NCBI GenBank assembly: GCA_944324655.1 | Contig: CALUXF010000001.1 | Coordinates: 1-64,000 of the forward strand | Length of the DNA stretch: 64,000 nt | Direction: 5' to 3' | DNA from: Candidatus Avelusimicrobium aviculae | GTDB lineage: Bacteria; Elusimicrobiota; Elusimicrobia; Elusimicrobiales; Elusimicrobiaceae | In this document: positions 1 to 64,000 of the stretch, in pieces | Layout: every line of letters starts with the position of its first letter | Numbering within the stretch: the first letter of the stretch is position 1 | The notes under the pieces: model-generated | Told to the model about the DNA's origin: nothing | The model's database searches: none | The model's input: the letters and a program-made list of their open reading frames with translations, nothing else | Program-made: the position numbers and the translations under genes

Positions 1-1
1 A

Positions 2-3000
2 ACGCCGCGGGTATTGGGTGCGGCGGAAGCGGGGAATGCGGCGAACGTTGCCATAGATTTAAAACAAAACCGCGCCTTTGCAATGGGTACAGATTGGAAT
101 ATGAAGGACCACTGGTGGAACCGGTTGTTCCGCCACCAGGTTAAATTTGTACCTGCGAGGGACTCTCGGTTGCTTACTTCCCATTATGGGCGCGGAGTTG
201 CGGGGGAAATTGAAGATTCTGAATTCAATGCTGATACAGAACACGGATTTAAAATGACGTTTATAGATGAAGAAGGTTGGGAAAATATCCTGCCCGTAAA
301 CGTTACTATTGATAAAGGCTTTAAAGTAGAAGGGTACAACCGCATCGCTTTTACCGCGGATAATATTGCTCAGCTGCGCGATAGTGACAAAACCCCTAAA
401 ATCATGTCCCATTTCTTTATGAAGCTTCGCCCGGGCCAGCTGTCCCGCTTGGTATCAGAAGTCAGCCGCTCCGGCGTTACCCTTAAAATTAAATTAGAGT
501 CCGCCCCCAATATTGCGCACAAAACGGTTGTGGTGCCTTTGTATTCTTCCAATGGGCAGCACAGACTCCCGGTAGAGGTGAATTTGCCTGCCGGTTTATT
601 GCGCGCTGATGATAAACTGATTTTGGACAGAAAAGGCCACTTGGGCGTTTTGCGCCAAGGGAAAGGCGCTGCCCGCGCTTTAAGCAATTTCTATGTGCGT
701 ATTCCCAAACACCAAATTGGCCAGTTGGTGACGGTGCTTAAAAACAGTAAAGAAACTTTTAATATTTCTGTTTTTTCCACTCAAAACAAAGCGAACTTAA
801 TCGTCAGAGACGTATCTTTGACTAACGTCAGCTTAGGTAAAACGATGGCTCCTATCGCCAAAACCCAATTGGGTATGAGCGTAGCTGACGCCAGCACATT
901 AATGTTTATGATTAACTATGTGTTGCCTGGTTTTGCCTCTTTGCTGCATCCGGTTCTTAAAAAATATGGAGAAAAGAAATTATTAACGATTTCCTTGATT
1001 ATGTCTGCCGCGGCAGGGCTGCTGGCTGCCGCAGCTGGGTTTTACGGCTTTGTGGAACAAAGCGAAGTTTCCCCGTTTGACCGGGTACTGTTTGTGTCTG
1101 GCTTGATTTTGATGAGCGCTTCTAGCATTTTAAAACAGTTGGTTTGCAATATGCTTATCCGCGCCAACCGCGGTGAGGTAGTGGTAACGACTCCTAAAGC
1201 AAAAGCCCCTACCGCGGCGGAGTTAAAAGCTGCTGCGCAAATGGATTTAAAACAAGTGGGCGCGCGTATCAAAGAATTCTTTACCAAAAAGTCTGATTTA
1301 AGCTTAAAAGACGTGTTTCTGTATAATTTAAGCTTTGTATACAAAAATACCGGCACCTTGGCGTTTTTGGCCTCCCCGTACTTGTTTAATTGGGGCGCTT
1401 CCCAATTGTTTGGGGTAAACTTGGGGCTGGACTATTCTATCAGCTTTCCTATCTATGCTCTTTACAGCGGCTGGGTTACGGCGCGCGTGATTCGCGCCAA
1501 CTTGCGTGATGCCTATTCTGTTAAAAACTTAGAACAAAGCCAACGCGCCTTGTCTTCCGGAATAGAGAAAACGGCAAAAGCGTTTGAAGAAATCGTTGCC
1601 CTTCCTGTCGGTTCTAACGAATTTAAAGAAGCTACGGAAGAAGTATCCCGCAAGCTTAAAGATGCGGTAGATGCCTTGGTTCAAGCGCACGTGAAATTGA
1701 ACGGCCGTTTAAAGACGAAAGCCGTGTTTGCAGAGGTAAAGCAACAAACCTTACAAAATTTGGAAGAAACCCTTGCCGCCAGCGGCGCTTTTGAGGACGG
1801 GCAGTTGCAGCAAATCATGGACCAAGTAAAACTTGATTTTACCAATTTGGAAAACAGCACCGCCAATGTATGGAAGGTGTTTGCAAAAGCCAAAGGAGTA
1901 AAAACCATCTCCATTGCCATGACGCTGGCTACCGTGCATGAATTTATTTTATCCAGCTCTTTTGCAGCCAGCATAAACACCTTGATACCTGACGGTGCTT
2001 ACGCAAACTTCCTGGTGGCCTTATCTTTGTATTTACCGTTTATTGTGGGGCGTTTAGGCGGCAATGTGATAGGCAAACGCATGAGCAGCGGCAGCATGTA
2101 TATCTTGTGTTCGGCCTTGTCCGCCATTGGCACTGGCATTATGATTACCAACGTGGGTAATTTAATCCCCACTATTGTTGGCGCGGTGGTGGCCAGCTTG
2201 GGCGTAGGGAACTTCTTTACCCAAATGTATGATTTCATCATGCAGAAACAGCCCAAATTACAGCGGGAAATTTCCGTTATCTTGGCTTTAACCATGGCTA
2301 TCGCCGGTATAGCTACTTTCCCAGCGGCGTATATGACCGCTTTGCTCCCCAATTTGGATTTAATCTATGCCGGGGTGTGTTTAGGCCTTTCTTTGGTGAT
2401 GACAGCCTCTATGATGCAAGACTCTACATTAGCAAAATTTATTACTTATGAAGTTCAAAAACTTTTTGGGAAAAAAGACGACAATCAAAACAAAGGGGAA
2501 GGGCCGTCGGCGGGAGCCTCTTCCGCAGAGGACGGCCCTCTCGCCCGTGTGCCGATAAAAAGCCGGCGGGGGGAAACATTAGCCCAACTATCGGTGCCAA
2601 TACCTCAAAATAAAGCTCAATTAAAACCTCTTCAAGAGGTTTTTATTTTGCCCAGCGGGGAAATGATTCTGCGTAAATACCGTTCCGTACAAGACAAACA
2701 AGACCAAGCTAAAACTTATAAGCAGGTAGTTATTCGGGACGATTTAAAATTTTACCGCGCGGATGGGCGTTTAAAAGCTTCCGCTTTAACTTTAAAGAAA
2801 ATAGGGGAAGGATTGTTGTTAGCCAACAGTAAAATTTGGCCCATGTTTTTAATGTATGTGCTGTTGGGGATGAACAATGTTTCCACCATAGTGGCCAACT
2901 TTGCGGAAGGGCCCTTTCAAATGAGTAATTTTGAAATGTTTTTGCTGGGCAATATCGGCTCTCTGACCATTGGCCTTTTGTCTTTGCCCATTGGCATACT

Positions 3001-4180
3001 GCAAAGCAAGTTCAGCCGCCGCGCCATGTCTAATATTGGCATGTTGGCCATGATCAGCGCGTTCTTGCTTCCCTATCTGGCCGGGCTGGACGGGCAGCTG
3101 GGGGACCCCACCGCTTTAAAACGCTGGGCGCTGGCGGCCAGTTTCTTATTGCTGGGCACCGGGGGGGCTTTTTTGGACGTATCTTTAAAACCCACTTTGC
3201 TGGCGGCTTCCAAAAAAGGCAATTACCAGCGCAACGTGGGTACGCTGGCGGTATTTAAGCAGGTGTTTGGCAACTCTATGAACTACTTGCTCCCGCCGCT
3301 TTTTCTGTGTGTGGCCGGGGCGGACTGGACGGCGTTTTTCCCCGTGTATATGGCTATCAGCGCGCTTAGTTTTATTATTTACAACAAATTCCGTTTAAAA
3401 GAACAAACCCTGCAAAGCGTACAGCAGGCCAAGCATAAATACCAGGTAAATTTTAAAAGCATATGGAAGATTTTTTCCGGCAAAAATGCCCGTTCCAAGC
3501 TGGTTCGCAAAAGCGTATACGCCAACATTTTGCATGGGGCCAATATGGGCACACTGGCGCTGTTTGTGAATGATTTAATGAAAGAGCATTTTTCCAACCC
3601 GGATATGTTGTGGCATCTGCCTTTTGGCATTTCGTTAGGAAGCGAGAGCTGGGTTGTTCCCTCTTTTGTCTTATTTACCCTGCCCATTATATTTGGCAGA
3701 ATGGCTGGTACTTTCTTAGGACAGGGAATGCAAACGGGTCCTTATCGCTTTAAAGCGCTTAATCCCGGCAAACTGCTGCAGGGCAGCGGTTGGCTTAGTT
3801 TGGCGGGGCTGGCTCTTATCAATACGCCGTGGTGGCAGGCGCAGGTGGCGGGTGTGATAGCCAGCGCATTGGGATTGACCAATTTTGCTCCCATACTTAC
3901 TTCTTTCCCTTCAGACAAAACGCGTGAAATTTCCAATGAAATGTCCGCCTTGCTGTCCTTTTCCTCTTTCTTTAGCGCCATGTTTACGGTCAGTTTCGGC
4001 CTTATGTTGGATATTTTAGGGGCGTGGGGCAGCGCGGCGTTCTTGCTGATAGGGAGTTTTTTGGGGTACTTAATCCATTTTGGGCAACAAATTTCCCGCG
4101 GGGATTATGACAAACTAAAAGAAAAAACCGCTTCTCCTGAAGAGGAAGCGGAAGTATATGAAGACCCTTTAACGGAATAG
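2..4180 (+). CDS. Giant tandem MFS-like membrane protein (5' end outside window)
   Basis: The frame is open from base 2, so the N-terminus lies upstream; at least 1392 residues are visible. The first ~280 residues are soluble and carry two similar beta-rich segments. Two clusters of hydrophobic helices follow. The first (about residues 290-510 and 640-815) is split by a ~130-residue charged, helical insert; the second spans about 935-1350. Both clusters contain loop motifs of the major facilitator type (GRLGGNVIGKRM near 690; GRMAGTFLGQ near 1235). I read it as two MFS-like units fused to an extracytoplasmic or cytosolic sensor-like domain. Substrate unknown. It ends with a short acidic tail and is followed by a convergent PHP gene. 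MFS membership is inferred from topology and loop motifs; it is far longer than a normal ~400-residue transporter. Confidence 0.7.
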   Translation, partial: TPRVLGAAEAGNAANVAIDLKQNRAFAMGTDWNMKDHWWNRLFRHQVKFVPARDSRLLTSHYGRGVAGEIEDSEFNADTEHGFKMTFIDEEGWENILPVNVTIDKGFKVEGYNRIAFTADNIAQLRDSDKTPKIMSHFFMKLRPGQLSRLVSEVSRSGVTLKIKLESAPNIAHKTVVVPLYSSNGQHRLPVEVNLPAGLLRADDKLILDRKGHLGVLRQGKGAARALSNFYVRIPKHQIGQLVTVLKNSKETFNISVFSTQNKANLIVRDVSLTNVSLGKTMAPIAKTQLGMSVADASTLMFMINYVLPGFASLLHPVLKKYGEKKLLTISLIMSAAAGLLAAAAGFYGFVEQSEVSPFDRVLFVSGLILMSASSILKQLVCNMLIRANRGEVVVTTPKAKAPTAAELKAAAQMDLKQVGARIKEFFTKKSDLSLKDVFLYNLSFVYKNTGTLAFLASPYLFNWGASQLFGVNLGLDYSISFPIYALYSGWVTARVIRANLRDAYSVKNLEQSQRALSSGIEKTAKAFEEIVALPVGSNEFKEATEEVSRKLKDAVDALVQAHVKLNGRLKTKAVFAEVKQQTLQNLEETLAASGAFEDGQLQQIMDQVKLDFTNLENSTANVWKVFAKAKGVKTISIAMTLATVHEFILSSSFAASINTLIPDGAYANFLVALSLYLPFIVGRLGGNVIGKRMSSGSMYILCSALSAIGTGIMITNVGNLIPTIVGAVVASLGVGNFFTQMYDFIMQKQPKLQREISVILALTMAIAGIATFPAAYMTALLPNLDLIYAGVCLGLSLVMTASMMQDSTLAKFITYEVQKLFGKKDDNQNKGEGPSAGASSAEDGPLARVPIKSRRGETLAQLSVPIPQNKAQLKPLQEVFILPSGEMILRKYRSVQDKQDQAKTYKQVVIRDDLKFYRADGRLKASALTLKKIGEGLLLANSKIWPMFLMYVLLGMNNVSTIVANFAEGPFQMSNFEMFLLGNIGSLTIGLLSLPIGILQSKFSRRAMSNIGMLAMISAFLLPYLAGLDGQLGDPTALKRWALAASFLLLGTGGAFLDVSLKPTLLAASKKGNYQRNVGTLAVFKQVFGNSMNYLLPPLFLCVAGADWTAFFPVYMAISALSFIIYNKFRLKEQTLQSVQQAKHKYQVNFKSIWKIFSGKNARSKLVRKSVYANILHGANMGTLALFVNDLMKEHFSNPDMLWHLPFGISLGSESWVVPSFVLFTLPIIFGRMAGTFLGQGMQTGPYRFKALNPGKLLQGSGWLSLAGLALINTPWWQAQVAGVIASALGLTNFAPILTSFPSDKTREISNEMSALLSFSSFFSAMFTVSFGLMLDILGAWGSAAFLLIGSFLGYLIHFGQQISRGDYDKLKEKTASPEEEAEVYEDPLTE

Positions 4181-4217
4181 CCCTTTACTTTACCGGGGCC
4201 AAAAGCCCCGCGCCGGG

Positions 4218-5033
4218 TTATCTTTTTAATAATTTGGAAATAAGCCGGTCATAATGCGGCTGCGCAACAGCCATCCCCGGCGTAGAATTGCGCCCGCTGC
4301 TGGGGCCGTGGTAGTCAGACCCTCCGGTGGCAAACAAATCGTATTTGCGGGCTATTTTCAGCAGCTCTTGCTTCATGGTATATGTATGGGCGGGATAGAA
4401 AACTTCTATGCCGTCCAGCCCGGCTTCCTTCCATGCCGGAAAATTCCACACTTCCATCACCATGCCCGGGTGGGCGATGACAGCCAACCCTCCCGCGTGT
4501 TTAATTTCCCGTATGGCTTCTAACACGGTAACCCCGGCGGAAGGTACGTATCCCGCCTGCCCCGGAACCAGCCACCGGCGAAAGCCTTCCTGCCGGGTGG
4601 GAACAATCCCTTTTTGTTTTAAAGCGTCCGCCACGTGGGCGCGGGACACCGTATTGGGCGCGCGGGAGAATACGTCTTTCTCTGTTAAATTTACCCCGGC
4701 GGCTTGCAGCTGGGCGATAATTTTTTTAATGCGCGCTACCCGCAGGCGGCGGTTGTTTTCCAAAAATTCTAAAAAACGCGTATTGTGAATATCTACATTC
4801 AGCCCCAAAAAATGCAGGTGGTCGTGTTCCCGGGTGCTTATTTCTACCGCCGGTACAAACGGAATGTGGCGGGCTTCACATTCGGCTTGGGCTTGGGGTA
4901 CGCCGTTTACGGTGTCATGATCTGCCAAAGCAAAAATACCCACCCCGGCTTTTTGGGCGGCAATAACCACCTCTTTAGGGGAGGTGGTTCCGTCAGAAAA
5001 CACGGAATGGGTATGTAAATCCGCTTTAGGCAT
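4218..5033 (-). CDS. PHP-domain phosphoesterase (RNase AM / YciV-like)
   Basis: 271 residues. The N-terminus has the PHP metal-binding signature (ADLHTHSVFSDGT, then ALADHDT), and later PHP histidines occur in IAHPG and GGSDYHG. This is the single-domain, trinuclear-metal type that removes phosphate from 3',5'-nucleoside bisphosphates and can trim RNA 5' ends in characterised relatives. Cytosolic. It starts 4 bp after the stop of the NifU-type gene, so the two are co-transcribed. The exact substrate cannot be read from sequence; the family call is secure. Confidence 0.85.
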   Translation of the reverse strand: MPKADLHTHSVFSDGTTSPKEVVIAAQKAGVGIFALADHDTVNGVPQAQAECEARHIPFVPAVEISTREHDHLHFLGLNVDIHNTRFLEFLENNRRLRVARIKKIIAQLQAAGVNLTEKDVFSRAPNTVSRAHVADALKQKGIVPTRQEGFRRWLVPGQAGYVPSAGVTVLEAIREIKHAGGLAVIAHPGMVMEVWNFPAWKEAGLDGIEVFYPAHTYTMKQELLKIARKYDLFATGGSDYHGPSSGRNSTPGMAVAQPHYDRLISKLLKR

Positions 5034-5037
5034 GCCG

Positions 5038-5262
5038 TTAAACGCGTTCTACGGCGGTTACTCCGGGAACTTCTGCCTTAATTTTGCGTTCCACCACCGC
5101 TTGCAGCGTCATTTGCGCGTGCGGGCAGCCGCCGCAGCGTCCGCGCAGGCCTACCGTAACGATGCCGGTTTTTTCGTCTACGCCGATTAGCTGAATGTCT
5201 CCCCCGTCGGACTGTAAAATGGGGCGGATTTCCTCAATTACTTTTTCCACTTGTTCTTTCAT
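5038..5262 (-). CDS. NifU-like Fe-S cluster scaffold/carrier domain protein
   Basis: 74 residues, matching the stand-alone NifU C-terminal domain (Nfu type). The cluster-ligating CxxC lies in RCGGCPHAQMT. These small proteins hold or transfer a 4Fe-4S cluster between subunits of a dimer, supplying targets such as radical-SAM enzymes (HemW and a ferredoxin-like protein are encoded in this window). The start is supported by GGAG six bases upstream of the ATG. First gene of a two-gene leftward unit with the PHP phosphoesterase. Confidence 0.88.
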   Translation of the reverse strand: MKEQVEKVIEEIRPILQSDGGDIQLIGVDEKTGIVTVGLRGRCGGCPHAQMTLQAVVERKIKAEVPGVTAVERV

Positions 5263-5292
5263 AAAAACTCCATATAATAAATAGGTATTTCT

Positions 5293-5301
5293 ATTATAGC
5301 T
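5293..5301 (-). promoter_or_regulatory. Extended -10 promoter element of the NifU/PHP unit
   Basis: Reads AGCTATAAT on the minus strand about 30 bp before the NifU start, a one-base variant of the TGCTATAAT element seen before several genes here. No convincing -35 hexamer at normal spacing. Confidence 0.55.
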
Positions 5302-5355
5302 TTTTTGGCAAAAAGGCGGGACTGGTTAAAATATTGCAAAAATCATAGAAATATT

Positions 5356-5364
5356 TGCTATACT
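5356..5364 (+). promoter_or_regulatory. Extended -10 element of the SH3 protein gene
   Basis: TGCTATACT about 60 bp before the start codon. A TTGCAA 19 bp upstream of TATACT could act as a weak -35. Confidence 0.5.
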
Positions 5365-5425
5365 TGTGGTGTAGCAGAAAATTTTTGAAATAGAATTTAG
5401 GATGATGAATAAAGAAGGAGAGAAT

Positions 5426-5893
5426 ATGAAGAAAATCGCATCCGTATTCGTAATGTTTTTATTAGCGTGTGCCCCCGTGTTTGCGCAAAAATATGCCAGC
5501 GTAAACGCTAAAAAAGCCAATATCCGTTCTTGCCCGGGCACGAATTGTGCGGTAAAATGGTATGCGTGGAAATACACGCCTGTCATTATGATTAAAACCA
5601 ACGAAACCAAAGACTGGGTTTTGGTAAAAGATTTTGAAGGATTTAACGGGTGGATTTCCGCTTCTTTATTAAGCCCCAGAGGGGCTATGGCCGCCACGGT
5701 AGATTTGAACGTGCGCAAAGGCCCCGGCGTAAGCAATGAAATCGTCTGCACGGTAGAAAAAGGATATCCTTTTAAATATTTGTCCAAAAAAGGTTCCTGG
5801 ATTGAAGTGGAGGACGACCCGGCCAATAAGAGCGAAGGCGTTTGCAAAGGCTGGGTATACGCCCAAAACCTGTGGGGCTTTTTTAAGCAATAA
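5426..5893 (+). CDS. Exported SH3-domain protein
   Basis: 155 residues from the ATG at 5426, chosen over the ATGs at 5402 and 5405 because AAGGAG lies just ahead of it and a clean signal peptide (KK, hydrophobic core, VFAQ cleavage site) follows. The mature part has two bacterial SH3-type repeats: YASVNAKKANIRSCPGT and, at about residue 90, ATVDLNVRKGPGVSNEIVCTV with trailing W-V segments. Such SH3b domains usually bind peptidoglycan or mediate envelope protein contacts. No catalytic domain is fused, so it is probably a periplasmic binding or structural protein. Monocistronic, with a hairpin terminator following. Confidence 0.82.
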   Translation: MKKIASVFVMFLLACAPVFAQKYASVNAKKANIRSCPGTNCAVKWYAWKYTPVIMIKTNETKDWVLVKDFEGFNGWISASLLSPRGAMAATVDLNVRKGPGVSNEIVCTVEKGYPFKYLSKKGSWIEVEDDPANKSEGVCKGWVYAQNLWGFFKQ

Positions 5894-5918
5894 GACATTG
5901 CTTTAAAACCTTTTATAA

Positions 5919-5956
5919 GGGGTTATCTTCGCCGTTAGAGGGTAACCCCGGTTTTT
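5919..5956 (+). terminator. Intrinsic terminator after SH3 gene
   Basis: GGGGTTA pairs with TAACCCC across a ~17-base loop, followed by GGTTTTTGG. Confidence 0.6.
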
Positions 5957-6059
5957 GGACTAAAAATTAGTTGAAATTTAATAATTCAGGATTAAGATAT
6001 AAGTAATAGCTTGTCACACCGGCTTGAAAGGCCGGGCTTAAAAAGGGTAAAATAAAATT

Positions 6060-6533
6060 ATGAAAAAGATATTAATAGCTGCTGCGGCAGCCAGTGTTAT
6101 AGCGTGTGTGTTCTGCTTGGCCAGAACCGTGCAGGAAGGCCGTTTTAATATTACCGGCACGGTAAATGTACCGGACAGATTGGTCAAAGTGGCCCAGGCG
6201 AACAATAACTCTTGTTCTATTATTGTAAAGAACGAGGCGGATGTTCCTGTAGCCATTAAAAGAGTGGTAAACCCTAAATTTCCGTTAGCCTTTCATATGG
6301 GGGAAGAAGATTTATTGGCCCCGGAACTGGAAGGCAATTTAAAATTGGAAGTGCAAATTAATAACCATGGTCAGCTGGGCGTATTAAAGGAAGGCGATAT
6401 TTTTGGTTCTTCTGAAAATTTAATTAAACCCAATGCCAAGAACATTATTGTTCAGGCTGATAAAATGACGGGTATGCCCCGTTTGGCCAAAGGCTCCACC
6501 CGCGGGAACTTCTTCCGCACGGCGGCCCGGTAA
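6060..6533 (+). CDS. Exported protein with a CcmI/CycH C-terminal-like domain
   Basis: 157 residues with an N-terminal signal or anchor (KK then ~17 hydrophobic residues). The segment from about residue 25 to 145 resembles the C-terminal periplasmic domain of cytochrome c biogenesis protein CcmI/CycH: ITGTVNVPDRL, PVAIKRVVNPKFPLAFHMGE, the E-V-Q-I-N-N-H-G strand, then EGDIFGSS. In CcmI this domain binds apocytochrome c, but here the membrane helices and TPR part are absent and no other ccm genes are near. Function unknown. RBS weak (AGGG). The similarity is from memory of the family and needs a profile search. Confidence 0.6.
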   Translation: MKKILIAAAAASVIACVFCLARTVQEGRFNITGTVNVPDRLVKVAQANNNSCSIIVKNEADVPVAIKRVVNPKFPLAFHMGEEDLLAPELEGNLKLEVQINNHGQLGVLKEGDIFGSSENLIKPNAKNIIVQADKMTGMPRLAKGSTRGNFFRTAAR

Positions 6534-6548
6534 GTTTTCTTGAGCGTA

Positions 6549-6575
6549 AAACCCCGCGTTAAGCGGGGTTTTTTA
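6549..6575 (+). terminator. Intrinsic terminator
   Basis: AAACCCCGC / GCGGGGTTT hairpin with a 4-base loop followed by a T run, directly after the CcmI-like gene. Confidence 0.85.
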
Positions 6576-6591
6576 TGCCTTTATTTTTCTC

Positions 6592-6620
6592 TTGACGAAA
6601 AGCCTCAGAAATAGCACAAT
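6592..6620 (+). promoter_or_regulatory. Sigma70-type promoter
   Basis: TTGACG, 17-bp spacer, CACAAT, about 40 bp before the next start codon. Confidence 0.6.
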
Positions 6621-6662
6621 AACAGATATAGGGGTTTATTATTTAGCAAAGGAGGGTTTTAT

Positions 6663-7382
6663 ATGAAGAGATGTTTGCTTTTGCTGGCTGTATTGGCCGC
6701 GGCTTCCAGTCTATACGCCCAAGACAGTCAAAAATACACGCAGGAAGAAGTATTGGCTGTTTTTGCCCAATATAATCCGGCCGTTTTGGAAAAGGCTAAA
6801 ATCAATGCCCAATATAATGAAATTTTGCAAAATTTGGCGGCCTCTTACCAAAAGGAAAAAACGGAACAGTCAGAAGCTGAATTGATTGCTTTGGTGAAAA
6901 ATTTTGATAACTCTCTCCGTTTGTTTATCATTGCAAAAACCTATGAAAACGGTTTGGCTTTGCAGGAAGTTTCCAATATTGATTTAGCCGCTTTGGAAAC
7001 TACCACCCAAGCGGATTTATTGTCCGTTTTTGAAGATATTCACGCCCAAACGTTGGATATACGCAATGAAGAAATAAAACTGTGCAAAGCCCGTATTAAG
7101 GCGTTAAAGAAAGATAAATCTTTAGACAAAAAAGAACGCAACGCGCAAATAGAAAAAGAAAACGACCGCATTAAAGAATTAAAAGCGGAAATTAAACAGC
7201 TTAAAAAAGACGCCAAAAATAAAGTGCGTTCCGCCAGCGAGGTGTATTTCGCTGATTTGAAAGCGGAAGCTTCTTCCCAGGTTGCCAGCGCCACCAAGGC
7301 GGCTAAAGAAGAGGCTCAAAAAGCGAAATCTTCCAAAAATTTAGAAGTAAAAGCAAAAAACAAAAAGCCTGTCGGCAAATGA
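6663..7382 (+). CDS. Exported coiled-coil protein, function unknown
   Basis: 239 residues. A strong RBS (AAAGGAGGG) and a typical signal peptide ending SSLYAQ support this start. The mature protein is helical: a ~100-residue first half, then a long Lys/Glu heptad region (about residues 125-185, rich in KKDK, KERN, EIKQLKKDAKNK) and a basic Ala/Lys tail. No enzymatic motif. Probably a periplasmic structural or binding protein. It has its own promoter and terminator, lying between the small exported proteins and the secA operon. I do not recognise a named family. Confidence 0.75.
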   Translation: MKRCLLLLAVLAAASSLYAQDSQKYTQEEVLAVFAQYNPAVLEKAKINAQYNEILQNLAASYQKEKTEQSEAELIALVKNFDNSLRLFIIAKTYENGLALQEVSNIDLAALETTTQADLLSVFEDIHAQTLDIRNEEIKLCKARIKALKKDKSLDKKERNAQIEKENDRIKELKAEIKQLKKDAKNKVRSASEVYFADLKAEASSQVASATKAAKEEAQKAKSSKNLEVKAKNKKPVGK

Positions 7383-7393
7383 TCTTTCTTTTT

Positions 7394-7434
7394 AAAACGC
7401 CTTCTTCCCGCTTTGGCGGGAGGGGGCGTTTTGC
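7394..7434 (+). terminator. Intrinsic terminator
   Basis: AAACGCC...GGCGTTTT outer stem with an inner CCCGC/GCGGG stem, then a T-rich tail, after the coiled-coil gene. Confidence 0.7.
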
Positions 7435-7489
7435 TGTATCTTAAAACCCTTTTTAATATTATTTAAATTTGCAAACAAGGAAGCATAAC

Positions 7490-10078
7490 ATGATTAGAAC
7501 CGTAATTGATAAAGTTTTTGGAACAAAAAGCGAGAGAGACCTCAAAAAAATTCAGCATTATATAGATGCGGCCAACCGTTTTACGCAGGAATTTTCCAGC
7601 CTGACGGACGATGAATTAAAAGCCAAAACACAAGAATTTAAAGACCGTTTAGCCAAAGGCGAAACCCTGGATGATATCCTGTCCGAGGCTTTTGCCGTGG
7701 TGCGCTTGGCCGCCCAGCGCGTGATAGGCCTTCGCCCGTATGACGTACAGCTTTTGGGCGGCATTGTGCTGCATCAAGGTAAAATTGCCGAAATGGGCAC
7801 CGGGGAAGGTAAAACGCTGGTGGCGGTTCTGCCCTCTTATTTAAACGCGTTAACAGGCAAAGGGGTGCATGTGGTTACGGTGAACGACTACCTTGCCCGC
7901 CGCGACCGCCAATGGATGGGCCCTATTCATGAGTTTTTAGGCCTTACGGTGGGTTTTATCGGTCACGACATGAACAATGACGAACGCCGGGAAATGTACG
8001 CCAAAGACATCACCTATGTAACCAATAATGAACTGGGATTTGATTATTTGCGTGACAATATGGTGATTTCCCGTGAGGACCGCGTTCTTCGCCCGCTCAA
8101 TTATTGTATTGTGGACGAAGTGGACTCTATTTTAATAGACGAAGCCCGCACCCCGCTTATTATTTCCGGTCCGTCCGAACAAAGCACCGATAAATACTAT
8201 ATTGTAAACCGCCTGGTGCCCTCTTTAAAAGTACGTTTGATTACGGAAAAAGACGAAGTAAAAGCCAAATACGAAGGCACCAAGCTGGAAGAAGGATATG
8301 ACGCCATTGTGGACGAAAAAAACCACACCGCCACCCTTACGGAAACGGGTATTGCCAAGGCGGAACGCTTTTTAAACGTCCCCAATTTATATGATGATGT
8401 GGGAGCAGGTTGGGTGCATCACATTACCCAGGCTTTGCGGGCCCACCATTTGTATGAACGGGACGTGGCCTATGTGGTAAAAGACGGGGAAGTAATTATT
8501 GTGGACGAATTTACCGGCCGCTTAATGCCCGGCCGGCGCTGGAGCGACGGCTTGCACCAGGCTGTGGAAGCCAAAGAAGGGCTGCAAATTAAAGAAGAAA
8601 ACCAAACCTTGGCTACCATTACCTTCCAAAACTTCTTTAAACTGTATAAAAAGCTTTCCGGTATGACAGGCACCGCCATGACGGAAGCCAATGAGTTCTG
8701 GCAGATTTACAAGTTAGACGTGGTGGAAATCCGCCCCAACCGTCCTTCCCAGCGTATTGATTACCCGGACCAAGTCTTTTTAACGGAACGCGAGAAATTT
8801 AACGCCATTGTGCGCGAGGTGGAAGATTTATGGAAACAGGGCGCCCCGGTATTGGTGGGTACGCGCTCTATTGAAAAATCCGAAAAATTGTCCGCCATGC
8901 TGCGCGGCAAAGGGATTCCGCATAAAGTCTTAAACGCCAAATACCACGAGATGGAAGCCCAAATCATCAGCCAAGCCGGGCGCAAAGGGGCGGTAACCAT
9001 TGCCACCAATATGGCGGGCCGCGGTACGGATATTGTATTGGGCGGCAACCCGGCAGATCCCAAAGAACAGCAAGAAGTGAAAGAACACGGCGGTTTGCAC
9101 GTCATCGGCAGCGAGCGCCATGAAAGCCGCCGCATTGATAACCAGCTGCGCGGCCGCTGTGCCCGCCAGGGAGACCCGGGCTGCTCCCGCTTTTATGTAT
9201 CACTGGAAGACGAATTAATGCGTTTATTTGCCAATACGGCAAAAATTTCATCTATTTTAAGCGCTATGGGCATGAAAGAAGGGGAGGCGATAGAATCCCG
9301 CCTAATGACCCGCCAAATTGAAGGCGCCCAGCGCATGGTGGAAGGCCGCAACTTTGATATCCGCAAACAGCTTTTGGATTATGATAAAGTCATGAACCAG
9401 CAGCGCACCGCGGTATATGGCCTGCGCAACGCCATTTTGGATGGGCAGGACATGACCGAAAAAGCCTTGCAAATGATGGAAGAATGCATCTATGATTTGG
9501 TGGAAGCGTACTATCACCCCACCCATGCGGCAAAAAGTAATTTTGACGCGTTAAACGTGGCGTTAAAATCCCTTTTCCCCGTGAATTTTAATTATAATAT
9601 AGATAATGTTTCCGGCAAAACGCGCGACGCGCTGGCGGAGGAAATCTTCTCCCAGGTGAAAGAGTTGTACCACGCGCGCGTTGCTTATTTTGCCGAGCAA
9701 GGGCTGAATTTTGCGGAAATAGAGCGTATGCTTTTGCTGCAAATTTTAGACAGCGCTTGGAAACAAAATTTGTATGAGCTGGACCAGCTGCAAAACAGCG
9801 TCAGCCTGCGCGGTTATGCGCAGAAAGACCCACTTATTGAGTATCAGAAAGAAGCCTACAAATTATACTGCGCCATGATGAACCGCGTGCGGGATTTGAT
9901 GGTGGGCTACATTTTCCGCATACAGCTTCCGCCCCGGCGGGAGGCGCAGCCTGTGCGCCGGCAGGAAAACGCTTCCGGCCAACAGGAAGGCCCGGCCCAT
10001 AAAATAGGCCGCAATGACCCGTGCCCCTGTGGCAGCGGTAAAAAATATAAAAAATGCTGTGGAGCCAAACAAGCATGA
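7490..10078 (+). CDS. secA: Protein translocase ATPase SecA
   Basis: 862 residues from the ATG at 7490 (RBS AAGGAAG; an in-frame TTG at 7469 is less likely). SecA is the ATP-driven motor that pushes unfolded preproteins through SecYEG. Visible: Walker A GTGEGKT at ~104-109, DEAD-like VDEVDSILIDEAR at ~210, preprotein cross-linking domain, second helicase domain with TNMAGRGTDI near 505, helical scaffold, and the C-terminal zinc motif CPCGSGKKYKKCC that binds SecB or ribosomes. Normal length. First gene of an operon running to mscL; the next gene overlaps its stop. Confidence 0.98.
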   Translation: MIRTVIDKVFGTKSERDLKKIQHYIDAANRFTQEFSSLTDDELKAKTQEFKDRLAKGETLDDILSEAFAVVRLAAQRVIGLRPYDVQLLGGIVLHQGKIAEMGTGEGKTLVAVLPSYLNALTGKGVHVVTVNDYLARRDRQWMGPIHEFLGLTVGFIGHDMNNDERREMYAKDITYVTNNELGFDYLRDNMVISREDRVLRPLNYCIVDEVDSILIDEARTPLIISGPSEQSTDKYYIVNRLVPSLKVRLITEKDEVKAKYEGTKLEEGYDAIVDEKNHTATLTETGIAKAERFLNVPNLYDDVGAGWVHHITQALRAHHLYERDVAYVVKDGEVIIVDEFTGRLMPGRRWSDGLHQAVEAKEGLQIKEENQTLATITFQNFFKLYKKLSGMTGTAMTEANEFWQIYKLDVVEIRPNRPSQRIDYPDQVFLTEREKFNAIVREVEDLWKQGAPVLVGTRSIEKSEKLSAMLRGKGIPHKVLNAKYHEMEAQIISQAGRKGAVTIATNMAGRGTDIVLGGNPADPKEQQEVKEHGGLHVIGSERHESRRIDNQLRGRCARQGDPGCSRFYVSLEDELMRLFANTAKISSILSAMGMKEGEAIESRLMTRQIEGAQRMVEGRNFDIRKQLLDYDKVMNQQRTAVYGLRNAILDGQDMTEKALQMMEECIYDLVEAYYHPTHAAKSNFDALNVALKSLFPVNFNYNIDNVSGKTRDALAEEIFSQVKELYHARVAYFAEQGLNFAEIERMLLLQILDSAWKQNLYELDQLQNSVSLRGYAQKDPLIEYQKEAYKLYCAMMNRVRDLMVGYIFRIQLPPRREAQPVRRQENASGQQEGPAHKIGRNDPCPCGSGKKYKKCCGAKQA

Positions 10079-10527
10079 TGAATAAAATCAAACAAATTTT
10101 GTTGTTGTTGTGCGCATTGGGCATTATTGCGTCCATCCCTATGTTTCTTGCCCGCCGCAGTACGATAGAGGCGGACATGCCCGCCCTGTCCAGCGAAGAA
10201 ATTATCGCCAATAAAGAAGATTACCAGCGTCAAGTGGCGGAGCAAGAAGCCCAAGAACGCGCCCGCCGTGTAGCCAAAGCGCGCGCGGCTAATTATGCCT
10301 GCCAGGAGGACAGCGATTGTATTATTGTGGATAAAGACCCTTGCGGCTGTTTAATAGGCCCTAAAGGCGTGGTGGCCATTAATGCGTCCCGTTCGTTGGA
10401 GTTTACCCAAAGCTTGGGCAATGTAATGGCAAAAGCCTGCCCGGAAGGGGCTCCTTCTACGGAAAAAGAATGCAGCCCTTCCGCCCGCGCGGTATGCCGC
10501 AATAAAACTTGCAAGATTATTTATTAA
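10075..10527 (+). CDS. Small exported/anchored Cys-rich protein, unknown
   Basis: 150 residues from the ATG that overlaps the secA stop (ATGATG; either ATG possible). One N-terminal hydrophobic anchor, then a charged helical stretch, then a ~75-residue Cys-rich domain with eight cysteines (CQEDSDCIIVDKDPCGCLIG and a C-terminal C-x5-C-x3-C series), likely disulfide-bonded outside the cytoplasm. The C-x4-DC...CGC pattern recurs in uncharacterised bacterial secreted proteins. Translationally coupled to secA and followed 8 bp later by lnt, suggesting an envelope role, but no function can be assigned. Confidence 0.75.
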   Translation: MMNKIKQILLLLCALGIIASIPMFLARRSTIEADMPALSSEEIIANKEDYQRQVAEQEAQERARRVAKARAANYACQEDSDCIIVDKDPCGCLIGPKGVVAINASRSLEFTQSLGNVMAKACPEGAPSTEKECSPSARAVCRNKTCKIIY

Positions 10528-10535
10528 GGAGAGGT

Positions 10536-12155
10536 ATGCCTTTGTTTCGCCGTAAATTCTTGGCCGAGCCTTCGCAAAACAAGCCTTCTTTTAAAGGCCG
10601 CGCGGCGGCGTTTGGCAAAGCAAGCTGCCGGGTTATCTTTTTGATCCTATGCGCGGCGGCCACGGCGGTATTGGTTAAATGCAGTTATCCCCGCGTGTCT
10701 CACTATGCATTGGGTTGGGTGGCGCTGGCGCCTTTTATTATGGGTGTGGTGCGCGTTAAAAAATTGTGGGGCGCTTTTATTTATTCCTGGTTTACCGCCG
10801 TGTTGCTTTACGGCGGTATTTTTTGGTGGGTGTTTCGCACCTGTTATGAGGGTGGAGGCATGAGCGCCGCGCAGTCTTACGGGGCTTGGCTGGGCTTATC
10901 GGCCCTGATAGGGCTTCAGTTTGCTTTTTGGGGAACAAGCTGTTTCTTTCTTAAAAAATTAAAATTTTTATTTCCTGTTTTGGCGGCTTGCGCCTGGGTG
11001 GCGCTTGAGTGGCTTCATCAAACCATTGCTTTTTATGGGCTGGGTTTCCCGTGGTTTATGTTAGGGTATTCCCAGTGGAATTTCCCGCACGCTATTCAAA
11101 TAGCTTCTTTAACCGGCGTATACGGCGTTAGTTTTGCCTTGGCGTTTACCGGGGTAAGCGTAGGTTATGCCTTTAGCGCAAAAGCCGGTTTTAAAGGGGG
11201 AGTATTTCAAATTTTAGCGGCCGGGTTGTTGTTTGGGGGCGTGTGCGGCTATGGAAATTGGAAACTTAACCGCCCGGAACACAAAGCCTTGCTCAGCATG
11301 CAGGCGGCTGTGATGCAGCCGAATATTGACCAGTATAAAAAGTGGTCTCCCCAGTTTGAAGCGGAAATTCTGGCTACTTTGCAGGATATGGGGGCCCAGC
11401 TGAAAGACAGCGGTGCCATGCTGGCTGTTTGGCCGGAAAGCGCGGTGCCGGGTATGCTCACGCAGGAGCCGTATTTTAGTTTGTTTGACCAGATTTCGGT
11501 GGACGCGGGGGTTTTTCAAGCGGTGGGTTCTAATATAGAAGAGAATGGTAAACAATATGTGGGGGCCTATGTTTTATCGCCGTTTGCGGAGGATGCGCAA
11601 GAATACCGCAAGATAAAATTAGTTCCGTTTGGGGAGTATATCCCCATGGAAAATTGGGTGCGCAAAATTGCCTCCGATGTAGAAGTATTGGGGGAGCTGG
11701 GCTCTTTTACCCCCGGTTTGCCCAATCAACCGCTTGCGCAGGTTTCCAGCGTGCCCATAGGTCTAACCGTGTGTTATGAATCCATTTTCCCGCAGTTATG
11801 GCTGCGGCAGAACCGGGCCGGCGCCAAAGTGTTTGTTAACGTTACCAATGACGCATGGTTTTTTGATTCAGACGCTCCTTACCAGCATTTGGCGGTAAAC
11901 GCTTTGCGCGCGGTGGAAACAGGCCGCCCGGTGCTGCGTTCCGCCAATACGGGCATTTCCGCCATTATTGACCGTTTTGGCCGTGTTTTGCAAACCGCTC
12001 CGCTTAATACCCGCGCCATTTTGCGCGGCGGAGCCGCCTTGCCTATCCATGATGCCAAGAATTTTTATACCCAATGGGGGGATTGGTTCGCCTGGCTGTG
12101 TGCCGTATTTTATTTTACTTTGTTAATTTCCACTTTTGTTTTCGCTTATGAATAA
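10536..12155 (+). CDS. lnt: Apolipoprotein N-acyltransferase
   Basis: 539 residues from the ATG at 10536 (RBS AAGGAGAG). Lnt transfers the third acyl chain onto the N-terminal Cys of lipoproteins at the periplasmic face of the inner membrane. The N-terminal ~240 residues form about six membrane helices; the C-terminal nitrilase-like domain has the catalytic triad in [10 protein letters not shown] (Glu), [12 protein letters not shown] (Lys) and TVCYESIFP (Cys). A last hydrophobic helix ends the protein. It implies a Gram-negative-style lipoprotein pathway; a lipobox protein is encoded at 16418-16828. Overlaps prfB by 8 bp. Confidence 0.96.
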
Positions 12156-13266
12156 TATTGAATTTACTGATGTAGACACCAAAATAGCTTCTTTAGAAGA
12201 GCGCTTGGGCAAAATCGGCGCCATTGTGAATGTGCCTGCCAAAACGCAGGAAATAGCCTCCTTGGAAAAACGCACCGCCGAGCCGGATTTTTGGAACGAC
12301 AACCAAACCGCCCAAGCGCTTACACGCCAGCTGGACGGACTTAAAACAGCCGTATCTTCTTACCAGCAATTAGCCAAACAAGTGGCTGATGCGCGCGCCT
12401 GGTACGATTTGTGCAAAGAAATGCAAGACGCGGCCGAACTGCAAAACTTATACGCTTCTTTGGCGGATACGGAAAAGCAGATGGAGCGCAAAGAAAGTGA
12501 AATAACCCTTTCGGAACCCAATGACAAACTAAACGCCATTTTAACCATTCACGCCGGTGCCGGCGGAACGGAATCGTGCGATTGGGCGCAGATGTTGTTT
12601 CGTATGTATACGCGCTGGGCGGAACAGCACGGCTTTAAAGTGTCTGTAACCGATTCCCAACCCGGCGACGAAGCCGGTCTTAAAACCGTCAGCGCCATTA
12701 TAGAAGGCCCTTTCGCTTATGGCTATTTAAAAGGGGAAAACGGCGTGCACCGCTTGGTGCGCGTGTCCCCGTTTGACGCCAACAGCCGCCGCCATACTTC
12801 TTTTGCTTCGTGCGACGTATTGCCCGATATTGATGAAAACATCAATATAGAAATACCGGAGAAAGACATCCAGCTGGAAACTAGCCGCGCCGGCGGCCAC
12901 GGCGGGCAAAACGTAAACAAGGTGGAAAGCGCCGTGCGGCTGCTGCATATTCCCACGGGGATAGTGGTCTCCTGCCGCATAGAACGCAGCCAGCTGCAAA
13001 ACCGCCAAACCGCCATGAAGATGTTAAAGGCCAAACTGTATGAACTGGAAATGGATAAAAAACGCAGCGAGGCCGAAAAACGCTACGGGCAAAAAGGCGA
13101 AATTGCCTGGGGGCACCAAATCCGCTCTTATGTGTTTATGCCGTACCAGCTGGTGAAAGACTTACGCACGGATTATGAAACTTCCCAGGTAAACGCCGTG
13201 ATGGACGGTGATTTGGACCCGTTCATTTTTGCCTATCTTAACCAACAGGCGGCATTAAAAAAATAA
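12148..13266 (+). CDS. prfB: Peptide chain release factor 2
   Basis: 372 residues from ATG 12148, inside the 3' end of lnt. RF2 recognises UGA/UAA; the SPF codon-recognition tripeptide is in [16 protein letters not shown] and the GGQ hydrolysis motif in [14 protein letters not shown]. The N-terminal region reads straight through to the conserved EPDFWND block with no in-frame UGA, so the autoregulatory +1 frameshift used by many bacteria is absent and control must differ. Start supported by translational coupling with lnt. hemW follows with a TAATG overlap. Confidence 0.96.
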
Positions 13267-14369
13267 TGACCACGGGCCTTTACGTTCACATCCCTTTTTG
13301 CCGCCAGAAATGCAATTATTGTGATTTTGCCTCCTACCCCGGGCAAGAAGCGCTTATTCCCGCGTATTTGGCCGCCTTGGAGGAGGAGGCTTCTTTATAC
13401 TCCGGGCGCGCTTTCCAAACGCTTTACATCGGCGGCGGGACGCCCAGTTTGTTAAGCGCCGCGCAGTTACAGGCCCTGTGTGATTTGCTGGCCCGGATAA
13501 CCGGCCCGTTTTCTGCTTTGCGGGAAGTTACCTGCGAGGCCAACCCGGAAAGCCTCACCCCGCAAAAACTAACCGTTTTAAAAGCGGCGGGGGTAAATCG
13601 CCTTAGCATGGGGCTGCAAAGCTGGCATAATGAAGAATTGAAAACACTGGGGCGCATTCACAGCCGGGAAGATTTTTTAAAAGCGTATCATGCCGCCCGG
13701 CAAGCGGGCTTTACCAATATAAATATAGATTTAATTGCCGGCCTGCCCGGCCAAACGCTGGAAAGTTTTTTGGCGGGCCTTGCGGGAGTGCTTTCCTTGC
13801 GCCCGCAGCATATTTCCGTTTATGGGCTGCAGATAGAGGAGGGGACCCCGTTTTTTGAGCGCGGCGTATTGTGTGACCAGCTTCTTATGCGCCGCATGTT
13901 GGAACAGACCCACCGCCGTTTGTGTGCCGCGGGGTTTGAGCATTATGAAATTTCCAACTTTGCCCTTCCCGGCTGCCGCGCGCAGCATAACACGCATTAT
14001 TGGCAAAACGGGGAATACGTGGGATTGGGCGCGGCGGCGGCTTCTTACTTAAACGGGCGGCGCAGCCAAAACACGGCAAACATAGCGGAGTACATTCAAA
14101 AAATAAACCGGGGGGAATGCGCTGTTGTGTTTGAAGAAACCTTGGAGGGCAAAGCCAAACTGGGGGAAAGCCTCATGCTGGGGCTTAGGCAATTGGACGG
14201 TTTTACCCCTTCTAAATCCATGTGGCGGGCTTTTGGGAAAGAAATTGACAAACATATTCAAAACGGGTTGCTGGCGCAAAAAAATAATACAATAAAATTA
14301 ACTTTTGAGGGGCTGTTTTTAGCTAATGAAGTGTTTTATAGTTTTGTAGCCCCCTTTGAGGACGCATGA
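13266..14369 (+). CDS. hemW: HemW-type radical SAM protein (heme chaperone family)
   Basis: 367 residues. The radical-SAM CxxxCxxC cluster site is at the N-terminus (CRQKCNYCDF); the extra aromatic-Cys pattern is that of HemN/HemW. GGGTPS, EANPES and SMGLQS follow. The length (~370) and the missing N-terminal extension fit HemW, thought to insert or carry heme, rather than true coproporphyrinogen dehydrogenase HemN (~450). Stop-start overlap with prfB and a 4-bp overlap with the next gene. Many genomes annotate this as oxygen-independent coproporphyrinogen oxidase. Confidence 0.88.
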   Translation: MTTGLYVHIPFCRQKCNYCDFASYPGQEALIPAYLAALEEEASLYSGRAFQTLYIGGGTPSLLSAAQLQALCDLLARITGPFSALREVTCEANPESLTPQKLTVLKAAGVNRLSMGLQSWHNEELKTLGRIHSREDFLKAYHAARQAGFTNINIDLIAGLPGQTLESFLAGLAGVLSLRPQHISVYGLQIEEGTPFFERGVLCDQLLMRRMLEQTHRRLCAAGFEHYEISNFALPGCRAQHNTHYWQNGEYVGLGAAAASYLNGRRSQNTANIAEYIQKINRGECAVVFEETLEGKAKLGESLMLGLRQLDGFTPSKSMWRAFGKEIDKHIQNGLLAQKNNTIKLTFEGLFLANEVFYSFVAPFEDA

Positions 14370-15091
14370 AATTAACCGCTGTTCACACCCATGTGTTTAA
14401 AGAGAATGCGGATTTGCCTTTATTTATTAAAGACTACATTCCCTCTTTGGAGGAAAACACCGTTTTGGCGGTGGCTTCCAAGCTGGTGTGTTTATGGCAG
14501 GGTTTAAGCGTTCCTTATCAGAACGCCGCCCAAAAAGAAGCGCTTATTAAGAAGGAAAGCAGCGCCGCTTTAAAAACGCCTTTGGCTTGGCTGACTATTA
14601 AAGCCGGCATGGTGATGACAAACGCCGGGGTGGACGAATCCAACGCGCAGGGCAAACTGCTTTTACTGCCTAAAGACTGTTACCGCGCGGCGGCGGATTT
14701 GCGCGCCCGTCTGCAAACTGTTTACGGCATAAAAAACCTGGGCGTGCTGATTACCGACAGCATGATTTTGCCCCTGCGTGCCGGCGTGGTGGCGGGGGCG
14801 GTGGGCTATGCGGGGTTTAAAGGCGTGCGGGATTTGCGCGGAAAGCCGGATATTTATGGGAAAAAATTGGCCGTTACGCTGGTAAACGCGGCGGACAGCT
14901 TGGCCTCTGCCGCGGCTTTGTGCATGGGGGAAGCCAACGAACAAACCCCCCTATGCGTAATTGAGCAGGCTCCCGTAACGTTTAGCGATGAAATAAACCC
15001 CCGGGAGATTTCCTATCCGGTGCAGGACGATTTATATACCCCGCTTTTTAGGGCGGCGGGATTAATTAGCCAAGGAGAGAAAAATGATTAA
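14366..15091 (+). CDS. CofE-like (F420-0:glutamate ligase fold) protein
   Basis: 241 residues, aligning in pattern with the catalytic core of coenzyme F420-0:L-glutamate ligase. VMTNAGVDESNAQGKLLLLP corresponds to the conserved ANAGIDESN region, and VLITDSMILPLRAGVVAGAVGYAG to the SDS-x-GRPWR block; in the latter the usual GRP is replaced by ILP, so substrate use may differ. No other F420 genes are visible. It could glutamylate another molecule. Overlaps hemW by 4 bp and mscL by 8 bp, so translationally coupled to both. Confidence 0.75.
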   Translation: MKLTAVHTHVFKENADLPLFIKDYIPSLEENTVLAVASKLVCLWQGLSVPYQNAAQKEALIKKESSAALKTPLAWLTIKAGMVMTNAGVDESNAQGKLLLLPKDCYRAAADLRARLQTVYGIKNLGVLITDSMILPLRAGVVAGAVGYAGFKGVRDLRGKPDIYGKKLAVTLVNAADSLASAAALCMGEANEQTPLCVIEQAPVTFSDEINPREISYPVQDDLYTPLFRAAGLISQGEKND

Positions 15092-15548
15092 AAACATATT
15101 GGCGGAATTTAAAAAGTTTGTCATGCGCGGCAATGTGATTGATATGTCTGTTGGTATCATTATCGGCGCGGCGTTCACCAAGATAGTTAATTCCATGGTG
15201 TCTGATATTTTAATGCCGCCCTTGGGGTTGTTGATGGGGAAGGTGGATTTTTCCAACTGGTTTATTGTGCTTAAACCGGGGGCTTCCACCCCGGCGCCTT
15301 ACGAATCGTTATCCGCCGCGCAGGCGGCTGGGGCCACCACGTTAAATATTGGCAATCTGCTCAATGCGGTGATTAGTTTTTTAATTGTGGCGCTGTGTAT
15401 TTTTATGCTGATAAAGCTGATTAATAAGCTAAACGCGCTCAAAGAAACCCCGGCCGAGGCTCCCACCACCAAAAAATGCCCTTATTGCTGTATGGAAATC
15501 CCGCTGGAAGCCACCCGCTGCGGGCATTGTACTTCTTCTTTAAAATAA
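15084..15548 (+). CDS. mscL: Large-conductance mechanosensitive channel with C-terminal zinc ribbon
   Basis: 154 residues (RBS AAGGAGAG). The N-terminal 105 residues are a standard MscL subunit: N-terminal amphipathic helix, TM1 with VIDMSVGIIIGAAFTKIV, periplasmic loop, TM2. It opens under membrane tension to release solutes on osmotic downshock. The C-terminal helix leads into CPYCCMEIPLEATRCGHC, a two-CxxC zinc ribbon not needed for channel function in model systems. Last gene of the secA operon; a strong terminator follows. Confidence 0.95.
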   Translation: MIKNILAEFKKFVMRGNVIDMSVGIIIGAAFTKIVNSMVSDILMPPLGLLMGKVDFSNWFIVLKPGASTPAPYESLSAAQAAGATTLNIGNLLNAVISFLIVALCIFMLIKLINKLNALKETPAEAPTTKKCPYCCMEIPLEATRCGHCTSSLK

Positions 15549-15554
15549 ATTTTA

Positions 15555-15581
15555 CCCTCCGTTTAAAACGGAGGGTTTTTA
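15555..15581 (+). terminator. Terminator of the secA-mscL operon
   Basis: ACCCTCCGTTT / AAACGGAGGGT hairpin with a T run. Confidence 0.88.
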
Positions 15582-15628
15582 ATCTGTTTTCTTGCCAAGG
15601 GGTATGATATTTTTTACACTAAAATAGT

Positions 15629-16333
15629 ATGATTTACTTTGCACACCGCGGGGCCAGCGGGCTTAGGCCGCAAAATTCTCTCTGCGCGTTTGCTTTGGCG
15701 CGGGAATTGGGCGCCACAGCGTACGAGCTGGACGTGCATTTAACCAAAGACAAATGGACCGTCATCCACCATGATTATTCTTTAAAAGATACCACAGGGG
15801 TGGACGTACAAATTAAAGACTTGTCTTTGGCGCAGCTGCACAAATACCCGCTTATCAACCGTTTTTCCGCGGACATTTGCCAAGTACCCACTTTGCGTGA
15901 CTTGCTGCCCGTTATTCAGGAAGACCTGCAAATTTTAAATATAGAAATTAAGAACGACGGCAACCGTTACCCCGGCATAGAGCGCGTACTTTTAAGAAAT
16001 TTGGAATTGTACGCCCCAGAATCTTTTCCAAAACTGCTTATTTCCAGTTTTGATTATGAAACCCTTGCGCGGGTAAGGGATTTGCATAAAAACATTAAAA
16101 TAGGGCATTTGTGCCGCCAATTTGACCTGTCTAAAACCCTTGCGCTGGGGGCGTACAGCGTACATATGAACCAAACCCGCATTACTCCCCCAATTATTTC
16201 CTCCTGCCATACGCATGGGTTAAAAGTGTTTGTGTATACGGTAAATGACCCGGAGCACGCCCGGGAATTGCAGGCCCAGGGGGTGGACGGGATTTTTACG
16301 GACCGGGTGGACCTTTTTGTAAAAAAGAAATAA
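15629..16333 (+). CDS. Glycerophosphodiester phosphodiesterase
   Basis: 234 residues. GDPD TIM-barrel motifs: YFAHRGASGLRPQNS (HR and E/N box), YELDVHLTKD with metal-binding E and D, HHDYSLKDTTG, LNIEIKND, and the C-terminal VYTVNDP / GVDGIFTDRVD. It hydrolyses glycerophosphodiesters to sn-glycerol-3-phosphate plus alcohol; no signal peptide, so cytosolic (UgpQ-like). The start has no RBS: TACACT at 15615-15620 lies 8 bp before the ATG, so the transcript may be leaderless. One position (RPQNS) has Gln where Glu is usual in the family's RPENT block; catalytic effect unclear. Confidence 0.9.
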   Translation: MIYFAHRGASGLRPQNSLCAFALARELGATAYELDVHLTKDKWTVIHHDYSLKDTTGVDVQIKDLSLAQLHKYPLINRFSADICQVPTLRDLLPVIQEDLQILNIEIKNDGNRYPGIERVLLRNLELYAPESFPKLLISSFDYETLARVRDLHKNIKIGHLCRQFDLSKTLALGAYSVHMNQTRITPPIISSCHTHGLKVFVYTVNDPEHARELQAQGVDGIFTDRVDLFVKKK

Positions 16334-16387
16334 TGTTTACTTTGTTGGCAAAAATGTTTTTGCGCTAAGGTGAAGAGTATATAAAAA

Positions 16388-16411
16388 ACCCGGTTTGTTA
16401 AAACCGGGTTT
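16388..16411. terminator. Bidirectional terminator between convergent genes
   Basis: AACCCGGTTT/AAACCGGGTT hairpin flanked by A and T runs on both sides; serves glpQ-like (+) and the lipoprotein gene (-). Confidence 0.88.
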
Positions 16412-16417
16412 TTGTTA

Positions 16418-16828
16418 TTAATAATATTCGTCGGCTCCCACATCTTCCATCGGTGCGGCTTCTTCCGCCGGGGCCGCCATGCCGTAATATTGTTCGGGCG
16501 AATAGCGTTTGGGTTTCTGCCACAGGCGTTTTTCTTTTTTATAATCTCCGTCATTGGGTACGCCGGGAACTTGCGGCTGTTGGCGGTCATCGTAAAAGTA
16601 AATATTTTTTTCATCCGGGGAAGGTTCCAAATTGAATATATATTCCGACTCCACCACCGGAGGCGCTTCTCTTCGCGCTTTTTGGGCTTCCGGGGAAAGA
16701 TCGGCCAGGTAGTCCTCTTCCGTTAAATAAATTTTACGGTTATATTGGGCCTTGCGTTGATTGCTGGTGCATGCGGCCAGCAAGCCGGCGCAAAGTAAAA
16801 AAACGGTTAATTTGAACAATGTTTTCAT
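16418..16828 (-). CDS. Small lipoprotein, unknown function
   Basis: 136 residues with a lipoprotein signal peptide and lipobox LLAACTSN, so the mature protein begins at Cys20. The rest is acidic, Pro/Tyr-rich and low-complexity (repeated YL, EEDY, EYY), without recognisable domain, probably disordered and tethered to a membrane. Lies 9 bp downstream of folD in the same direction. Processing would need the Lnt encoded nearby. Confidence 0.8.
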   Translation of the reverse strand: MKTLFKLTVFLLCAGLLAACTSNQRKAQYNRKIYLTEEDYLADLSPEAQKARREAPPVVESEYIFNLEPSPDEKNIYFYDDRQQPQVPGVPNDGDYKKEKRLWQKPKRYSPEQYYGMAAPAEEAAPMEDVGADEYY

Positions 16829-16837
16829 GGGCTCTCC

Positions 16838-17704
16838 TTATGCTTTCCTCTCACCTGATAATATAATGTTTTCCAGCAGACATGCAAGAGTTACCGGCCC
16901 CACTCCGCCCGGAACGGGGGAAACGGGGCAGCCTTTTTCCAACAAAAGCGCGGTTTGCGCGTCCCCGCATAAACCGCCTGCCGGGGTAACATTGGTGGCA
17001 ATGTCTATAATCACGGCGCCGGGCTGGGCCATATCCGCCGTTAATAAGTTGGGTTGCCCTGCCGCGCAGCAGATGAGCTGTTCGTTTTGCAAGGCTTTTT
17101 TTAAATCAGCGGTTTTGGTGTGGCAAATTTTTACCGTGGCGTTTTTGCAGGTTAATAAATGCGCCAGCGGGCGGCCCACGGTGGGGGAACGGCCGATGAC
17201 GGCCGCTTCCATACCCTGCGGGTCTATGCCGTGGTAGTTAAGCAAGCGGATGACCGCCATGGCCGTGCAGGGAACAAAGCCGGGCAGGCGTTCTACGTCC
17301 TGCCACGTTTTGCATAAAAATAAATTGCCCATGTTGACGTAGGACATGCCGTCCACATCTTTTTGCGGGGCCAGCACGCGTTCATAACCGCTGGCGGCCA
17401 GATGCTCCGGCAACGGGCGGGCGATAAGGATAGCGTCTACCTGCGGGTTTTGGGAAGCCTGGGAAAGCATTTCCAAAAATTGGGCGGCCGGGGTAGCGCG
17501 GGATAAAGGAAATACTTGCGCCTGTACGCCGGTTTTGCGCGCGGCCTGCACCTCTTTGTTTAAGTAAACGTAAGCGGCGTAATCGTCCGCGCAGCCGTAA
17601 GCGTAAAGGCTTATCGGGCGGCCCAGTTTTTGTTGCACTTCCTGCGCGCGCTGCGGCAGGTTTTGGCGTATTTGTGCGGCAAGAGTTTTCCCTTCTAAAA
17701 TCAT
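16838..17704 (-). CDS. folD: Methylenetetrahydrofolate dehydrogenase / cyclohydrolase
   Basis: 288 residues. The bifunctional enzyme interconverts 5,10-methylene- and 10-formyl-THF with NADP. Motifs: YAAYVYLNKE with the catalytic Tyr/Lys region, ILIARPLPEHL, and the Rossmann segment AVIGRSPTVGRPLAHLL, ending VSPVPGGVGPVTLACLLEN. Some positions deviate from consensus (YVYLNKE for YVxxK; LIARPLP for LVQLPLP). The ATG at 17704 has no RBS; a TGCTAAAAT element ends 9 bp upstream, suggesting a leaderless mRNA. Confidence 0.95.
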   Translation of the reverse strand: MILEGKTLAAQIRQNLPQRAQEVQQKLGRPISLYAYGCADDYAAYVYLNKEVQAARKTGVQAQVFPLSRATPAAQFLEMLSQASQNPQVDAILIARPLPEHLAASGYERVLAPQKDVDGMSYVNMGNLFLCKTWQDVERLPGFVPCTAMAVIRLLNYHGIDPQGMEAAVIGRSPTVGRPLAHLLTCKNATVKICHTKTADLKKALQNEQLICCAAGQPNLLTADMAQPGAVIIDIATNVTPAGGLCGDAQTALLLEKGCPVSPVPGGVGPVTLACLLENIILSGERKA

Positions 17705-17713
17705 ATATATTCT

Positions 17714-17722
17714 ATTTTAGCA
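17714..17722 (-). promoter_or_regulatory. Extended -10 element of folD
   Basis: TGCTAAAAT on the minus strand, 9 bp before the ATG; transcription should begin at or within a few bases of the start codon. Confidence 0.5.
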
Positions 17723-17745
17723 AATTTCAAGTGTGCTCTATAAAA

Positions 17746-17778
17746 AGCGCCGCACGGAGTTATTCTCCGTGCGGCGCC
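17746..17778 (-). terminator. Terminator of the hpf-lepA operon
   Basis: Long perfect stem GCGCCGCACGGAG / CTCCGTGCGGCGC with a T run on the minus strand, just after lepA. Confidence 0.9.
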
Positions 17779-17799
17779 TGGTCTGAAAAGCAACAGGGG

Positions 17800-19629
17800 T
17801 TATTCCTCACTTATTTTCAACATGGAAACAAACGCTTCCTGCGGAATGTTTAAACTGCCGATGGACTTCATGCGCTTTTTGCCTTCTTTTTGTTTTTCCA
17901 AGAGTTTGCGTTTACGGGTGATGTCTCCGCCGTAACATTTGGCAATTACGTCTTTTCGGAACGCGGGTATGGTTTCCCGGGCCACTATTTTGCCGTTTAC
18001 GGCGGCTTGCACGGCCACTTCAAACTGCTGGCGGCCGATTAATTCTTTCAGCTTGGCGCACAAGGCGCGGCCCAAGGTTTGCGCTTTGTCTTTATGAACC
18101 ACTACGGACAAAGCGTCCACCGGCGTACCGTGAAGCAAAATTTCCATCAGTACCACATTTGCACTTCGGAAACCGGCTACCTCATAGTCAAAAGAAGCGT
18201 ACCCCTTGGAAACGGATTTTAGTTTGTTGTAAAAATCTATAACCATCTCCCCCATGGGCATTTCATATTTTACGATCACGCGCTGGTTGGAAAGGTGGTC
18301 TAAATTCATAAACACGCCGCGTTTTTCTTTTAACAGGGTCATGACTCCGTCCATAAATTCCACCGGGGTAACGATGGTAATGTGAATGACGGGCTCTTTA
18401 ATGTCTAAAATATCCCCGTATGGCGGGAAGTTGGCTGGGTTGTCTATAATTTTATAGCCCGGGTCGTCCGGCGCGTCCGGCAAGGCGGAAAGTTCCTGCG
18501 GGTGCGTTTTGCGCGGGGTGAATTTAACGTGATACACCACGTTGGGCGCGGTGGCGATTAAAGATAAATTAAACTCCCGCTCCAGGCGTTCTTTTACAAT
18601 TTCTATATGCAAAATGCCCATAAACCCCAAGCGAAAACCAAACCCCAGCGCTTTGGAAGTTTCGCTTTGGTAGTGGAAAGAAGAGTCCGACAAATTTAAT
18701 TTTTCCAGCGCGGTACGCAGGAGGGGAAAGTCCGTCGTTTCCACCGGGAAAATGCTGGCAAACACTACAGGTTTGGCGTCTTCATACCCGGGCAGCGGGG
18801 TTTGGGCCGGGCGTTCGGCCAGGGTAACGGTGTCGCCCACTTTTACTTGGTGAATGTCTTTAATGCCGGCTACCAAATAGCCTACTTCGCCCGCGCTTAG
18901 TCTTTCGCCTTTGTGCAACTGTTTGGGCGTCATAAAACCCAGCTCTTCCACTTTGTAAGAAGCGCCGGAAGACATAAAGCGTATGGTTTGGCCCGGTTTT
19001 ACGCTGCCGTCCACCAAGCGCACATACATGATAACGCCGCGGAACGGGTCGTAAAAAGAATCAAAAATAAGCGCGCGCAGGGGGGCGTTTGCGTCCCCGG
19101 ACGGGGCGGGAATATCGGTAATAATGCGGTCCAGCAGGTGCTCAATGCCCAGGCCGGTTTTTGCGCTGACGCGTTCGGCCTCTATCGGCTCGCCCAGAAT
19201 ATCCCACAGTTGTTCTTCGGAGGAGTCCGCGTCCGATTGGGACAAATCCACCTTGTTCATTACCGGGATAATGGTCAACCCCAACTTTTTAGCCAAATGG
19301 GCGTGTGCCACCGTTTGCGCTTCTACCCCTTGGGAAGCGTCCACCAGAAGCAGAACGCCCTCACACGCGCGCAGCGAGCGGGCCACCTCATAAGAAAAAT
19401 CCACATGGCCGGGGGTGTCAATTAAATTTAAAATGTAATCTTTGTATTTAATGCGCACCGCTTTGGCTTTAATGGTAATGCCGCGTTCACGCTCTAAGTC
19501 CATACCGTCTAACAGTTGGGCTTGCATTTTGCGCTTGGGTACGGTGCCGGTGTCTTCCAAAATACGGTCAGAAAGGGTGGTTTTGCCGTGGTCTATGTGG
19601 GCAACTATGGAAAAATTACGAATCTTCAT
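17800..19629 (-). CDS. lepA: Elongation factor 4 (LepA)
   Basis: 609 residues. Ribosomal GTPase that acts on translocation or initiation defects under stress. G1 AHIDHGKTTLSD, switch II DTPGHVDF, NKVD and SAKTG are all present, followed by EF-G-like domains and the LepA-specific C-terminal domain (GGDITRKRKLLEKQKEGKKR). In G1 the residue after Lys is Thr, where many LepA have Ser. Its start overlaps the 3' end of ptsI by 14 bp, making it the last gene of the PTS operon, an unusual partner. Confidence 0.97.
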   Translation of the reverse strand: MKIRNFSIVAHIDHGKTTLSDRILEDTGTVPKRKMQAQLLDGMDLERERGITIKAKAVRIKYKDYILNLIDTPGHVDFSYEVARSLRACEGVLLLVDASQGVEAQTVAHAHLAKKLGLTIIPVMNKVDLSQSDADSSEEQLWDILGEPIEAERVSAKTGLGIEHLLDRIITDIPAPSGDANAPLRALIFDSFYDPFRGVIMYVRLVDGSVKPGQTIRFMSSGASYKVEELGFMTPKQLHKGERLSAGEVGYLVAGIKDIHQVKVGDTVTLAERPAQTPLPGYEDAKPVVFASIFPVETTDFPLLRTALEKLNLSDSSFHYQSETSKALGFGFRLGFMGILHIEIVKERLEREFNLSLIATAPNVVYHVKFTPRKTHPQELSALPDAPDDPGYKIIDNPANFPPYGDILDIKEPVIHITIVTPVEFMDGVMTLLKEKRGVFMNLDHLSNQRVIVKYEMPMGEMVIDFYNKLKSVSKGYASFDYEVAGFRSANVVLMEILLHGTPVDALSVVVHKDKAQTLGRALCAKLKELIGRQQFEVAVQAAVNGKIVARETIPAFRKDVIAKCYGGDITRKRKLLEKQKEGKKRMKSIGSLNIPQEAFVSMLKISEE

Positions 19630-21355
19630 CTTTGTTTTGCTCTATTAAACTGCGTATCTCGTCCGAACTTCCCATCAGCAACGCCGCTTGGGCCATGTCG
19701 GAGCAGATTTCAAAATTTAAATTGCGTATATTGTTTTTAACGCGTAAAAACATACGCGGGGTAACGGAAAGGGCGTCTATTTCCAACCCCAGTAAAAGCG
19801 GCAGCATTTTAGCGTCTGAGGCTAACTCTCCGCAAATGCTTGCTTTCTTGCCGCGTTTGTGCGCGGTTTGGATAATGAGGTTTAACGTGCGGATCACGGC
19901 CGGGTGGCACGGGTCATACATATGGGCCACTTCCTGGTTGACGCGGTCTACCGCTATTAAATATTGTATCAAGTCGTTAGTGCCTATGGAAATAAAATCC
20001 AAGAAACCAATCATCCCGTCCAGCGCCATGGCGGCGGCGGGAACTTCTATCATGGCGCCCAGCGCCACTTTGTTAACGGGTTTTTTACCTTCTTTTTCCA
20101 GCTCTTGCAGGGCCTGGTTAAAGGCGCTTCTTACGTGGCGAACCTCTTCTACGCTTGATACCATGGGTATCATAATGCGTATTTGGGCGGGCACTTCGCA
20201 CGCGGTGCGCAAGATGGCGCGCAGCTGCGTATGCAGAAGTTCCGGGTTTTTAAGCAGCAGCCGTACCCCGCGGCAGCCCATAAATGGGTTTTGTTCTTGG
20301 TCAAATTCGTCCAGCGGAAACTGGGGCATTTTGTCCCCGCCTAAGTCCGCCAGGCGGATGGTGGCGGGGCGCATGTCAAAGCGTTTGGCTACGGACAGAT
20401 ACATGCGGTGCTGGTCTTCCTCGCTGGGTGGGGTGGGGGTATTCATAAATAAAAATTCCGTACGCAGCAGGCCCAGCCCGTCCGTAATTAATTTTTTGTT
20501 TTCTTTGGTGTCGGTGCGGGGGTCATAATTTACAAAAAGTTTTAGCGGGTGTCCGTCCTGCGTGATAACAGGCAAATGGTTAATGGTTTTTAACAGAGCT
20601 TCCGCTTTTTTATTTTCTTTTTGTATCTTTTTGTAATTGGCCAGGGTGTAGCGGTCCGGGTTGATAATCAAGAGGCCGTTGTCCCCGTCTACAATGACAG
20701 TGTCGTCCTTTTGAACCTGTTTGGCCGCGCTGGAGAGCCCCACCACCGCTGGCATTTTAAGGCTTTGGGCTAAAATGGCCGTGTGGCTGGTTTTTCCGCC
20801 TACGTCCGTGCAGAACCCCAGCACCTGGTTTTCCTGCAGGTTAATGGTGTCTGACGGATAGAGCGTATGCGCTATTAAAACGGACGGTTTTTTGATAGAG
20901 GCCAAAAATTCGCCTTTGTCAGCCTCTAAATTTTTAGCCAGGCGCTTGCCTACGTCAAATACGTCGTTGCGGCGTTCTTTAAAAAAAGGGTCTTCTATTT
21001 TTTCAAAACTGGCGGCTAATTCCTGCAAGGTTAAAAATACGGCGGCTTGCGCGCTTAGGTGTTCGTCTTTTATTTTTTTGCGTACGGAATCATACAGGCT
21101 GGGGTCTTGTAAAATCAGCTTATGGGTGGACATCAGCTGGGCGTATTCCTGCCCCAAAGTGGCCAGAACTTTCTTTTCACAGCTGTCTAGCTCGCGCATG
21201 GTTTTATCCATGGCGGTTTTCATTTTGGAAAGTTCCGCTTTTACTTCGGTTGGGTCTATGTATTGGCGGGTGACGGCAAACGAATCCCCCGGCAGTATCA
21301 CCGCCGGGCCGATAGCCACACCGGGGCTTGCGCCCACCCCTTTTAATACAAACAT
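19616..21355 (-). CDS. ptsI: PTS enzyme I (PEP-protein phosphotransferase)
   Basis: 579 residues from the ATG at 21355 (RBS AAAGGGG; begins MFVLKGVGASPG as in other EIs). EI autophosphorylates from PEP and passes the phosphate to HPr. The phosphorylated His is in GGKTSHTAILAQ (~190), the PEP-binding barrel has LLRTEFLFM and GCRGVRLLLK, and the active-site Cys is in ASICGELASD (~500). Preceded by HPr with a 10-bp gap and overlapping lepA at its 3' end. Confidence 0.96.
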   Translation of the reverse strand: MFVLKGVGASPGVAIGPAVILPGDSFAVTRQYIDPTEVKAELSKMKTAMDKTMRELDSCEKKVLATLGQEYAQLMSTHKLILQDPSLYDSVRKKIKDEHLSAQAAVFLTLQELAASFEKIEDPFFKERRNDVFDVGKRLAKNLEADKGEFLASIKKPSVLIAHTLYPSDTINLQENQVLGFCTDVGGKTSHTAILAQSLKMPAVVGLSSAAKQVQKDDTVIVDGDNGLLIINPDRYTLANYKKIQKENKKAEALLKTINHLPVITQDGHPLKLFVNYDPRTDTKENKKLITDGLGLLRTEFLFMNTPTPPSEEDQHRMYLSVAKRFDMRPATIRLADLGGDKMPQFPLDEFDQEQNPFMGCRGVRLLLKNPELLHTQLRAILRTACEVPAQIRIMIPMVSSVEEVRHVRSAFNQALQELEKEGKKPVNKVALGAMIEVPAAAMALDGMIGFLDFISIGTNDLIQYLIAVDRVNQEVAHMYDPCHPAVIRTLNLIIQTAHKRGKKASICGELASDAKMLPLLLGLEIDALSVTPRMFLRVKNNIRNLNFEICSDMAQAALLMGSSDEIRSLIEQNKDEDS

Positions 21356-21365
21356 GTTTTCCCCT

Positions 21366-21635
21366 TTAGAAATCTTCGTTAAATTTATTGTTAAAAAGTT
21401 CGGCAATGGCGTCTGCCGCTTGGCGTTCGTCCTCCCCGTCCGTGGTTAAACGGACGGACGAGCCGTATTCCGCCGCCAGCATCATAACGCCCATAATGCT
21501 TTTGGCGTTTACTTCCACGTCGTCTTTAGCTATTTTTACTTCACAAGAAAATTCCCCGGCTTTTTGGGCAATCATAGCCGCCGGCCTGGCGTGCAGCCCC
21601 AGCCGATTGGAAATTTTGATGTCTTTTTTTATCAC
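21366..21635 (-). CDS. ptsH: Phosphocarrier protein HPr
   Basis: 89 residues. His15 in LGLHARPA is the site phosphorylated by EI; Ser46 in NAKSIMGVMML is the regulatory site phosphorylated by HPr kinase, whose gene is in this operon. HPr thus links sugar transport with Ser46-dependent control. It lies between the EIID and EI genes. No CcpA-type regulator is visible here, so the output of Ser46-P is unknown. Confidence 0.96.
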   Translation of the reverse strand: MIKKDIKISNRLGLHARPAAMIAQKAGEFSCEVKIAKDDVEVNAKSIMGVMMLAAEYGSSVRLTTDGEDERQAADAIAELFNNKFNEDF

Positions 21636-21650
21636 CTGTTTTACCCCTTG

Positions 21651-22472
21651 TTATAAGTAACACGCAATACTAAAAATTATTACCGCCGCTATATATACAT
21701 ACATATTGGGTACTTTTAATTTGCGGGTTAGAAAGCTGATCATTACAAAAAATAAAACCAATACGGCGCGGGTAATGAAATATAAATTTAGCTCTATTTC
21801 TTTAAAATAATGGTATACGCCGAACAAAATCAGCCCGGCGGTTAAAATAAGACCGATGTGTTTGGCGTAGTAAATGGTTTTGTTCCAGTCAAATTTGGTA
21901 AGGCCGAAGCAGGTTTTTTCATCGGAATTATAGGCGATGGTGATCCCCTGCCATTTCACAAACAAGGCCACGCTGTTATATACAAAAAACGCCACCGCCC
22001 CCGCGCAAAGCGCGTCAAACACCAGCGGGTTCTCCAGCAGTTCTATTTCAAAAAAGTTTACGCCCAAACACAGCCAAATAAAAATGGCAAGCAAAAGCGT
22101 CAGCGGTTTGAGTGTCCCCCAAAAAAGCCGGTCCCCAATGGAGGCGGCCGTAATGGATAAGCCCCTGCGCGCGGCAGTCCATTCCGTTACTTGTTCTTTA
22201 AAATCTGTAACGGATTTAGCCTGCGCCACGGCTTCTTCTTTCTTGGCTAGGGCCCCTATGCAAAAGGACGCCATCACCGGCTGGGTGTTAAAATTGTCCA
22301 AATACCGCGTGATTACCGCCGGAAGGGCCTCTTGGTCCTGTTTATAGAGCTTGCGTAAAAACGGCAGCATAATAAACGTAAGGCCCACATTTTGGTATTT
22401 CACAAAATTCCAGCCGGTTTGCAAGAAAAACGAGCGTAAAAACAAGCGTAAATGCATGGAGAAATTCATCAT
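21651..22472 (-). CDS. PTS mannose/fructose/sorbose family EIID
   Basis: 273 residues. The N-terminal part has the EIID pattern (LRLFLRSFFLQTGWNFVKYQNVGLTF...LRKLYK and YLDNFNTQP with GALAKKEE), then several membrane helices in the C-terminal half. With EIIC it forms the sugar channel. RBS upstream. It lies 7 bp downstream of EIIC. Sugar specificity (mannose, glucose, glucosamine and so on) cannot be read from sequence. Confidence 0.92.
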   Translation of the reverse strand: MMNFSMHLRLFLRSFFLQTGWNFVKYQNVGLTFIMLPFLRKLYKQDQEALPAVITRYLDNFNTQPVMASFCIGALAKKEEAVAQAKSVTDFKEQVTEWTAARRGLSITAASIGDRLFWGTLKPLTLLLAIFIWLCLGVNFFEIELLENPLVFDALCAGAVAFFVYNSVALFVKWQGITIAYNSDEKTCFGLTKFDWNKTIYYAKHIGLILTAGLILFGVYHYFKEIELNLYFITRAVLVLFFVMISFLTRKLKVPNMYVYIAAVIIFSIACYL

Positions 22473-22478
22473 AGGAGG

Positions 22479-23084
22479 TTACCTCGTTTTCAAGCGGAAA
22501 GCCGGAATTAAAGTAGCCAGACCGATCCACGGCACCGCCATATACGCAAATTTAAACGCGGCGTACATTTTTAACGGGATGTAGGCCACGATGTTGTACA
22601 TTAATTGGGTGCAAATCCAGGCGCAAACGGAAATAAAAATTAAATTAAGCAAGAATGCCGATACAATAAGCATAATCACCGTACGGGAAAACGCCCCCGG
22701 GCGCGCGGTGGCGTTTTTTTCTAAAAACACCATCCATTTAAAACGGGCTTTGCGCATCCATTTGTCCAGCTGCCCGTAGGCTATGCCCGCGATAACGCCC
22801 AGAAAGAAACCAAAATACAGCTCTATTCCCAGGGAATACAAAATCATGGGGATGGCCGCGCACATCACGCCGCTGGGGGGGATAATGCCCCCTAACGGGG
22901 AAATGTCGGCAAATAAAAGTTCGGTAAACACGCCTACTTGAATGCCCGCCATAATGTCCCCCGTAATGAGCCCAAACACGGGGCCGGCGATAATAGGCCG
23001 GGAAAAAGAAAGCTGCCCTACGTATGTAGTGTCCAGCTCCAGCAATGCGGCTAAAATGCAAAGAATAACGATGGCTGTGGTCAT
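22479..23084 (-). CDS. PTS mannose/sorbose family EIIC
   Basis: 201 residues, hydrophobic. Starts within the EIIB stop (ATGA overlap). Typical EIIC features: ALLELDTTYVGQLSFSRPIIAGPVFGLITGD, the FADISPLGGIIPPS loop, and a C-terminal domain ending KTR. It is shorter than the ~250-residue EIIC of enterobacteria. Forms the inner-membrane permease with EIID. Confidence 0.9.
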   Translation of the reverse strand: MTTAIVILCILAALLELDTTYVGQLSFSRPIIAGPVFGLITGDIMAGIQVGVFTELLFADISPLGGIIPPSGVMCAAIPMILYSLGIELYFGFFLGVIAGIAYGQLDKWMRKARFKWMVFLEKNATARPGAFSRTVIMLIVSAFLLNLIFISVCAWICTQLMYNIVAYIPLKMYAAFKFAYMAVPWIGLATLIPAFRLKTR

Positions 23085-23548
23085 GGAATGACTCCTTCCA
23101 GCGAGATGGACTTGGCATTCGGCACCGCGCGGGTTTCTATGTTTAACCCCAATGTCTTGAAAATGGAAAGAAGGCGTTTGTCTTGGTCATCTAAAAAAAC
23201 ATTATCGTCCAGCTTTTGCGCGCCTTTTTTGAAATGCATGCCGCCTATATTGAGGGATTTTACTTTTAGTCCGTCTTCCAATAGCGGCATAATGTCCTGC
23301 AGGGAAGCCGCCAGCAAAAAAATGTTTTTAGTGGAATTTTCTATATATTGTTTGCAGCGGTTGCTTTCCAGTATGGTCAGCTCGTATTCATACGGCAAAC
23401 ACAGCCGCAGCAACCCTGTGTTGACGAGCTCTTTCCCTTTCCCGGTACACGGGATGAGGATTTCGTCCACATTCAGTTCCGGCAGCCAAGCTTGCACGAT
23501 TTGCCCGTGGATTAACCGGTCATCCACGCGCGCGAATACAATAGGCAT
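23081..23548 (-). CDS. PTS mannose family EIIB
   Basis: 155 residues. The phosphorylated His14 is in RVDDRLIHGQIVQAWLPEL, the family signature. A soluble domain that takes phosphate from EIIA and gives it to the incoming sugar. Overlaps EIIA by one base and EIIC by 4 bp. Separate EIIA and EIIB polypeptides, rather than the fused ManX form. Confidence 0.94.
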   Translation of the reverse strand: MPIVFARVDDRLIHGQIVQAWLPELNVDEILIPCTGKGKELVNTGLLRLCLPYEYELTILESNRCKQYIENSTKNIFLLAASLQDIMPLLEDGLKVKSLNIGGMHFKKGAQKLDDNVFLDDQDKRLLSIFKTLGLNIETRAVPNAKSISLEGVIP

Positions 23549-23952
23549 TATAATCCTTTAATTAACAGTTCCGTTGCGTTAATGACGGCGCGTTTCCCGT
23601 CCGCCTCTATTTTTTCAGCCAGTTCTTTGGCGGAAAGTTTTTTGCGGTTGTTTACCGCCGTTAACAGCATGCTTAAGTTCAACCCCGTAATGACATTGCA
23701 TTTAGGGTTGTCTTTGCTGGCGGTAAGGGATATATTGGTGGCGCTGCCGCCAAAAATATCGGTTAAAATAACGGCTCCTTCCGGGCTGTCTTTTAACAGG
23801 TCTTTTAGTTTGGAGGATTCTTTTTCCACCGAAGAGGCCGCCGTAATGGACAACGTTTCAAAATCTTCCGGCGTTTTGCCTATGATTTGAGAAGTTGTGT
23901 TTAACAGCTCTTGGGCTAAATTGCCATGGGTAACTAAAATAATTTTTACCAT
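23548..23952 (-). CDS. PTS mannose family EIIA
   Basis: 134 residues. His9 in ILVTHGNLAQELL is the phosphoacceptor from HPr; ILTDIFGGSATN is the second conserved block. Soluble. It lies 2 bp after rapZ and couples general PTS flow to this permease. Confidence 0.94.
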   Translation of the reverse strand: MVKIILVTHGNLAQELLNTTSQIIGKTPEDFETLSITAASSVEKESSKLKDLLKDSPEGAVILTDIFGGSATNISLTASKDNPKCNVITGLNLSMLLTAVNNRKKLSAKELAEKIEADGKRAVINATELLIKGL

Positions 23953-23954
23953 AG

Positions 23955-24809
23955 TTAAAGTCCTATATCCCTGTGAAATTCGGAAGCGGTAAGCCCGGCT
24001 TTTCTGAGCCGTTCCGCCAGTTCATGGGCCATAAATACGCTGCGGTGTTTGCCTCCCGTACAACCCATGGCTATGGTCAGGTAGCTTTTTCCTTCCTTTA
24101 TATATTTTGGTATCAAATATTTGATAAGTTCCGCAAATTTTTCCGCAAATTCTTTGGTTTCTTTGAAAGATAAAATATAGTCTTGCACGGGTTTGTCCAA
24201 CCCGGTTTTCTCCTTTAACTCCGGCACATAATACGGGTTGGGCAGAAAGCGCACGTCCATCACGATATCGCAATCTTTTAAAATGCCGTGTTTAAAACCA
24301 AAAGACACCACGGAAATCTGCATGTCTCCTTCCCTTTTGGATTCCAGCAAAATGGAAAGTTTTTCTTTTAATTCCCCCAATTTTAAATCAGACGTATCTA
24401 TTACTTTGTCCGCCAGAATTTGAATGGGGGACAAGATTTCCCGTTCGTGGGCGATGGCCGCCGCCAATTTTTTATGAAGGGGGTGTTTGTGCTTGGTTTC
24501 TGAGAAACGGCGTATGAGGCATTCGTCCGCCGCGTCTAAAAAAATTACCTTGGGGGCAAAGTCGTTGCGGCCCAGCGCTTGCAGCATTTTGGGCATGTCT
24601 TTTAGGCTTTCCCCCTCACGCACGTCTATACCCAGAGCGATGTTTTGTAAATCTTCGCGCCCCAAAACGTATTTAATAAAATCTCTAAACAGAGCCAAAG
24701 GCAGGTTGTCTACGCAATAGAAACCAAAATCCCCAAAAATTTTAAGCGCTTGGGATTTGCCTGCCCCGCTCATGCCGGTAATAATAAAAAGTTTGCGTTT
24801 ATTTGTCAT
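23955..24809 (-). CDS. rapZ: RapZ/YvcJ-family nucleotide-binding RNase adaptor
   Basis: 284 residues. Walker A GMSGAGKS at ~13-20, CVDNLP nearby, and the conserved C-terminal ligand-binding [10 protein letters not shown]. In enterobacteria RapZ senses glucosamine-6-phosphate and steers RNase E to GlmZ; in Firmicutes YvcJ is a GTPase. Adjacent to hprK and PTS genes as in many phyla, pointing to a role in amino-sugar or PTS signalling. Overlaps hprK by 11 bp. Confidence 0.94.
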
Positions 24810-25728
24810 GTTCTTGCGCCGTTTTTTTCATGCGGTCCAGAATTTTTTGGCTAAATTCTTTGGCCGAGAATATCCCCTGTGATTTTAACCGCTGGTTTAA
24901 AGCGGCCACTTCTATCAGCACCGCCAGGTTGCGCCCCGGGGTTACCGGCAGCGTCATGGACGGTACATCTACCCCTAAAATGGTGGTGGTGTTTTGTTCT
25001 ACGCCCAGCCGGTCCAGCCCGTTTTTCTGCGGCGGAGTGAGGACCACTTCCAACTCAATATTCATTTCATCCAGCGTGGAACCTACCCCAAACAACAGTT
25101 CCACGTCAATAATACCCAGCCCGCGCACTTCCATATAATGTTTTAACATAGCCGGGCAGGAGCCCACTAAAAAGCGCCCCCAGCGGGCTTGCACTTCCAC
25201 CACGTCATCGGCTACTAAAATATGTCCGCGTTTGATGAGTTCCAAGGCGCATTCGCTCTTGCCAATGCCCGCCCCGCCGCGGATTAACACCCCTATGCCG
25301 CTTACTCCCACCAGTACCCCGTGAATATGCGTAACGGGGGAAAGTTTTTCATCCAAAAATAAGGAAAACTCCGACATAAAAGCCGAAGAATCCATTGTGG
25401 TCTTAAGTAAGGGAACGTCCGCGCTGAGGCAGGCTTTCTTTACCGCGGGGAGCGGGTCCAAATCCGCCGCCATAATAACGCAGGGCACATTGCCCTCGCT
25501 AAGCATTTTGGTGATGTTGTTTCTTAATTTGGTTTTATTTTCCCGAAGGCAGTAAGCGTGTTCCCCGCGGCCGAATACTTGAACGGAATTGGCGCGGAAA
25601 TTATCCAAATGCCCGCACAAAGCCAGCCCCGGGCGGTTTACGCTGGTGTGCGTAATTTCCCGGTGGATATATCTTTTCCCGCAGACCAGCTCCAGGTTAA
25701 GGCGTTTAACCTGGAGCAGTTCTGACAC
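24799..25728 (-). CDS. hprK: HPr kinase/phosphorylase
   Basis: Phosphorylates and dephosphorylates HPr Ser46. Walker [10 protein letters not shown], catalytic VADDVVEVQ, and the signature [15 protein letters not shown]. The coordinates use the GTG at 25728 (309 residues), but that codon has no RBS. In frame, 27 bases upstream, an ATA at 25753-25755 sits 7 bases after GGGAGG (25763-25768); starting there adds nine residues, including the conserved TKSVTV strand of HprK N-termini. The true start is therefore probably ATA, giving 318 residues. A TAG at 25771-25773 blocks further extension. Confidence 0.94.
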
Positions 25729-25762
25729 GGTGACTGATTTGGTAAATTCCGCTATAACTCCG

Positions 25763-25768
25763 CCTCCC
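25763..25768 (-). promoter_or_regulatory. RBS that favours an ATA start for hprK
   Basis: GGGAGG on the minus strand, 7 bases before ATA (25753-25755); the only canonical start (GTG 25728) is 34 bases from it. Confidence 0.55.
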
Positions 25769-25781
25769 GGCTAATACCGGT

Positions 25782-26336
25782 TTATTTCTTTTTGATGGGT
25801 TTAATTAAGCCGTAGGTTCCGTCCAACCGTTTAAAAATCAGGTTGATTTGTTTGGAATCTTCGTCTAGGAACATCCAGAAAGAATACCCCAGGCGTTCCA
25901 TTTCATAGGCGGCGTCTTCCGGATTCATGGGAGAAACTTCCACCTGTTTGATGACGGAGAATTTTACATCGTTCTGGGAAATCATCATGTGTTCCGCAAA
26001 CGGGTTGATTTCCGCCACTTCTTTTACGGATTTTTTGGCTACTTTGCGGGCTTTGGCTTTGCTTTTTACTTTTTTAGCTTGGCCTTCCACTTTAATGGCG
26101 GCCGCGTCAATGGCTTTATAGAGGTTGCTTTCCACCGCGCTGGCGGTTAAAGTGGTTTTGGCGCCGGTATGTACAATAATTTCCGCGCGTTGGTTGATTT
26201 TCTTTTCCACGGAAATCAATACTTGGGCGGAAACGATATTGTCAAAAAAGTTTTCAATCTTGCTGACGCGGGTATTGATAAACTCTTTAATAGCAGGCGT
26301 CAGTTTGATATTTTTAGCGGTAATTTTGATATCCAT
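25782..26336 (-). CDS. hpf: Long-form ribosome hibernation promoting factor
   Basis: 184 residues. The N-terminal ~100 residues are the HPF/RaiA fold that occupies the A and P sites of idle 30S subunits (MDIKITAKNIKLTPAIKEFINTRV begins here). A basic linker follows (KKVKSKAKARKVAKK), then a ~55-residue dimerisation domain (EDAAYEMERLGYSFWMFLDED). The long form makes 100S dimers without RMF. RBS GGAGG. First gene of the hprK-PTS operon. Confidence 0.95.
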   Translation of the reverse strand: MDIKITAKNIKLTPAIKEFINTRVSKIENFFDNIVSAQVLISVEKKINQRAEIIVHTGAKTTLTASAVESNLYKAIDAAAIKVEGQAKKVKSKAKARKVAKKSVKEVAEINPFAEHMMISQNDVKFSVIKQVEVSPMNPEDAAYEMERLGYSFWMFLDEDSKQINLIFKRLDGTYGLIKPIKKK

Positions 26337-26379
26337 AAAATGCCTCCGTATGTCTGTTACGAGTTATCCCCGTATAGTA

Positions 26380-26409
26380 ATTAAACCATTAAAAAGAATA
26401 AAGTGTCAA
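26380..26409 (-). promoter_or_regulatory. Promoter of the hpf-PTS-lepA operon
   Basis: TTGACA (26404-26409), 18-bp spacer, TTTAAT (26380-26385) on the minus strand, ~45 bp before hpf. Confidence 0.6.
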
Positions 26410-26578
26410 CGCGTACGGGCTATATGCTGCGGGGAACCAACCGCTTGCGCGGGTGGGGGATACAACCAAGTGGAAGAATTTAAGGATTATTTGATGGGCC
26501 TCCGTCCTGCTTATATATTGGTAGTATAAGCCGCGGAAAGTGAAAATCAAGCTCTGTTTTTATGGCTTGGCGTATAAT
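26410..26578. other. Gene-free, GC-rich structured stretch upstream of hpf
   Basis: No ORF fits. Contains a strong imperfect hairpin, CCAACCGC-TTGC-GCGGGTGG (26438-26457), and on the minus strand a promoter-like TTGATT (26545-26550), 16 bp, TATACT (26523-26528) firing toward hpf. It may encode a small RNA or the long 5' leader of hpf. I could not match it to 6S, SRP RNA or a riboswitch. Confidence 0.35.
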
Positions 26579-26579
26579 A

Positions 26580-26604
26580 AAAAACCCCGCTTGCGCGGGG
26601 TTTT
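26580..26604 (-). terminator. Terminator after the 74-residue gene
   Basis: AACCCCGC / GCGGGGTT hairpin with a T run on the minus strand. Confidence 0.85.
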
Positions 26605-26608
26605 AAAT

Positions 26609-26833
26609 TTATTTGGCGTTCACCATTTTAGCTCTAGAGATATCACCTTTCTTATCTAAGAAATACAGATATCCTTTTTCTTTTTTGATGCCGCATTTTT
26701 CAACTTTCTTCGGCTTGCCGCCTTTTTTGCCGCCTCTGGCCATCTGCACGCGGGCGATGTCGCCGTCTTTGTCGATGTAATAGAGGAAGCCGTCTTCGCG
26801 TTCCATTCCAACTTTAAGTACTTTTTCTGCCAT
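26609..26833 (-). CDS. Small protein with two tandem copies of a ~25-residue motif
   Basis: 74 residues. Two near-identical halves, EDGFLYYIDKDGDIARVQM and KKGYLYFLDKKGDISRAKM in pattern, joined by a Gly/Lys-rich linker (GGKKGGKPKK). RBS AAGGAGG. Each copy looks like a two-strand beta hairpin (Y-L-Y-F-L-D-K-x-G-D-I). No signal peptide or enzyme motif; the basic linker suggests nucleic-acid or ribosome binding. Similar short proteins occur in several bacterial phyla without assigned function. Monocistronic. Confidence 0.82.
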   Translation of the reverse strand: MAEKVLKVGMEREDGFLYYIDKDGDIARVQMARGGKKGGKPKKVEKCGIKKEKGYLYFLDKKGDISRAKMVNAK

Positions 26834-27000
26834 TTGAGATATCCTCCTTTTTAAGGAAAAACAGTGTTACGAAAAAAGTCTAATAAAAAAATCAATACTT
26901 TGCAAGAAATTTTTTACGTCTAAGCCCCGCCGAAGCCATTTTGGGGGCGTTTCCCAGTACGCGTACAACAGGCGAAAATGGCCTATAAATAAGAGGGAAA

Positions 27001-27009
27001 TGCTATAAT
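27001..27009 (+). promoter_or_regulatory. Extended -10 element of smc
   Basis: TGCTATAAT 28 bp upstream of the smc ATG, which also has an RBS (AAGGGGAAG). Confidence 0.6.
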
Positions 27010-27037
27010 AGGCTATATCTGCCTAAAGGGGAAGTTT

Positions 27038-30000
27038 ATGTATTTAAAAGCAATAGAAATTATCGGTTTTAAGTCCTTTGCCGACAAGTCCCGCCTGGAT
27101 TTTGAGCCCGGCATCACCTGCGTAGTGGGGCCGAACGGGTGCGGAAAATCCAACGTGATAGATTCCGTGCGCTGGGCGATTGGCGAGATGAGCTGGAAAT
27201 CCCTTCGTTCCTCCTCCATGGTAGATATTATTTTTAACGGTACGGCCAAACGCGCCCCTTTAAATATGGCCCAGGTAAGTATGGTGTTTGATAATTCCAC
27301 CCGGCAGCTTCCGCTTGATTTTAATGAAATTACCGTTACCCGCAAAATTTTCCGTTCCGGAGAGAGTGAATATTATTTAAATAAGGTGCAATGCCGCCTG
27401 CGTGATATACGCGATTTGTTTTTGGATACCGGTATTGGCGGGGAAGGTTATGCCATTATTGACCAGGGCGGCGTGGAGAGCGTTCTCTCCGCTTCGGCCG
27501 AGCAACGCCGCGAAATGTTTGAGGAAGTGGCTGGCGTGTCTAAATATAAAGTAAAACGGGAAGAGTGTATTAAACGCTTGGAACGCGTAGATTTGGATTT
27601 GGCCCGCTTGGCCGACACGGTGGCTTTAATAGAAGAACAAATTAAAAAATTAGACAGCGAGGCCAAAAAAGCCCGCCTGTACCAACGCTACCGCGAAGAA
27701 CTAAAAGAAAGCGAAATCGCCATTTCCGTTTGCTCTATTAAAGAGTCAGACAAAACCATCGCCCAGCTTTCCGCCGATTTGGAACCCGTTGTGCGCCAAG
27801 CGGCGGATTTGGAAAACCGCATTTCCGCCCAAGAAGGTCAAACCGCCGCGCTGGACTTAAATTTAACTCACAAGCAAAAAGAAGCGGCTGCTTTTAATGA
27901 AAAAATTTCCGCCAGCAAATACCAGGTGGGGCTGCTGGAAGGGGCAATCAAAAATTGTGATAATTTGACCGCTGAACTTTCCAACCAGCTGGCTGCTTCC
28001 GGTGTGGAAGCCCAGCGCGGGCAAAGCCGCTTGGCGGAGTTAACCCCCGCGCTGTCCCGCTTAAAAGAACAGTTGGAGCAGGTGTCCAGAGAATTAGAAC
28101 CTTTACAGACTAAATACAATGAACAGGTGGCCGCGTCTCAAGAGTTGGAACAGCGCTTGCGCCAAACCGACGCGGACGCCCAGCGTGCCTCTGGCGAACA
28201 AATGCGTTTGGTGCAAAAACAGATGGAAGTTTCCAATAAAATTTCGTTGGAAGAGTCTTCCGCCCAGCGTGAAAATGAAGACTTAATCACGTTGGAAAAA
28301 AACAGCCAAGGCGCCCAAGAAGGCGTAACCCAGCTGGAACAGGCCGTAAAAGAAGTGCAATCTCGTTTGGAAGAAAAACAGCGCGCCGCCCAAGCGGCTA
28401 AAGAAGCCATTGCGGCGGATGAAACCAAAGTAAAAGAACTTCAGTCCGCCCGCGCGGCGTTGAATGAAAAACTTTCCGCCGTTAAATCCGCCCGCGCGGC
28501 CTTGGCGGCCAAGCTGGAGCTGATCCAAACCCAAGGCAAGAATGACCCGTACTGGGTGGGCGTAAAACTGGTTACGCAAAGCGCTTTGCCCGGTATTAAA
28601 GGCACGTTAAGAAAGGCGTTAAAATATCCGCCTTCTTTAAGCGTGGCGGTGGAAGACGCCTTTGGAAAATATTTGGACGCTGTGTTGTGCGACGATTTAC
28701 CCAGCGCCCGCCAGGCGATAGAAAAACTAAAAGAACACGGCAAAGCGCGCGCTAAATTTATTGTGCTTTCCGCCGTGCCGCAAGCCGCCGGTCAGGACGG
28801 AGAACTGAAAAAACAGCTTTCTTACGCGCCGGAATTGGAAGGTTTAATTAATTATATTATCGGCGGATACAACTGCCCGGCGGAAGGGGAAGTGCAAGGC
28901 GCTTTCTTTTTGGCGGCGGGCGCCAGCGGCGTAAAAGCGCCGGAAGCCTATTGGGGGGAAGAAGAAGCCGTAAAGCGGGAAGAGTCTTCCCGCGCCCAGG
29001 AAGAGGACTCTTTATCCAAAGAAATTATTTCCAATTATGATTTGCTTTCCAAGGCGGAGGAAGCCCTGCGCGCCCAGCGCGTAAAATACCAGGAAGAGGC
29101 TATTGCGCAAAATTCCGTACGCAATGAACTTTCCAACAAAGAAAATGAGCTTCGCCGCGTGCAGGAACAGTTGGCCCGTTCCGCCGCGCGCAAGCAGGAA
29201 ATTACGCTGCGGCTGGAAAACCGCCGCCGCGCCGCGCAGGATTTAAAACAAAATTTGGAAGAACTTAAAAAACAACAGCAAGACCAAGCCTCCCTGGTGC
29301 AGCGGGCGGCCCAGCGCAAGGAAGAATTACAAAAAGAAACCGAAAAGCTGAAAGCCCAAATTAACGCGCTGAGCACTTCTTTATATGAAATTAAAATAAA
29401 GAAAAACAATGTGGAGCTGGATTTAAAATCTACGGATTTTGAATACCGCTCTTTGTTGGATAATGAGGGCAAACGCAATGAACAGATTGCCTCTTCCAAC
29501 GCGCGTTTAAAAAGCCTGGCGGATGAAAAACTGGCTACACAAGGCAAATTATCCGCCGAGCGGGACAACCTGGCCCGCCTGGAGCTGGACGAGCACAAAC
29601 TGCGCGGGGAACTGGAAGCCCTGAAAAAAGAATTCGATGAAAAAACGGCCGCGCTTAACGCCAGCAAAAAACAAGTTTCTGATTTGCAAATTAAAAAGAA
29701 CGATTTGGAAAATGCCCTTTCCAACGCGCGCCGCCAGCGCACCACGGTGGTAAACAATTTGTTTGAAAGCTGGAACATCACGCCGGAAGAAGCCGCCATG
29801 AATTTTGGAGATAAACCGGTGGATTATGACCGCGTGAAAATGATGAGAAAACGCATTGAAAACATGGGCGCCGTAAACATGACCGCGCCGGAAGAATACG
29901 ACGCGCTGACCGAGCGGCACACCTTCTTAAAAACCCAAATAGGGGATTTGGAAGGCGCTAAAAAAGATTTGAAATCCGCCATTAATAAAATCAACCAAAC

Positions 30001-30514
30001 CACGCGGGAAAATTTCAAATACACGTTTGAGCAGGTGCGCATGCACTTTAAGAACATTTATCAAACGCTTTTCCGCGGCGGGGAGTGCGATTTGGTGCTT
30101 ACCCAGCCTGAAAACCTGCTGGAAACGGGGATAGAAATTTACGCCCAGCCGCCAGGTAAAAAATTATTAAATATTTCCTCCATGTCCGGAGGGGAGAAAA
30201 CCCTTACGGCTTTGTCTTTATTGTTTGCGTTCTTTACGCACAACCCGTCCCCTTTCTGTATTATGGACGAGGCGGACGCTGCTTTGGACGAAGCCAATGT
30301 GGAGCGTTACGTAAACTTAATTAAAGAATTCTCCAAAACCACGCAGTTTATCGTGGTAACGCACAATAAACGCACCATGGAATCAGCCCGCATGCTTTAT
30401 GGAATTACCATGGAAGAAAGCGGCGTGTCTAAAGTAATGTCCGTTAACTTGGAAGACCGCTCCGTTGCCGGTATGCAAAAGAAAGAAGAAATAGAATCCT
30501 TGGCGGAGGCATAA
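27038..30514 (+). CDS. smc: Chromosome segregation ATPase SMC
   Basis: 1158 residues. Condensin-like protein that organises the chromosome. N-terminal head with Walker A GPNGCGKSNVIDSVRW, coiled-coil arm, a hinge around residues 490-640 (DPYWVGVKL through the GAFFLAAG region), return coiled coil, and C-terminal head with the ABC signature MSGGEKTLTAL and Walker B FCIMDEADAALDEANV. Full length. Followed with no gap by a phosphoesterase gene. Partner ScpA/ScpB genes are not in this window. Confidence 0.97.
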   Translation: MYLKAIEIIGFKSFADKSRLDFEPGITCVVGPNGCGKSNVIDSVRWAIGEMSWKSLRSSSMVDIIFNGTAKRAPLNMAQVSMVFDNSTRQLPLDFNEITVTRKIFRSGESEYYLNKVQCRLRDIRDLFLDTGIGGEGYAIIDQGGVESVLSASAEQRREMFEEVAGVSKYKVKREECIKRLERVDLDLARLADTVALIEEQIKKLDSEAKKARLYQRYREELKESEIAISVCSIKESDKTIAQLSADLEPVVRQAADLENRISAQEGQTAALDLNLTHKQKEAAAFNEKISASKYQVGLLEGAIKNCDNLTAELSNQLAASGVEAQRGQSRLAELTPALSRLKEQLEQVSRELEPLQTKYNEQVAASQELEQRLRQTDADAQRASGEQMRLVQKQMEVSNKISLEESSAQRENEDLITLEKNSQGAQEGVTQLEQAVKEVQSRLEEKQRAAQAAKEAIAADETKVKELQSARAALNEKLSAVKSARAALAAKLELIQTQGKNDPYWVGVKLVTQSALPGIKGTLRKALKYPPSLSVAVEDAFGKYLDAVLCDDLPSARQAIEKLKEHGKARAKFIVLSAVPQAAGQDGELKKQLSYAPELEGLINYIIGGYNCPAEGEVQGAFFLAAGASGVKAPEAYWGEEEAVKREESSRAQEEDSLSKEIISNYDLLSKAEEALRAQRVKYQEEAIAQNSVRNELSNKENELRRVQEQLARSAARKQEITLRLENRRRAAQDLKQNLEELKKQQQDQASLVQRAAQRKEELQKETEKLKAQINALSTSLYEIKIKKNNVELDLKSTDFEYRSLLDNEGKRNEQIASSNARLKSLADEKLATQGKLSAERDNLARLELDEHKLRGELEALKKEFDEKTAALNASKKQVSDLQIKKNDLENALSNARRQRTTVVNNLFESWNITPEEAAMNFGDKPVDYDRVKMMRKRIENMGAVNMTAPEEYDALTERHTFLKTQIGDLEGAKKDLKSAINKINQTTRENFKYTFEQVRMHFKNIYQTLFRGGECDLVLTQPENLLETGIEIYAQPPGKKLLNISSMSGGEKTLTALSLLFAFFTHNPSPFCIMDEADAALDEANVERYVNLIKEFSKTTQFIVVTHNKRTMESARMLYGITMEESGVSKVMSVNLEDRSVAGMQKKEEIESLAEA

Positions 30515-31252
30515 GTGTTATACGGGGTTTTTTCGGACGTACATGGCAATTTTGAAGCGCTGGAAGCCTGTTTGGAACGCCTGCGCAAAGAGGGCGTGTC
30601 TCACTTTATCGTTTGCGGGGATTTGATTGGCTACGGGCCGGACCCGGAAGCCTGCGTGCAGCGGGTGTCCGCGTTAAAAAACACCATAAGCGTAATGGGC
30701 AATCATGACGCGGTTTTTATTCTGCCGGAGTTGGAAAGTTTCTTTAACCGGGAAGCGGCCATTTCTTTGGATTACAGCCGAAACGAAATGAGTGAAAACT
30801 CCGTGCGTTTTGTTTCCAAATTGCCGCATTCGTTTGAAGGGGAAAATTTTACCGTGGTGCATGGCACCCCGCTAGACCCTATTAAAGAATATTTTTCCAG
30901 CTGCATGCAGTTTAAAGTGAATTACCATTTGTGGAAGGGAAAAATCTGCTTTGTGGGGCATACCCACTTGCCGTTTTATATACGCGGAAATGAACAGGAA
31001 TGCGGCGTTTTTTTAAACCGCAGCGATGACTTTTTGGTTAAGCTGGACGATGATATGCGTTATATCATTAATCCGGGTTCCGTAGGCAAACCGCGGGATA
31101 ATAATCCGCGCGCCTCTTTTGGTATTTGGGACACGGAAAAAGAAACATTCCGGTTTCTGCGCCAAGAATATGACTACCACCCCACCCAGCGTAAAATGCA
31201 AGCGGCGAAACTCCCTTCTTTCTTAGTGGACAGTTTGTCTTTAGGTATTTAA
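30515..31252 (+). CDS. Calcineurin-like metallophosphoesterase (YfcE/MJ0936-like)
   Basis: 245 residues from a GTG directly following the smc stop, so translationally coupled. Two-metal site motifs: FSDVHGNFEAL, CGDLIGYGPDPEAC, MGNHDAV, VVHGTP and VGHTHLPF. These cytosolic enzymes hydrolyse phosphodiesters or phosphoproteins; the substrate is unknown. The 3' end overlaps the convergent membrane gene by 4 bp. Confidence 0.88.
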   Translation: MLYGVFSDVHGNFEALEACLERLRKEGVSHFIVCGDLIGYGPDPEACVQRVSALKNTISVMGNHDAVFILPELESFFNREAAISLDYSRNEMSENSVRFVSKLPHSFEGENFTVVHGTPLDPIKEYFSSCMQFKVNYHLWKGKICFVGHTHLPFYIRGNEQECGVFLNRSDDFLVKLDDDMRYIINPGSVGKPRDNNPRASFGIWDTEKETFRFLRQEYDYHPTQRKMQAAKLPSFLVDSLSLGI

Positions 31253-32604
31253 CGCGCCGGTTTTTTGCGGCGTGTTAATTTGTTCCATAGCGCAGCGGCG
31301 GCGGCCCCGCCCAGTACGCAAAGCGCGCTTTCAAAAGGGGCCCGGTATCTCCCGCCCGCTCCAAAGAAAGTAGAAGATATTCCCCAAAAATACAAAATAT
31401 AAATTCCTATAAATACCAAGTGGTTTCGTTTCGTTTTGTCTTTCCAAATCAGGCATGCTCCCGCAAAGGCCAGCCCGGCCGTAAGCAGGGTTTGCAAGAG
31501 GCATAATCCCAATAGCAGCCAGTCTGATAAGCGGCGCAAGTGTTTGGCAGGGATAGGGCCGGTTTTATTTAATTGATAAGAGAATTCTTCCTCTGTTAAG
31601 AGCGGGCGGCCAAAAAACAGGCGGGAAAGCTGAGTATAAGAACCCCCAAACAATGTTTTGGCCAGCCAGTATGGGGCGCGCAGCAGTTTTTCCGGCCAGT
31701 ATTTTAGAATCATCGGTTGGGCCTGTTGTTTGAACCAATTATCTTGTTGGGAAAGCGGCCAGTCGTTAAAATCCGGAGGGAGAGCCTGGCTAAGCAAGCG
31801 TGAGCCTTCCTGTGCCGGTAGGTGATGGGCGCGGGCCACGCTGTCTAAATTCCAATAATACAAATTGTAGGCGGCGGAAGAATGAAAACCCGCATAGCCG
31901 GTTTGCTTCCAATTACGTATCTGCCAGGCCCCGGTAAAGAGCAAAAAGGGCAACACCAGCGCGGCGGCGGTTTTCCCTATTTTTTTTACTCCGTCTTTGC
32001 GGTGTTTTAGAATAAGCAAAAGCAAACTGATAAACAACATGTTATAAGCCACCGGGCGCACAAAAACGGCCGCAGTTAACAAGAGGCTTGCCCACAACAG
32101 AAAAGACATTGTAGGTTTTTGTATGTATAAAAGCGCCGCCAAGAGGTAGGCAGTAATTAAAAAAGCAAATAAAACATCAGACAAATAGGCAAAAGAATAA
32201 GCCCAATATACCGTGCTTACCGCGCAGAGCAGCGCCGCCGCCCTTGCCGCCGTTTGGGATAAAAAGCTGCGCGCCGCTTGGTAAGACAAAGCAATTAACG
32301 CCGTAGATAAAAGGATTTGCCAAAAAGCAACAGCCGCGTTGCTTTGGCCAAACACGCCCCAAATGATTGCCAAAAACACCGGGTAGCCCGGCGTGCGGAA
32401 AGTTAGCGGGCGGTTGGTGTAGGCCTCCAGCAGGGAGCCTTGTTCCAGCAGGGTGTGGGCCGGGTGGGTATAGTTCAGCGAGTCCGGAAAAGTAAAGAGT
32501 GCCGTCCCCAGCGGATTTAAAAACAAAACGTATCCCAACACGGCTAGACGCAAAAATAAAGTGATTAGGATAAGCCGCCGGGCAAATAGATCTTTATAAA
32601 ACAT
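31249..32604 (-). CDS. Polytopic glycosyltransferase-like membrane protein (GT39/ArnT type)
   Basis: 451 residues from ATG 32604; the frame continues upstream through tRNA-Ala, but that extension is an artefact. About ten membrane helices. The early loop has FPDSLNYTHPAHTLL, and the following periplasmic segment TFRTPGYPVFLAIIWG matches the RxPGYP loop of polyprenyl-phosphate-sugar-using GT-C transferases. Probable lipid-linked sugar donor, acceptor unknown. RBS weak. The large C-terminal hydrophilic loop ends in a basic tail. Confidence 0.72.
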   Translation of the reverse strand: MFYKDLFARRLILITLFLRLAVLGYVLFLNPLGTALFTFPDSLNYTHPAHTLLEQGSLLEAYTNRPLTFRTPGYPVFLAIIWGVFGQSNAAVAFWQILLSTALIALSYQAARSFLSQTAARAAALLCAVSTVYWAYSFAYLSDVLFAFLITAYLLAALLYIQKPTMSFLLWASLLLTAAVFVRPVAYNMLFISLLLLILKHRKDGVKKIGKTAAALVLPFLLFTGAWQIRNWKQTGYAGFHSSAAYNLYYWNLDSVARAHHLPAQEGSRLLSQALPPDFNDWPLSQQDNWFKQQAQPMILKYWPEKLLRAPYWLAKTLFGGSYTQLSRLFFGRPLLTEEEFSYQLNKTGPIPAKHLRRLSDWLLLGLCLLQTLLTAGLAFAGACLIWKDKTKRNHLVFIGIYILYFWGISSTFFGAGGRYRAPFESALCVLGGAAAAALWNKLTRRKKPAR

Positions 32605-32680
32605 ATAACCAGTATATAAAATGTAACTGTTCTGCGGGGCACCTTGTGGTAGAGGAGGACAGAGAGAAACTAAAGATATA

Positions 32681-32705
32681 AAAAACCCCGCTGTATAAGC
32701 GGGGT
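32681..32705 (-). terminator. Terminator after tRNA-Ala
   Basis: ACCCCGCT / AGCGGGGT hairpin with a T run on the minus strand, between the tRNA and the membrane protein gene. Confidence 0.8.
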
Positions 32706-32716
32706 AATATGAAAAA

Positions 32717-32792
32717 TGGTGGACCTGACAAGGATCGAACTTGCGACCTCCTGCATGCCATGCAGGCGCTCTCCCAGCTGAGCTACAGGCCC
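32717..32792 (-). tRNA. tRNA-Ala (anticodon GGC), CCA encoded
   Basis: 76 nt with a complete cloverleaf. The acceptor stem GGGCCTG/CAGGTCC contains the G3-U70 wobble pair that identifies alanine tRNA; the anticodon loop ATGGCAT has GGC; the T loop is TTCGATC. The 3' CCA is encoded. Confidence 0.97.
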
Positions 32793-32808
32793 TTATCACT
32801 ACATAAAT

Positions 32809-32817
32809 AGTATAGCA
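32809..32817 (-). promoter_or_regulatory. Extended -10 element of tRNA-Ala
   Basis: TGCTATACT on the minus strand, 17 bp before the tRNA 5' end. Confidence 0.6.
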
Positions 32818-32973
32818 ATTTTTTTATTTTGTAGCAAGGGGCCGGACAAACCTTGTTTTTATTCGTGAGGCAACTGATTTTTTCTCACTTTCCGCCTTAC
32901 TCCAATACCCTTTAACCGGGGGGTTCCCCCCGCTGTTATATGAATGCTGCAAATGCTGGCAGTGCGAAAAAAT

Positions 32974-33007
32974 AAAACCCCGTTTTGGTTGAGCAAAACG
33001 GGGTTTT
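32974..33007 (-). terminator. Terminator after the ankyrin gene
   Basis: AAAACCCCGTTTTG / CAAAACGGGGTTTT, near-perfect, T-rich on both sides. Confidence 0.85.
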
Positions 33008-33018
33008 GTATTGTTTTT

Positions 33019-33825
33019 TTATAACGCCCTTAATTTCCCTTCCCATGAGAGTGTTTCTTGCTTTGGGGCAGCTTTTCCTTTAGCGGCGTTGTTAAGTATA
33101 TCATACGCTTGGCTGAATATGGACTTATCGGCCCAAGCAAGAGCGGCTTGGCCGTCTTTTGTTTTTGCCGTGATATTTTGCGGGCAAGCCTTTAATACTT
33201 TTTGCAATATTTTTAAGCCGTCCGGATTATTATTTTTGGTGGCTAATACGGCCATGTGCAACGGGGTTACCCCGTCTTTATCTTTCACACAAGGGTCGGC
33301 CCCGCGTTCCAGCAAGCGGTTGGCGGCGGAGATTTTTCCGTCACGCAGTAAAATCATGAGTGCCGTGGCGCCCTCGTCATCTTTTTTGTTTAAGAACCGC
33401 TGGGCTTTGGTTCCAGGAGCTACCGGGCCTTCATTCATGGCGGCGTAGCCTACTTTTAACCCGCGGGCCGTTTCTAAAGAGAGGAAGCGGTTGAGCAGGC
33501 TGTCTACAAATTGGCTGTCAGCCGCATAGAAAAGCGCGGTGCGGCCTAATTTGTCCTCTTGGGCTATTTGCAACGGAGATGTTGCCAAAGAAAGCACTTT
33601 GTCTAATAATTCCTTGGGGCCAAATTCCGCCGCTCTCATTAAAAATTCTTTTTTAAAGAGTTGTTCCCGTTCATAACCCGATGTGGGCAGTTTATGGGTA
33701 TAATTGGTTTCTACAATAGAAATGGTGTCTTTATATTGACGCATGAATTCCTGCACGCCATAGGCTTGGGCGGCTAATGCGCAAGTTAAAACAGCGGTAC
33801 TGCATATCATCCATTTTTTTATCAT
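33019..33825 (-). CDS. Exported ankyrin-repeat protein
   Basis: 268 residues from ATG 33825 (AGAGG upstream, preferred over ATG 33846), beginning with a signal peptide (KKWMIC...ALAAQA). Ankyrin repeats follow: EDKLGRTALFYAADSQFVDSLLNRFLSL, KDDEGATALMILLRDGKISAANRLLERGADPCVKD, KDGVTPLHMAVLATKNNNPDGLKILQKV and KDGQAALAWADKS. A periplasmic or surface protein-binding scaffold. A terminator hairpin lies only ~25 bp upstream, with no room for a promoter after it, so expression probably depends on read-through from the leader at 33909-34072. Confidence 0.85.
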   Translation of the reverse strand: MIKKWMICSTAVLTCALAAQAYGVQEFMRQYKDTISIVETNYTHKLPTSGYEREQLFKKEFLMRAAEFGPKELLDKVLSLATSPLQIAQEDKLGRTALFYAADSQFVDSLLNRFLSLETARGLKVGYAAMNEGPVAPGTKAQRFLNKKDDEGATALMILLRDGKISAANRLLERGADPCVKDKDGVTPLHMAVLATKNNNPDGLKILQKVLKACPQNITAKTKDGQAALAWADKSIFSQAYDILNNAAKGKAAPKQETLSWEGKLRAL

Positions 33826-33848
33826 CTTCTTTTTCCTCTTTTCCAATT

Positions 33849-33884
33849 AAAAAACCGGCTCCTTTTTTTCTTAGGAGCCGGTTT
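33849..33884 (-). terminator. Terminator/attenuator ahead of the ankyrin gene
   Basis: AAACCGGCTCCT / AGGAGCCGGTTT stem, 9-base A-rich loop, then six Ts on the minus strand, ending just before the ankyrin RBS. The 5' arm can alternatively pair with AGGAGCGG at 33919-33926, at the end of the leader ORF, which would block the terminator. Confidence 0.65.
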
Positions 33885-33908
33885 AATGTATATGTACAAA
33901 AAATTATT

Positions 33909-34034
33909 TTAAAATGTTCCGCTCCTTAATCCTTTTGCGTGTTTAAACATAAACATAGAATACGCAAAATAACGCACGTCCCCGGTAATTAGGGCGTGAG
34001 TGCGATTAATGTTTAGAGCGGTGTTTCTGTTCAT
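33909..34034 (-). CDS. Short leader ORF (41 codons), probably leaderless
   Basis: ATG at 34034 to TAA at 33909; the peptide starts MNRNTALNINRTH and ends GLRSGTF. No RBS: TACAAT ends 7 bp before the ATG, so transcription should start at the ATG. The stop lies 25 bases before the terminator hairpin, the arrangement of a transcription-attenuation leader peptide. No run of a single regulatory amino acid is evident. It could instead be a small RNA of ~180 nt. Confidence 0.4.
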   Translation of the reverse strand: MNRNTALNINRTHALITGDVRYFAYSMFMFKHAKGLRSGTF

Positions 34035-34041
34035 GTATATT

Positions 34042-34072
34042 ATTGTACTTAATTTTCGCTAATTTGTTGCAA
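34042..34072 (-). promoter_or_regulatory. Promoter of the ankyrin leader
   Basis: TTGCAA (34067-34072), 19-bp spacer, TACAAT (34042-34047) on the minus strand. Confidence 0.5.
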
Positions 34073-34134
34073 ATTTTTTTAAATTATTTTTACAATAGGC
34101 GTTTTACCGTCTGAAAAATAAAATTTTTACAAAG

Positions 34135-34449
34135 CTATGGCATCGCCTTTTTTTGGCTGCGGCGCTTGCGGGCTTGCTGGCGCAGGTTGCGGAAAGCGTC
34201 CAATTTAGTATAACGCAGCATGAGGCAAAAGTCTATTCCCACCATCACAAAGTTTAATACATACAGCCAAAAAACCCAGTCAAAATTATGCAAAATTTTA
34301 TGAATCATTCCGCAAATATAGGCAAATTCAATAGTAATCATAAACAGGAAACTTTTGCCCGCTGCGGTTTTGGTGCGCAGCGAACGTGAAATATTAAACG
34401 GCCACGCCAAACCAAAACCCAACATCATTAACGCTTCAAAAATGCTCAT
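34135..34449 (-). CDS. Small membrane protein, PQ-loop/SemiSWEET-like
   Basis: 104 residues with three hydrophobic segments and a strongly basic C-terminus (RQQARKRRSQKK). The first helix and loop, LGFGLAWPFNISRSLRTKTAAGKS, resemble the Pro-containing first helix of PQ-loop half-transporters, which dimerise to move small solutes. RBS AGAAGGA. A GGCGGCC/GGCCGCC hairpin lies between the upstream gene's stop and this RBS. The family call is tentative; no substrate can be proposed. Confidence 0.6.
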   Translation of the reverse strand: MSIFEALMMLGFGLAWPFNISRSLRTKTAAGKSFLFMITIEFAYICGMIHKILHNFDWVFWLYVLNFVMVGIDFCLMLRYTKLDAFRNLRQQARKRRSQKKAMP

Positions 34450-34532
34450 ATATTCCTTCTGTGGGCGGCCTTTTATGAGTTACCGGCCGCCTCATACATA
34501 TATTTTATCTTTTTCATGCTCAGGCGGACAAT

Positions 34533-35249
34533 TTATCTTCCGTCCGTGTAGGAGCGAAGGAGCGTTTCTTCTTTGGCCAAAGCGGAGCGGAACTGGTTCT
34601 GCAGCTGCGGAGGAAAACTTTTGAATATTTGTGAGGAAATAATTCCGCGCGCGAACGCCGTGCTTTGTTCATACGCCAATCTTTCTTTTTGGGCTTCCGG
34701 GGCAAAGGCCAGTTTAGGCTCTTGCAGGTAGTGGTATACGTGGCCGTATATTTCATGCGCCAACACAACAGCCAGCCGGGCGGTAATGTAATGCGCGGGG
34801 TGGTTTGTGGTGAAATCGTCCGTAGGAATAAATACCGTGTGAATATATTTTTTATCCGGAGTTTGTTGGGTAACGGTTAAACCGTTTGCTTTTTTTAAAG
34901 CCAGCTGGGCTTGTTTGCCTTTGGCCAGCTGGGCGGAAATATTGGCCCGCGTATCAAAAATAATTTGTACGGTGATAACATCCGGGAAAGCGGCTTGAGG
35001 TATATCTGTAAAATCGGGCGCTTGGGCATAGGGTTTTGCCATTTTAACCAATGCCAGCGCGCTGGCTACGGCGCTGAATTGTTCTTGCGGAAGAGTCTGC
35101 AAGCTGTTGGTGTGCAGGGTAAATAATTTAGGGGTATTTTGCGCCGCCTGTTCTACTGCAAAAGCCGCCGTCTGGGCGGGGGAAAACGCAGCGTGCGCGG
35201 GAATAAGCGCCGCGCCGCAGGTGAATAATAAAAAAAAGACACATTTCAT
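34533..35249 (-). CDS. Exported protein with an HExxxH motif, possible metallopeptidase
   Basis: 238 residues from ATG 35249, where a signal peptide (KCVFFLLFTCGAALIPAHA) begins; an in-frame extension to 35393 overlaps the aldolase gene and is rejected. The key feature is VVLAHEIYGHVYHYLQEP at about residue 175, with a downstream YEQSTAFARG helix whose Glu could be a third ligand. HExxxH is known from TldD-type proteases, but the rest shows no TldD similarity. Probably a periplasmic zinc protein, function unknown. Confidence 0.6.
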   Translation of the reverse strand: MKCVFFLLFTCGAALIPAHAAFSPAQTAAFAVEQAAQNTPKLFTLHTNSLQTLPQEQFSAVASALALVKMAKPYAQAPDFTDIPQAAFPDVITVQIIFDTRANISAQLAKGKQAQLALKKANGLTVTQQTPDKKYIHTVFIPTDDFTTNHPAHYITARLAVVLAHEIYGHVYHYLQEPKLAFAPEAQKERLAYEQSTAFARGIISSQIFKSFPPQLQNQFRSALAKEETLLRSYTDGR

Positions 35250-35292
35250 ATACTTACAGGGTAGCTGTTTAGATAGCGGATAAACAAGGGAC

Positions 35293-35317
35293 AAAAGACC
35301 CAGCTTTACGCTGGGCC
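35293..35317 (-). terminator. Terminator after threonine aldolase
   Basis: GGCCCAGC / GCTGGGTC hairpin followed by TTTTG on the minus strand. Confidence 0.75.
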
Positions 35318-35326
35318 TTTGTGTTT

Positions 35327-36361
35327 TTATAAAGAAGCGATGTCTTTTTCCAGTGCGGCCACGTTGTCTTCCGTCGTGGCCCAGCTGGTGCAAACGCGTA
35401 TGACCGTATGTTCCGCGTCCGGGTGGCCAAAATGGGCGATTACGTATTTTTCTTCCAATTTTTTTACCAGCTCGTTAGGCAATATGGGAAACTGCTGGTT
35501 GGTGGGAGAATTATACAGCAACGGAAACCCGGCCTTTTGAAACGCTTTTTTAATACGCGCGGCAAACTCATTGGCGCGGCGGGCGATGTTTAAATATAAG
35601 TCATCCTCAAACAAGGTTAAGAACTGAAGCCCCAGCAGCCAGCCTTTGGCCAGCATGGCCCCGCGCTGTTTAATATAATAACGGAAATCCGCCTGCAGGG
35701 CCGGGTGCAGTATCACTACCGCTTCCCCAAACAAAGCTCCCACTTTGGTCCCGCCGATATAAAACACGTCACACAAGGCTGCCAGTTCCGGCAAAGAGAC
35801 CGTATTTTTTTTGGCGGTTAAGGCGTATCCCAGGCGGGCTCCGTCCACAAATAAAAACAGATTGTTTTTTTGGCACACTTCATGCAGCTCCTGCAGTTCC
35901 TGTTTGGTGTACAAGGTGCCGTATTCGGTAGGGAAAGAGATATAGACCATTTTAGGCTGGGAGGCGAATTCCGGATTGTCATCGGCGTAGTGGGCTTCAC
36001 AGATTTGCTGCACTTGCGCGGCGGAAATTTTACCGTCTGTTGACGGTACGGAAATAATCCGGTGTCCGGTGGCCTCTATGGCGCCGGTTTCATGCACATT
36101 GATGTGCCCGCAATCGGCCGAGATAACAGACTGATAGGGTTTCAAAGCAGAAGCGATAACGGTTAAGTTCGTTTGCGTCCCGCCTACTAAAAAGTGAACG
36201 GCGGCCTGCGGGGCTTGGCATTTTGCGCGGATAAGGTCTGCCGCTTGGCGGCAGTAATGGTCTTCCCCATAGCCGGGGATTTGTTCCATATTGGTTTTAG
36301 ATAAACGCTCTAAAATAGCCGGGTGAGTGCCCTCATTATAATCGCAATTAAATCGAATCAT
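35327..36361 (-). CDS. ltaE: Low-specificity L-threonine aldolase-like PLP enzyme
   Basis: 344 residues, fold-type I aminotransferase family. It cleaves threonine or allo-threonine to glycine and acetaldehyde. Motifs: FLVGGTQTNL, SADCGHINVHETGA (stacking His), FVDGARLGYAL (Asp to the pyridine N) and the PLP lysine in IGGTKVGALFGEA. Close to the typical ~340 length. Cytosolic. Promoter AGCTATAAT at 36415-36423. Other beta-eliminating members of the family cannot be excluded. Confidence 0.88.
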   Translation of the reverse strand: MIRFNCDYNEGTHPAILERLSKTNMEQIPGYGEDHYCRQAADLIRAKCQAPQAAVHFLVGGTQTNLTVIASALKPYQSVISADCGHINVHETGAIEATGHRIISVPSTDGKISAAQVQQICEAHYADDNPEFASQPKMVYISFPTEYGTLYTKQELQELHEVCQKNNLFLFVDGARLGYALTAKKNTVSLPELAALCDVFYIGGTKVGALFGEAVVILHPALQADFRYYIKQRGAMLAKGWLLGLQFLTLFEDDLYLNIARRANEFAARIKKAFQKAGFPLLYNSPTNQQFPILPNELVKKLEEKYVIAHFGHPDAEHTVIRVCTSWATTEDNVAALEKDIASL

Positions 36362-36414
36362 ACTTTTCCTATGGGTAAAACTTTTAAGTTACAGGCTTCT
36401 TTCCTACTATATAT

Positions 36415-36423
36415 ATTATAGCT
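36415..36423 (-). promoter_or_regulatory. -10 element of ltaE
   Basis: AGCTATAAT on the minus strand, ~54 bp before the ATG. Confidence 0.5.
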
Positions 36424-36465
36424 CTTTATGATATGCCTGCGCGGGCAAGCCATTAAAACAAAACG

Positions 36466-36491
36466 GCCCGCTGAACGCGGGCCGTTTAGAG
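36466..36491 (-). terminator. Terminator after the autotransporter remnant
   Basis: AACGGCCCGC / GCGGGCCGTT with a T-rich tail on the minus strand. Confidence 0.85.
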
Positions 36492-36502
36492 CTGGGCTTT
36501 AT

Positions 36503-38216
36503 TTAAAAACGCAACGCTCCCTGCGCTTTCACACCCCAACCTTCCATTTGCCCCCCTTCTACAAAACCGGAAAGGTTTGCCAAAAGGCCTTTGGCTTCAT
36601 TATTGTAGTTGATACCCAATGTGGCGCGTCCGGTGGTGCCTCTTAAGGAAACGCCGTCTAAACGGTGGTTTTCCACTTCCGCCAGGCCTTGCCCGTTAAA
36701 TTCATGCAACAGTTCCGCCTTGATTTGCGGGGCAAAATAACCAAAAGCCAGAAATTCCGGCTGGAAGTTTACCCCCAGGGCGCCCAACAAGCTGTCGCTG
36801 CCGGAAAGATAGATTTCTTCCCCCAGGTTGTCCGTTAAATCCTTGCCTTGAATATGTGTCCAACGCAGGCGGGCGTCCGCCCATAAAGAGGGGATAAACG
36901 CATACTGGGCGGCGGTTTGCAGGGAGGTGAACACGCTTTCATAATCAAAGCTGGCGCCCGTTTGGTAAGAGCCTCCATAGCTGGTGGTTTGCCAGCCTAC
37001 GCGCGCGTCCGCCAGCAGACGTAAGTTTTCCGTTCCGTTCCAAGCGCCAAATAATCCGCCTGCCCAGGAGGAGGCGTAACTGTCGGAATGAACGGGATAG
37101 GTGTTATAATCCCCATACGCGTAACGGGCATACAGCCCGCCCAGCCAATCAGCCGTTTGGGTATACAAGCCGGCTAAAACGGTGGTGGCGTGCAGGCGGA
37201 TGCCGCTGCCGGTTTCATGGGTGGCGTTTTCGTAACTGCTTTGCAGGAAGGTGCCGGTTTCTTGCCCGCTTTGTACGGCGTTGTTTAAGGCTTCGCTAAG
37301 CAGCCCGTCCCCGGCGTTGGCTAACGCCAATGCGGCCATGGCGGTTTGTACGTAGGTTTCCGCCCGCTGGGAAGAAAACCCGCCGGAAAGCAGCCAGGCG
37401 GTCCAGCCGTCCGCTTGCTGTTCCGGGGTTAACGCATAGGTATAAACGCCGGAGTCTACCGAGTGCAGCAAGAAAGAAGAATTTTCATCCGGAGTGCGTA
37501 TCATAATGTGTCCGTTTACGTCATTAACGCCTTGCACGTATACATCGGCTTGCGCTACGTCTTGCGCAAATGTAACTGATGTATCCGCCCCGGAAATAAT
37601 ATACGGCCGGTCAAACCCGCTTACGTTTAGTTCTTGCGCGCTTTGAAAGTTAAGCAGCGTCAGCTGGTTGTTTCCGCCTTCGCCCCCATAAACGGTGCCG
37701 GATATATCGCTTTTCCCCGCCAGGGTAACGGTGTTATTGCCGCCTTGCGCGGCGGACGCGGCGTACACGTCCCCAGTAACAGAAGAGTTGTTGATGATGA
37801 CTTGGTTCCAGCCGGCGGTGGAGTTTGTTCCTTCCGCCAAGCCGCCGTATACACTGCCGTTCACTTGGGAATCCGTCAGCCATAAGCGGTTGTAATTGGC
37901 GGAGGTATAATCCCCCAGCGCGGCTCCGCCGTATGCGTTGCCGGTCAGGGTGGAAGAATCCAAATGCACCAAGTTGGCCCAAGCGGTGGAAAGAGTGGTG
38001 TCTGTTACGCCGTTGGGGTTGATGTCGTCTTGCTGGGACACTAAGCCGCCGTATACATTGGCGTTGATTTGGCTTTCTGTGGCGGAAAGGGTGTTGGTGT
38101 CGGCTTGATAGCCGATGGCGAGGTCCTGCTGTCCTTGCGCCGTAAGCGTTTGCCGCTCATGCGCGGCCCAACCCCCGGCCAAGGTGGCGGCCGTGGCGGT
38201 GGTGGAAGTGTTGCCA
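36503..38216 (-). pseudogene. Autotransporter, 5'-truncated (passenger end plus beta-barrel)
   Basis: About 570 codons with no stop. The passenger fragment has repeated beta-helix rungs ending in YGG (NANVYGGL, GNAYGGA, GSVYGGL, GTVYGGE). A linker leads to a ~270-residue C-terminal type V autotransporter barrel (GLYARYAYGDYNTY..., ending in the terminal strand with Phe, GALRF). The frame runs on to 38476, but beyond ~38216 it is antisense to a phage terminase relic and encodes no signal peptide. The gene has thus lost its start and export signal and is probably not expressed as a functional secreted protein. The missing half would lie elsewhere or be deleted. Confidence 0.75.
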
Positions 38217-38905
38217 CTTCTGCTAGCAGTGTGCTTACAGGCTGCAAAGCAGAATATATGATTATAGCTGACCTTATTAAAGCGGATGATGAAAAGTCCG
38301 AAGTCATCCGTGAACATGTAAAGGAAAGCAAAACAATTATGATAATGCAGCGCACGCATCAAATTGACTTTTTGGGATATTTTCTTGAAAGTGGGGCAGA
38401 TTTTATCTGCAGTAACTATAGATGAAGAAACATGGGGTATTAGGAATAAGCTGACTGGTGTAGTTAAAGTGTTCACAAGATACCCTGGGAACGCTCTATC
38501 CCAGCAGGAGAAGATGAAACTATATTAAAGAAGATAAAGGATGATATTGGTAGTAAAAATTTTGCCTGTTAAGTCAGCAGAATCTACAGGCAGAAGATAG
38601 TGGGTTTATTGTGCGGGAATATGTCAAATGTTATAATCAAAACAAATTGCCCTGATTAAGATTTTACAGGTCTTTTTACGTGCCATAGGCAAACTAGGCT
38701 TATTATTTCTTAGGCTCATTGCCTATCGTGCTAATAAAGACTGTGCTATATACGTTAAAGAAGCAATTTCAACCATAACGCCATGGGTTGAGTCCTTATT
38801 AAGAGAGTTATTTGTTTTTCCAAACGGAAAGTATAATGACCCGGCCGACGCTTTAATCCAAGGTTTAACTTGCTTAAATAAAGGTAGAACGTGTTATACG
38901 TTAGA
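38213..38905 (+). pseudogene. Phage terminase large subunit, decayed
   Basis: Pieces in shifting frames align in order with terminase large subunits. ATSASSVLTGCKAEYMIIAD corresponds to the ATS-x-G-x-LTGRGAD...DDP block; then SEVIREHV, IMIMQRTHQIDFLGYFLE (the MQR-H-x-DL-x-G-x-L block), IDEETWG, LYPSRxEDETILKKIKDDIGS, SQQNLQAEDSGFI (the QYQQ-P block), and finally TPWVESLLRELFVFPNGKYN-DPADAL (C-terminal nuclease end). At least three frameshifts, stops and internal deletions; the ATPase Walker motifs are absent. Clear evidence of former prophage DNA. Confidence 0.85.
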
Positions 38906-38939
38906 GATTGGAAGCAGTCTACTAAGAGATGAAATCAAA

Positions 38940-38968
38940 AGAGGGCTACTCATCAAGGGTAGCCCTCT
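38940..38968 (-). terminator. Terminator after the repeat-protein gene
   Basis: AGAGGGCTAC / GTAGCCCTCT-type stem with TTTTG on the minus strand. Confidence 0.6.
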
Positions 38969-39008
38969 GTGCTTAACAAATACAGTGCCCAAGATTATAA
39001 TTTAAAAA

Positions 39009-39314
39009 TCACACATGGCGCTGTGATAATTTTGAAAATCTTTCATCATAAGAAATAATATAATTATTTTTTTCAAAATTTATAGTGCTTCCAATATTTC
39101 TAAACTCCCCTAATTCTGATTCAGGTTTTTCTTTGATTTTGCCAAACGTTTCATTATAAACAGTAAAGTAATGGTTTTTATAAAAAACCATGTATTCAGA
39201 ATTAAATCCTTGCAGCTCTCCTACAAATGATGCAGGTTTCTCTGAAATTTTTTTATTATTTTCATCTAACACCCTATAGTAATTATTTTTTAATTCCACA
39301 TCTGATATTGCCAT
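39009..39314 (-). CDS. Small three-repeat protein in the AT-rich island, unknown
   Basis: 101 residues with GGGAGG RBS. Nearly three copies of a ~38-residue unit: YYRVLDENNKKISEKP..., YFTVYNETFGKIKEKP..., YIISYDERFSKL. Each is two short beta strands with a K-I-x-E-K-P turn, resembling WG-type or propeller-like repeats. No signal peptide. Base composition is much more AT-rich than core genes, consistent with transfer. It faces away from the nuclease gene across a shared promoter region. Not recognised. Confidence 0.65.
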   Translation of the reverse strand: MAISDVELKNNYYRVLDENNKKISEKPASFVGELQGFNSEYMVFYKNHYFTVYNETFGKIKEKPESELGEFRNIGSTINFEKNNYIISYDERFSKLSQRHV

Positions 39315-39392
39315 ATTCTACCTCCCTAATGCTTTTTTATTCTACATAAAATTTCCGACTTGCGCTTGCCGTTTAATTCAAATATAAAACAA

Positions 39393-39430
39393 TTTGCGTT
39401 ATTATATAATATAGCTAATAACGTCGCAAA
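39393..39430. promoter_or_regulatory. Imperfect palindrome over a promoter, likely operator
   Basis: TTTGCGTTATTA (39393-39404) is mirrored by TAATAACgtCGCAAA (39416-39430), with TATAAT at 39405-39410 between the arms. Placed before the nuclease gene, as for a dimeric repressor site. Confidence 0.5.
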
Positions 39431-39451
39431 CTCTCACCGAGGAATGTAAAA

Positions 39452-40594
39452 ATGAATCTGGAGCTGCTTTTAAATAATATTTATGCAATCAACAAACGTT
39501 TTGAAGAATTGACGTTCCAAAGTGGTGCTAATTTCAATATTTTCAATATTCTCGATGTATCTGTTTGTGAACTTTCCCACTCTGCTTTTTTAAGTGAACT
39601 TTTATCTCCTAATGGCTCCCATGGAAAAGGCAGTATTTTTCTTAAAAAATTTCTAAATATTATTTGTCCAGGCATAGATTTGGGAATTGAAGATGCCAAA
39701 GTGTCTTGTGAAAAATCTGTAGAGAATGGCAGGATAGATATATTAATAGAGGCCAAAAATTTTGCCTTGGTGATTGAAAATAAAATTTATGCTAACGACC
39801 AAGACAAACAACTCAAAAGATATTATGACTATTTGAATAAGGAGTACTCAAAGGAATTGAGAAAATTAGCCTATCTCACCTTGGATGGGAGAAATGCGTC
39901 TAAAGAGAGTTTGGACAGCTTGGACGAAAATGAATATATACGATTGTCTTATCGGGGAGATATACTGGAGTGGCTTAATGAGTGTTATAAGGAAACCGCT
40001 GATATGCCGTTTCTACGAGAAACTCTTGCGCAATATATTGTTCTAATTAAAAACTTAACGGGACAATCTGAGAGGAATAAAATGAGTGATGAAATTCTAA
40101 AAGTTTTAACTAAAAGTAAAGAAAATATTGCTGCGGCATTTGATGTTGAGAAGTATTTAGCAAAGGCAAAGACCTGTCTTGTACGAGAACGCCTTATCCC
40201 TGCTTTAAAAGATTTCGCAAATAAAGAAGGATTTGAGTTTTTATCAGACCCCTTTGACACCCCTTTTAAAAAGTATCTTGGATTTACTTTTTATAACAAA
40301 TCTTGGAATTTTCTTAAAATACGTTTTGAGTTCCAAGGTGAAAATTTTAAAGAGTTTATTTATGGATTTCAATGTAATGCCTGCCCAGAAACTTTGAAAA
40401 CTTTTTTTTCTGGACAGAACTCTTATAAACACAGCCCTTTGTGGCCCCTATATCGACCTATGGATTTACCAAAATACCGCATTTGGGATAAAGACGCTTT
40501 TGTTTCTATAGCAGAAGGCGGGGCGGACATTGTTAACTCTATGCAGGAAAAAATTAATGAATTAATTAAATTACTCGATGGGAAAGAGATGTGA
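39452..40594 (+). CDS. PD-(D/E)XK nuclease superfamily protein
   Basis: 380 residues with RBS GAGGA. N-terminal ~60-110 contains ELSHSAFLSELLSPNGSHGKG; the nuclease core is at ~105-145: GRIDILIEAKNFALVIENKIYANDQDKQL, that is D-x(n)-ExK followed by the Q-x-Q-L helix. This matches the PDDEXK_4 type, cytosolic DNA-cleaving or inactive relatives often found in defence or mobile regions. The C-terminal ~200 residues are an unassigned helical/beta domain. AT-rich and flanked by pseudogenes; it is intact, unlike its neighbours, suggesting selection or recent arrival. Confidence 0.8.
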   Translation: MNLELLLNNIYAINKRFEELTFQSGANFNIFNILDVSVCELSHSAFLSELLSPNGSHGKGSIFLKKFLNIICPGIDLGIEDAKVSCEKSVENGRIDILIEAKNFALVIENKIYANDQDKQLKRYYDYLNKEYSKELRKLAYLTLDGRNASKESLDSLDENEYIRLSYRGDILEWLNECYKETADMPFLRETLAQYIVLIKNLTGQSERNKMSDEILKVLTKSKENIAAAFDVEKYLAKAKTCLVRERLIPALKDFANKEGFEFLSDPFDTPFKKYLGFTFYNKSWNFLKIRFEFQGENFKEFIYGFQCNACPETLKTFFSGQNSYKHSPLWPLYRPMDLPKYRIWDKDAFVSIAEGGADIVNSMQEKINELIKLLDGKEM

Positions 40595-40617
40595 GTAAGT
40601 TAATTAGCTTGTTTTAA

Positions 40618-41507
40618 TCATTCAAGATGTTTTTTGCTTTTATCTTCAGCAAAGTTCTTTGGAGAGCGGACTGTTATATGGGGCAACCAACTTAAAACTG
40701 AGGATATTATTTCCGCAAAGTTTGAAGCCTTGCCTGTTGTTATTAGGCTATTCTCTTTTTAATTTTTTGTAATGGAACATATTCTTTCTTCTTAAATTAT
40801 AGTGCTATTTCCTTCGATATTTTAACTCCGTTTCAAGAATTCTTTTTTCTGAAACCTATACATTAACTCTTTCTTTTATAAATTTATATCACCAGAGTAT
40901 TTAAACGTGTTTCCTGAAGGTCCTATTTTTGTTATTTTTTTCAATCTTAAGTTCAAAAAGCACATCATTATTCCCTTCCCCCTACCAAATACAAAAAACC
41001 TTCATAGCACGCTATTTTAAGTGGTTTTAGTTTATAGTATCTTGGCTTTCTGCCACCCATATAATAAATGCTTGTAATTTCTTGATCTTTAATAGCATCT
41101 TCAATAGCCTTTGTAATTTCGGTGTTATTGCATTGTCCCCCAGAAGGCCTTTTTATAAAAGAGATTTCCCTTATATATATTTATAAACTTTTGTTGCAGT
41201 GCAGAAAAAGAATTTGCAAGGTCTTTCCCTAGTCCTACTGCTGTTTTTGAGATAAAAACAAGCAAGAATGTTTCTTTATTAGAGATCTTCATTATGCTTA
41301 AGAAAAATTTTCCTCAAATGCGTATAAGCCAGGGTTAGGGCAATAAAGTGGAAAAGCTGCTTCTTCTATGGCCTTACTATCTCTTTACACTGTGCATGTA
41401 GTAAAACCAAGATTTTGGGTCTGAGTGGCAAGATGTATAGTTCCTCTATCAAATTCGTTAAGAAAATATAAAATACGAATTATTTCGCTTCGTATTTCTT
41501 CATTCAT
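40618..41507 (-). pseudogene. WYL-domain transcriptional regulator, decayed
   Basis: Minus-strand fragments align in order with WYL regulators. N-terminal HTH: NEEIRSEIIRILYFLNEFD and, after a stop, RDSKAIEEAAFPLYCPNPGL, matching the TVQRDIKxLEEAGFP block. Middle: SNKETFLLVFISKTAVGLGKDLANSF. WYL core: AIEDAIKDQEITSIYY, PLKIACYEGFLYLVGGRE. C-terminal WCX-like: NFAEIISSVLSWLPHITVRSPK. Several stops and frameshifts make it non-functional. WYL regulators frequently control defence genes, so it may have repressed the adjacent nuclease. Confidence 0.75.
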
Positions 41508-41549
41508 ACAAGTCTCCCATACGCGCGACACTCCGATGTCGATATCTCT

Positions 41550-41720
41550 CTTATACTTTAACACTACATTCTGTTACATTAAAAACCCACCCTTCATCTT
41601 GAAATATTTTATTAAGCGCAATGGGGGAAGTTGTATAGTGCAGGTCTCTACGAAATATAATATTTTCTTTATTTAATCCAAAGGCTGATATAATCTTTTT
41701 TATGATAGAAAGTTGTTTGA
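41550..41720 (-). other. Short open stretch downstream of the DnaB-like gene
   Basis: A ~56-codon minus-strand frame (contains NKENIIFRRDLHYTTSPIAL, ends NVTECSVKV) begins right after the DnaB-like stop but has no standard start codon; probably a remnant of a longer gene. Not recognised. Confidence 0.25.
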
Positions 41721-41721
41721 T

Positions 41722-42543
41722 TCATTTGTCTTCAAAGCTTACAGTTTCCGGATTAAACTCTAATCCAATCTTTCCCGTAACCCCGTTTATAGATCGGTGG
41801 ACTATAAGGGTTGCTTCGTTTTTTAAAGAAGTATCTTCTCTTTGAAACTCCTCCTCACGGTGAATCATCCAAATGCTATCCAGCTCGGATAAAGCAGTAT
41901 CAGAAAACTCTCTCAAATCTGACAGGCTGGGTTCAAGAGTCTTATCATTTCGGGACAATTGAGCTAGTAAAAGTATTGGTATACTCACATCTTTGGCAAA
42001 TCGTCTTAAATGTTTTAATATATTTTCCACAGCTTTCTTACGATTTCCAAATACTTCTACTGGATGCGATTGTTGCGAGCGACTCTCGGATGGCGCTACA
42101 GCGCGAATCAAGTTTAAATAATCAACTACTATCAAATCCAGACTTTGTTTTTTATTTTCTAATTCTGTGATAACCTCTTTTGCATAAGAAATAATTTCAG
42201 TAATGGTAATTCCAGGCTTATCGTTTATAAAAAGATGTGATTTTATATTGAGATTATCCCAAGATATTTCTTTTTCTGAATTACGAATGTTCGAGGGAAC
42301 AAGCTTTTCTTGCATTGCATACAAGCGTTTATAAATGCTTTCTTTTGGCATTTCAAGCGAGAATAATAATATATTGTTCCCTCCATGGCAACAAGTTTTA
42401 TAAATGACGCTAAGTCCAAATGCTGTTTTTCCTTGAGCGGGTCTTGTGCCTAGAATATGCAATATTCCGCGGTTTAATCCGCCTATTTTTTGGTCTATGT
42501 TTTTGAATCCTGTAGGGATTACAGAATTATTTTTATTTATCAT
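41722..42543 (-). CDS. DnaB-type helicase ATPase domain protein (no N-terminal domain)
   Basis: 273 residues with RBS AAAGGAG. RecA-like core of replicative DnaB: GGLNRGILHILGTRPAQGKTAFGL (Walker A), FSLEMPKESI, LIVVDYLNLI (Walker B), LLAQLSRNDKTLEPSLSDLREFSD (H3), DSIWMIHREEEF and the terminal arginine-finger region. Cellular DnaB is ~450 residues with an N-terminal primase-interacting domain that is absent here. Phage and plasmid helicases or recombinases can have this short form. Some core positions vary (GTRPAQGKT for GARPxMGKT). AT-rich, in the accessory island. Confidence 0.78.
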   Translation of the reverse strand: MINKNNSVIPTGFKNIDQKIGGLNRGILHILGTRPAQGKTAFGLSVIYKTCCHGGNNILLFSLEMPKESIYKRLYAMQEKLVPSNIRNSEKEISWDNLNIKSHLFINDKPGITITEIISYAKEVITELENKKQSLDLIVVDYLNLIRAVAPSESRSQQSHPVEVFGNRKKAVENILKHLRRFAKDVSIPILLLAQLSRNDKTLEPSLSDLREFSDTALSELDSIWMIHREEEFQREDTSLKNEATLIVHRSINGVTGKIGLEFNPETVSFEDK

Positions 42544-42554
42544 ATATATCTCCT

Positions 42555-42690
42555 TTAATAAACAGGCGATTCGTCCAATATTTCAAGTGTCATTTTGTTA
42601 ACTATAAATTGTGATAGGGTACACACTCCCAGCACATTGTTTTTTGGTTAAATTAATGTTAATTTTTGTATTTCTGAACTCAATTCTTAG
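42555..42690 (-). pseudogene. Possible relic of a DnaB N-terminal domain
   Basis: Immediately upstream of the DnaB-like ORF, the minus strand reads NNVLGVCTLSQFIVNKMTLE followed by ILDESPVY and a stop, with another stop before it. The spacing resembles the AVLGALLLDPEAIDKVLEIL-x-PEDFY start of DnaB. Short and weak, so tentative. Confidence 0.3.
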
Positions 42691-42775
42691 CCTTCTTTCA
42701 CAGTCATAATACTATATATTCCTCAATATTACCTAGTTTACGAATAATTCCTAGTTTAATGTTTTGCTGGGAAAA

Positions 42776-43220
42776 TGGAAAACTTGGCTAAATTATCACT
42801 ACCTAAAATCCACTCCCCTATGGCAAACATATATAAAAACACCTATTCTAAAACTTGGGAAATCTACACTTATAAAACATATCTTCTGGCATCAGCAAGC
42901 GTGCCAAAATATTCTATTAGAAAAAGCTTTAGAAAAAACCGAAGTCGGCAGCGCGTTACACAGAGAGGAAATTTTGTATGAAGTCGGCACAAAGTTTATC
43001 CGATCTTATAAAGGTGCGCTATGAAGTGGAAGTTATTAAGGACGGCTTCCTATTTGAGGGCATAGTTTACAAAAGTTTATCTGTTATTGCACGCCAAATA
43101 ACCGGTGCACAATGTATAGCTAAGAATATTGCCAAAATCTTGCCAATAAAACTACAAAAACCTGCAAAAAATAGCAAAAAAGACCGTTTGGAGACTTGTA
43201 CCTGCAAAGTCTTAAAATAG
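42776..43220 (+). pseudogene. DUF2924-type gene, frameshifted
   Basis: EVGTKFIRSYKGA (frame ending at 43024) continues in another frame as YEVEVIKDGFLFEGIVYKSL followed by SVIARQITGAQ, the hallmark of DUF2924 proteins (G-T-x-L-x-R-E-W-x-G...V-x-V-x-x-D-G-F-x-Y-x-G-x-x-Y-x-S-L-S-x-I-A-R-x-I-T-G). The frames meet near 43020. The usual C-terminal GPRFFGL is replaced by a basic unrelated tail. DUF2924 genes accompany site-specific recombinases in phages and integrative elements. Confidence 0.7.
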
Positions 43221-43230
43221 AGAGAAAATA

Positions 43231-43256
43231 AAAAATCCTCGTCGTAAAACGAGGAC
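43231..43256 (-). terminator. Terminator after tRNA-Val
   Basis: TCCTCGT/ACGAGGA stem with a T run on the minus strand. Confidence 0.8.
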
Positions 43257-43262
43257 TCTAAA

Positions 43263-43337
43263 TGGTGCCCAGTACAGGGATTGAACCTGTGACCTTTCCC
43301 ATGTCAAGGGAACGCGCTACCGCTGCGCCAACTGGGC
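43263..43337 (-). tRNA. tRNA-Val (anticodon GAC), CCA encoded
   Basis: 75 nt with full cloverleaf: acceptor GCCCAGT/ACTGGGC, anticodon loop TTGACAT, T loop TTCAATC, encoded CCA. Its 3' end borders the AT-rich accessory island, a common integration position, but I found no second copy of the 3' end at the far boundary. Confidence 0.97.
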
Positions 43338-43361
43338 TTAAATCGGTTTGAATACTTATCT

Positions 43362-43370
43362 ATTATAGCA
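43362..43370 (-). promoter_or_regulatory. Extended -10 element of tRNA-Val
   Basis: TGCTATAAT on the minus strand, 25 bp before the tRNA 5' end. Confidence 0.6.
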
Positions 43371-43455
43371 TATTTGTTTTATGAAGGGGGGAAGGCCTTT
43401 CTTTATATAGTGGCTAAGTTTTTTATACTATTATATAAAACCCGGAAGAATAAAA

Positions 43456-43938
43456 ATGAAACAATATCCCCTGGCTGTTTATCCCAGTACTTACAAATGT
43501 GTTTTACTCCTGCTGTATTCCATTCTGTTTTTTAGCCTTTGGTTGTTTGGGTTGACCCACCCTGGATTTTTTCATAAATGGTTGGAGTGGGGTTGTCTGG
43601 CCTTTTTTGTGGGTGGGGCGTTGGCCGTCTGCTGGTTTATGGCGTTACGGTTTTTACATAAACCGCTTATATGGATTTATCCGGACCGGGTGGAAAATTT
43701 TATGCCCATAAAGAACCGCTATGAAACAATAAATTTTGGAGAGATGGAAACCTTTTCGGTTATGCGTACGAGTCGTTTAGTATGCATTTTAGCGGTGTGC
43801 CGGAACCGTAGAGAAAAGGTTTTAAATGTAAACAGTGCGCTGGTGCGTAATATACACCCCGTATGTGACTTGTTAAACCGTATGCTGACTCTATATCGGA
43901 AATCTTCCGGTTCCGTTACAGACGCGGCAGAGCGGTGA
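43456..43938 (+). CDS. Two-helix membrane protein, STM3941-like
   Basis: 160 residues. YPSTYKCVLLLLYSILFFSLWLFG and a second helix (LAFFVGGALAVCWFMALRFL) are followed by a ~75-residue cytosolic beta-rich domain (PLIWIYPDRVENF..INFGEMETFSVMRT) like the PH-like tail of the STM3941/YcxB type families. Function unknown in those families. Not recognised more closely. Monocistronic, with a shared terminator downstream. Confidence 0.65.
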   Translation: MKQYPLAVYPSTYKCVLLLLYSILFFSLWLFGLTHPGFFHKWLEWGCLAFFVGGALAVCWFMALRFLHKPLIWIYPDRVENFMPIKNRYETINFGEMETFSVMRTSRLVCILAVCRNRREKVLNVNSALVRNIHPVCDLLNRMLTLYRKSSGSVTDAAER

Positions 43939-43997
43939 ACGCTCTGCCAATGCTTGTTTTGTTTGGCGGTGTAGCTAAAGAAAATCGGTCATTTATC

Positions 43998-44027
43998 AAA
44001 AACCCCCTGTTTTAGACAGGGGGTTTT
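43998..44027. terminator. Bidirectional terminator
   Basis: AACCCCCTGT / ACAGGGGGTT with A and T runs on both sides; between the STM3941-like gene and dnaE. Confidence 0.85.
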
Positions 44028-44089
44028 ATGGATAGCGAAAATACCGCTGGCGCGTTAACGGCCGGACGGGAGAAGAGGACAGATTCTTA

Positions 44090-47000
44090 TTATTTAAACG
44101 ACCAGCTGGTTCCCAGGGTGTTTTCTATAAATTCCAGTAAAGCGCGGTGTAAGAATATGCGTTTGTGGGTGCGCACGCGCAGGATTTTATGCGGGTCCTG
44201 CTTGGAGGGCACATTTAAAAATACCTGCGTTACGCCTTTGGTCATATCCAAATAAGAGTTTAATTTTTGCAGTTGGTCTTTGGTGTATTTGGCGGGGAGT
44301 TCTATGGTAAACTCCTGCGCGGCGGTGGCCAGCAAATCAGTTACGGTGGTAACGGATTGCAGGTTCAGCTCACAGCGGGCGCTTTCATCGTCTACGCGTA
44401 TGTCTCCGGTAAAGTTTAAGATGGCGTTGGGGGCCAACTTGTGGGACATGCTTTCATACGCTTTTGCAAAAGCGTTTACGGGCAAAGAGCCGGTGCAGTC
44501 TTCTATCACAAACTGGGCCCACTCTTTTTTTTGTTTGTTTTGGCGCTTTTTAAACAGGGTGATGATACCCACCACATTTAAGTGCCCGCTGGCTCTGCCT
44601 TCCAAAATGTCAATAATGGGGGTGCATTTTAATTGTTTTAAATGCGGTTGGTATTTGGCCATGGGGTGTCCGCTGAAGTATAAACCCAGCACCTCTTTTT
44701 CATAATTTAGCAGTTCGCTTTGGGTAAGCGGGCGGACGTTTTTCTTTTCTTCTTTTTTCTTTACGCTCATGACGGAGGACAAGTCATCCCCAAACAAACT
44801 GGCGGCGGTGTTTTGTTTTTCTTTGGCCATCATGTGCGCCAAGTCCACGGCGTCTTCCATAGAAGCCAATAAAACGGCGCGGGCTTCTTTGGGGCCTTTA
44901 TCCGGCATCAGGCTGTCCATGGCGCCGGCTTTGATTAAACTTTCTATGGTTTTTTTGTTTGCTTGGAAAATATCCACCCGGTTGCACAAATCGGTTAAAG
45001 TTTTATAAGGGCCGTCTTTTTCGCGCTCTTTTACAATGGAAATACAGCCCTCTTCCCCGGCGTTTTTAATGGCTTCCAGCGCAAAGCGGATGAATTCTTT
45101 TCCATCTTTTTTCTCTACGGAAAATTCCGGCTGGGAGGCGTTGACGTCCGGCGGCAAAATTTCAAAACCCATGCTGCGGGCTTCTTCCAAATAAGTAACT
45201 ATTTTATTTTCTTTATCGTCCGCGCCAATGGCGTTGTGGCCGATTTCGTTGGTTAATGCGGCGCACATAAATTCTATGGGATAATTCGCTTTTAAATAAG
45301 CGGTTTGATAAGACACCAATGCATAAGCGTACGAGTGGGATTTGTTAAACCCGTACCCGGCAAAGGCTTTCATCTGCTCGTAAATATGCTGGGCGGTTTT
45401 TTCCGGGATGTTATGCTGTTTGCATCCTTCCACAAATTTCACGCCGAATTTTTCCATCACTTCCAGTTTCTTTTTACCCATGGCTTTGCGCAGGGTATCG
45501 GCCTCGCCGGGGGTAAAACCGCCCAGCTTTTTGGAAATTTCCATAATTTGTTCCTGGTATACCATACAGCCGTAGGTGTCTTGCAGAACAGAGGCCAGCA
45601 GCGGGGTTTCGTATTTAATTTTTTCCTGTCCGTTTTTACGTCGCACAAACATATCCATCATGCCTGATTCCATAGGCCCCGGGCGGTATAAAGCCACCAG
45701 GGCGGACACGTCGCTGAATTTAGAAGGCTGCAGCTTTTTAATCAAGTCCCGCATGCCGCCGCTTTCCAGCTGGAATATTCCCAGCGTTTTGCAGGAGGAA
45801 AGCAAGTCATATGTTTTTTTGTCGTCCAGCGGGATATCGTTAATATTAAAATGGGGGTCATGGCGCTGGCGGATTAGTTTTTCCGCGTTGTCTATAACGG
45901 TTAAGGTGCGCAGGCCCAAAAAGTCCATTTTTAACAGCCCCAGGTTGGAGCACGGCTCCCCTTCAAACTGGGTGGTTACCGCGTCGCGCGCGCCGCGCGC
46001 CAAGGGCACGTATTCGGATACGGCGTCTTTGGTAATCAGCACCCCGGCGGCGTGTATGCCGGTATGGCGTTTTAAGCCCTCCAGCTTTTGGGCCATTTCA
46101 AAGAGGCGCTTGCTTTGGGGGTTTTTGTCAATTTCATTTTTTAGTTCATTGATTTCCAACGCTTTTTCCAAGGTCATTTTTGGGTCATTGGGAATCATTT
46201 TGGCAATGCGGTTGGCTTCCGCCACCGGTACGCCCATGGCGCGGGCCACGTCTTTTAACGCCAGTTTGGCTTTCATGGTTCCAAAGGTGATGATTTGGGA
46301 AACCCGGTCATGCCCGTATTTATTGCGCACGTAGTCAATTACGCGTCCGCGCCCCGCGTCGGACATGTCAATATCCAAATCCGGCATGCTTACGCGGTCT
46401 GGGTTTAAGAAGCGTTCAAAAAGCAGTTTGTTTTGTATGGGGTCTACGCGGGTGATGTCCAAACTATACGCCACCAAAGAGCCGGCGCCCGAGCCGCGCC
46501 CCGGGCCGATGGGTATATCATGCGCGCGCGCCCAGTTGATAAAATCCTGTACGATCAAAAAGTAGCAGTCAAACCCCATGGTGATAATGACGTTAAACTC
46601 AAACTCCAGCTGTTTCCAGTATTCTTCCGGCACGTTGCCGCGCATTTTTTTGGTAAGGCCTTTGCGGCATAAATCTTTAAAGTATTCGGCGGAGTTGGGG
46701 TACTGGGGAGGTATTTCAAAATTGGGTAAAATAAACCCGTGTTTGGGAAACTGCAAATCACACTTTTCCGCAATGGCTAACGTATTGGCGCAGGCCTGTG
46801 GTGTGTGGGAAAAGAGCGCGCACATCTCATCGGGGGATTTGAAATACAGCTCGTGAGACATTTTCATGCGGCCCTGGTCCGCCAGCGTTTTGCCGGTGGC
46901 TATGCAGACGTGTACGTCATGCGCTTCCCAGTCCTCTTTCTTTTCGTAGTGGCAGTCGTTCGTGGCAACCAGTTCTATGCCGGTGTGTTTGGCTATGTCT

Positions 47001-47581
47001 TTTAAAACGGGGATGGATTCCACTTCCTCTTTAATGCCGTGGTCCATTAACTCTATATAATAGTTCCCTTTGCCAAAGACATCTTCATACTCTTTAGCCA
47101 AAGCGCAGCATTGTTCAAAGGTTTTTTCCCGCGTGTATTGGGATAAAAACCCTTTTAAACAGCCGGAAAGACAGATAAGGCCTCCCGCATGCGCGGCTAA
47201 AAGTTCTTTGTCTATGCGGGGGTGATAATAAAACCCGTCTACCCATGCCAAGGAGTTGAGCTTCATTAAATTCAGGTAGCCTTCGTGGTTGCGGGCCAGC
47301 AAGGTTAAGTGGCCGGTGCGGGATTTGTCTTTCTCGGTATGTTTGCCTTCGGTGATATAAAACTCACATCCCACAATGGGTTTTATGCCGGCGGCGGTGG
47401 CGGACTCATAAAAATCCAGCGCGCCGTACATATTGCCGTGGTCCGTCAGCCCCATGGCTTTGATGCCCTGCTGCGCAAGCCCTTTCAGAAAACCGGAAGG
47501 CTTGTGGTTTTCTGATATGCGAAGCATGCCATCCAACAAGGAGTATTCGCTGTGGTTGTGCAGTTGGACAAATTCCGCCAT
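44090..47581 (-). CDS. dnaE: DNA polymerase III alpha subunit
   Basis: 1163 residues, DnaE1 type. N-terminal PHP domain (FVQLHNHSEYSLLDGMLRI, LTDHGNMYG), then the C-family polymerase palm with GPGRGSGAGSLVAYSL and the catalytic aspartates in PDLDIDMSD, fingers (GIHAAGVLIT, LKMDFLGLRTL, YRPGPMESGMM), helix-hairpin-helix (KAGAMDSL) and C-terminal OB fold (LNVVGIITLFKKRQNKQKKE). Main replicative polymerase. Divergent from the NUDIX gene. Whether the PHP domain proofreads cannot be told, but its HNH and DHG motifs are kept. Confidence 0.98.
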   Translation of the reverse strand: MAEFVQLHNHSEYSLLDGMLRISENHKPSGFLKGLAQQGIKAMGLTDHGNMYGALDFYESATAAGIKPIVGCEFYITEGKHTEKDKSRTGHLTLLARNHEGYLNLMKLNSLAWVDGFYYHPRIDKELLAAHAGGLICLSGCLKGFLSQYTREKTFEQCCALAKEYEDVFGKGNYYIELMDHGIKEEVESIPVLKDIAKHTGIELVATNDCHYEKKEDWEAHDVHVCIATGKTLADQGRMKMSHELYFKSPDEMCALFSHTPQACANTLAIAEKCDLQFPKHGFILPNFEIPPQYPNSAEYFKDLCRKGLTKKMRGNVPEEYWKQLEFEFNVIITMGFDCYFLIVQDFINWARAHDIPIGPGRGSGAGSLVAYSLDITRVDPIQNKLLFERFLNPDRVSMPDLDIDMSDAGRGRVIDYVRNKYGHDRVSQIITFGTMKAKLALKDVARAMGVPVAEANRIAKMIPNDPKMTLEKALEINELKNEIDKNPQSKRLFEMAQKLEGLKRHTGIHAAGVLITKDAVSEYVPLARGARDAVTTQFEGEPCSNLGLLKMDFLGLRTLTVIDNAEKLIRQRHDPHFNINDIPLDDKKTYDLLSSCKTLGIFQLESGGMRDLIKKLQPSKFSDVSALVALYRPGPMESGMMDMFVRRKNGQEKIKYETPLLASVLQDTYGCMVYQEQIMEISKKLGGFTPGEADTLRKAMGKKKLEVMEKFGVKFVEGCKQHNIPEKTAQHIYEQMKAFAGYGFNKSHSYAYALVSYQTAYLKANYPIEFMCAALTNEIGHNAIGADDKENKIVTYLEEARSMGFEILPPDVNASQPEFSVEKKDGKEFIRFALEAIKNAGEEGCISIVKEREKDGPYKTLTDLCNRVDIFQANKKTIESLIKAGAMDSLMPDKGPKEARAVLLASMEDAVDLAHMMAKEKQNTAASLFGDDLSSVMSVKKKEEKKNVRPLTQSELLNYEKEVLGLYFSGHPMAKYQPHLKQLKCTPIIDILEGRASGHLNVVGIITLFKKRQNKQKKEWAQFVIEDCTGSLPVNAFAKAYESMSHKLAPNAILNFTGDIRVDDESARCELNLQSVTTVTDLLATAAQEFTIELPAKYTKDQLQKLNSYLDMTKGVTQVFLNVPSKQDPHKILRVRTHKRIFLHRALLEFIENTLGTSWSFK

Positions 47582-47663
47582 GGTGTATCCTTTATTTGCT
47601 GTAAAAGGCCGTTGTGGGTGCAGCGCTGTATATAGGCCAAAGGCCCCGCCGGGGCCAAAATAT

Positions 47664-47669
47664 TATAAT
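47664..47669 (+). promoter_or_regulatory. -10 element of the NUDIX gene
   Basis: TATAAT immediately before ATG 47670; transcription would begin near 47676, just before the second in-frame ATG (47679). Confidence 0.45.
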
Positions 47670-48236
47670 ATGAACTATATGAAACATTATAGTAAATTAA
47701 AAGAAACAAAAATTTCCAGCAAAACATTGTATAAAGGGGTATTAACGGTAAAGTTAGATGGCGTGCGCCTGCTTAACGGCAATACTTCTTCCCGGTTGTA
47801 TTTAGATCACCAAGGAGCCAGCGGTATACTGCCTGTGGAAGACGGCCATGTCTATTTGGTGCAACAGTACCGTTATCCGGTAGGTTCCCCCACGTGGGAA
47901 ATTCCCGCCGGAAAACGGGAAAAAACACAAACTTTTCTTGCCTGCGCCCGTGCGGAACTGAAACAGGAAACCGGGCTGAGCGCCAAACGCTTAAAACAAA
48001 TTATGGTTTTCCACCCATGCAACGCATTTTCTAATGAGGTGCAGCATTTGTATTTGGCTACCGGGTTAACCCGCGGGAAAGACTGCCCGGACGCGGATGA
48101 GTTCTTAAATGTAAAGCGTTTCCCTTTGGCGACCGCGTACCGGATGATAGAAACCGGAAAAATTACAGACGCCAAAACCATTATTACCCTGCAGTGGTAC
48201 CGGCTGCATTGTCCGCAGGAAGAGAAAACTGTATAA
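47670..48236 (+). CDS. NUDIX hydrolase, ADP-ribose pyrophosphatase type
   Basis: 188 residues from ATG 47670; promoter placement suggests ATG 47679 (185 residues, leaderless). The fold is that of ADPRase: QQYRYPVGSPTWEIPAGK, then the Nudix helix CARAELKQETGL, then HPCNAFSNEVQHLYLATGL. The Nudix box is altered: where the family has GX5E, X7, REUXEEXGU, this protein has Gln for the first Glu, Ala for Arg, and Gln for the first of the paired Glu; one paired Glu and the helix Glu remain. It may have reduced or altered activity. Confidence 0.8.
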   Translation: MNYMKHYSKLKETKISSKTLYKGVLTVKLDGVRLLNGNTSSRLYLDHQGASGILPVEDGHVYLVQQYRYPVGSPTWEIPAGKREKTQTFLACARAELKQETGLSAKRLKQIMVFHPCNAFSNEVQHLYLATGLTRGKDCPDADEFLNVKRFPLATAYRMIETGKITDAKTIITLQWYRLHCPQEEKTV

Positions 48237-48328
48237 AAAAAGGCGTGTTTTTTTAACTTTTATTAGTTATACTATATAAAGCTTTTTGTTGTTTATTTTA
48301 ATGTTGCGAAGTAGTGCAAGGAGGTCTC

Positions 48329-49834
48329 GTGAAAACCAATTGCATACGGCGTAAGCGTGCTTTTACGCTTACAGAGTTGCTTATTGTGGTAATCGTAATC
48401 GGGGTATTGTCCGCGGTTACATTGCCCAAATTCAACCGCGTGATAGAAAACCGCAAAGTGACGGAAGCGGAAGAGATGATGTCCGCGGTTAGGACGGAAC
48501 AGGAAAGACGGTGTACGTTGGACCAACACTACACCATGGACTTTGGCGCATTGTCCGACGTAATCGCGTCCAGCAATACAAAGAACTATACGTACAGTTT
48601 ACAGGCGCAGGGCATATCCGCGCGCAGCGCCAGCGGGGATTACACGCTTAAGATTTTGTCCTATGAGGACGGGAGCTATTGCTGCACAGGGGATGGTTGT
48701 AAGAAGCTGAACAAGAACTATCCGGACTGCGCGACGCTGAACTTTCCCACTTCCAACTGTGCTGGGACGGAAGGGGAGACCACTCCTCCCGGAACGGAGC
48801 CTACGCCTGTGGAGCCGGAAGAACCGGAATGCGTAAACGGGCAGGTAACCGGCAACCAGGTATGTAACGGGTGCGGGACGCAGACGACGAAGGCTTGTGT
48901 AGGGGGGAAATGGGTCAATAGTTTAGGAGCCTGCTCCAAGACGGCGGAAGAATGTACGGTTAAACCGCAGTGCCCCACCAAACCGGCAGACGTAGTAAAA
49001 CAGTGTGAATGCGGTACGGTAACAGCTACGCATAAGTGCGATGCAAGCACCAATTATACCTGGGTGCAAGAGGCTTTCCCGTCCTGTCCCGCCAAGCCGG
49101 CGGACGTAACGGAAACGTGTTCAGACGGAAAGACGGTACGCACGAAAGCCTATAGTTGCGTAAACAATGTATGGACGGCGGGTAACTGGGACAGAGAATG
49201 CCCGACAGAGTGTACCCCCAATCAAACGGAAACCAAAACGGAATCCTGTGGGGTAGGGTCTTCCTCTACTAAGAAATGTACCCGCACTTGCGGATCAAAT
49301 GGTACTTGGGGCGCCTGGTCTTGCGATGACAGCACTTGCAAACAGTATAAGTGTATGGTTAATGTTACGCGCAAGAAAACCGGGACTTGTTCTACTATTT
49401 GGCGAGCTGCTCACTATACGACAGATATGATGAAAGATTGTAATGCTGTGGGCCTGACGTATTGCGAACCTGGTAAGGAATGCGATTGCGAAGTGGGCAA
49501 AAACTACGTATATTTCTATATGTGGGGTTGCTGCTCCGGTAACGATAAATATTGCACACGCTATAGTGCCTATAACTACACCTGTGTCACTTGCGGTCAG
49601 GTAGATAGCTTAAGCAAGTGCTATCGAGGGAACTTGCAAGATCCGGGTGCCAGCGGCGGCGGTTTTATACCCGAATGCTCGAATAGAGAAGACAAAGAGA
49701 AATGTGAAAGCTGCGGCGGTACCTGGAATACGAAAACCTGTACTTGTGACTGCGGTTTCTATCAGGGCAACAGCTGCCGTTTTGATAGGAGACGAGGTTG
49801 CGTGTGCGGTAGTTTAGTGCGCGCTTGCAGATAA
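48329..49834 (+). CDS. Prepilin-like protein fused to Cys-rich modules
   Basis: 501 residues from the GTG at 48329 (RBS AAGGAGG). The N-terminus has a short basic leader and a type III signal (RKRAFTLTELLIVVIVIG), the prepilin peptidase site and pilin alpha1 helix; Ala replaces the usual Gly at -1. A pseudopilin-like domain to ~150 has a Cys pair, then a Pro/Glu linker (~155-175). The following ~325 residues hold roughly 45 cysteines, including four ~30-residue modules of pattern C-x-G-x-x-x-T-x(4)-C-x(4)-W-x(6)-C (QVCNGCGTQTTKACVGGKWV; KQCECGTVTATHKC; ETCSDGKTVRTKAYSC; ESCGVGSSSTKKC). Disulfide-rich surface protein on a pilin anchor. No pilus assembly genes nearby. Confidence 0.8.
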   Translation: MKTNCIRRKRAFTLTELLIVVIVIGVLSAVTLPKFNRVIENRKVTEAEEMMSAVRTEQERRCTLDQHYTMDFGALSDVIASSNTKNYTYSLQAQGISARSASGDYTLKILSYEDGSYCCTGDGCKKLNKNYPDCATLNFPTSNCAGTEGETTPPGTEPTPVEPEEPECVNGQVTGNQVCNGCGTQTTKACVGGKWVNSLGACSKTAEECTVKPQCPTKPADVVKQCECGTVTATHKCDASTNYTWVQEAFPSCPAKPADVTETCSDGKTVRTKAYSCVNNVWTAGNWDRECPTECTPNQTETKTESCGVGSSSTKKCTRTCGSNGTWGAWSCDDSTCKQYKCMVNVTRKKTGTCSTIWRAAHYTTDMMKDCNAVGLTYCEPGKECDCEVGKNYVYFYMWGCCSGNDKYCTRYSAYNYTCVTCGQVDSLSKCYRGNLQDPGASGGGFIPECSNREDKEKCESCGGTWNTKTCTCDCGFYQGNSCRFDRRRGCVCGSLVRACR

Positions 49835-49853
49835 TGTAAGTCCAACACAATAT

Positions 49854-49884
49854 AAACCCCCGGTGTAAAGCCGGGGGCTTTTTA
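49854..49884 (+). terminator. Terminator after the Cys-rich prepilin
   Basis: CCCCCGG / CCGGGGG hairpin then CTTTTTATT. Confidence 0.85.
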
Positions 49885-49926
49885 TTGGATATAATAGAAA
49901 TTTTGTTATAGGTTTTATAGTCAAAA

Positions 49927-49953
49927 ATAAACCCCGGGGTTTGCCCGGGGTTT
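49927..49953 (-). terminator. Terminator after the lipid kinase operon
   Basis: AAACCCCGG / CCGGGGTTT on the minus strand with a T-rich tail. Confidence 0.8.
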
Positions 49954-49956
49954 AAA

Positions 49957-50835
49957 TTATTTGCCGGATGGCAAAAGCAGGTTTAAAGCTCCCGGCAGGA
50001 TTTCAATATGCAGTTCATTCTGTGTGGTTTTGGGTTCTCCGTCCAAGTGGTAAATAATTTCACCCGCCTGGCGCAAAACGGCTTTTTTAACGCGCGTGGT
50101 TTGGGTAACGCCTTTGTGGGCGGGGTCGCTGGTAAAAAAGCTGGGCAGGGCGCAAAGCAATTTTAACTTGCTTTCATTTTTAATTAGTACGCAGTCCAGC
50201 CAGCCGTCCGTTAAGCTGGCCTGGGGGGCAATTTTAAAATTGCTTCCGTATTGGGTACCGTTGGCAAATGCCAAAGAAAGCGGGCTAACGGTGGTTTTTT
50301 GACCGTCCAGCTCCAGTTCCATGGGTTGTGGGCGGTAGGTCAGCACGTCTTTAGCGCCCAGTTTAAAATAAGGCCACATGCCGCGCTTGCCGCTCTTGCC
50401 ATACTGCATAAAATCATAGGCTATTTGGGCTTCTATGCCTACGCCGGCTAGATTTAAAAACAGTTCGCCGTTCGCTTTTCCGGCGTCACACGGTACGGTA
50501 TGAGCCGTTTGCAGGCGCAACAGGGATTCTTCCACAGATAAAGGCATTCCCATTTCCCGCGCCAGCCCGTTGCCGGAGCCGTTGGGTATCACCCCCAAAG
50601 CGGTTTGGGTATGCACCAGCGCGCGGGCCGTTTCGTTGATGGTTCCATCGCCTCCAACGGCAGCTACGGCCTCATAATTTTGCTGTACGGCTTTTTGGGC
50701 CAGCTGGGTGGCGTGGCCCGGGGCTTCTGTTAACGCCCAAGAAGCCTGGGGAAAATTAAGCGTTACGGCGTCTATTATTTCTTGCGGGTCACGGCCTTTT
50801 CCGCTTTTTGGGTTGATGATAAATAATATCTTCAT
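49957..50835 (-). CDS. Diacylglycerol/lipid kinase family protein
   Basis: 292 residues. DAGK catalytic domain: NPKSGKG near the start, AVGGDGTINETA (nucleotide-binding GGDGT), GVIPNGSGNGLAREMG, and a C-terminal beta sandwich with DGWLDCVLI and EIIYHLDGEP. Phosphorylates diacylglycerol or a related lipid, using ATP, at the inner membrane; YegS or DgkB type. Substrate not predictable. Overlaps the upstream 116-residue gene by 4 bp. Confidence 0.88.
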   Translation of the reverse strand: MKILFIINPKSGKGRDPQEIIDAVTLNFPQASWALTEAPGHATQLAQKAVQQNYEAVAAVGGDGTINETARALVHTQTALGVIPNGSGNGLAREMGMPLSVEESLLRLQTAHTVPCDAGKANGELFLNLAGVGIEAQIAYDFMQYGKSGKRGMWPYFKLGAKDVLTYRPQPMELELDGQKTTVSPLSLAFANGTQYGSNFKIAPQASLTDGWLDCVLIKNESKLKLLCALPSFFTSDPAHKGVTQTTRVKKAVLRQAGEIIYHLDGEPKTTQNELHIEILPGALNLLLPSGK

Positions 50836-51182
50836 ACTTTCTTTAAGGTTTCCAAATCTTCTTTTTTATTTAAGTCCAATTCACTCAGCGCGTCATAAAT
50901 GCGTTCCACTTTTAGTAAATTAATCCCTGCCGAGGCTACTTTCCCGCCTGCTGTAGCCAAAAATACCATCAGAATGGCAAACAATGCGGTATTTGCCAGC
51001 TGGTTGACCCCGTCCATAGGTATTTGTATTTGCGCTTGGGCGGTTTGGGCGGTTACATTGCTCATTTTAACTACTTGGGCGACGGGGGCTTTTAAAATAA
51101 ACGTTTTATACATGCCCACGCAGGCAAAGAAAATAAAAAACAACCCGGCGCAAAGTAAAAGATATCCTAATATTTTATGCAT
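50832..51182 (-). CDS. Small two-helix membrane protein, unknown
   Basis: 116 residues. Helix 1 (ILGYLLLCAGLFFIFFACVG) and helix 2 (ALFAILMVFLATAGGKVASA) flank a ~45-residue loop, probably periplasmic, rich in Gln/Thr. Short charged C-terminal tail with ELDLNKKEDLETLKK. Overlaps the HAD gene upstream (8 bp) and the lipid kinase downstream (4 bp), so co-translated. No family recognised. Confidence 0.65.
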   Translation of the reverse strand: MHKILGYLLLCAGLFFIFFACVGMYKTFILKAPVAQVVKMSNVTAQTAQAQIQIPMDGVNQLANTALFAILMVFLATAGGKVASAGINLLKVERIYDALSELDLNKKEDLETLKKV

Positions 51183-51882
51183 GAGTTTCTCCTTTTAACA
51201 AAGCGGGCAGCTCTTGTATATTTTTTAAAGTGACAAAATCCGGCAAGGGGGTGTTGGGCGCTTCTTCATATATCCAGCCGTCTTGGCAGGGGATATAAAC
51301 GGCCTGCAAACCCGCTTCCAACGCGGGCAGAATATCTGAACGGACGGAATTGCCCACCATCAGGGTGTGGGCGGGTTCGGTTTTTAGCGCGCGGCATAAG
51401 TTTAAATAAGCCTGAGGGGTTTTGTCCGTCATAATTTCCGCATGGGCGAAAAAATCCCGCAGGCCGGAGTTTTTTAATTTGCGTTGTTGGTCCAGCAAGT
51501 CCCCTTTGGTGGCAACGGCCAAGGTATAAAAAGGGGCCAATTCTTGCAAGGTTTGGCGCACGCCGGGCAGCAGTTCCATGGGGGCGGCGATGAGTTTTTT
51601 GCCCAGTTCCAACACCGGTGCGGTAACGGCGGCGGCTTGCTGCGCGCCCAAAATACGCTGGGCCGTTTCCAGCATAGAAAGGGTGAACGCTTTAGCCCCG
51701 TAACCGTATAAAGGCATGTTTTGCATTTCCGTATGCAGCAGTTCGCGGATGCCGTCCTGCTCGTTTAACCCTATGAGCTTAAAAAACGCTCTTTCGGTAT
51801 TACGGTAATGGGTTTCATTGACCCATAGGGTGTCGTCCGCGTCAAAAAAAATGGTTTTAATGTGCATGAAACTAGGGTTCAT
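51175..51882 (-). CDS. HAD-family hydrolase (phosphatase)
   Basis: 235 residues (start at 51882 or the ATG at 51867). HAD motif I FFDADDTLW with nucleophile Asp, motif II VATKG, motif III Lys in the KTPQAYLN region, motif IV VGNSVRSDILPALEAG. All-helical cap between motifs I and II, like YfnB/PGP phosphatases. Hydrolyses a small phosphomonoester; substrate unknown. First gene of a three-gene leftward unit with a membrane protein and a lipid kinase. Confidence 0.88.
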   Translation of the reverse strand: MNPSFMHIKTIFFDADDTLWVNETHYRNTERAFFKLIGLNEQDGIRELLHTEMQNMPLYGYGAKAFTLSMLETAQRILGAQQAAAVTAPVLELGKKLIAAPMELLPGVRQTLQELAPFYTLAVATKGDLLDQQRKLKNSGLRDFFAHAEIMTDKTPQAYLNLCRALKTEPAHTLMVGNSVRSDILPALEAGLQAVYIPCQDGWIYEEAPNTPLPDFVTLKNIQELPALLKGETHA

Positions 51883-51964
51883 AGACTTTAGGCGAGAGGC
51901 GCGCCCTCTCTGTATTTGATATACTTTAATTATACAGTTTTATAGAGGTATTTTAGGTAATCTT

Positions 51965-54574
51965 ATGAAAAGCACTGATATTAGAAACGGTTTTTTGCAA
52001 TTCTTTCACTCCAAAGGCCTGCCGGTAGTGGCTTCCAGCTCACTTATTCCGCATTCGGACCCTACCCTTTTGTTTACCTCCGCGGGCATGGTGCAGTTTA
52101 AAGCCAATTTTTTGGGGATAGACAACTCCCTCAAAAACGCCGCCAGCTGCCAGAAATGCGTGCGCACCACGGATATAGACAGCGTAGGCTTTACGGAACG
52201 CCACTTAACTTTTTTTGAAATGCTGGGCAATTTTTCGTTTGGCGATTATTTTAAAAAGGAAGCCATAGACTGGGCCTGGGAATATTTAACCAAAACCTTG
52301 GGTATTCCGGCGGATAAACTTTACGTCAGCATTTACAAGGGCGGCATTGCCCCGCGCGACGCTGAGGCCTACGCGGCATGGCTGCAATACGTGCCGGCGG
52401 AACGCATTTTTGAATTGGACGAGGCAGACAACTTTTGGACCATGGGCCCCACCGGCCCCTGCGGCCCCTGCACGGAAATTTATTACGATTTTGGCCCCAA
52501 GGGCTGCAAAAACCCGCATTGTGATATTACGTGCGACTGCGGACGCTTTGTTGAAATTTGGAATATCGTATTTGAAAGCTACAACCGCCAGGAAGACGGC
52601 TCCTTTAAACCGCTGCCCCATAATAATATTGATACGGGCATGGGGCTGGAGCGCCTATGCATGGTGATGCAAAACGTAAAAAACGTATTTGAAACGGATT
52701 TGTTCACCCCCATTATCAACCAAGCCAAGCTGGATTTGAATCTAAAGGGAAAAACCAAAGAGGAAATATCCGCCCTGCGTATTATTGCGGACCATGTGCG
52801 CAGCTCCAGCTTTTTGATTGCGGAAGGCATTTTGCCTTCTAACGAAGGGCGCGGCTACATCTTGCGCCGCTTGATCCGCCGCGCGGCGCGTTATGCGCGC
52901 TTAATGGGGGCGGATAAACCATATTTGTATACGCTGGCCCCTAAAGTGAAAGAAATTTTTAATGGCTTGTACCCGGAAATAGACAAAAACCTTTCCCACA
53001 TCCAAGACGTATTAAAAATGGAAGAGACCACCTTCTTAAAAACCTTGGTCACAGGGGAAGAAAAACTGTCCGCCCTGCTAGCCCAGGGCAAAGGCAAAAT
53101 ATCCGGGCAGGACGCGTTTCACCTGCACGAAACGTTTGGTTTCCCCTTGGAACTTACCAAAGAAATCGCTTCCGCCAAAGGGGTGGAAGTGGACGAGGCC
53201 GGCTATGAGGCCGCCAAAGAAGCGGCGCAAGCCAAAAGCCGTTCTTACGCCGATGAGCTTTCCAAAGATAAAGCCATTATGCTCCAGCGTATAGAAAACA
53301 CCTATCCCGCCACCGTATTTACGGGGTATGACGCGTTAGAACAAAACGCCAACGTGCTGGCTTTGTTCACCGCCGCGCTGGAGCCGTGTGAAAATTTACT
53401 GGGCGAAGGCTACGCCGTGTTTGACAAAACCTCTTTTTACGCCGAATCCGGCGGCCAGGTGGGAGACGCGGGGGAAATTTTGTACCAAGGCCAGCCCGTC
53501 GCCCGCGTGTTAGATGTGCAAAAGCCGTTGGGCAAAGTGTACGTGCACAAAGTAAACGGGCGTTTAACCCAAGGGCAGGAAGTAACCCTCAGCGTAAACG
53601 CGGCTTTGCGCAAACGCTGTATGGCAAACCACAGCGCCATTCACTTGGTAAACGCGGCTTTGCGCCAAGTATTTGGGGACAGCGTACACCAAAGCGGTTC
53701 TTTTGTGTCTCCGGAGCGCTTCCGTTTTGACTATACTTTATCCCGCACGCCCAAAGCGGAAGAATTGGACCGCGCCTGGGCCATTGCCAACCAAGCGGTG
53801 GAAAACGCGCTTGCGGTTAACTGCCAAGTGCGCCCGCTGGCGGACGCGGACAAACTGGGCGCCGTCACCCTGCTGGGGGAAACCTATGCGGATCCGGCCC
53901 GCTTTGTGATGATGGGGGGCTCGTTTGAAGCGCCGGAGCAAAAATACAGCTTGGAACTTTGCGCCGGCACCCACGTGCGCAACACGGCGGACGTGATTAC
54001 CATTTTGGTTTTGAAAGAAGCTTCCGTTTCCGCCGGGGTGCGCCGCATAGAGGGCGTAGCGGGCCCGGCCGCGCTGGACTATTTAAAAACCGTTTATAAA
54101 GATACGGAAAGTTTAAGTTCCCGCTTAATGGTTCCGGTGAAAGACGTTTTTAGCCGCATAAACGGTATTATGGATGAGCTGAAAGAAGTGAAAAAACGCT
54201 ACACCCAATTCCGTGAGAAAACCATGGCTGCCGGCGGCATGAACGAAATAACGTTTACCATGAAAAACGGCACCTCTTTGGTTATCCGCAACGCGGAAGG
54301 GGCCGAACCCAAAGAACTGCGTACCATTGCCGATACGGTGGCCCAAAAATACCAGCAGGCGTTGGTTATCGTTACCTGTGACAAAGAGGGCAAGCGCTCT
54401 TTTGTGGTAAAGATGGCCGGCAAACTGCCTAATGTGGACGCGGTCACCGTAGCCAAGCAAATCGCGGCGGACTTAAACGGCCGCGCTGGAGGCCGGCCCG
54501 ATTTTGCCCAAGGCGGCGGAGAGGCCAAACGCCCCTGGCAGGAACTGGTGGGCCAGTTAAAAGAAAACTTATAA
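51965..54574 (+). CDS. alaS: Alanyl-tRNA synthetase
   Basis: 869 residues. Class II core (FFHSKGLPVVASSSLIPHSDPTLLF, TFFEMLGNFSFGDYFK, GMGLERL), editing domain with the zinc/catalytic HSAIHLVNAAL (HxxxH) and CAGTHV, and C-terminal dimerisation domain ending DFAQGGGEAKRP. There is an extra Cys-rich insert (CKNPHCDITCDCGRF) in the catalytic domain, as in some AlaRS with a small zinc site. Charges tRNA-Ala such as the GGC isoacceptor in this window. The DHHA1 glycine-rich segment is normal. Confidence 0.97.
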   Translation: MKSTDIRNGFLQFFHSKGLPVVASSSLIPHSDPTLLFTSAGMVQFKANFLGIDNSLKNAASCQKCVRTTDIDSVGFTERHLTFFEMLGNFSFGDYFKKEAIDWAWEYLTKTLGIPADKLYVSIYKGGIAPRDAEAYAAWLQYVPAERIFELDEADNFWTMGPTGPCGPCTEIYYDFGPKGCKNPHCDITCDCGRFVEIWNIVFESYNRQEDGSFKPLPHNNIDTGMGLERLCMVMQNVKNVFETDLFTPIINQAKLDLNLKGKTKEEISALRIIADHVRSSSFLIAEGILPSNEGRGYILRRLIRRAARYARLMGADKPYLYTLAPKVKEIFNGLYPEIDKNLSHIQDVLKMEETTFLKTLVTGEEKLSALLAQGKGKISGQDAFHLHETFGFPLELTKEIASAKGVEVDEAGYEAAKEAAQAKSRSYADELSKDKAIMLQRIENTYPATVFTGYDALEQNANVLALFTAALEPCENLLGEGYAVFDKTSFYAESGGQVGDAGEILYQGQPVARVLDVQKPLGKVYVHKVNGRLTQGQEVTLSVNAALRKRCMANHSAIHLVNAALRQVFGDSVHQSGSFVSPERFRFDYTLSRTPKAEELDRAWAIANQAVENALAVNCQVRPLADADKLGAVTLLGETYADPARFVMMGGSFEAPEQKYSLELCAGTHVRNTADVITILVLKEASVSAGVRRIEGVAGPAALDYLKTVYKDTESLSSRLMVPVKDVFSRINGIMDELKEVKKRYTQFREKTMAAGGMNEITFTMKNGTSLVIRNAEGAEPKELRTIADTVAQKYQQALVIVTCDKEGKRSFVVKMAGKLPNVDAVTVAKQIAADLNGRAGGRPDFAQGGGEAKRPWQELVGQLKENL

Positions 54575-54591
54575 GGATTGATAAGACTAAA

Positions 54592-54619
54592 AAACCCCCG
54601 CGTAAAGCGGGGGTTTTTG
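54592..54619 (+). terminator. Terminator after alaS
   Basis: ACCCCCGC / GCGGGGGT hairpin with a T run. Confidence 0.88.
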
Positions 54620-54754
54620 TATTTAACCATCTTGTAATACTGGCTGTATATCCGAAATTAGAAAGTTTTTTGTTGTTTATTAAAGGGGGCTTGTTTCGTT
54701 TTTTTTTTTTTGATAAAGTGGTTTTAATGTTATGTGTGAGGAGAGATACTGTAT

Positions 54755-55252
54755 ATGAAAAAAAACGCAGGGTTTACATTAATAGAGCTGTTAGTGGTGG
54801 TTTTAATAGTAGGTATTTTGGCGGCGATGGCTTTGCCCTATTATAACAAGGCGATATTGCAGAGCCGTTTGACGGAATTAAGAATACTTATGGATGCTGT
54901 AGCACAGGCGCAACAGCGCAAAAAAATGCAAACAGGTAAATATACTACTAATTTTGCTGCTTTAGATATAGGCTTGAAAGACGCCAGCGGGAGGTACTAT
55001 ACCCAAGATAAATTAGGGGGATATATTAGTCTTTCTTTAAATAGAGACAGCGTGGTTGGTAGTTCTAATTTTTCCCTTGCAAGCTATTATTGGGATTACG
55101 AATTAATCAGGCACTATGATCATACTTACACCTCTTGCCATGCAATAGGGATGGCTGAGAAAGAGAAAGAAGCGTGTGCATTGTTTTGCGGAGTGGAGGA
55201 AATGTCTGTTTGGTGCTGTTCAGATGGCACCTTGGGCGAATGTACCCGTTGA
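54755..55252 (+). CDS. Type IV prepilin-like protein
   Basis: 165 residues. Class III signal KKNAGFTLIELLVVVLIVGI with Gly-1, Phe+1 and Glu+5, then a pilin alpha1 helix to ~50. The globular part is short with a C-terminal cluster of cysteines (CHAIG, CALFCGVEEMSVWCCSDGTLGEC), similar in style to the CCTGDGC segment of the other prepilin. RBS GAGGAG, somewhat far (11 bases) from the ATG. Stand-alone gene without assembly machinery nearby. Major pilin versus minor pilin or pseudopilin cannot be distinguished. Confidence 0.85.
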   Translation: MKKNAGFTLIELLVVVLIVGILAAMALPYYNKAILQSRLTELRILMDAVAQAQQRKKMQTGKYTTNFAALDIGLKDASGRYYTQDKLGGYISLSLNRDSVVGSSNFSLASYYWDYELIRHYDHTYTSCHAIGMAEKEKEACALFCGVEEMSVWCCSDGTLGECTR

Positions 55253-55324
55253 GTATTGCTTTATATAACAAAACAAAAATGATTTTAAAGACCATTTTAT
55301 TTAATGTCATCTTGTTTGTAAGTA

Positions 55325-55352
55325 AAAATCCCTGCGTAAAGCGGGGATTTTG
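55325..55352 (+). terminator. Terminator after the prepilin gene
   Basis: AATCCCTGC / GCGGGGATT hairpin followed by a T-rich stretch. Confidence 0.7.
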
Positions 55353-55458
55353 CTTTTTAGGTAACGCCCTCAAGCCAAAAACAATACAGCATTCTTTTAC
55401 CGCGGGGCAAACAGCGGGATTGTTCCCCGGCCGATGAAAAGTTGGCTACTTTTAATAG
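55353..55458. other. Gene-free stretch with a diverged copy of the tRNA-like interior
   Basis: GCCCTCAAGCCAAAAACAA (from ~55366) resembles GCCCTCAAGCAAAAACAA in the 55491-55651 element, and CGGGGCAAACAGCG follows. No ORF. Confidence 0.35.
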
Positions 55459-55511
55459 CAACAAAAAACCCCGCACGAGCGGGGTTTAAATGGTGGTAGG
55501 AATAGGATTCG
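55459..55511 (-). repeat. 53-bp direct repeat, copy A (tRNA-Tyr 3' end plus terminator)
   Basis: Matches 55690-55742 except for a few bases in the terminator loop: T run, CCCCGC hairpin, CCA end, acceptor 3' strand and CGAATCCTATT of the T arm. A second 3' end of tRNA-Tyr upstream of the real one. Confidence 0.9.
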
Positions 55512-55651
55512 CCTTCCGGTAAAATTCCTGACGGAATTTTCCTGCAGGCCGGGCTCGCGGTTTTTGCCTTTCGGGCTTTGCCCTCAAGCAAAAACAACGC
55601 TGCGCCTTTCGAATCCTAACGCAGGCCAAGCAGTTGGCCTGCTTTCCTACC
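55491..55651 (-). ncRNA. tRNA-Tyr-like structured RNA element
   Basis: 161 nt on the minus strand beginning GGTAGGA and ending TCCTACCACCA, the same acceptor arms, discriminator and CCA as tRNA-Tyr, followed by a terminator. The interior is not a tRNA. A perfect hairpin CAGGCCAA-ctgc-TTGGCCTG replaces the D arm. AGGATTCG pairs with CGAATCCT where the T arm should be, enclosing GCAAAAA/TTTTTGC with GGGC/GCCC, and AAAATTCC-gtca-GGAATTTT. No anticodon arm. Either a tRNA-Tyr copy invaded by a palindromic element or a genuine tRNA-like RNA. Confidence 0.55.
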
Positions 55652-55689
55652 CGGCTACAGATGGTTGTTTGCCGGCTGTATAGGTCAAA

Positions 55690-55742
55690 CAACAAAAAAC
55701 CCCGCATACGCGGGGTTTAAATGGTGGTAGGAATAGGATTCG
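55690..55742 (-). repeat. 53-bp direct repeat, copy B
   Basis: Terminator and 3' end of the intact tRNA-Tyr; partner of 55459-55511. Confidence 0.9.
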
Positions 55743-55808
55743 AACCTATGTAGGGCGTAGCCCGACGGTTTTACAGACCGTTGCTTTTGACCGCTCAGCC
55801 ATCCTACC
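55722..55808 (-). tRNA. tRNA-Tyr (anticodon GTA), CCA encoded
   Basis: 87 nt with long variable arm (class II tRNA). Acceptor GGTAGGA/TCCTACC, anticodon loop CTGTAAA, T loop TTCGAAT, CCA encoded. A terminator (CCCCGC hairpin plus T run) follows at 55694-55720. Confidence 0.97.
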
Positions 55809-55865
55809 GTACAAATTGACGCCGAGGCTTACGCCCCGGCTTTACTTAAACAACTAGGTACATAT

Positions 55866-55874
55866 ATTATAGCA
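55866..55874 (-). promoter_or_regulatory. Extended -10 element of tRNA-Tyr
   Basis: TGCTATAAT on the minus strand, 58 bp before the tRNA. Confidence 0.5.
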
Positions 55875-55976
55875 AAAAAAATAAAAAGTGTGTCTTTCTT
55901 GTTTATTTCCTTATTTTGAAGCGCTTTGTATAGTAAAAATTAATCTGTTAAACTTGTTTAAACCCCCGCGTTAAAT

Positions 55977-55985
55977 TGCTAAAAT
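55977..55985 (+). promoter_or_regulatory. Extended -10 element of the mutS operon
   Basis: TGCTAAAAT directly abutting ATG 55986; +1 would fall at about 55992, the second in-frame ATG. No RBS. Confidence 0.5.
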
Positions 55986-58556
55986 ATGGCTATGCAAAAC
56001 CAAGCTACTACCCCGCTGATGAAGCAATACCAAGAGATTAAGGCTAAAAACCCCGGCGTTATTTTGTTTTTCCGCTTGGGTGATTTTTATGAAATGTTTG
56101 ACGAGCAAGCCCGTGAAGTAAGCAATCTCCTGGGGCTTACGCTTACCGCGCGGCACGGTACCCCTATGTGCGGGATTCCGTATCATGCGGCAAACAACTA
56201 TATTGTGCGGTTATTAAAAGCGGGTAAAAAAATAGCTATTTGCGAGCAGGTTGGTTCCGCGGCGGAAAACAACACCAAACTTTTTGAACGCAAAGTAATC
56301 CGCGTCATTACCCCCGGCACCGTGATGGAAGACACCCTGCTTACGGCCAATCAATCCAATTATTTAGTGTATGTAATGGTGCATAAGGCGGGGTGGGCGC
56401 TGGCGTGTGTGGACGTATCCACCGGGGAATTTTGGGTTACCCAAAACGACAAAGACCCTTCTTTAATGAATTTAGCCGCCGCCTTGGCGGCCATTAACCC
56501 GGCGGAAATAGCGGGGGACCAGGCTTCTTTAAAAGATTTACAGGCCAAGGTGGTTATCCCGGCCGGGTTTGGCCTGACCACCCGCCCCTCTTTTGACGGG
56601 GATTATACCCTGCCGGAAAATTGGCCCTCTTTGGGCGCGTGGGAGGGCAAACGCGCGGCTTTGTCCTGCGCTTTGCAGGTCATGCGCTATATTAATGTTA
56701 CCGAACCCAGCTTTAAAGAAACGTTAATCCCCAGCTACCGGGAATTAAAAGAAACCTTAATTATTGATGAAAACGCCGTAACCGCCCTGGAGTTGGTGCA
56801 AAACCAGGAAGGCGGACGCAAAGGCAGTTTGTGGGACTTGCTGGACAAAACCCAAACGTCCGGCGGCAGCCGTATGCTGAAAGAATGGATTTTGCACCCG
56901 CTTTTAAACCCGCAGGATATCGCTTTGCGCCAAAACAGCGTGGAGGGGTTTGTAAAAAACCCGCAAGCGGCGCAAGAAGTGCAGTCCATACTTAAAAATA
57001 TTTCCGATGTGGAACGCATTACCACCCGCACGGCTACGGGTACGGCTTCCCCTAGGGACATGTCCGGCCTGCGGCGTTCTTTATTAAACGCTGAGCCGCT
57101 TCACCGCTGGTTTGAAAAATTTGGGCAGGCGGTTCCGCAGCTGGCCCGGGACTTTGCCCACGCTTTTGCCGGCCTTTCAGACATGAGCCGCCTGCTTTAC
57201 AGCGCCATTAATGAGGACCCGCCCCTTCGCATTAGTGACGGCAACATCATCCGCGAAGGGTATAACGCGGATTTGGACGAACTGCGCTCCCTGCGCCACA
57301 ACAGCGGCAAAACGCTGGAGGAAATCTGCGCGCGCGAGCGGGAAAAAACGGGCATTCCCTCCATGAAGGTGGGCTTTAATTCCGTCTTTGGTTATTATTT
57401 TGAGGTAACCAAAGTGCATTTGTCCAAGGTCCCTTATCATTATGTGCGCAAACAAACGCTTACCAATGCCGAGCGTTTTATTACGGAAGAGTTAAAAGAT
57501 TTGGAAAATAAAATTTTAAACGCGGATCAAAAAATCCTGCGTTTGGAATCTTCTTTATTTGATGAAGTACGCAAAACGCTTGCCGGGCAAACCCAAGCGT
57601 TAAAAACTTTTGCCCGCGTGGCCGCCCAGCTGGACGTGTACGCCTCTTTGGCGCAAACCGCCGCGCAAAACGGCTATGTGCGCCCGACGGTGGATGATTC
57701 GGACGTGCTTTCTTATAAAGGAGGAAGGCACCCGATTGTGGAAAGCACGCTCCCGCCCGGCAGTTTTGTGCCGAATGATTTATCCGTCAATTCCACGGAT
57801 AACCAAATTATGCTTATTACCGGCCCCAATATGGGAGGCAAAAGCGTGTTTTTAAAGCAAACCGCCATTCTGGTTATTTTGGCGCAGATGGGGTCTTTCG
57901 TGCCGGCCAAAGAAGCCCGCGTGGGCGTGGTGGACCGGATTATGACGCGCATTGGCGCGCATGACGCGCTTTCACGCGGGAACTCCACCTTTATGGTGGA
58001 AATGAACGAAACGGCCCATATTTTAGCTTCCATGACGCCCAGAAGCCTTATCTTGCTGGACGAAGTGGGCCGCGGCACCTCTACCTTTGACGGCATTTCC
58101 ATTGCCTGGGCGATTGTGGAATATTTGTATAAACCGCACGGCGGTCCCAAAGTGCTTTTTGCCACGCATTATTTTGAGCTGACGGATTTGGAAAATAAAT
58201 ACCCCAGCGTGAAAAACTATCACGTGCAGGCCAAAGAGTATAAAGATGAAAACGGCCAAAGCAAGCTGGCGTTTTTGTATCAAATTTTACCGGGCGCGGC
58301 GGACCAGTCCTACGGCATACACGTGGCGGAAATAGCCGGTCTGCCCGCCGCCTGCACGCTGCGCGCGCGCAAGGTGCTTAAAGATTTGGAAGCTAAAAAA
58401 GGCGGGGCCAAAATTTCCGCCAAAGAAAAAGACATGGTGAAAGATTTGTTCTCTTCCCCCATTGTGGAAGAAATTAAAATGGCCGATACGGACAGCCTGA
58501 CCCCGCTGGCCGCCTTACAGCTTATTTGCGAATGGAAGAAACGCATCAATGAGTAA
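55986..58556 (+). CDS. mutS: DNA mismatch repair protein MutS
   Basis: 856 residues (854 if the leaderless ATG 55992 is used). Mismatch-binding N-terminal domain with [12 protein letters not shown] (the Phe-x-Glu mismatch wedge), connector, lever/clamp, and ATPase domain: Walker [29 protein letters not shown], Walker [25 protein letters not shown]. It recognises mispairs and recruits MutL. Overlaps mutL by 8 bp. Promoter as described at 55977-55985. Confidence 0.98.
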
Positions 58557-60423
58557 AATTACCGTTTTAGACCAAGCCACCTCCAGTAAAATCGCCGCGG
58601 GCGAAGTGATAGAACGCCCCGCCGGCGTATTAAAAGAATTGTTGGAAAACGCGGTGGACGCGGGCGCCACGGCTGTAAACATAGATATTGAAGGCGCCGG
58701 CAAGGATTTAATACGCATTAACGACAACGGCTGCGGCATGGATAAAGAAGATTTGGAACTAAGCGTGGTGCGCCATGCCACCAGCAAAATACGCACCTTT
58801 GACGATTTAACCCATTTGCATACGTTTGGCTTTCGCGGGGAGGCGTTATTTTCCGTGGCGGCGGTATCGCGTTTAACCATCAGCAGCTGCACCCCTCAGG
58901 GAGAAGGGCATTGCATAGAAACCCAAGGGGGAAGTATTACCCGCCGCGCGCCGGCCCCCGCCATACCGGGTACCACGGTGGAAATACGGGATTTATTTTT
59001 TAATACTCCCGCCCGGCGCAAGTTTTTAAAGAGCGATTCGTACGAGCGCGCTTGCCTGCTTAAAGTGGTGGAGGAAAGCGCCCTGGCCAACTTGCGCGTC
59101 AGTTACCGCGTGCGTATAGGAGGGCGGGAAGTGTATCATTTGCCGGCGCAAACCGGCCCCGTGGAGCAGGCCGTTCGCGCCCGCGCGGCGGAAATTTTAG
59201 GCCCGGCCGTGGCGGAAAGTTTGGTGTTTAAAGAATTTGAGCCGCTGGGCCTGAAACTCTTTTTAACCCCGCCGGATAAACTGGTAACGGTGCGGGATTT
59301 CCAATTTGTATTTGTAAACCGCCGGCCGATAGAGTCTAAAACCGTCCAGCAGGCTATATATAAAGCCTTGCAAAATGTGCGCCCCAAAGACCGCCACCCC
59401 GCTTTTATTGCCTATATGACTTTAGAACCGGCGGATTTTGACGTAAACATTCACCCGCAAAAGCGTGAAATACGCTTTGTGGATGAGAACCGCGTGTTCG
59501 GCTTTATTTTAAACAGCGCGGCGGAAACCGCGTTTGGTAATTCCCGCCCGGTGGAAGCGGCCGTGTTGCCTCCCGCCCCGGCAATTGATTTAAGTTTGCA
59601 GGCCCGGCCCGCGGCCCAGCAGTTATTTCAGCCCAAGGCGGCTGATCGGGCGGTTCCGCCCGCGCCGGGTTTTATGCCTAAGCCGGCGGAGCAGCCGCAA
59701 TCGGTAACGGATATTTTTGCCCCGGCTCCTAAGACACGTTTTACCGTGCGCGACAGCGAGGACCCCGTTAGTTACAATGCCTCGGCGGAGGCTGGGCGCG
59801 CCTCCTCACAGGATGAATTGCCCTCCGCGCAGGATCCGGCTTGGTATAAAGGGCCTTATCATTATTTGGGGCAGCTGCAGCGCAGTTATTTACTGTTTGA
59901 AAACCCGGACGGGCTTATTTTAATAGATCAACACGCCGCCCAAGAACGCGTATTGTTTGAACATTATATGGACGCGTTTGATAAACATGATATAAAGGTG
60001 CAGGAACTGATGTTTCCCATTCATGTGGATTTAACCCCCAGCAATGCGGAAAGTTTAATGAGCTGGGCCCCGTGGCTAAAAACGGCGGGGTTTGAGCTGG
60101 AGCGTTTTTCCCCGCGCACGGTGCAGGTAAAGACCATGCCGCATATCGTCCGTTTTAAAGAAGATGAAATGAAAAGTTTTGTGGAGTCTCTGGCGGCCGT
60201 GGTGGGGGACCCCGCCAAATCTACGGACGCGCTGAAACGTAAAATGGTGGCCATGCTGGCTTGTAAAAAAGCCGTTAAAGCCCATGACGCCATGACCGCG
60301 GCCGAAGCGCAAGCCTTGCTTGAAAACATGAAAAAATGTAAAGACGGCATGCACTGCCCGCACGGGCGCGCGTGTGTGGCGCAGTTAAATATTAAAAACA
60401 TCGGCAAACTGTTTGGGCGTTGA
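58549..60423 (+). CDS. mutL: DNA mismatch repair protein MutL (endonuclease type)
   Basis: 624 residues. N-terminal GHKL ATPase: [41 protein letters not shown] Pro/Ala-rich linker (~330-430) precedes a C-terminal domain with the metal-dependent nicking motif [12 protein letters not shown] (DQHAx2Ex4E) plus ACKKAV and CPHGRA. This indicates a MutL that nicks DNA itself, as in bacteria without Dam/MutH strand marking. ATG within the mutS 3' end. Confidence 0.97.
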
Positions 60424-60436
60424 TATAGGCGGCAGT

Positions 60437-61219
60437 ATGAATATTTCCAAAGTTACTTGTATTTATTTTAGCGCAACGGGGCTTACGCAGAAAGTGTTGG
60501 ATTTATTTCTGGCGGGTCTTCCCGTGCCTGCCCAAAAAAAGAATATTACCCCGCATATAACAGAGGTTTCTTACTCTTTTGCTCCCGATGAACTGGCCGT
60601 GTTTGCCGCTCCGGTGTATGGCGGGGTGTTGCCCAAGCCGGCGGCGGAGCGGTTTTCGTTGATTAAAGGCAATCACACGCCGGCGGTGTGTTTGGCCGTA
60701 TACGGCAACCGGGATTATGACGACGCTTTGCTGGAAATGAAAAACCTGACCGAGGCGGCGGGATTTGTGCCCGTTGCGTTTGGGGCGGTTTCGGCGCAGC
60801 ATTCTTTAATGCCGCGTGTGGCATCCGGGCGTCCGGATGAAAAAGACGCCAAGGCGTTAGCCGTTTTTGCCCGCCGCGCGTGGGAAAAACTGGGGGACTT
60901 AAAAGAGCTTTCTGCCCGGGTAACGCCGCAGGTGCCGGGCCGTTTCCCGTATAAAGAGTTTAAAGGGGTTCCGTTTAAACCGGCGGTAAATTCCGCCTGC
61001 GTGCATTGCGGGGCTTGCGCGGCCCATTGCCCCACAGGCGCTATTTCTAAAGACAAGCCAGATACTACGGATCATGCTTTATGTATTTCCTGTATGTCTT
61101 GCGTGCATATATGCCCCTCCCATGCGCGCAGTATGCAGCCCAAAGCCGCCCTGTGGCTGGCGGAGAAAGTTTTTTTGCTTAAATATGGCAAACGCAGAGA
61201 ATTAGAAATTTTTATTTAA
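60437..61219 (+). CDS. EFR1-type flavodoxin/ferredoxin fusion protein
   Basis: 260 residues from ATG 60437 (AGGCGG upstream; overlaps no other gene, just after mutL). The N-terminal ~150 residues are a flavodoxin-like fold (YFSATGLTQKVLD phosphate loop, APVYGGVLP, VYGNRDYDDAL); the C-terminus has two 4Fe-4S sites, CVHCGACAAHCPTG and CISCMSCVHICPSH. Probable small redox carrier or flavin reductase, common in anaerobes. Partner unknown. Third gene of the mutSL unit. Confidence 0.87.
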   Translation: MNISKVTCIYFSATGLTQKVLDLFLAGLPVPAQKKNITPHITEVSYSFAPDELAVFAAPVYGGVLPKPAAERFSLIKGNHTPAVCLAVYGNRDYDDALLEMKNLTEAAGFVPVAFGAVSAQHSLMPRVASGRPDEKDAKALAVFARRAWEKLGDLKELSARVTPQVPGRFPYKEFKGVPFKPAVNSACVHCGACAAHCPTGAISKDKPDTTDHALCISCMSCVHICPSHARSMQPKAALWLAEKVFLLKYGKRRELEIFI

Positions 61220-61223
61220 CATA

Positions 61224-61252
61224 ACAAACCCGCCATAACGGCGGGTTTGTTA
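61224..61252 (+). terminator. Terminator of the mutSL operon
   Basis: AACAAACCCGCC / GGCGGGTTTGTT, perfect stem. Confidence 0.85.
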
Positions 61253-61286
61253 TTAAGCAAAGCAGTAAAAATATTTTGTTGCATGA

Positions 61287-61314
61287 AAAACCTCGCTTTA
61301 AGCGGGGTTTTTAG
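61287..61314 (-). terminator. Terminator after the outer-membrane protein
   Basis: AACCCCGCTT / AAGCGAGGTT with a T run on the minus strand. Confidence 0.8.
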
Positions 61315-61319
61315 TTGAA

Positions 61320-62894
61320 TTAAAAGATGAACCCGAAGGAGAACGACGCCCCGGCGGAAGCGGGAACGTCAGCTCCCTCCACTTCTGCCGTTTCTGAGCT
61401 TATGGCTCCCGCCAACTCCATTTGGAAGCGGGCTATCTTAAATCCTAAGCCCAATGTGTAATACATGGAAGAGTCTGACTCGGCCAAGTTTTTATTAATC
61501 CCGGCTCTTAACGGCAGGCTGAAGGTTTTGCCTTTGGCAAAGTCCCACTCGGCGCCGATGGCCAGCTGGCGGGATTTAAAGTTAGCGATAGCCGTTTCAT
61601 TTTCGGTTAAGTCCAAATCGGCCGCCAAGACAAGCGTACGAAGCGGCTCTATGGCTACGCCGGCGCGGATTTGGGGTTTTAGTTTATAATCGCCTGTCTG
61701 CCAGCTTTGGGCGATAGCGTCCGGTATGCCTTGCGGCAGGCCCGGCCTGTCAAATTTGGGGGAGTTGATGTTGCGCGCCGTTAAGCCGATTACCGGGTTA
61801 AACAGTATTTCCCGGTCCGTCAGGCGGGACAGATTTACCTTGGCCCCCAGGTCCACCCCCAGCTGGGCAGAGGTTTTTTTGTTGTCCCACGCGTCGCTGG
61901 CTACGTCAGAGAGGGACTTGTCGTCTTGCAAAACCAAAATTCCCGTTTGGGCGATGGTTCCCTCAATCAGTTTTAAATTCCCGCCCACTTGCAAACCGGG
62001 TATGACTTCCTGCGCGTACCCTAAAGCGATTTCGGAGAAAAGGCCTAAATCCGCCATGGCGCGGCTTTCGTTTTGTTCATAACCGTTGCCGCCGTTATGC
62101 TGCGCCGCGGTTTGGATAATATCGGCGGCGTTGGGCAAATTGGAGGCGGCCGTTTGCGCGGCGGACAGCACTTCTTGCGCGGAGGAGCCGGCGCCTAAAG
62201 CGGTATTGATGAAAGCGTTTGCCATGTCGGCAGCGGAGGCGTAATTGGTTTGCAGTAATGTATTGATAGCGTCCAGCGTGTTGGTGTCCGTAATGGTTTG
62301 GGCCAGTATTTGCGCGGCGCGCTGGCTGTCTGTTTCCGCGGGGGGCGCGGTGTTGTCGCTAATATTCAAACCGGCGGTGCCGCCTTGATTCCCTAAGCCC
62401 ACATTGACCGTGTCAATAACCGGCGTCACGCCCATAGTGCCTAAAGAACGTACGGATACGGCAAAGTTTTTAATTTTTATTCCCAGCCCGGCGTCCGCCC
62501 CTACTACGGCGCCCAGGTTGTTTTTGGTTAAGTCTGAAATGTCGGACAAGCCCTCAAATAAAGTGGAAATATCCTGCGCGTTGGGCGCGCCGCCATAGGA
62601 TATTTTATCGGATAAATTTTTATAGCGGTCGGACAAATCGTTTAAATTATCCAAGGCGTTCATTACGTCTTTGGTTGTTTCCATTTGCAGACCGGCGCTA
62701 AGCAAAACGTTTTGTATTTCTTGGTCCGTATCTTTTAAAGCGGCGGGGTTCCAATATTGGGCGTCTGCCCCATATGCGGTAGCCACCCCGGCGCCTCCCA
62801 TGCCCATCGCTCTGGGGCCCACCATTTGCCAAGGCTGTGCGTTTAAGGTAAAAGCGCTTGCGCTAAGCAGTACGGCTAGTAAAAACCGTTTCAT
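61320..62894 (-). CDS. Outer-membrane beta-barrel, TraF_2/FadL-like
   Basis: 524 residues with signal peptide ending TLNAQ. The mature N-terminus GPRAMGMGGAGVATAYGADAQYWNPAAL matches the hallmark of the TraF_2/FadL-like barrel group (a plug-like start inside the barrel). A ~200-residue helical, Ala/Asn/Thr-rich insert follows (tandem DN, NL, LQTN segments), then amphipathic strands and a terminal aromatic residue (SFSFGFIF). Likely passive transporter of hydrophobic compounds or surface barrel; despite the TraF name there is no conjugation system here. Promoter TGCTATGAT at 62929-62937. Confidence 0.8.
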   Translation of the reverse strand: MKRFLLAVLLSASAFTLNAQPWQMVGPRAMGMGGAGVATAYGADAQYWNPAALKDTDQEIQNVLLSAGLQMETTKDVMNALDNLNDLSDRYKNLSDKISYGGAPNAQDISTLFEGLSDISDLTKNNLGAVVGADAGLGIKIKNFAVSVRSLGTMGVTPVIDTVNVGLGNQGGTAGLNISDNTAPPAETDSQRAAQILAQTITDTNTLDAINTLLQTNYASAADMANAFINTALGAGSSAQEVLSAAQTAASNLPNAADIIQTAAQHNGGNGYEQNESRAMADLGLFSEIALGYAQEVIPGLQVGGNLKLIEGTIAQTGILVLQDDKSLSDVASDAWDNKKTSAQLGVDLGAKVNLSRLTDREILFNPVIGLTARNINSPKFDRPGLPQGIPDAIAQSWQTGDYKLKPQIRAGVAIEPLRTLVLAADLDLTENETAIANFKSRQLAIGAEWDFAKGKTFSLPLRAGINKNLAESDSSMYYTLGLGFKIARFQMELAGAISSETAEVEGADVPASAGASFSFGFIF

Positions 62895-62928
62895 TTTTTT
62901 CTCCTTATAAATATTAAGATTTGAGATA

Positions 62929-62937
62929 TCATAGCAA
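62929..62937 (-). promoter_or_regulatory. Extended -10 element of the barrel gene
   Basis: TGCTATGAT on the minus strand, 35 bp before the start. Confidence 0.45.
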
Positions 62938-62984
62938 ATAGCATGTTGGGGCGCAAGGAAAGATATTCACATGATGAAAGCTCT

Positions 62985-63018
62985 ATAAAAAGGGGTTCCT
63001 GTTTGAGGAACCCCTTTG
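62985..63018 (-). terminator. Terminator
   Basis: AAAGGGGTTCCT / AGGAACCCCTTT with a T run on the minus strand after the last gene. Confidence 0.85.
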
Positions 63019-63019
63019 G

Positions 63020-64000
63020 CTATTTTATAAACACAAACAAGTTTTTGTCGGTAGAGTAAGGATATGCTTTTTTTAGTTTTTTCTGTTCTTGTGTGGCGTT
63101 TAGTTTTTTAACCGCTTCTTCGTTGGGGTATATCCAAAAGATGTCTTTGGCGTTGTCCATTTCTTGGGTAAAGAAGGATATTTGGTCTGAAGCTTTATTT
63201 ATGATATCTTTATCCAGTCCATAGCAGGTGCCGTCTTGGCACAGCCCGTTTGTTTCGGCTATGTTGGATCTGTTTTCATAAAAGATTTTTTTATTTTCGG
63301 GCAGTTGTTCCATCGGAAGCAGTGAAATTAACAAGTAATCTGCCACATGCAACATGGGGGCTAAATCCATTGAATAGGTTGTGGCGAGGTGTCCCGCTCC
63401 AGCGTGGACGATAATGATGTCATAAAACGGCCGCAGCGCATTAATGCGCCGTGCCCATTGGCGGTTGCGTTCCCGCACCCCCCAGGGGGATACGCTGATT
63501 AATTGCATGCTAGAAAGAACCAAATCCTCCAGTTTATCTTGCTCGAGGTTTAAAGAGGGAACTTGATCTTCCAAAGAGGCATAGACGGCAAAATTTCCGA
63601 TCTTAACAATAGATATATTGTCTTGCGTTGTCCAAATGAAATCATCAAGGGCTAACTGGTCTATGTTTGCTTGGTCGGCCGCGCGGAACACCGGCATATA
63701 ACCCTCTGAGATATACAGATTTGTTTTTTCTCCGGCCTTTTTTAACAGGCCGGGCGCTTCATCTCCCAGCCAGTTTAAAAATTCACTGGCCAGCAAAATG
63801 CGGGCTTGCGGGTTTTCTTTCCGGATGATTCGGATTATGTTCGCCGCATGATTAATGGCAGAAGTGGTTTCATGATTAATGTCTTCCGCAATAAAAATGG
63901 TGTTTTGTCCTTTTATTAATTGGGAGTAGGGGGGAAGCCCTAGCGCATGATAAAAAAGGTTGGAATTGGCGTCTTCTTTAAGGGTTCCCAGCTGGTTGTT
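63020..64000 (-). CDS. ChaN/TraB-like protein, partial (5' end outside window)
   Basis: At least 326 residues; the frame stays open to the window edge. The arrangement resembles haem-binding-uptake ChaN / TraB-type folds: NTIFIAEDINHET (first strand with acidic pair), an SEFLNW helix, WGVRERNRQWARRINAL, then IIIVHAGAGHLATTYSMDL like the GxGH block near the end of that fold. A C-terminal stretch contains a Cys pair (GLCQDGTCYG). Cellular location unknown because the N-terminus is missing. Function not assigned; the fold call is a guess from motif spacing. Confidence 0.5.
   Translation of the reverse strand, partial: NNQLGTLKEDANSNLFYHALGLPPYSQLIKGQNTIFIAEDINHETTSAINHAANIIRIIRKENPQARILLASEFLNWLGDEAPGLLKKAGEKTNLYISEGYMPVFRAADQANIDQLALDDFIWTTQDNISIVKIGNFAVYASLEDQVPSLNLEQDKLEDLVLSSMQLISVSPWGVRERNRQWARRINALRPFYDIIIVHAGAGHLATTYSMDLAPMLHVADYLLISLLPMEQLPENKKIFYENRSNIAETNGLCQDGTCYGLDKDIINKASDQISFFTQEMDNAKDIFWIYPNEEAVKKLNATQEQKKLKKAYPYSTDKNLFVFIK

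What the first reader, a model, noticed from the sequence alone, without database searches (positions are those of the whole stretch)
55459..55808. tRNA-Tyr-like 161-nt RNA next to tRNA-Tyr
The element has the tRNA-Tyr acceptor arms, CCA end and terminator but a rebuilt interior made of nested perfect stems. The D arm is replaced by a hairpin, and the T arm position is extended by a long branched structure. Compensating pairs (GGTAGGA/TCCTACC, AGGATTCG/CGAATCCT) are intact, arguing against simple decay. Part of the interior recurs, diverged, at ~55366. It may be a tRNA-like regulatory RNA or a palindromic mobile element that targets tRNA.
Basis: partly seen in the sequence, partly recalled or inferred. 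Interest (0 to 1): 0.75.

Follow-up and report, generated by a model that had tools for sequence, protein, structure and literature searches.

The report
RNA elements matched to neighbouring tRNAs
The odd stretch beside a tyrosine-tRNA gene is one copy of a previously uncatalogued family of small structured RNA elements that sit just after many different tRNA genes in two bacterial phyla, each carrying a sequence that base-pairs with its own neighbouring tRNA, which suggests a base-pairing-guided mobile or regulatory RNA.

Summary
The feature is real and is one member of a large family. On the minus strand, 55493-55653 reads P5 - hairpin 1 - P6 - conserved core - copy of the tRNA-Tyr 3' end, downstream of tRNA-Tyr, with its own terminator copy. 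A covariance model finds copies in 64 of 66 genomes of the genus (up to 27 per genome), 120 of 235 of its class (Elusimicrobiota) and, with a second model, 59 of 380 Patescibacteria. Copies follow tRNAs of at least 27 anticodons, and tmRNA. P5 and P6 are complementary to the 3' strand of the adjacent tRNA's T-arm and acceptor stem (13.4 of 17 pairs, against 9.5 for other isoacceptors). Where the element's own tail has diverged in Elusimicrobiota, P6 still fits the tRNA better (27 cases to 0). Single copies sit between direct repeats running from the T-loop to P5, as after an insertion. Rfam has no match; the closest known thing is E. coli RtT RNA, same architecture, unrelated core. Best reading: a selfish RNA element targeted to tRNA genes by base pairing. 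The enzyme is unknown; transcription and mobility are inferred, not shown.

The parts
55722..55808 (-). tRNA-Tyr (GTA) gene, intact, the cognate tRNA of the element
   Evidence: ARAGORN, Rfam RF00005 64.4 bits
55726..55742 (-). target strand in the tRNA: T-loop 3' half, T-stem 3' strand and acceptor 3' strand (CGAATCCTATTCCTACC)
   Evidence: sequence; complementarity to P5/P6 scored
55697..55718 (-). intrinsic terminator of tRNA-Tyr (part of the left direct repeat)
   Evidence: terminator scan
55645..55651 (-). P5, GGTAGGA: complementary to the tRNA-Tyr acceptor 3' strand, 7 of 7
   Evidence: row L004
55621..55642 (-). hairpin 1, GCAGGCCAACTGCTTGGCCTGC; loop ACTGCT nearly invariant, stem covarying
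55610..55619 (-). P6, TTAGGATTCG: complementary to tRNA-Tyr T-arm 3' strand, 9 of 10
   Evidence: row L004
55512..55609 (-). conserved core (stem A with GGCGCAGCG..CGCGAGCC, stem B CCTGCAGG..CCGGAAGG), type I
   Evidence: 47 pairs in all, 29 with changes on both sides, 0 of 500 shuffles; across phyla
55495..55511 (-). own3: second copy of the tRNA-Tyr 3' end (17 of 17 identical), start of the right direct repeat
55491..55494 (-). discriminator A plus CCA of the copied tRNA end
   Evidence: sequence
55466..55487 (-). second copy of the terminator (right direct repeat)
   Evidence: terminator scan
55493..55649 (-). whole element as matched by the family models
   Evidence: R1 176.9 bits, E 7e-45; R2 137.6 bits
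55348..55379 (-). possible remnant of an older distal copy (stem A fragment)
   Evidence: R1, filters off, 7.5 bits: weak

Best explanation
A family of small non-coding elements that insert next to tRNA (and tmRNA) genes, directed by base pairing. Each element is P5 - hairpin 1 - P6 - core, read in the tRNA's direction. P5 and P6 are a split guide of about 17 nt complementary to the 3' strand of the target's T-arm and acceptor stem; the core is a conserved structured RNA, presumably bound by an enzyme acting in trans. Insertion joins the core's 3' end to the T-loop position of the target and duplicates the stretch from the T-loop to the 5' insertion point. The tRNA therefore stays intact and the element ends in a second copy of the tRNA 3' end and its trailer or terminator. 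Arrays then grow and shrink by insertion or by recombination between repeats, cores are exchanged between loci, and distal copies erode. Shown: structure and covariation, link to tRNA, guide complementarity, direct repeats, array polarity, exchange of cores. Inferred: transcription, a protein partner, guidance during insertion, present-day mobility.
For: Guide: 107 element/tRNA pairs over 27 anticodons give 13.4 of 17 Watson-Crick pairs with the adjacent tRNA against 9.5 with other isoacceptors. An independent test in Patescibacteria gives 12.5 against 9.3, 0 of 300 permutations reaching the observed value. P6 fits the tRNA rather than the diverged own tail, 27 to 0. Insertion: direct repeats run from the T-loop to P5, with the repeat ending within about 6 nt of P5 in many single copies. 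At the tRNA-Met locus, G077 and G082 look empty where G080 is filled; G024 and G064 differ by one unit in an array. Turnover: 0 to 27 copies within one genus, patchy presence across two phyla, tRNA-proximal copies usually the better preserved. RNA in the tRNA's sense: covariation and G-U 65 against A-C 13 at paired columns. Targets include tmRNA.
Against: No mobility protein was found. Reverse transcriptase is absent from most high-copy genomes, and the few RT genes have no element nearby; integrases are in all genomes regardless of copy number. No copies in phage, plasmid or viral collections. P5-hairpin 1-P6 tracks the tRNA locus between species, which is also what a long-resident functional RNA would do. 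In Patescibacteria the own tail is mostly intact, so the trans-versus-cis contrast is weak there (8 to 2). The empty/filled comparisons are between diverged species, not strains. No transcript data.
Confidence: 0.48

Rival explanations
1. A resident functional RNA, not now mobile: each element is co-transcribed with its tRNA (by read-through, or directly where no terminator intervenes) and pairs with that tRNA's 3' half to affect its processing, folding, stability or level. Tandem duplication and gene conversion make arrays and shuffle cores.
For: P5-hairpin 1-P6 stays with the tRNA between species while cores are exchanged; P6 stays matched to the tRNA where the core has changed type; in several groups the element starts 5-25 nt after the tRNA with no terminator between; E. 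coli RtT is annotated as an RNA next to tRNA-Tyr.
Against: Copy number 0 to 27 within one genus and many tRNAs without an element argue against a needed function; flanking direct repeats point to insertion; pairing with the tRNA 3' strand would disrupt the tRNA itself.
Confidence: 0.32
2. A DNA-level mobile cassette: a single strand folds so that P5/P6 pairs with the copied tRNA tail, mimicking a double-stranded attachment site recognised by a tyrosine recombinase (as integron attC sites or Xer-exploiting elements do).
For: Tyrosine recombinases are in all 23 genomes examined; the outer helix in intact copies equals the tRNA 3' end; tandem arrays of units resemble cassette arrays.
Against: Folding in cis needs P6:own tail pairing, which is weakened in 27 of 36 diverged Elusimicrobiota copies while P6 is kept; G-U is favoured over A-C at pairs, pointing to RNA; no integrase linked to copies.
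Confidence: 0.1
3. A tRNA-like RNA: the transcript folds as an acceptor/T-arm mimic, is processed by RNase P and carries CCA, and acts as a regulator or decoy.
For: In the window copy the outer helix is nearly perfect and CCA is encoded; the own tail is intact in 22 of 36 Patescibacteria copies.
Against: No compensating change follows the diverged own tail; the T-loop is replaced by about 100 nt of core; T-stem pairing is often broken.
Confidence: 0.06
4. A passive palindromic DNA repeat (REP/BIME or MITE-like) that merely accumulates behind tRNA genes.
For: Dispersed, palindromic, multi-copy.
Against: Strong covariation across phyla, invariant non-palindromic motifs, tRNA-specific guides, near-exclusive placement after tRNA or tmRNA genes.
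Confidence: 0.04

Closest known systems
RtT RNA (Rfam RF00391), E. coli tyrV/tyrT distal repeats
   Same: Tandem 178-bp units directly downstream of tRNA-Tyr, same strand; each ends with a copy of the tRNA 3' end (AATCCTTCCCCCACCACCA) and begins with a segment complementary to it (GGGGAAGGAT).
   Different: No hairpin 1 inside the guide; unrelated core: R1 does not match E. coli and RF00391 does not match 12 family-bearing or related genomes or the window. Here the family spans at least 27 tRNA types, tmRNA and two phyla.
Bridge RNA (IS110), omega RNA/HEARO, group II intron EBS guides (from memory)
   Same: RNA with a segment complementary to the target DNA beside which the element sits.
   Different: No encoded protein, no known motif; one fixed junction at the T-loop and direct repeats of about 20-65 bp; guide split by a hairpin.
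Integron attC cassettes (from memory)
   Same: Folded, palindromic units in arrays.
   Different: No integron integrase linked; RNA-like covariation; guide tracks the tRNA, not an attC consensus.
LTR-retroelement primer-binding site (from memory)
   Same: A segment complementary to about the last 17-18 nt of a tRNA.
   Different: CCA is not included in the complementarity, the guide is interrupted by hairpin 1, and reverse transcriptase is absent from most bearers.

Membership tests
RtT RNA (RF00391) | match to the Rfam covariance model | tested here: not met
   no hit in the window or in 12 Elusimicrobiota genomes, 11 of them carrying the family; E. coli control positive
RtT RNA (RF00391) | unit downstream of a tRNA, same strand, ending in a copy of the tRNA 3' end, often tandem | tested here: met
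   E. coli compared
RtT RNA (RF00391) | released as a small RNA from the tRNA transcript | not testable with these tools
   no expression data
tRNA / tRNA pseudogene | cloverleaf with D, anticodon and T arms | tested here: not met
   ARAGORN and RF00005 call only the true tRNA; the interior is a conserved non-tRNA core
any Rfam family | score above the gathering threshold | tested here: not met
reverse-transcriptase-dependent retroelement | RT gene in genomes with many copies | tested here: not met
   PF00078 absent from G011, G015, G019, G030, G063 and G075; RT loci elsewhere hold no element
tyrosine-recombinase / integron cassette | recombinase linked to copies, folded-site recombination | tested here: inconclusive
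   integrases in all genomes irrespective of copy number
IS110 bridge RNA, omega RNA | cognate IS110, IscB or TnpB protein | not tested
insertion element with target-site duplication | direct repeats flanking single copies, absent from empty sites | tested here: inconclusive
   repeats clear; empty/filled comparison only between diverged species

The most novel reading that the evidence does not exclude
A new class of mobile genetic element: a protein-less, roughly 130-nt RNA element that homes to tRNA and tmRNA genes by a split guide complementary to the target's T-arm and acceptor 3' strand, uses a trans-acting enzyme, and has spread over Elusimicrobiota and the tiny genomes of Patescibacteria, with E. 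coli RtT as an isolated analogue.
Probability: 0.4. Interest if true: 0.93.

Novelty: new variant of a known kind. Interest (0 to 1): 0.82.

Why it matters
tRNA genes are the commonest integration sites in bacteria, and E. coli RtT has stood as an unexplained oddity. A cross-phylum family whose variable parts are matched by base pairing to the neighbouring tRNA turns that oddity into a rule with a testable mechanism. If insertion is RNA-guided, it would be a guided insertion system with no encoded protein and a naturally re-targeted guide; if it is a resident RNA, it would be a new layer acting on individual tRNAs and tmRNA in bacteria with very small genomes.

Tried and rejected
Rfam at gathering and permissive thresholds: nothing. 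R1 on E. coli: none; RF00391 on Elusimicrobiota: none. RT as partner: rejected by distribution and distance (the RTs seen look like DGR and retron-type). Tyrosine recombinases: present everywhere, uninformative. H/ACA-like pseudouridine guide: the topology fits (two guide strands around a stem), but the unpaired target base at position 65 is not consistently U in the tRNA tails. LTR-type primer-binding site: CCA not covered and no RT. The idea that guides are rewritten at each jump: within-genome copies with 97% identical cores and different guides are equally explained by exchange of cores between resident loci. The idea that 3'-truncated remnants reveal the polarity of insertion: erosion from the side away from the tRNA explains them. 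Phage, plasmid and viral collections: no copies. Literature searches found no description of this family.

Full report
WHAT IS THERE. The finding lies on the minus strand beside tRNA-Tyr (55722-55808). Reading away from the tRNA: terminator (55697-55718), spacer, P5 GGTAGGA (55645-55651), AA, hairpin 1 GCAGGCCAACTGCTTGGCCTGC (55621-55642), P6 TTAGGATTCG (55610-55619), a 98-nt core (55512-55609), a second copy of the last 17 nt of tRNA-Tyr before the discriminator (55495-55511) with ACCA (55491-55494), and a second terminator (55466-55487). It folds far better than shuffles (z = -7.1). No Rfam family matches.

A FAMILY, NOT A SINGLE ODDITY. BLAST of the region found the interior in all 36 other genomes of the genus then searched. 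A covariance model built from 31 copies (R1; 47 pairs, 29 of them with changes on both sides, 0 of 500 shuffles) found copies in 64 of 66 genomes of the genus, 0 to 27 per genome, and in 120 of 235 genomes of the class, 16 genera. A second model (R2, 39 diverse copies) found 59 of 380 Patescibacteria, several copies each in genomes of about 0.4-1.3 Mb. Phage, plasmid and viral-contig collections gave none.

ALWAYS BEHIND A tRNA. In Elusimicrobiota 107 of 125 dissected copies have a tRNA gene upstream on the same strand, of 27 anticodons, most of them 10-80 nt away; those without are often distal array members or contig ends. In Patescibacteria 40 of 52 dissected copies lie within 130 nt of a tRNA or tmRNA; three follow tmRNA. 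A few copies have no tRNA that ARAGORN can see (for example L280/L350) and remain unexplained.

THE GUIDE. In every group P5 and P6 are complementary to the adjacent tRNA's 3' strand: P6 to positions of about 56-64, P5 to 66-72, with position 65 unpaired at hairpin 1. The mean is 13.4 of 17 pairs with the neighbour and 9.5 with other isoacceptors; the neighbour is strictly best in 70 of 107 and tied best in 23. In Patescibacteria it is 12.5 against 9.3, and no permutation of 300 reached the observed sum. P5 and P6 can complement the tRNA 3' strand better than the tRNA's own 5' strand does: in the tRNA-Met element (L008) P5 is GCCCA where the tRNA has a G-U pair. Where the element's own copied tail differs from the tRNA (36 Elusimicrobiota copies), P6 pairs better with the tRNA in 27, better with the own tail in none. 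This removes the idea that a tRNA-like helix is conserved in cis in that group. In Patescibacteria the tail is mostly identical to the tRNA, so the contrast is weak (8 to 2).

INSERTION AND TURNOVER. Single copies are bracketed by direct repeats. The left repeat is the tRNA 3' end with its trailer or terminator and ends at P5 (within about 6 nt in many copies); the right repeat begins in the T-loop sequence at the core's end. Repeat length varies from about 20 to 65 bp because the P5 end varies while the T-loop end is fixed. At tRNA-Met, G077 and G082 continue from the terminator into sequence resembling that which in G080 follows the right repeat. G024 and G064 differ by one unit at both tRNA-Tyr and tRNA-Met. 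In arrays the copy next to the tRNA is usually the best preserved, and remnants keep the tRNA-proximal end, as expected if deletions that reach the tRNA terminator are selected against. An island carrying a Fic-domain gene is integrated at tRNA-fMet and has its own element copy.

MODULES. Across genomes P5, hairpin 1 stem and P6 go with the tRNA (same tRNA, different genome: P6 0.75, P5 0.61, stem 0.66; different tRNA: 0.52, 0.28, 0.52). Core identity hardly depends on the tRNA (0.78 against 0.74), and in the three best-sampled genomes not at all (0.69 against 0.71). Gln-CTG in G011 and G030 has nearly the same left part but cores of different types. Cores of 97-98% identity sit at different tRNAs of one genome with different guides and hairpin stems. 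Cores are thus exchanged between loci, by gene conversion or by movement. Paired columns show G-U 65 against A-C 13 in the tRNA's sense, so the functional molecule is probably RNA read in the tRNA's direction.

MECHANISM. I think it most likely that these are selfish RNA elements placed by base pairing: the guide holds the target's T-arm/acceptor strand, the core's 3' end is joined at the T-loop, the second end is joined less precisely downstream, and the gap is duplicated. The fixed junction relative to the guide duplex, the variable second junction and the indifference to the own tail follow from this. The enzyme is not identified: reverse transcriptases are missing from most high-copy genomes, the few found are distant from elements, and integrases are everywhere. 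The main rival is a resident RNA acting on its own tRNA; locus-stable guides fit it as well, patchy and variable copy number fits it less.

KNOWN RELATIVES. E. coli RtT has the same plan: three units of 178 bp after tRNA-Tyr, each with GGGGAAGGAT, complementary to the tRNA 3' end, at the start of the RNA, and ending with the tRNA's last 19 nt. It lacks hairpin 1, and neither model recognises the other, so I count it as the same kind of arrangement, not a proven relative. The classical description of the 3.14-fold repeat is from memory; a variable number of rtT repeats in Salmonella is tabulated in PMC2658671. No paper found describes the present family, but the library excludes most subscription journals.

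LIMITS. No transcript data; genomes are mostly MAGs; the empty/filled evidence is between species; E-values from the session's models are rough; copy counts under the stricter filters are lower bounds.

Noticed in passing
L084:1501-1659 (own genome, C6:48948-49106): A second, strongly decayed copy (26 bits) behind tRNA-Leu(GAG) in the window's own genome; its P6 no longer matches the tRNA.
   Followed up: partly
L119 (G041:C30): A Fic-domain gene island integrated at tRNA-fMet; both the intact tRNA and the displaced tRNA fragment carry an element copy.
   Followed up: partly
L348, L355, L372 (Patescibacteria): Elements directly downstream of tmRNA (ssrA), with guides matching the tmRNA 3' end.
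   Followed up: yes
L280/L350, L347 (Moranbacteria-type MAGs): Copies with a tRNA-like tail but no tRNA gene upstream that ARAGORN detects; orphan or moved copies.
   Followed up: no
L158 (G066 tRNA-Tyr locus): A separate insertion of about 250 bp with inverted-repeat ends (GGGGTGGACTAGACGTTGC) inside an element, between P6 and the core.
   Followed up: no
L181, L182 (G120, G084): Reverse transcriptases beside genes with repeated, apparently variable C-terminal segments, as in diversity-generating retroelements.
   Followed up: no
window 55655-55696: About 40 nt of extra spacer between the tRNA-Tyr terminator and P5, shared with G088, with a small inverted repeat (GTTGTTTG...CAAACAAC).
   Followed up: no
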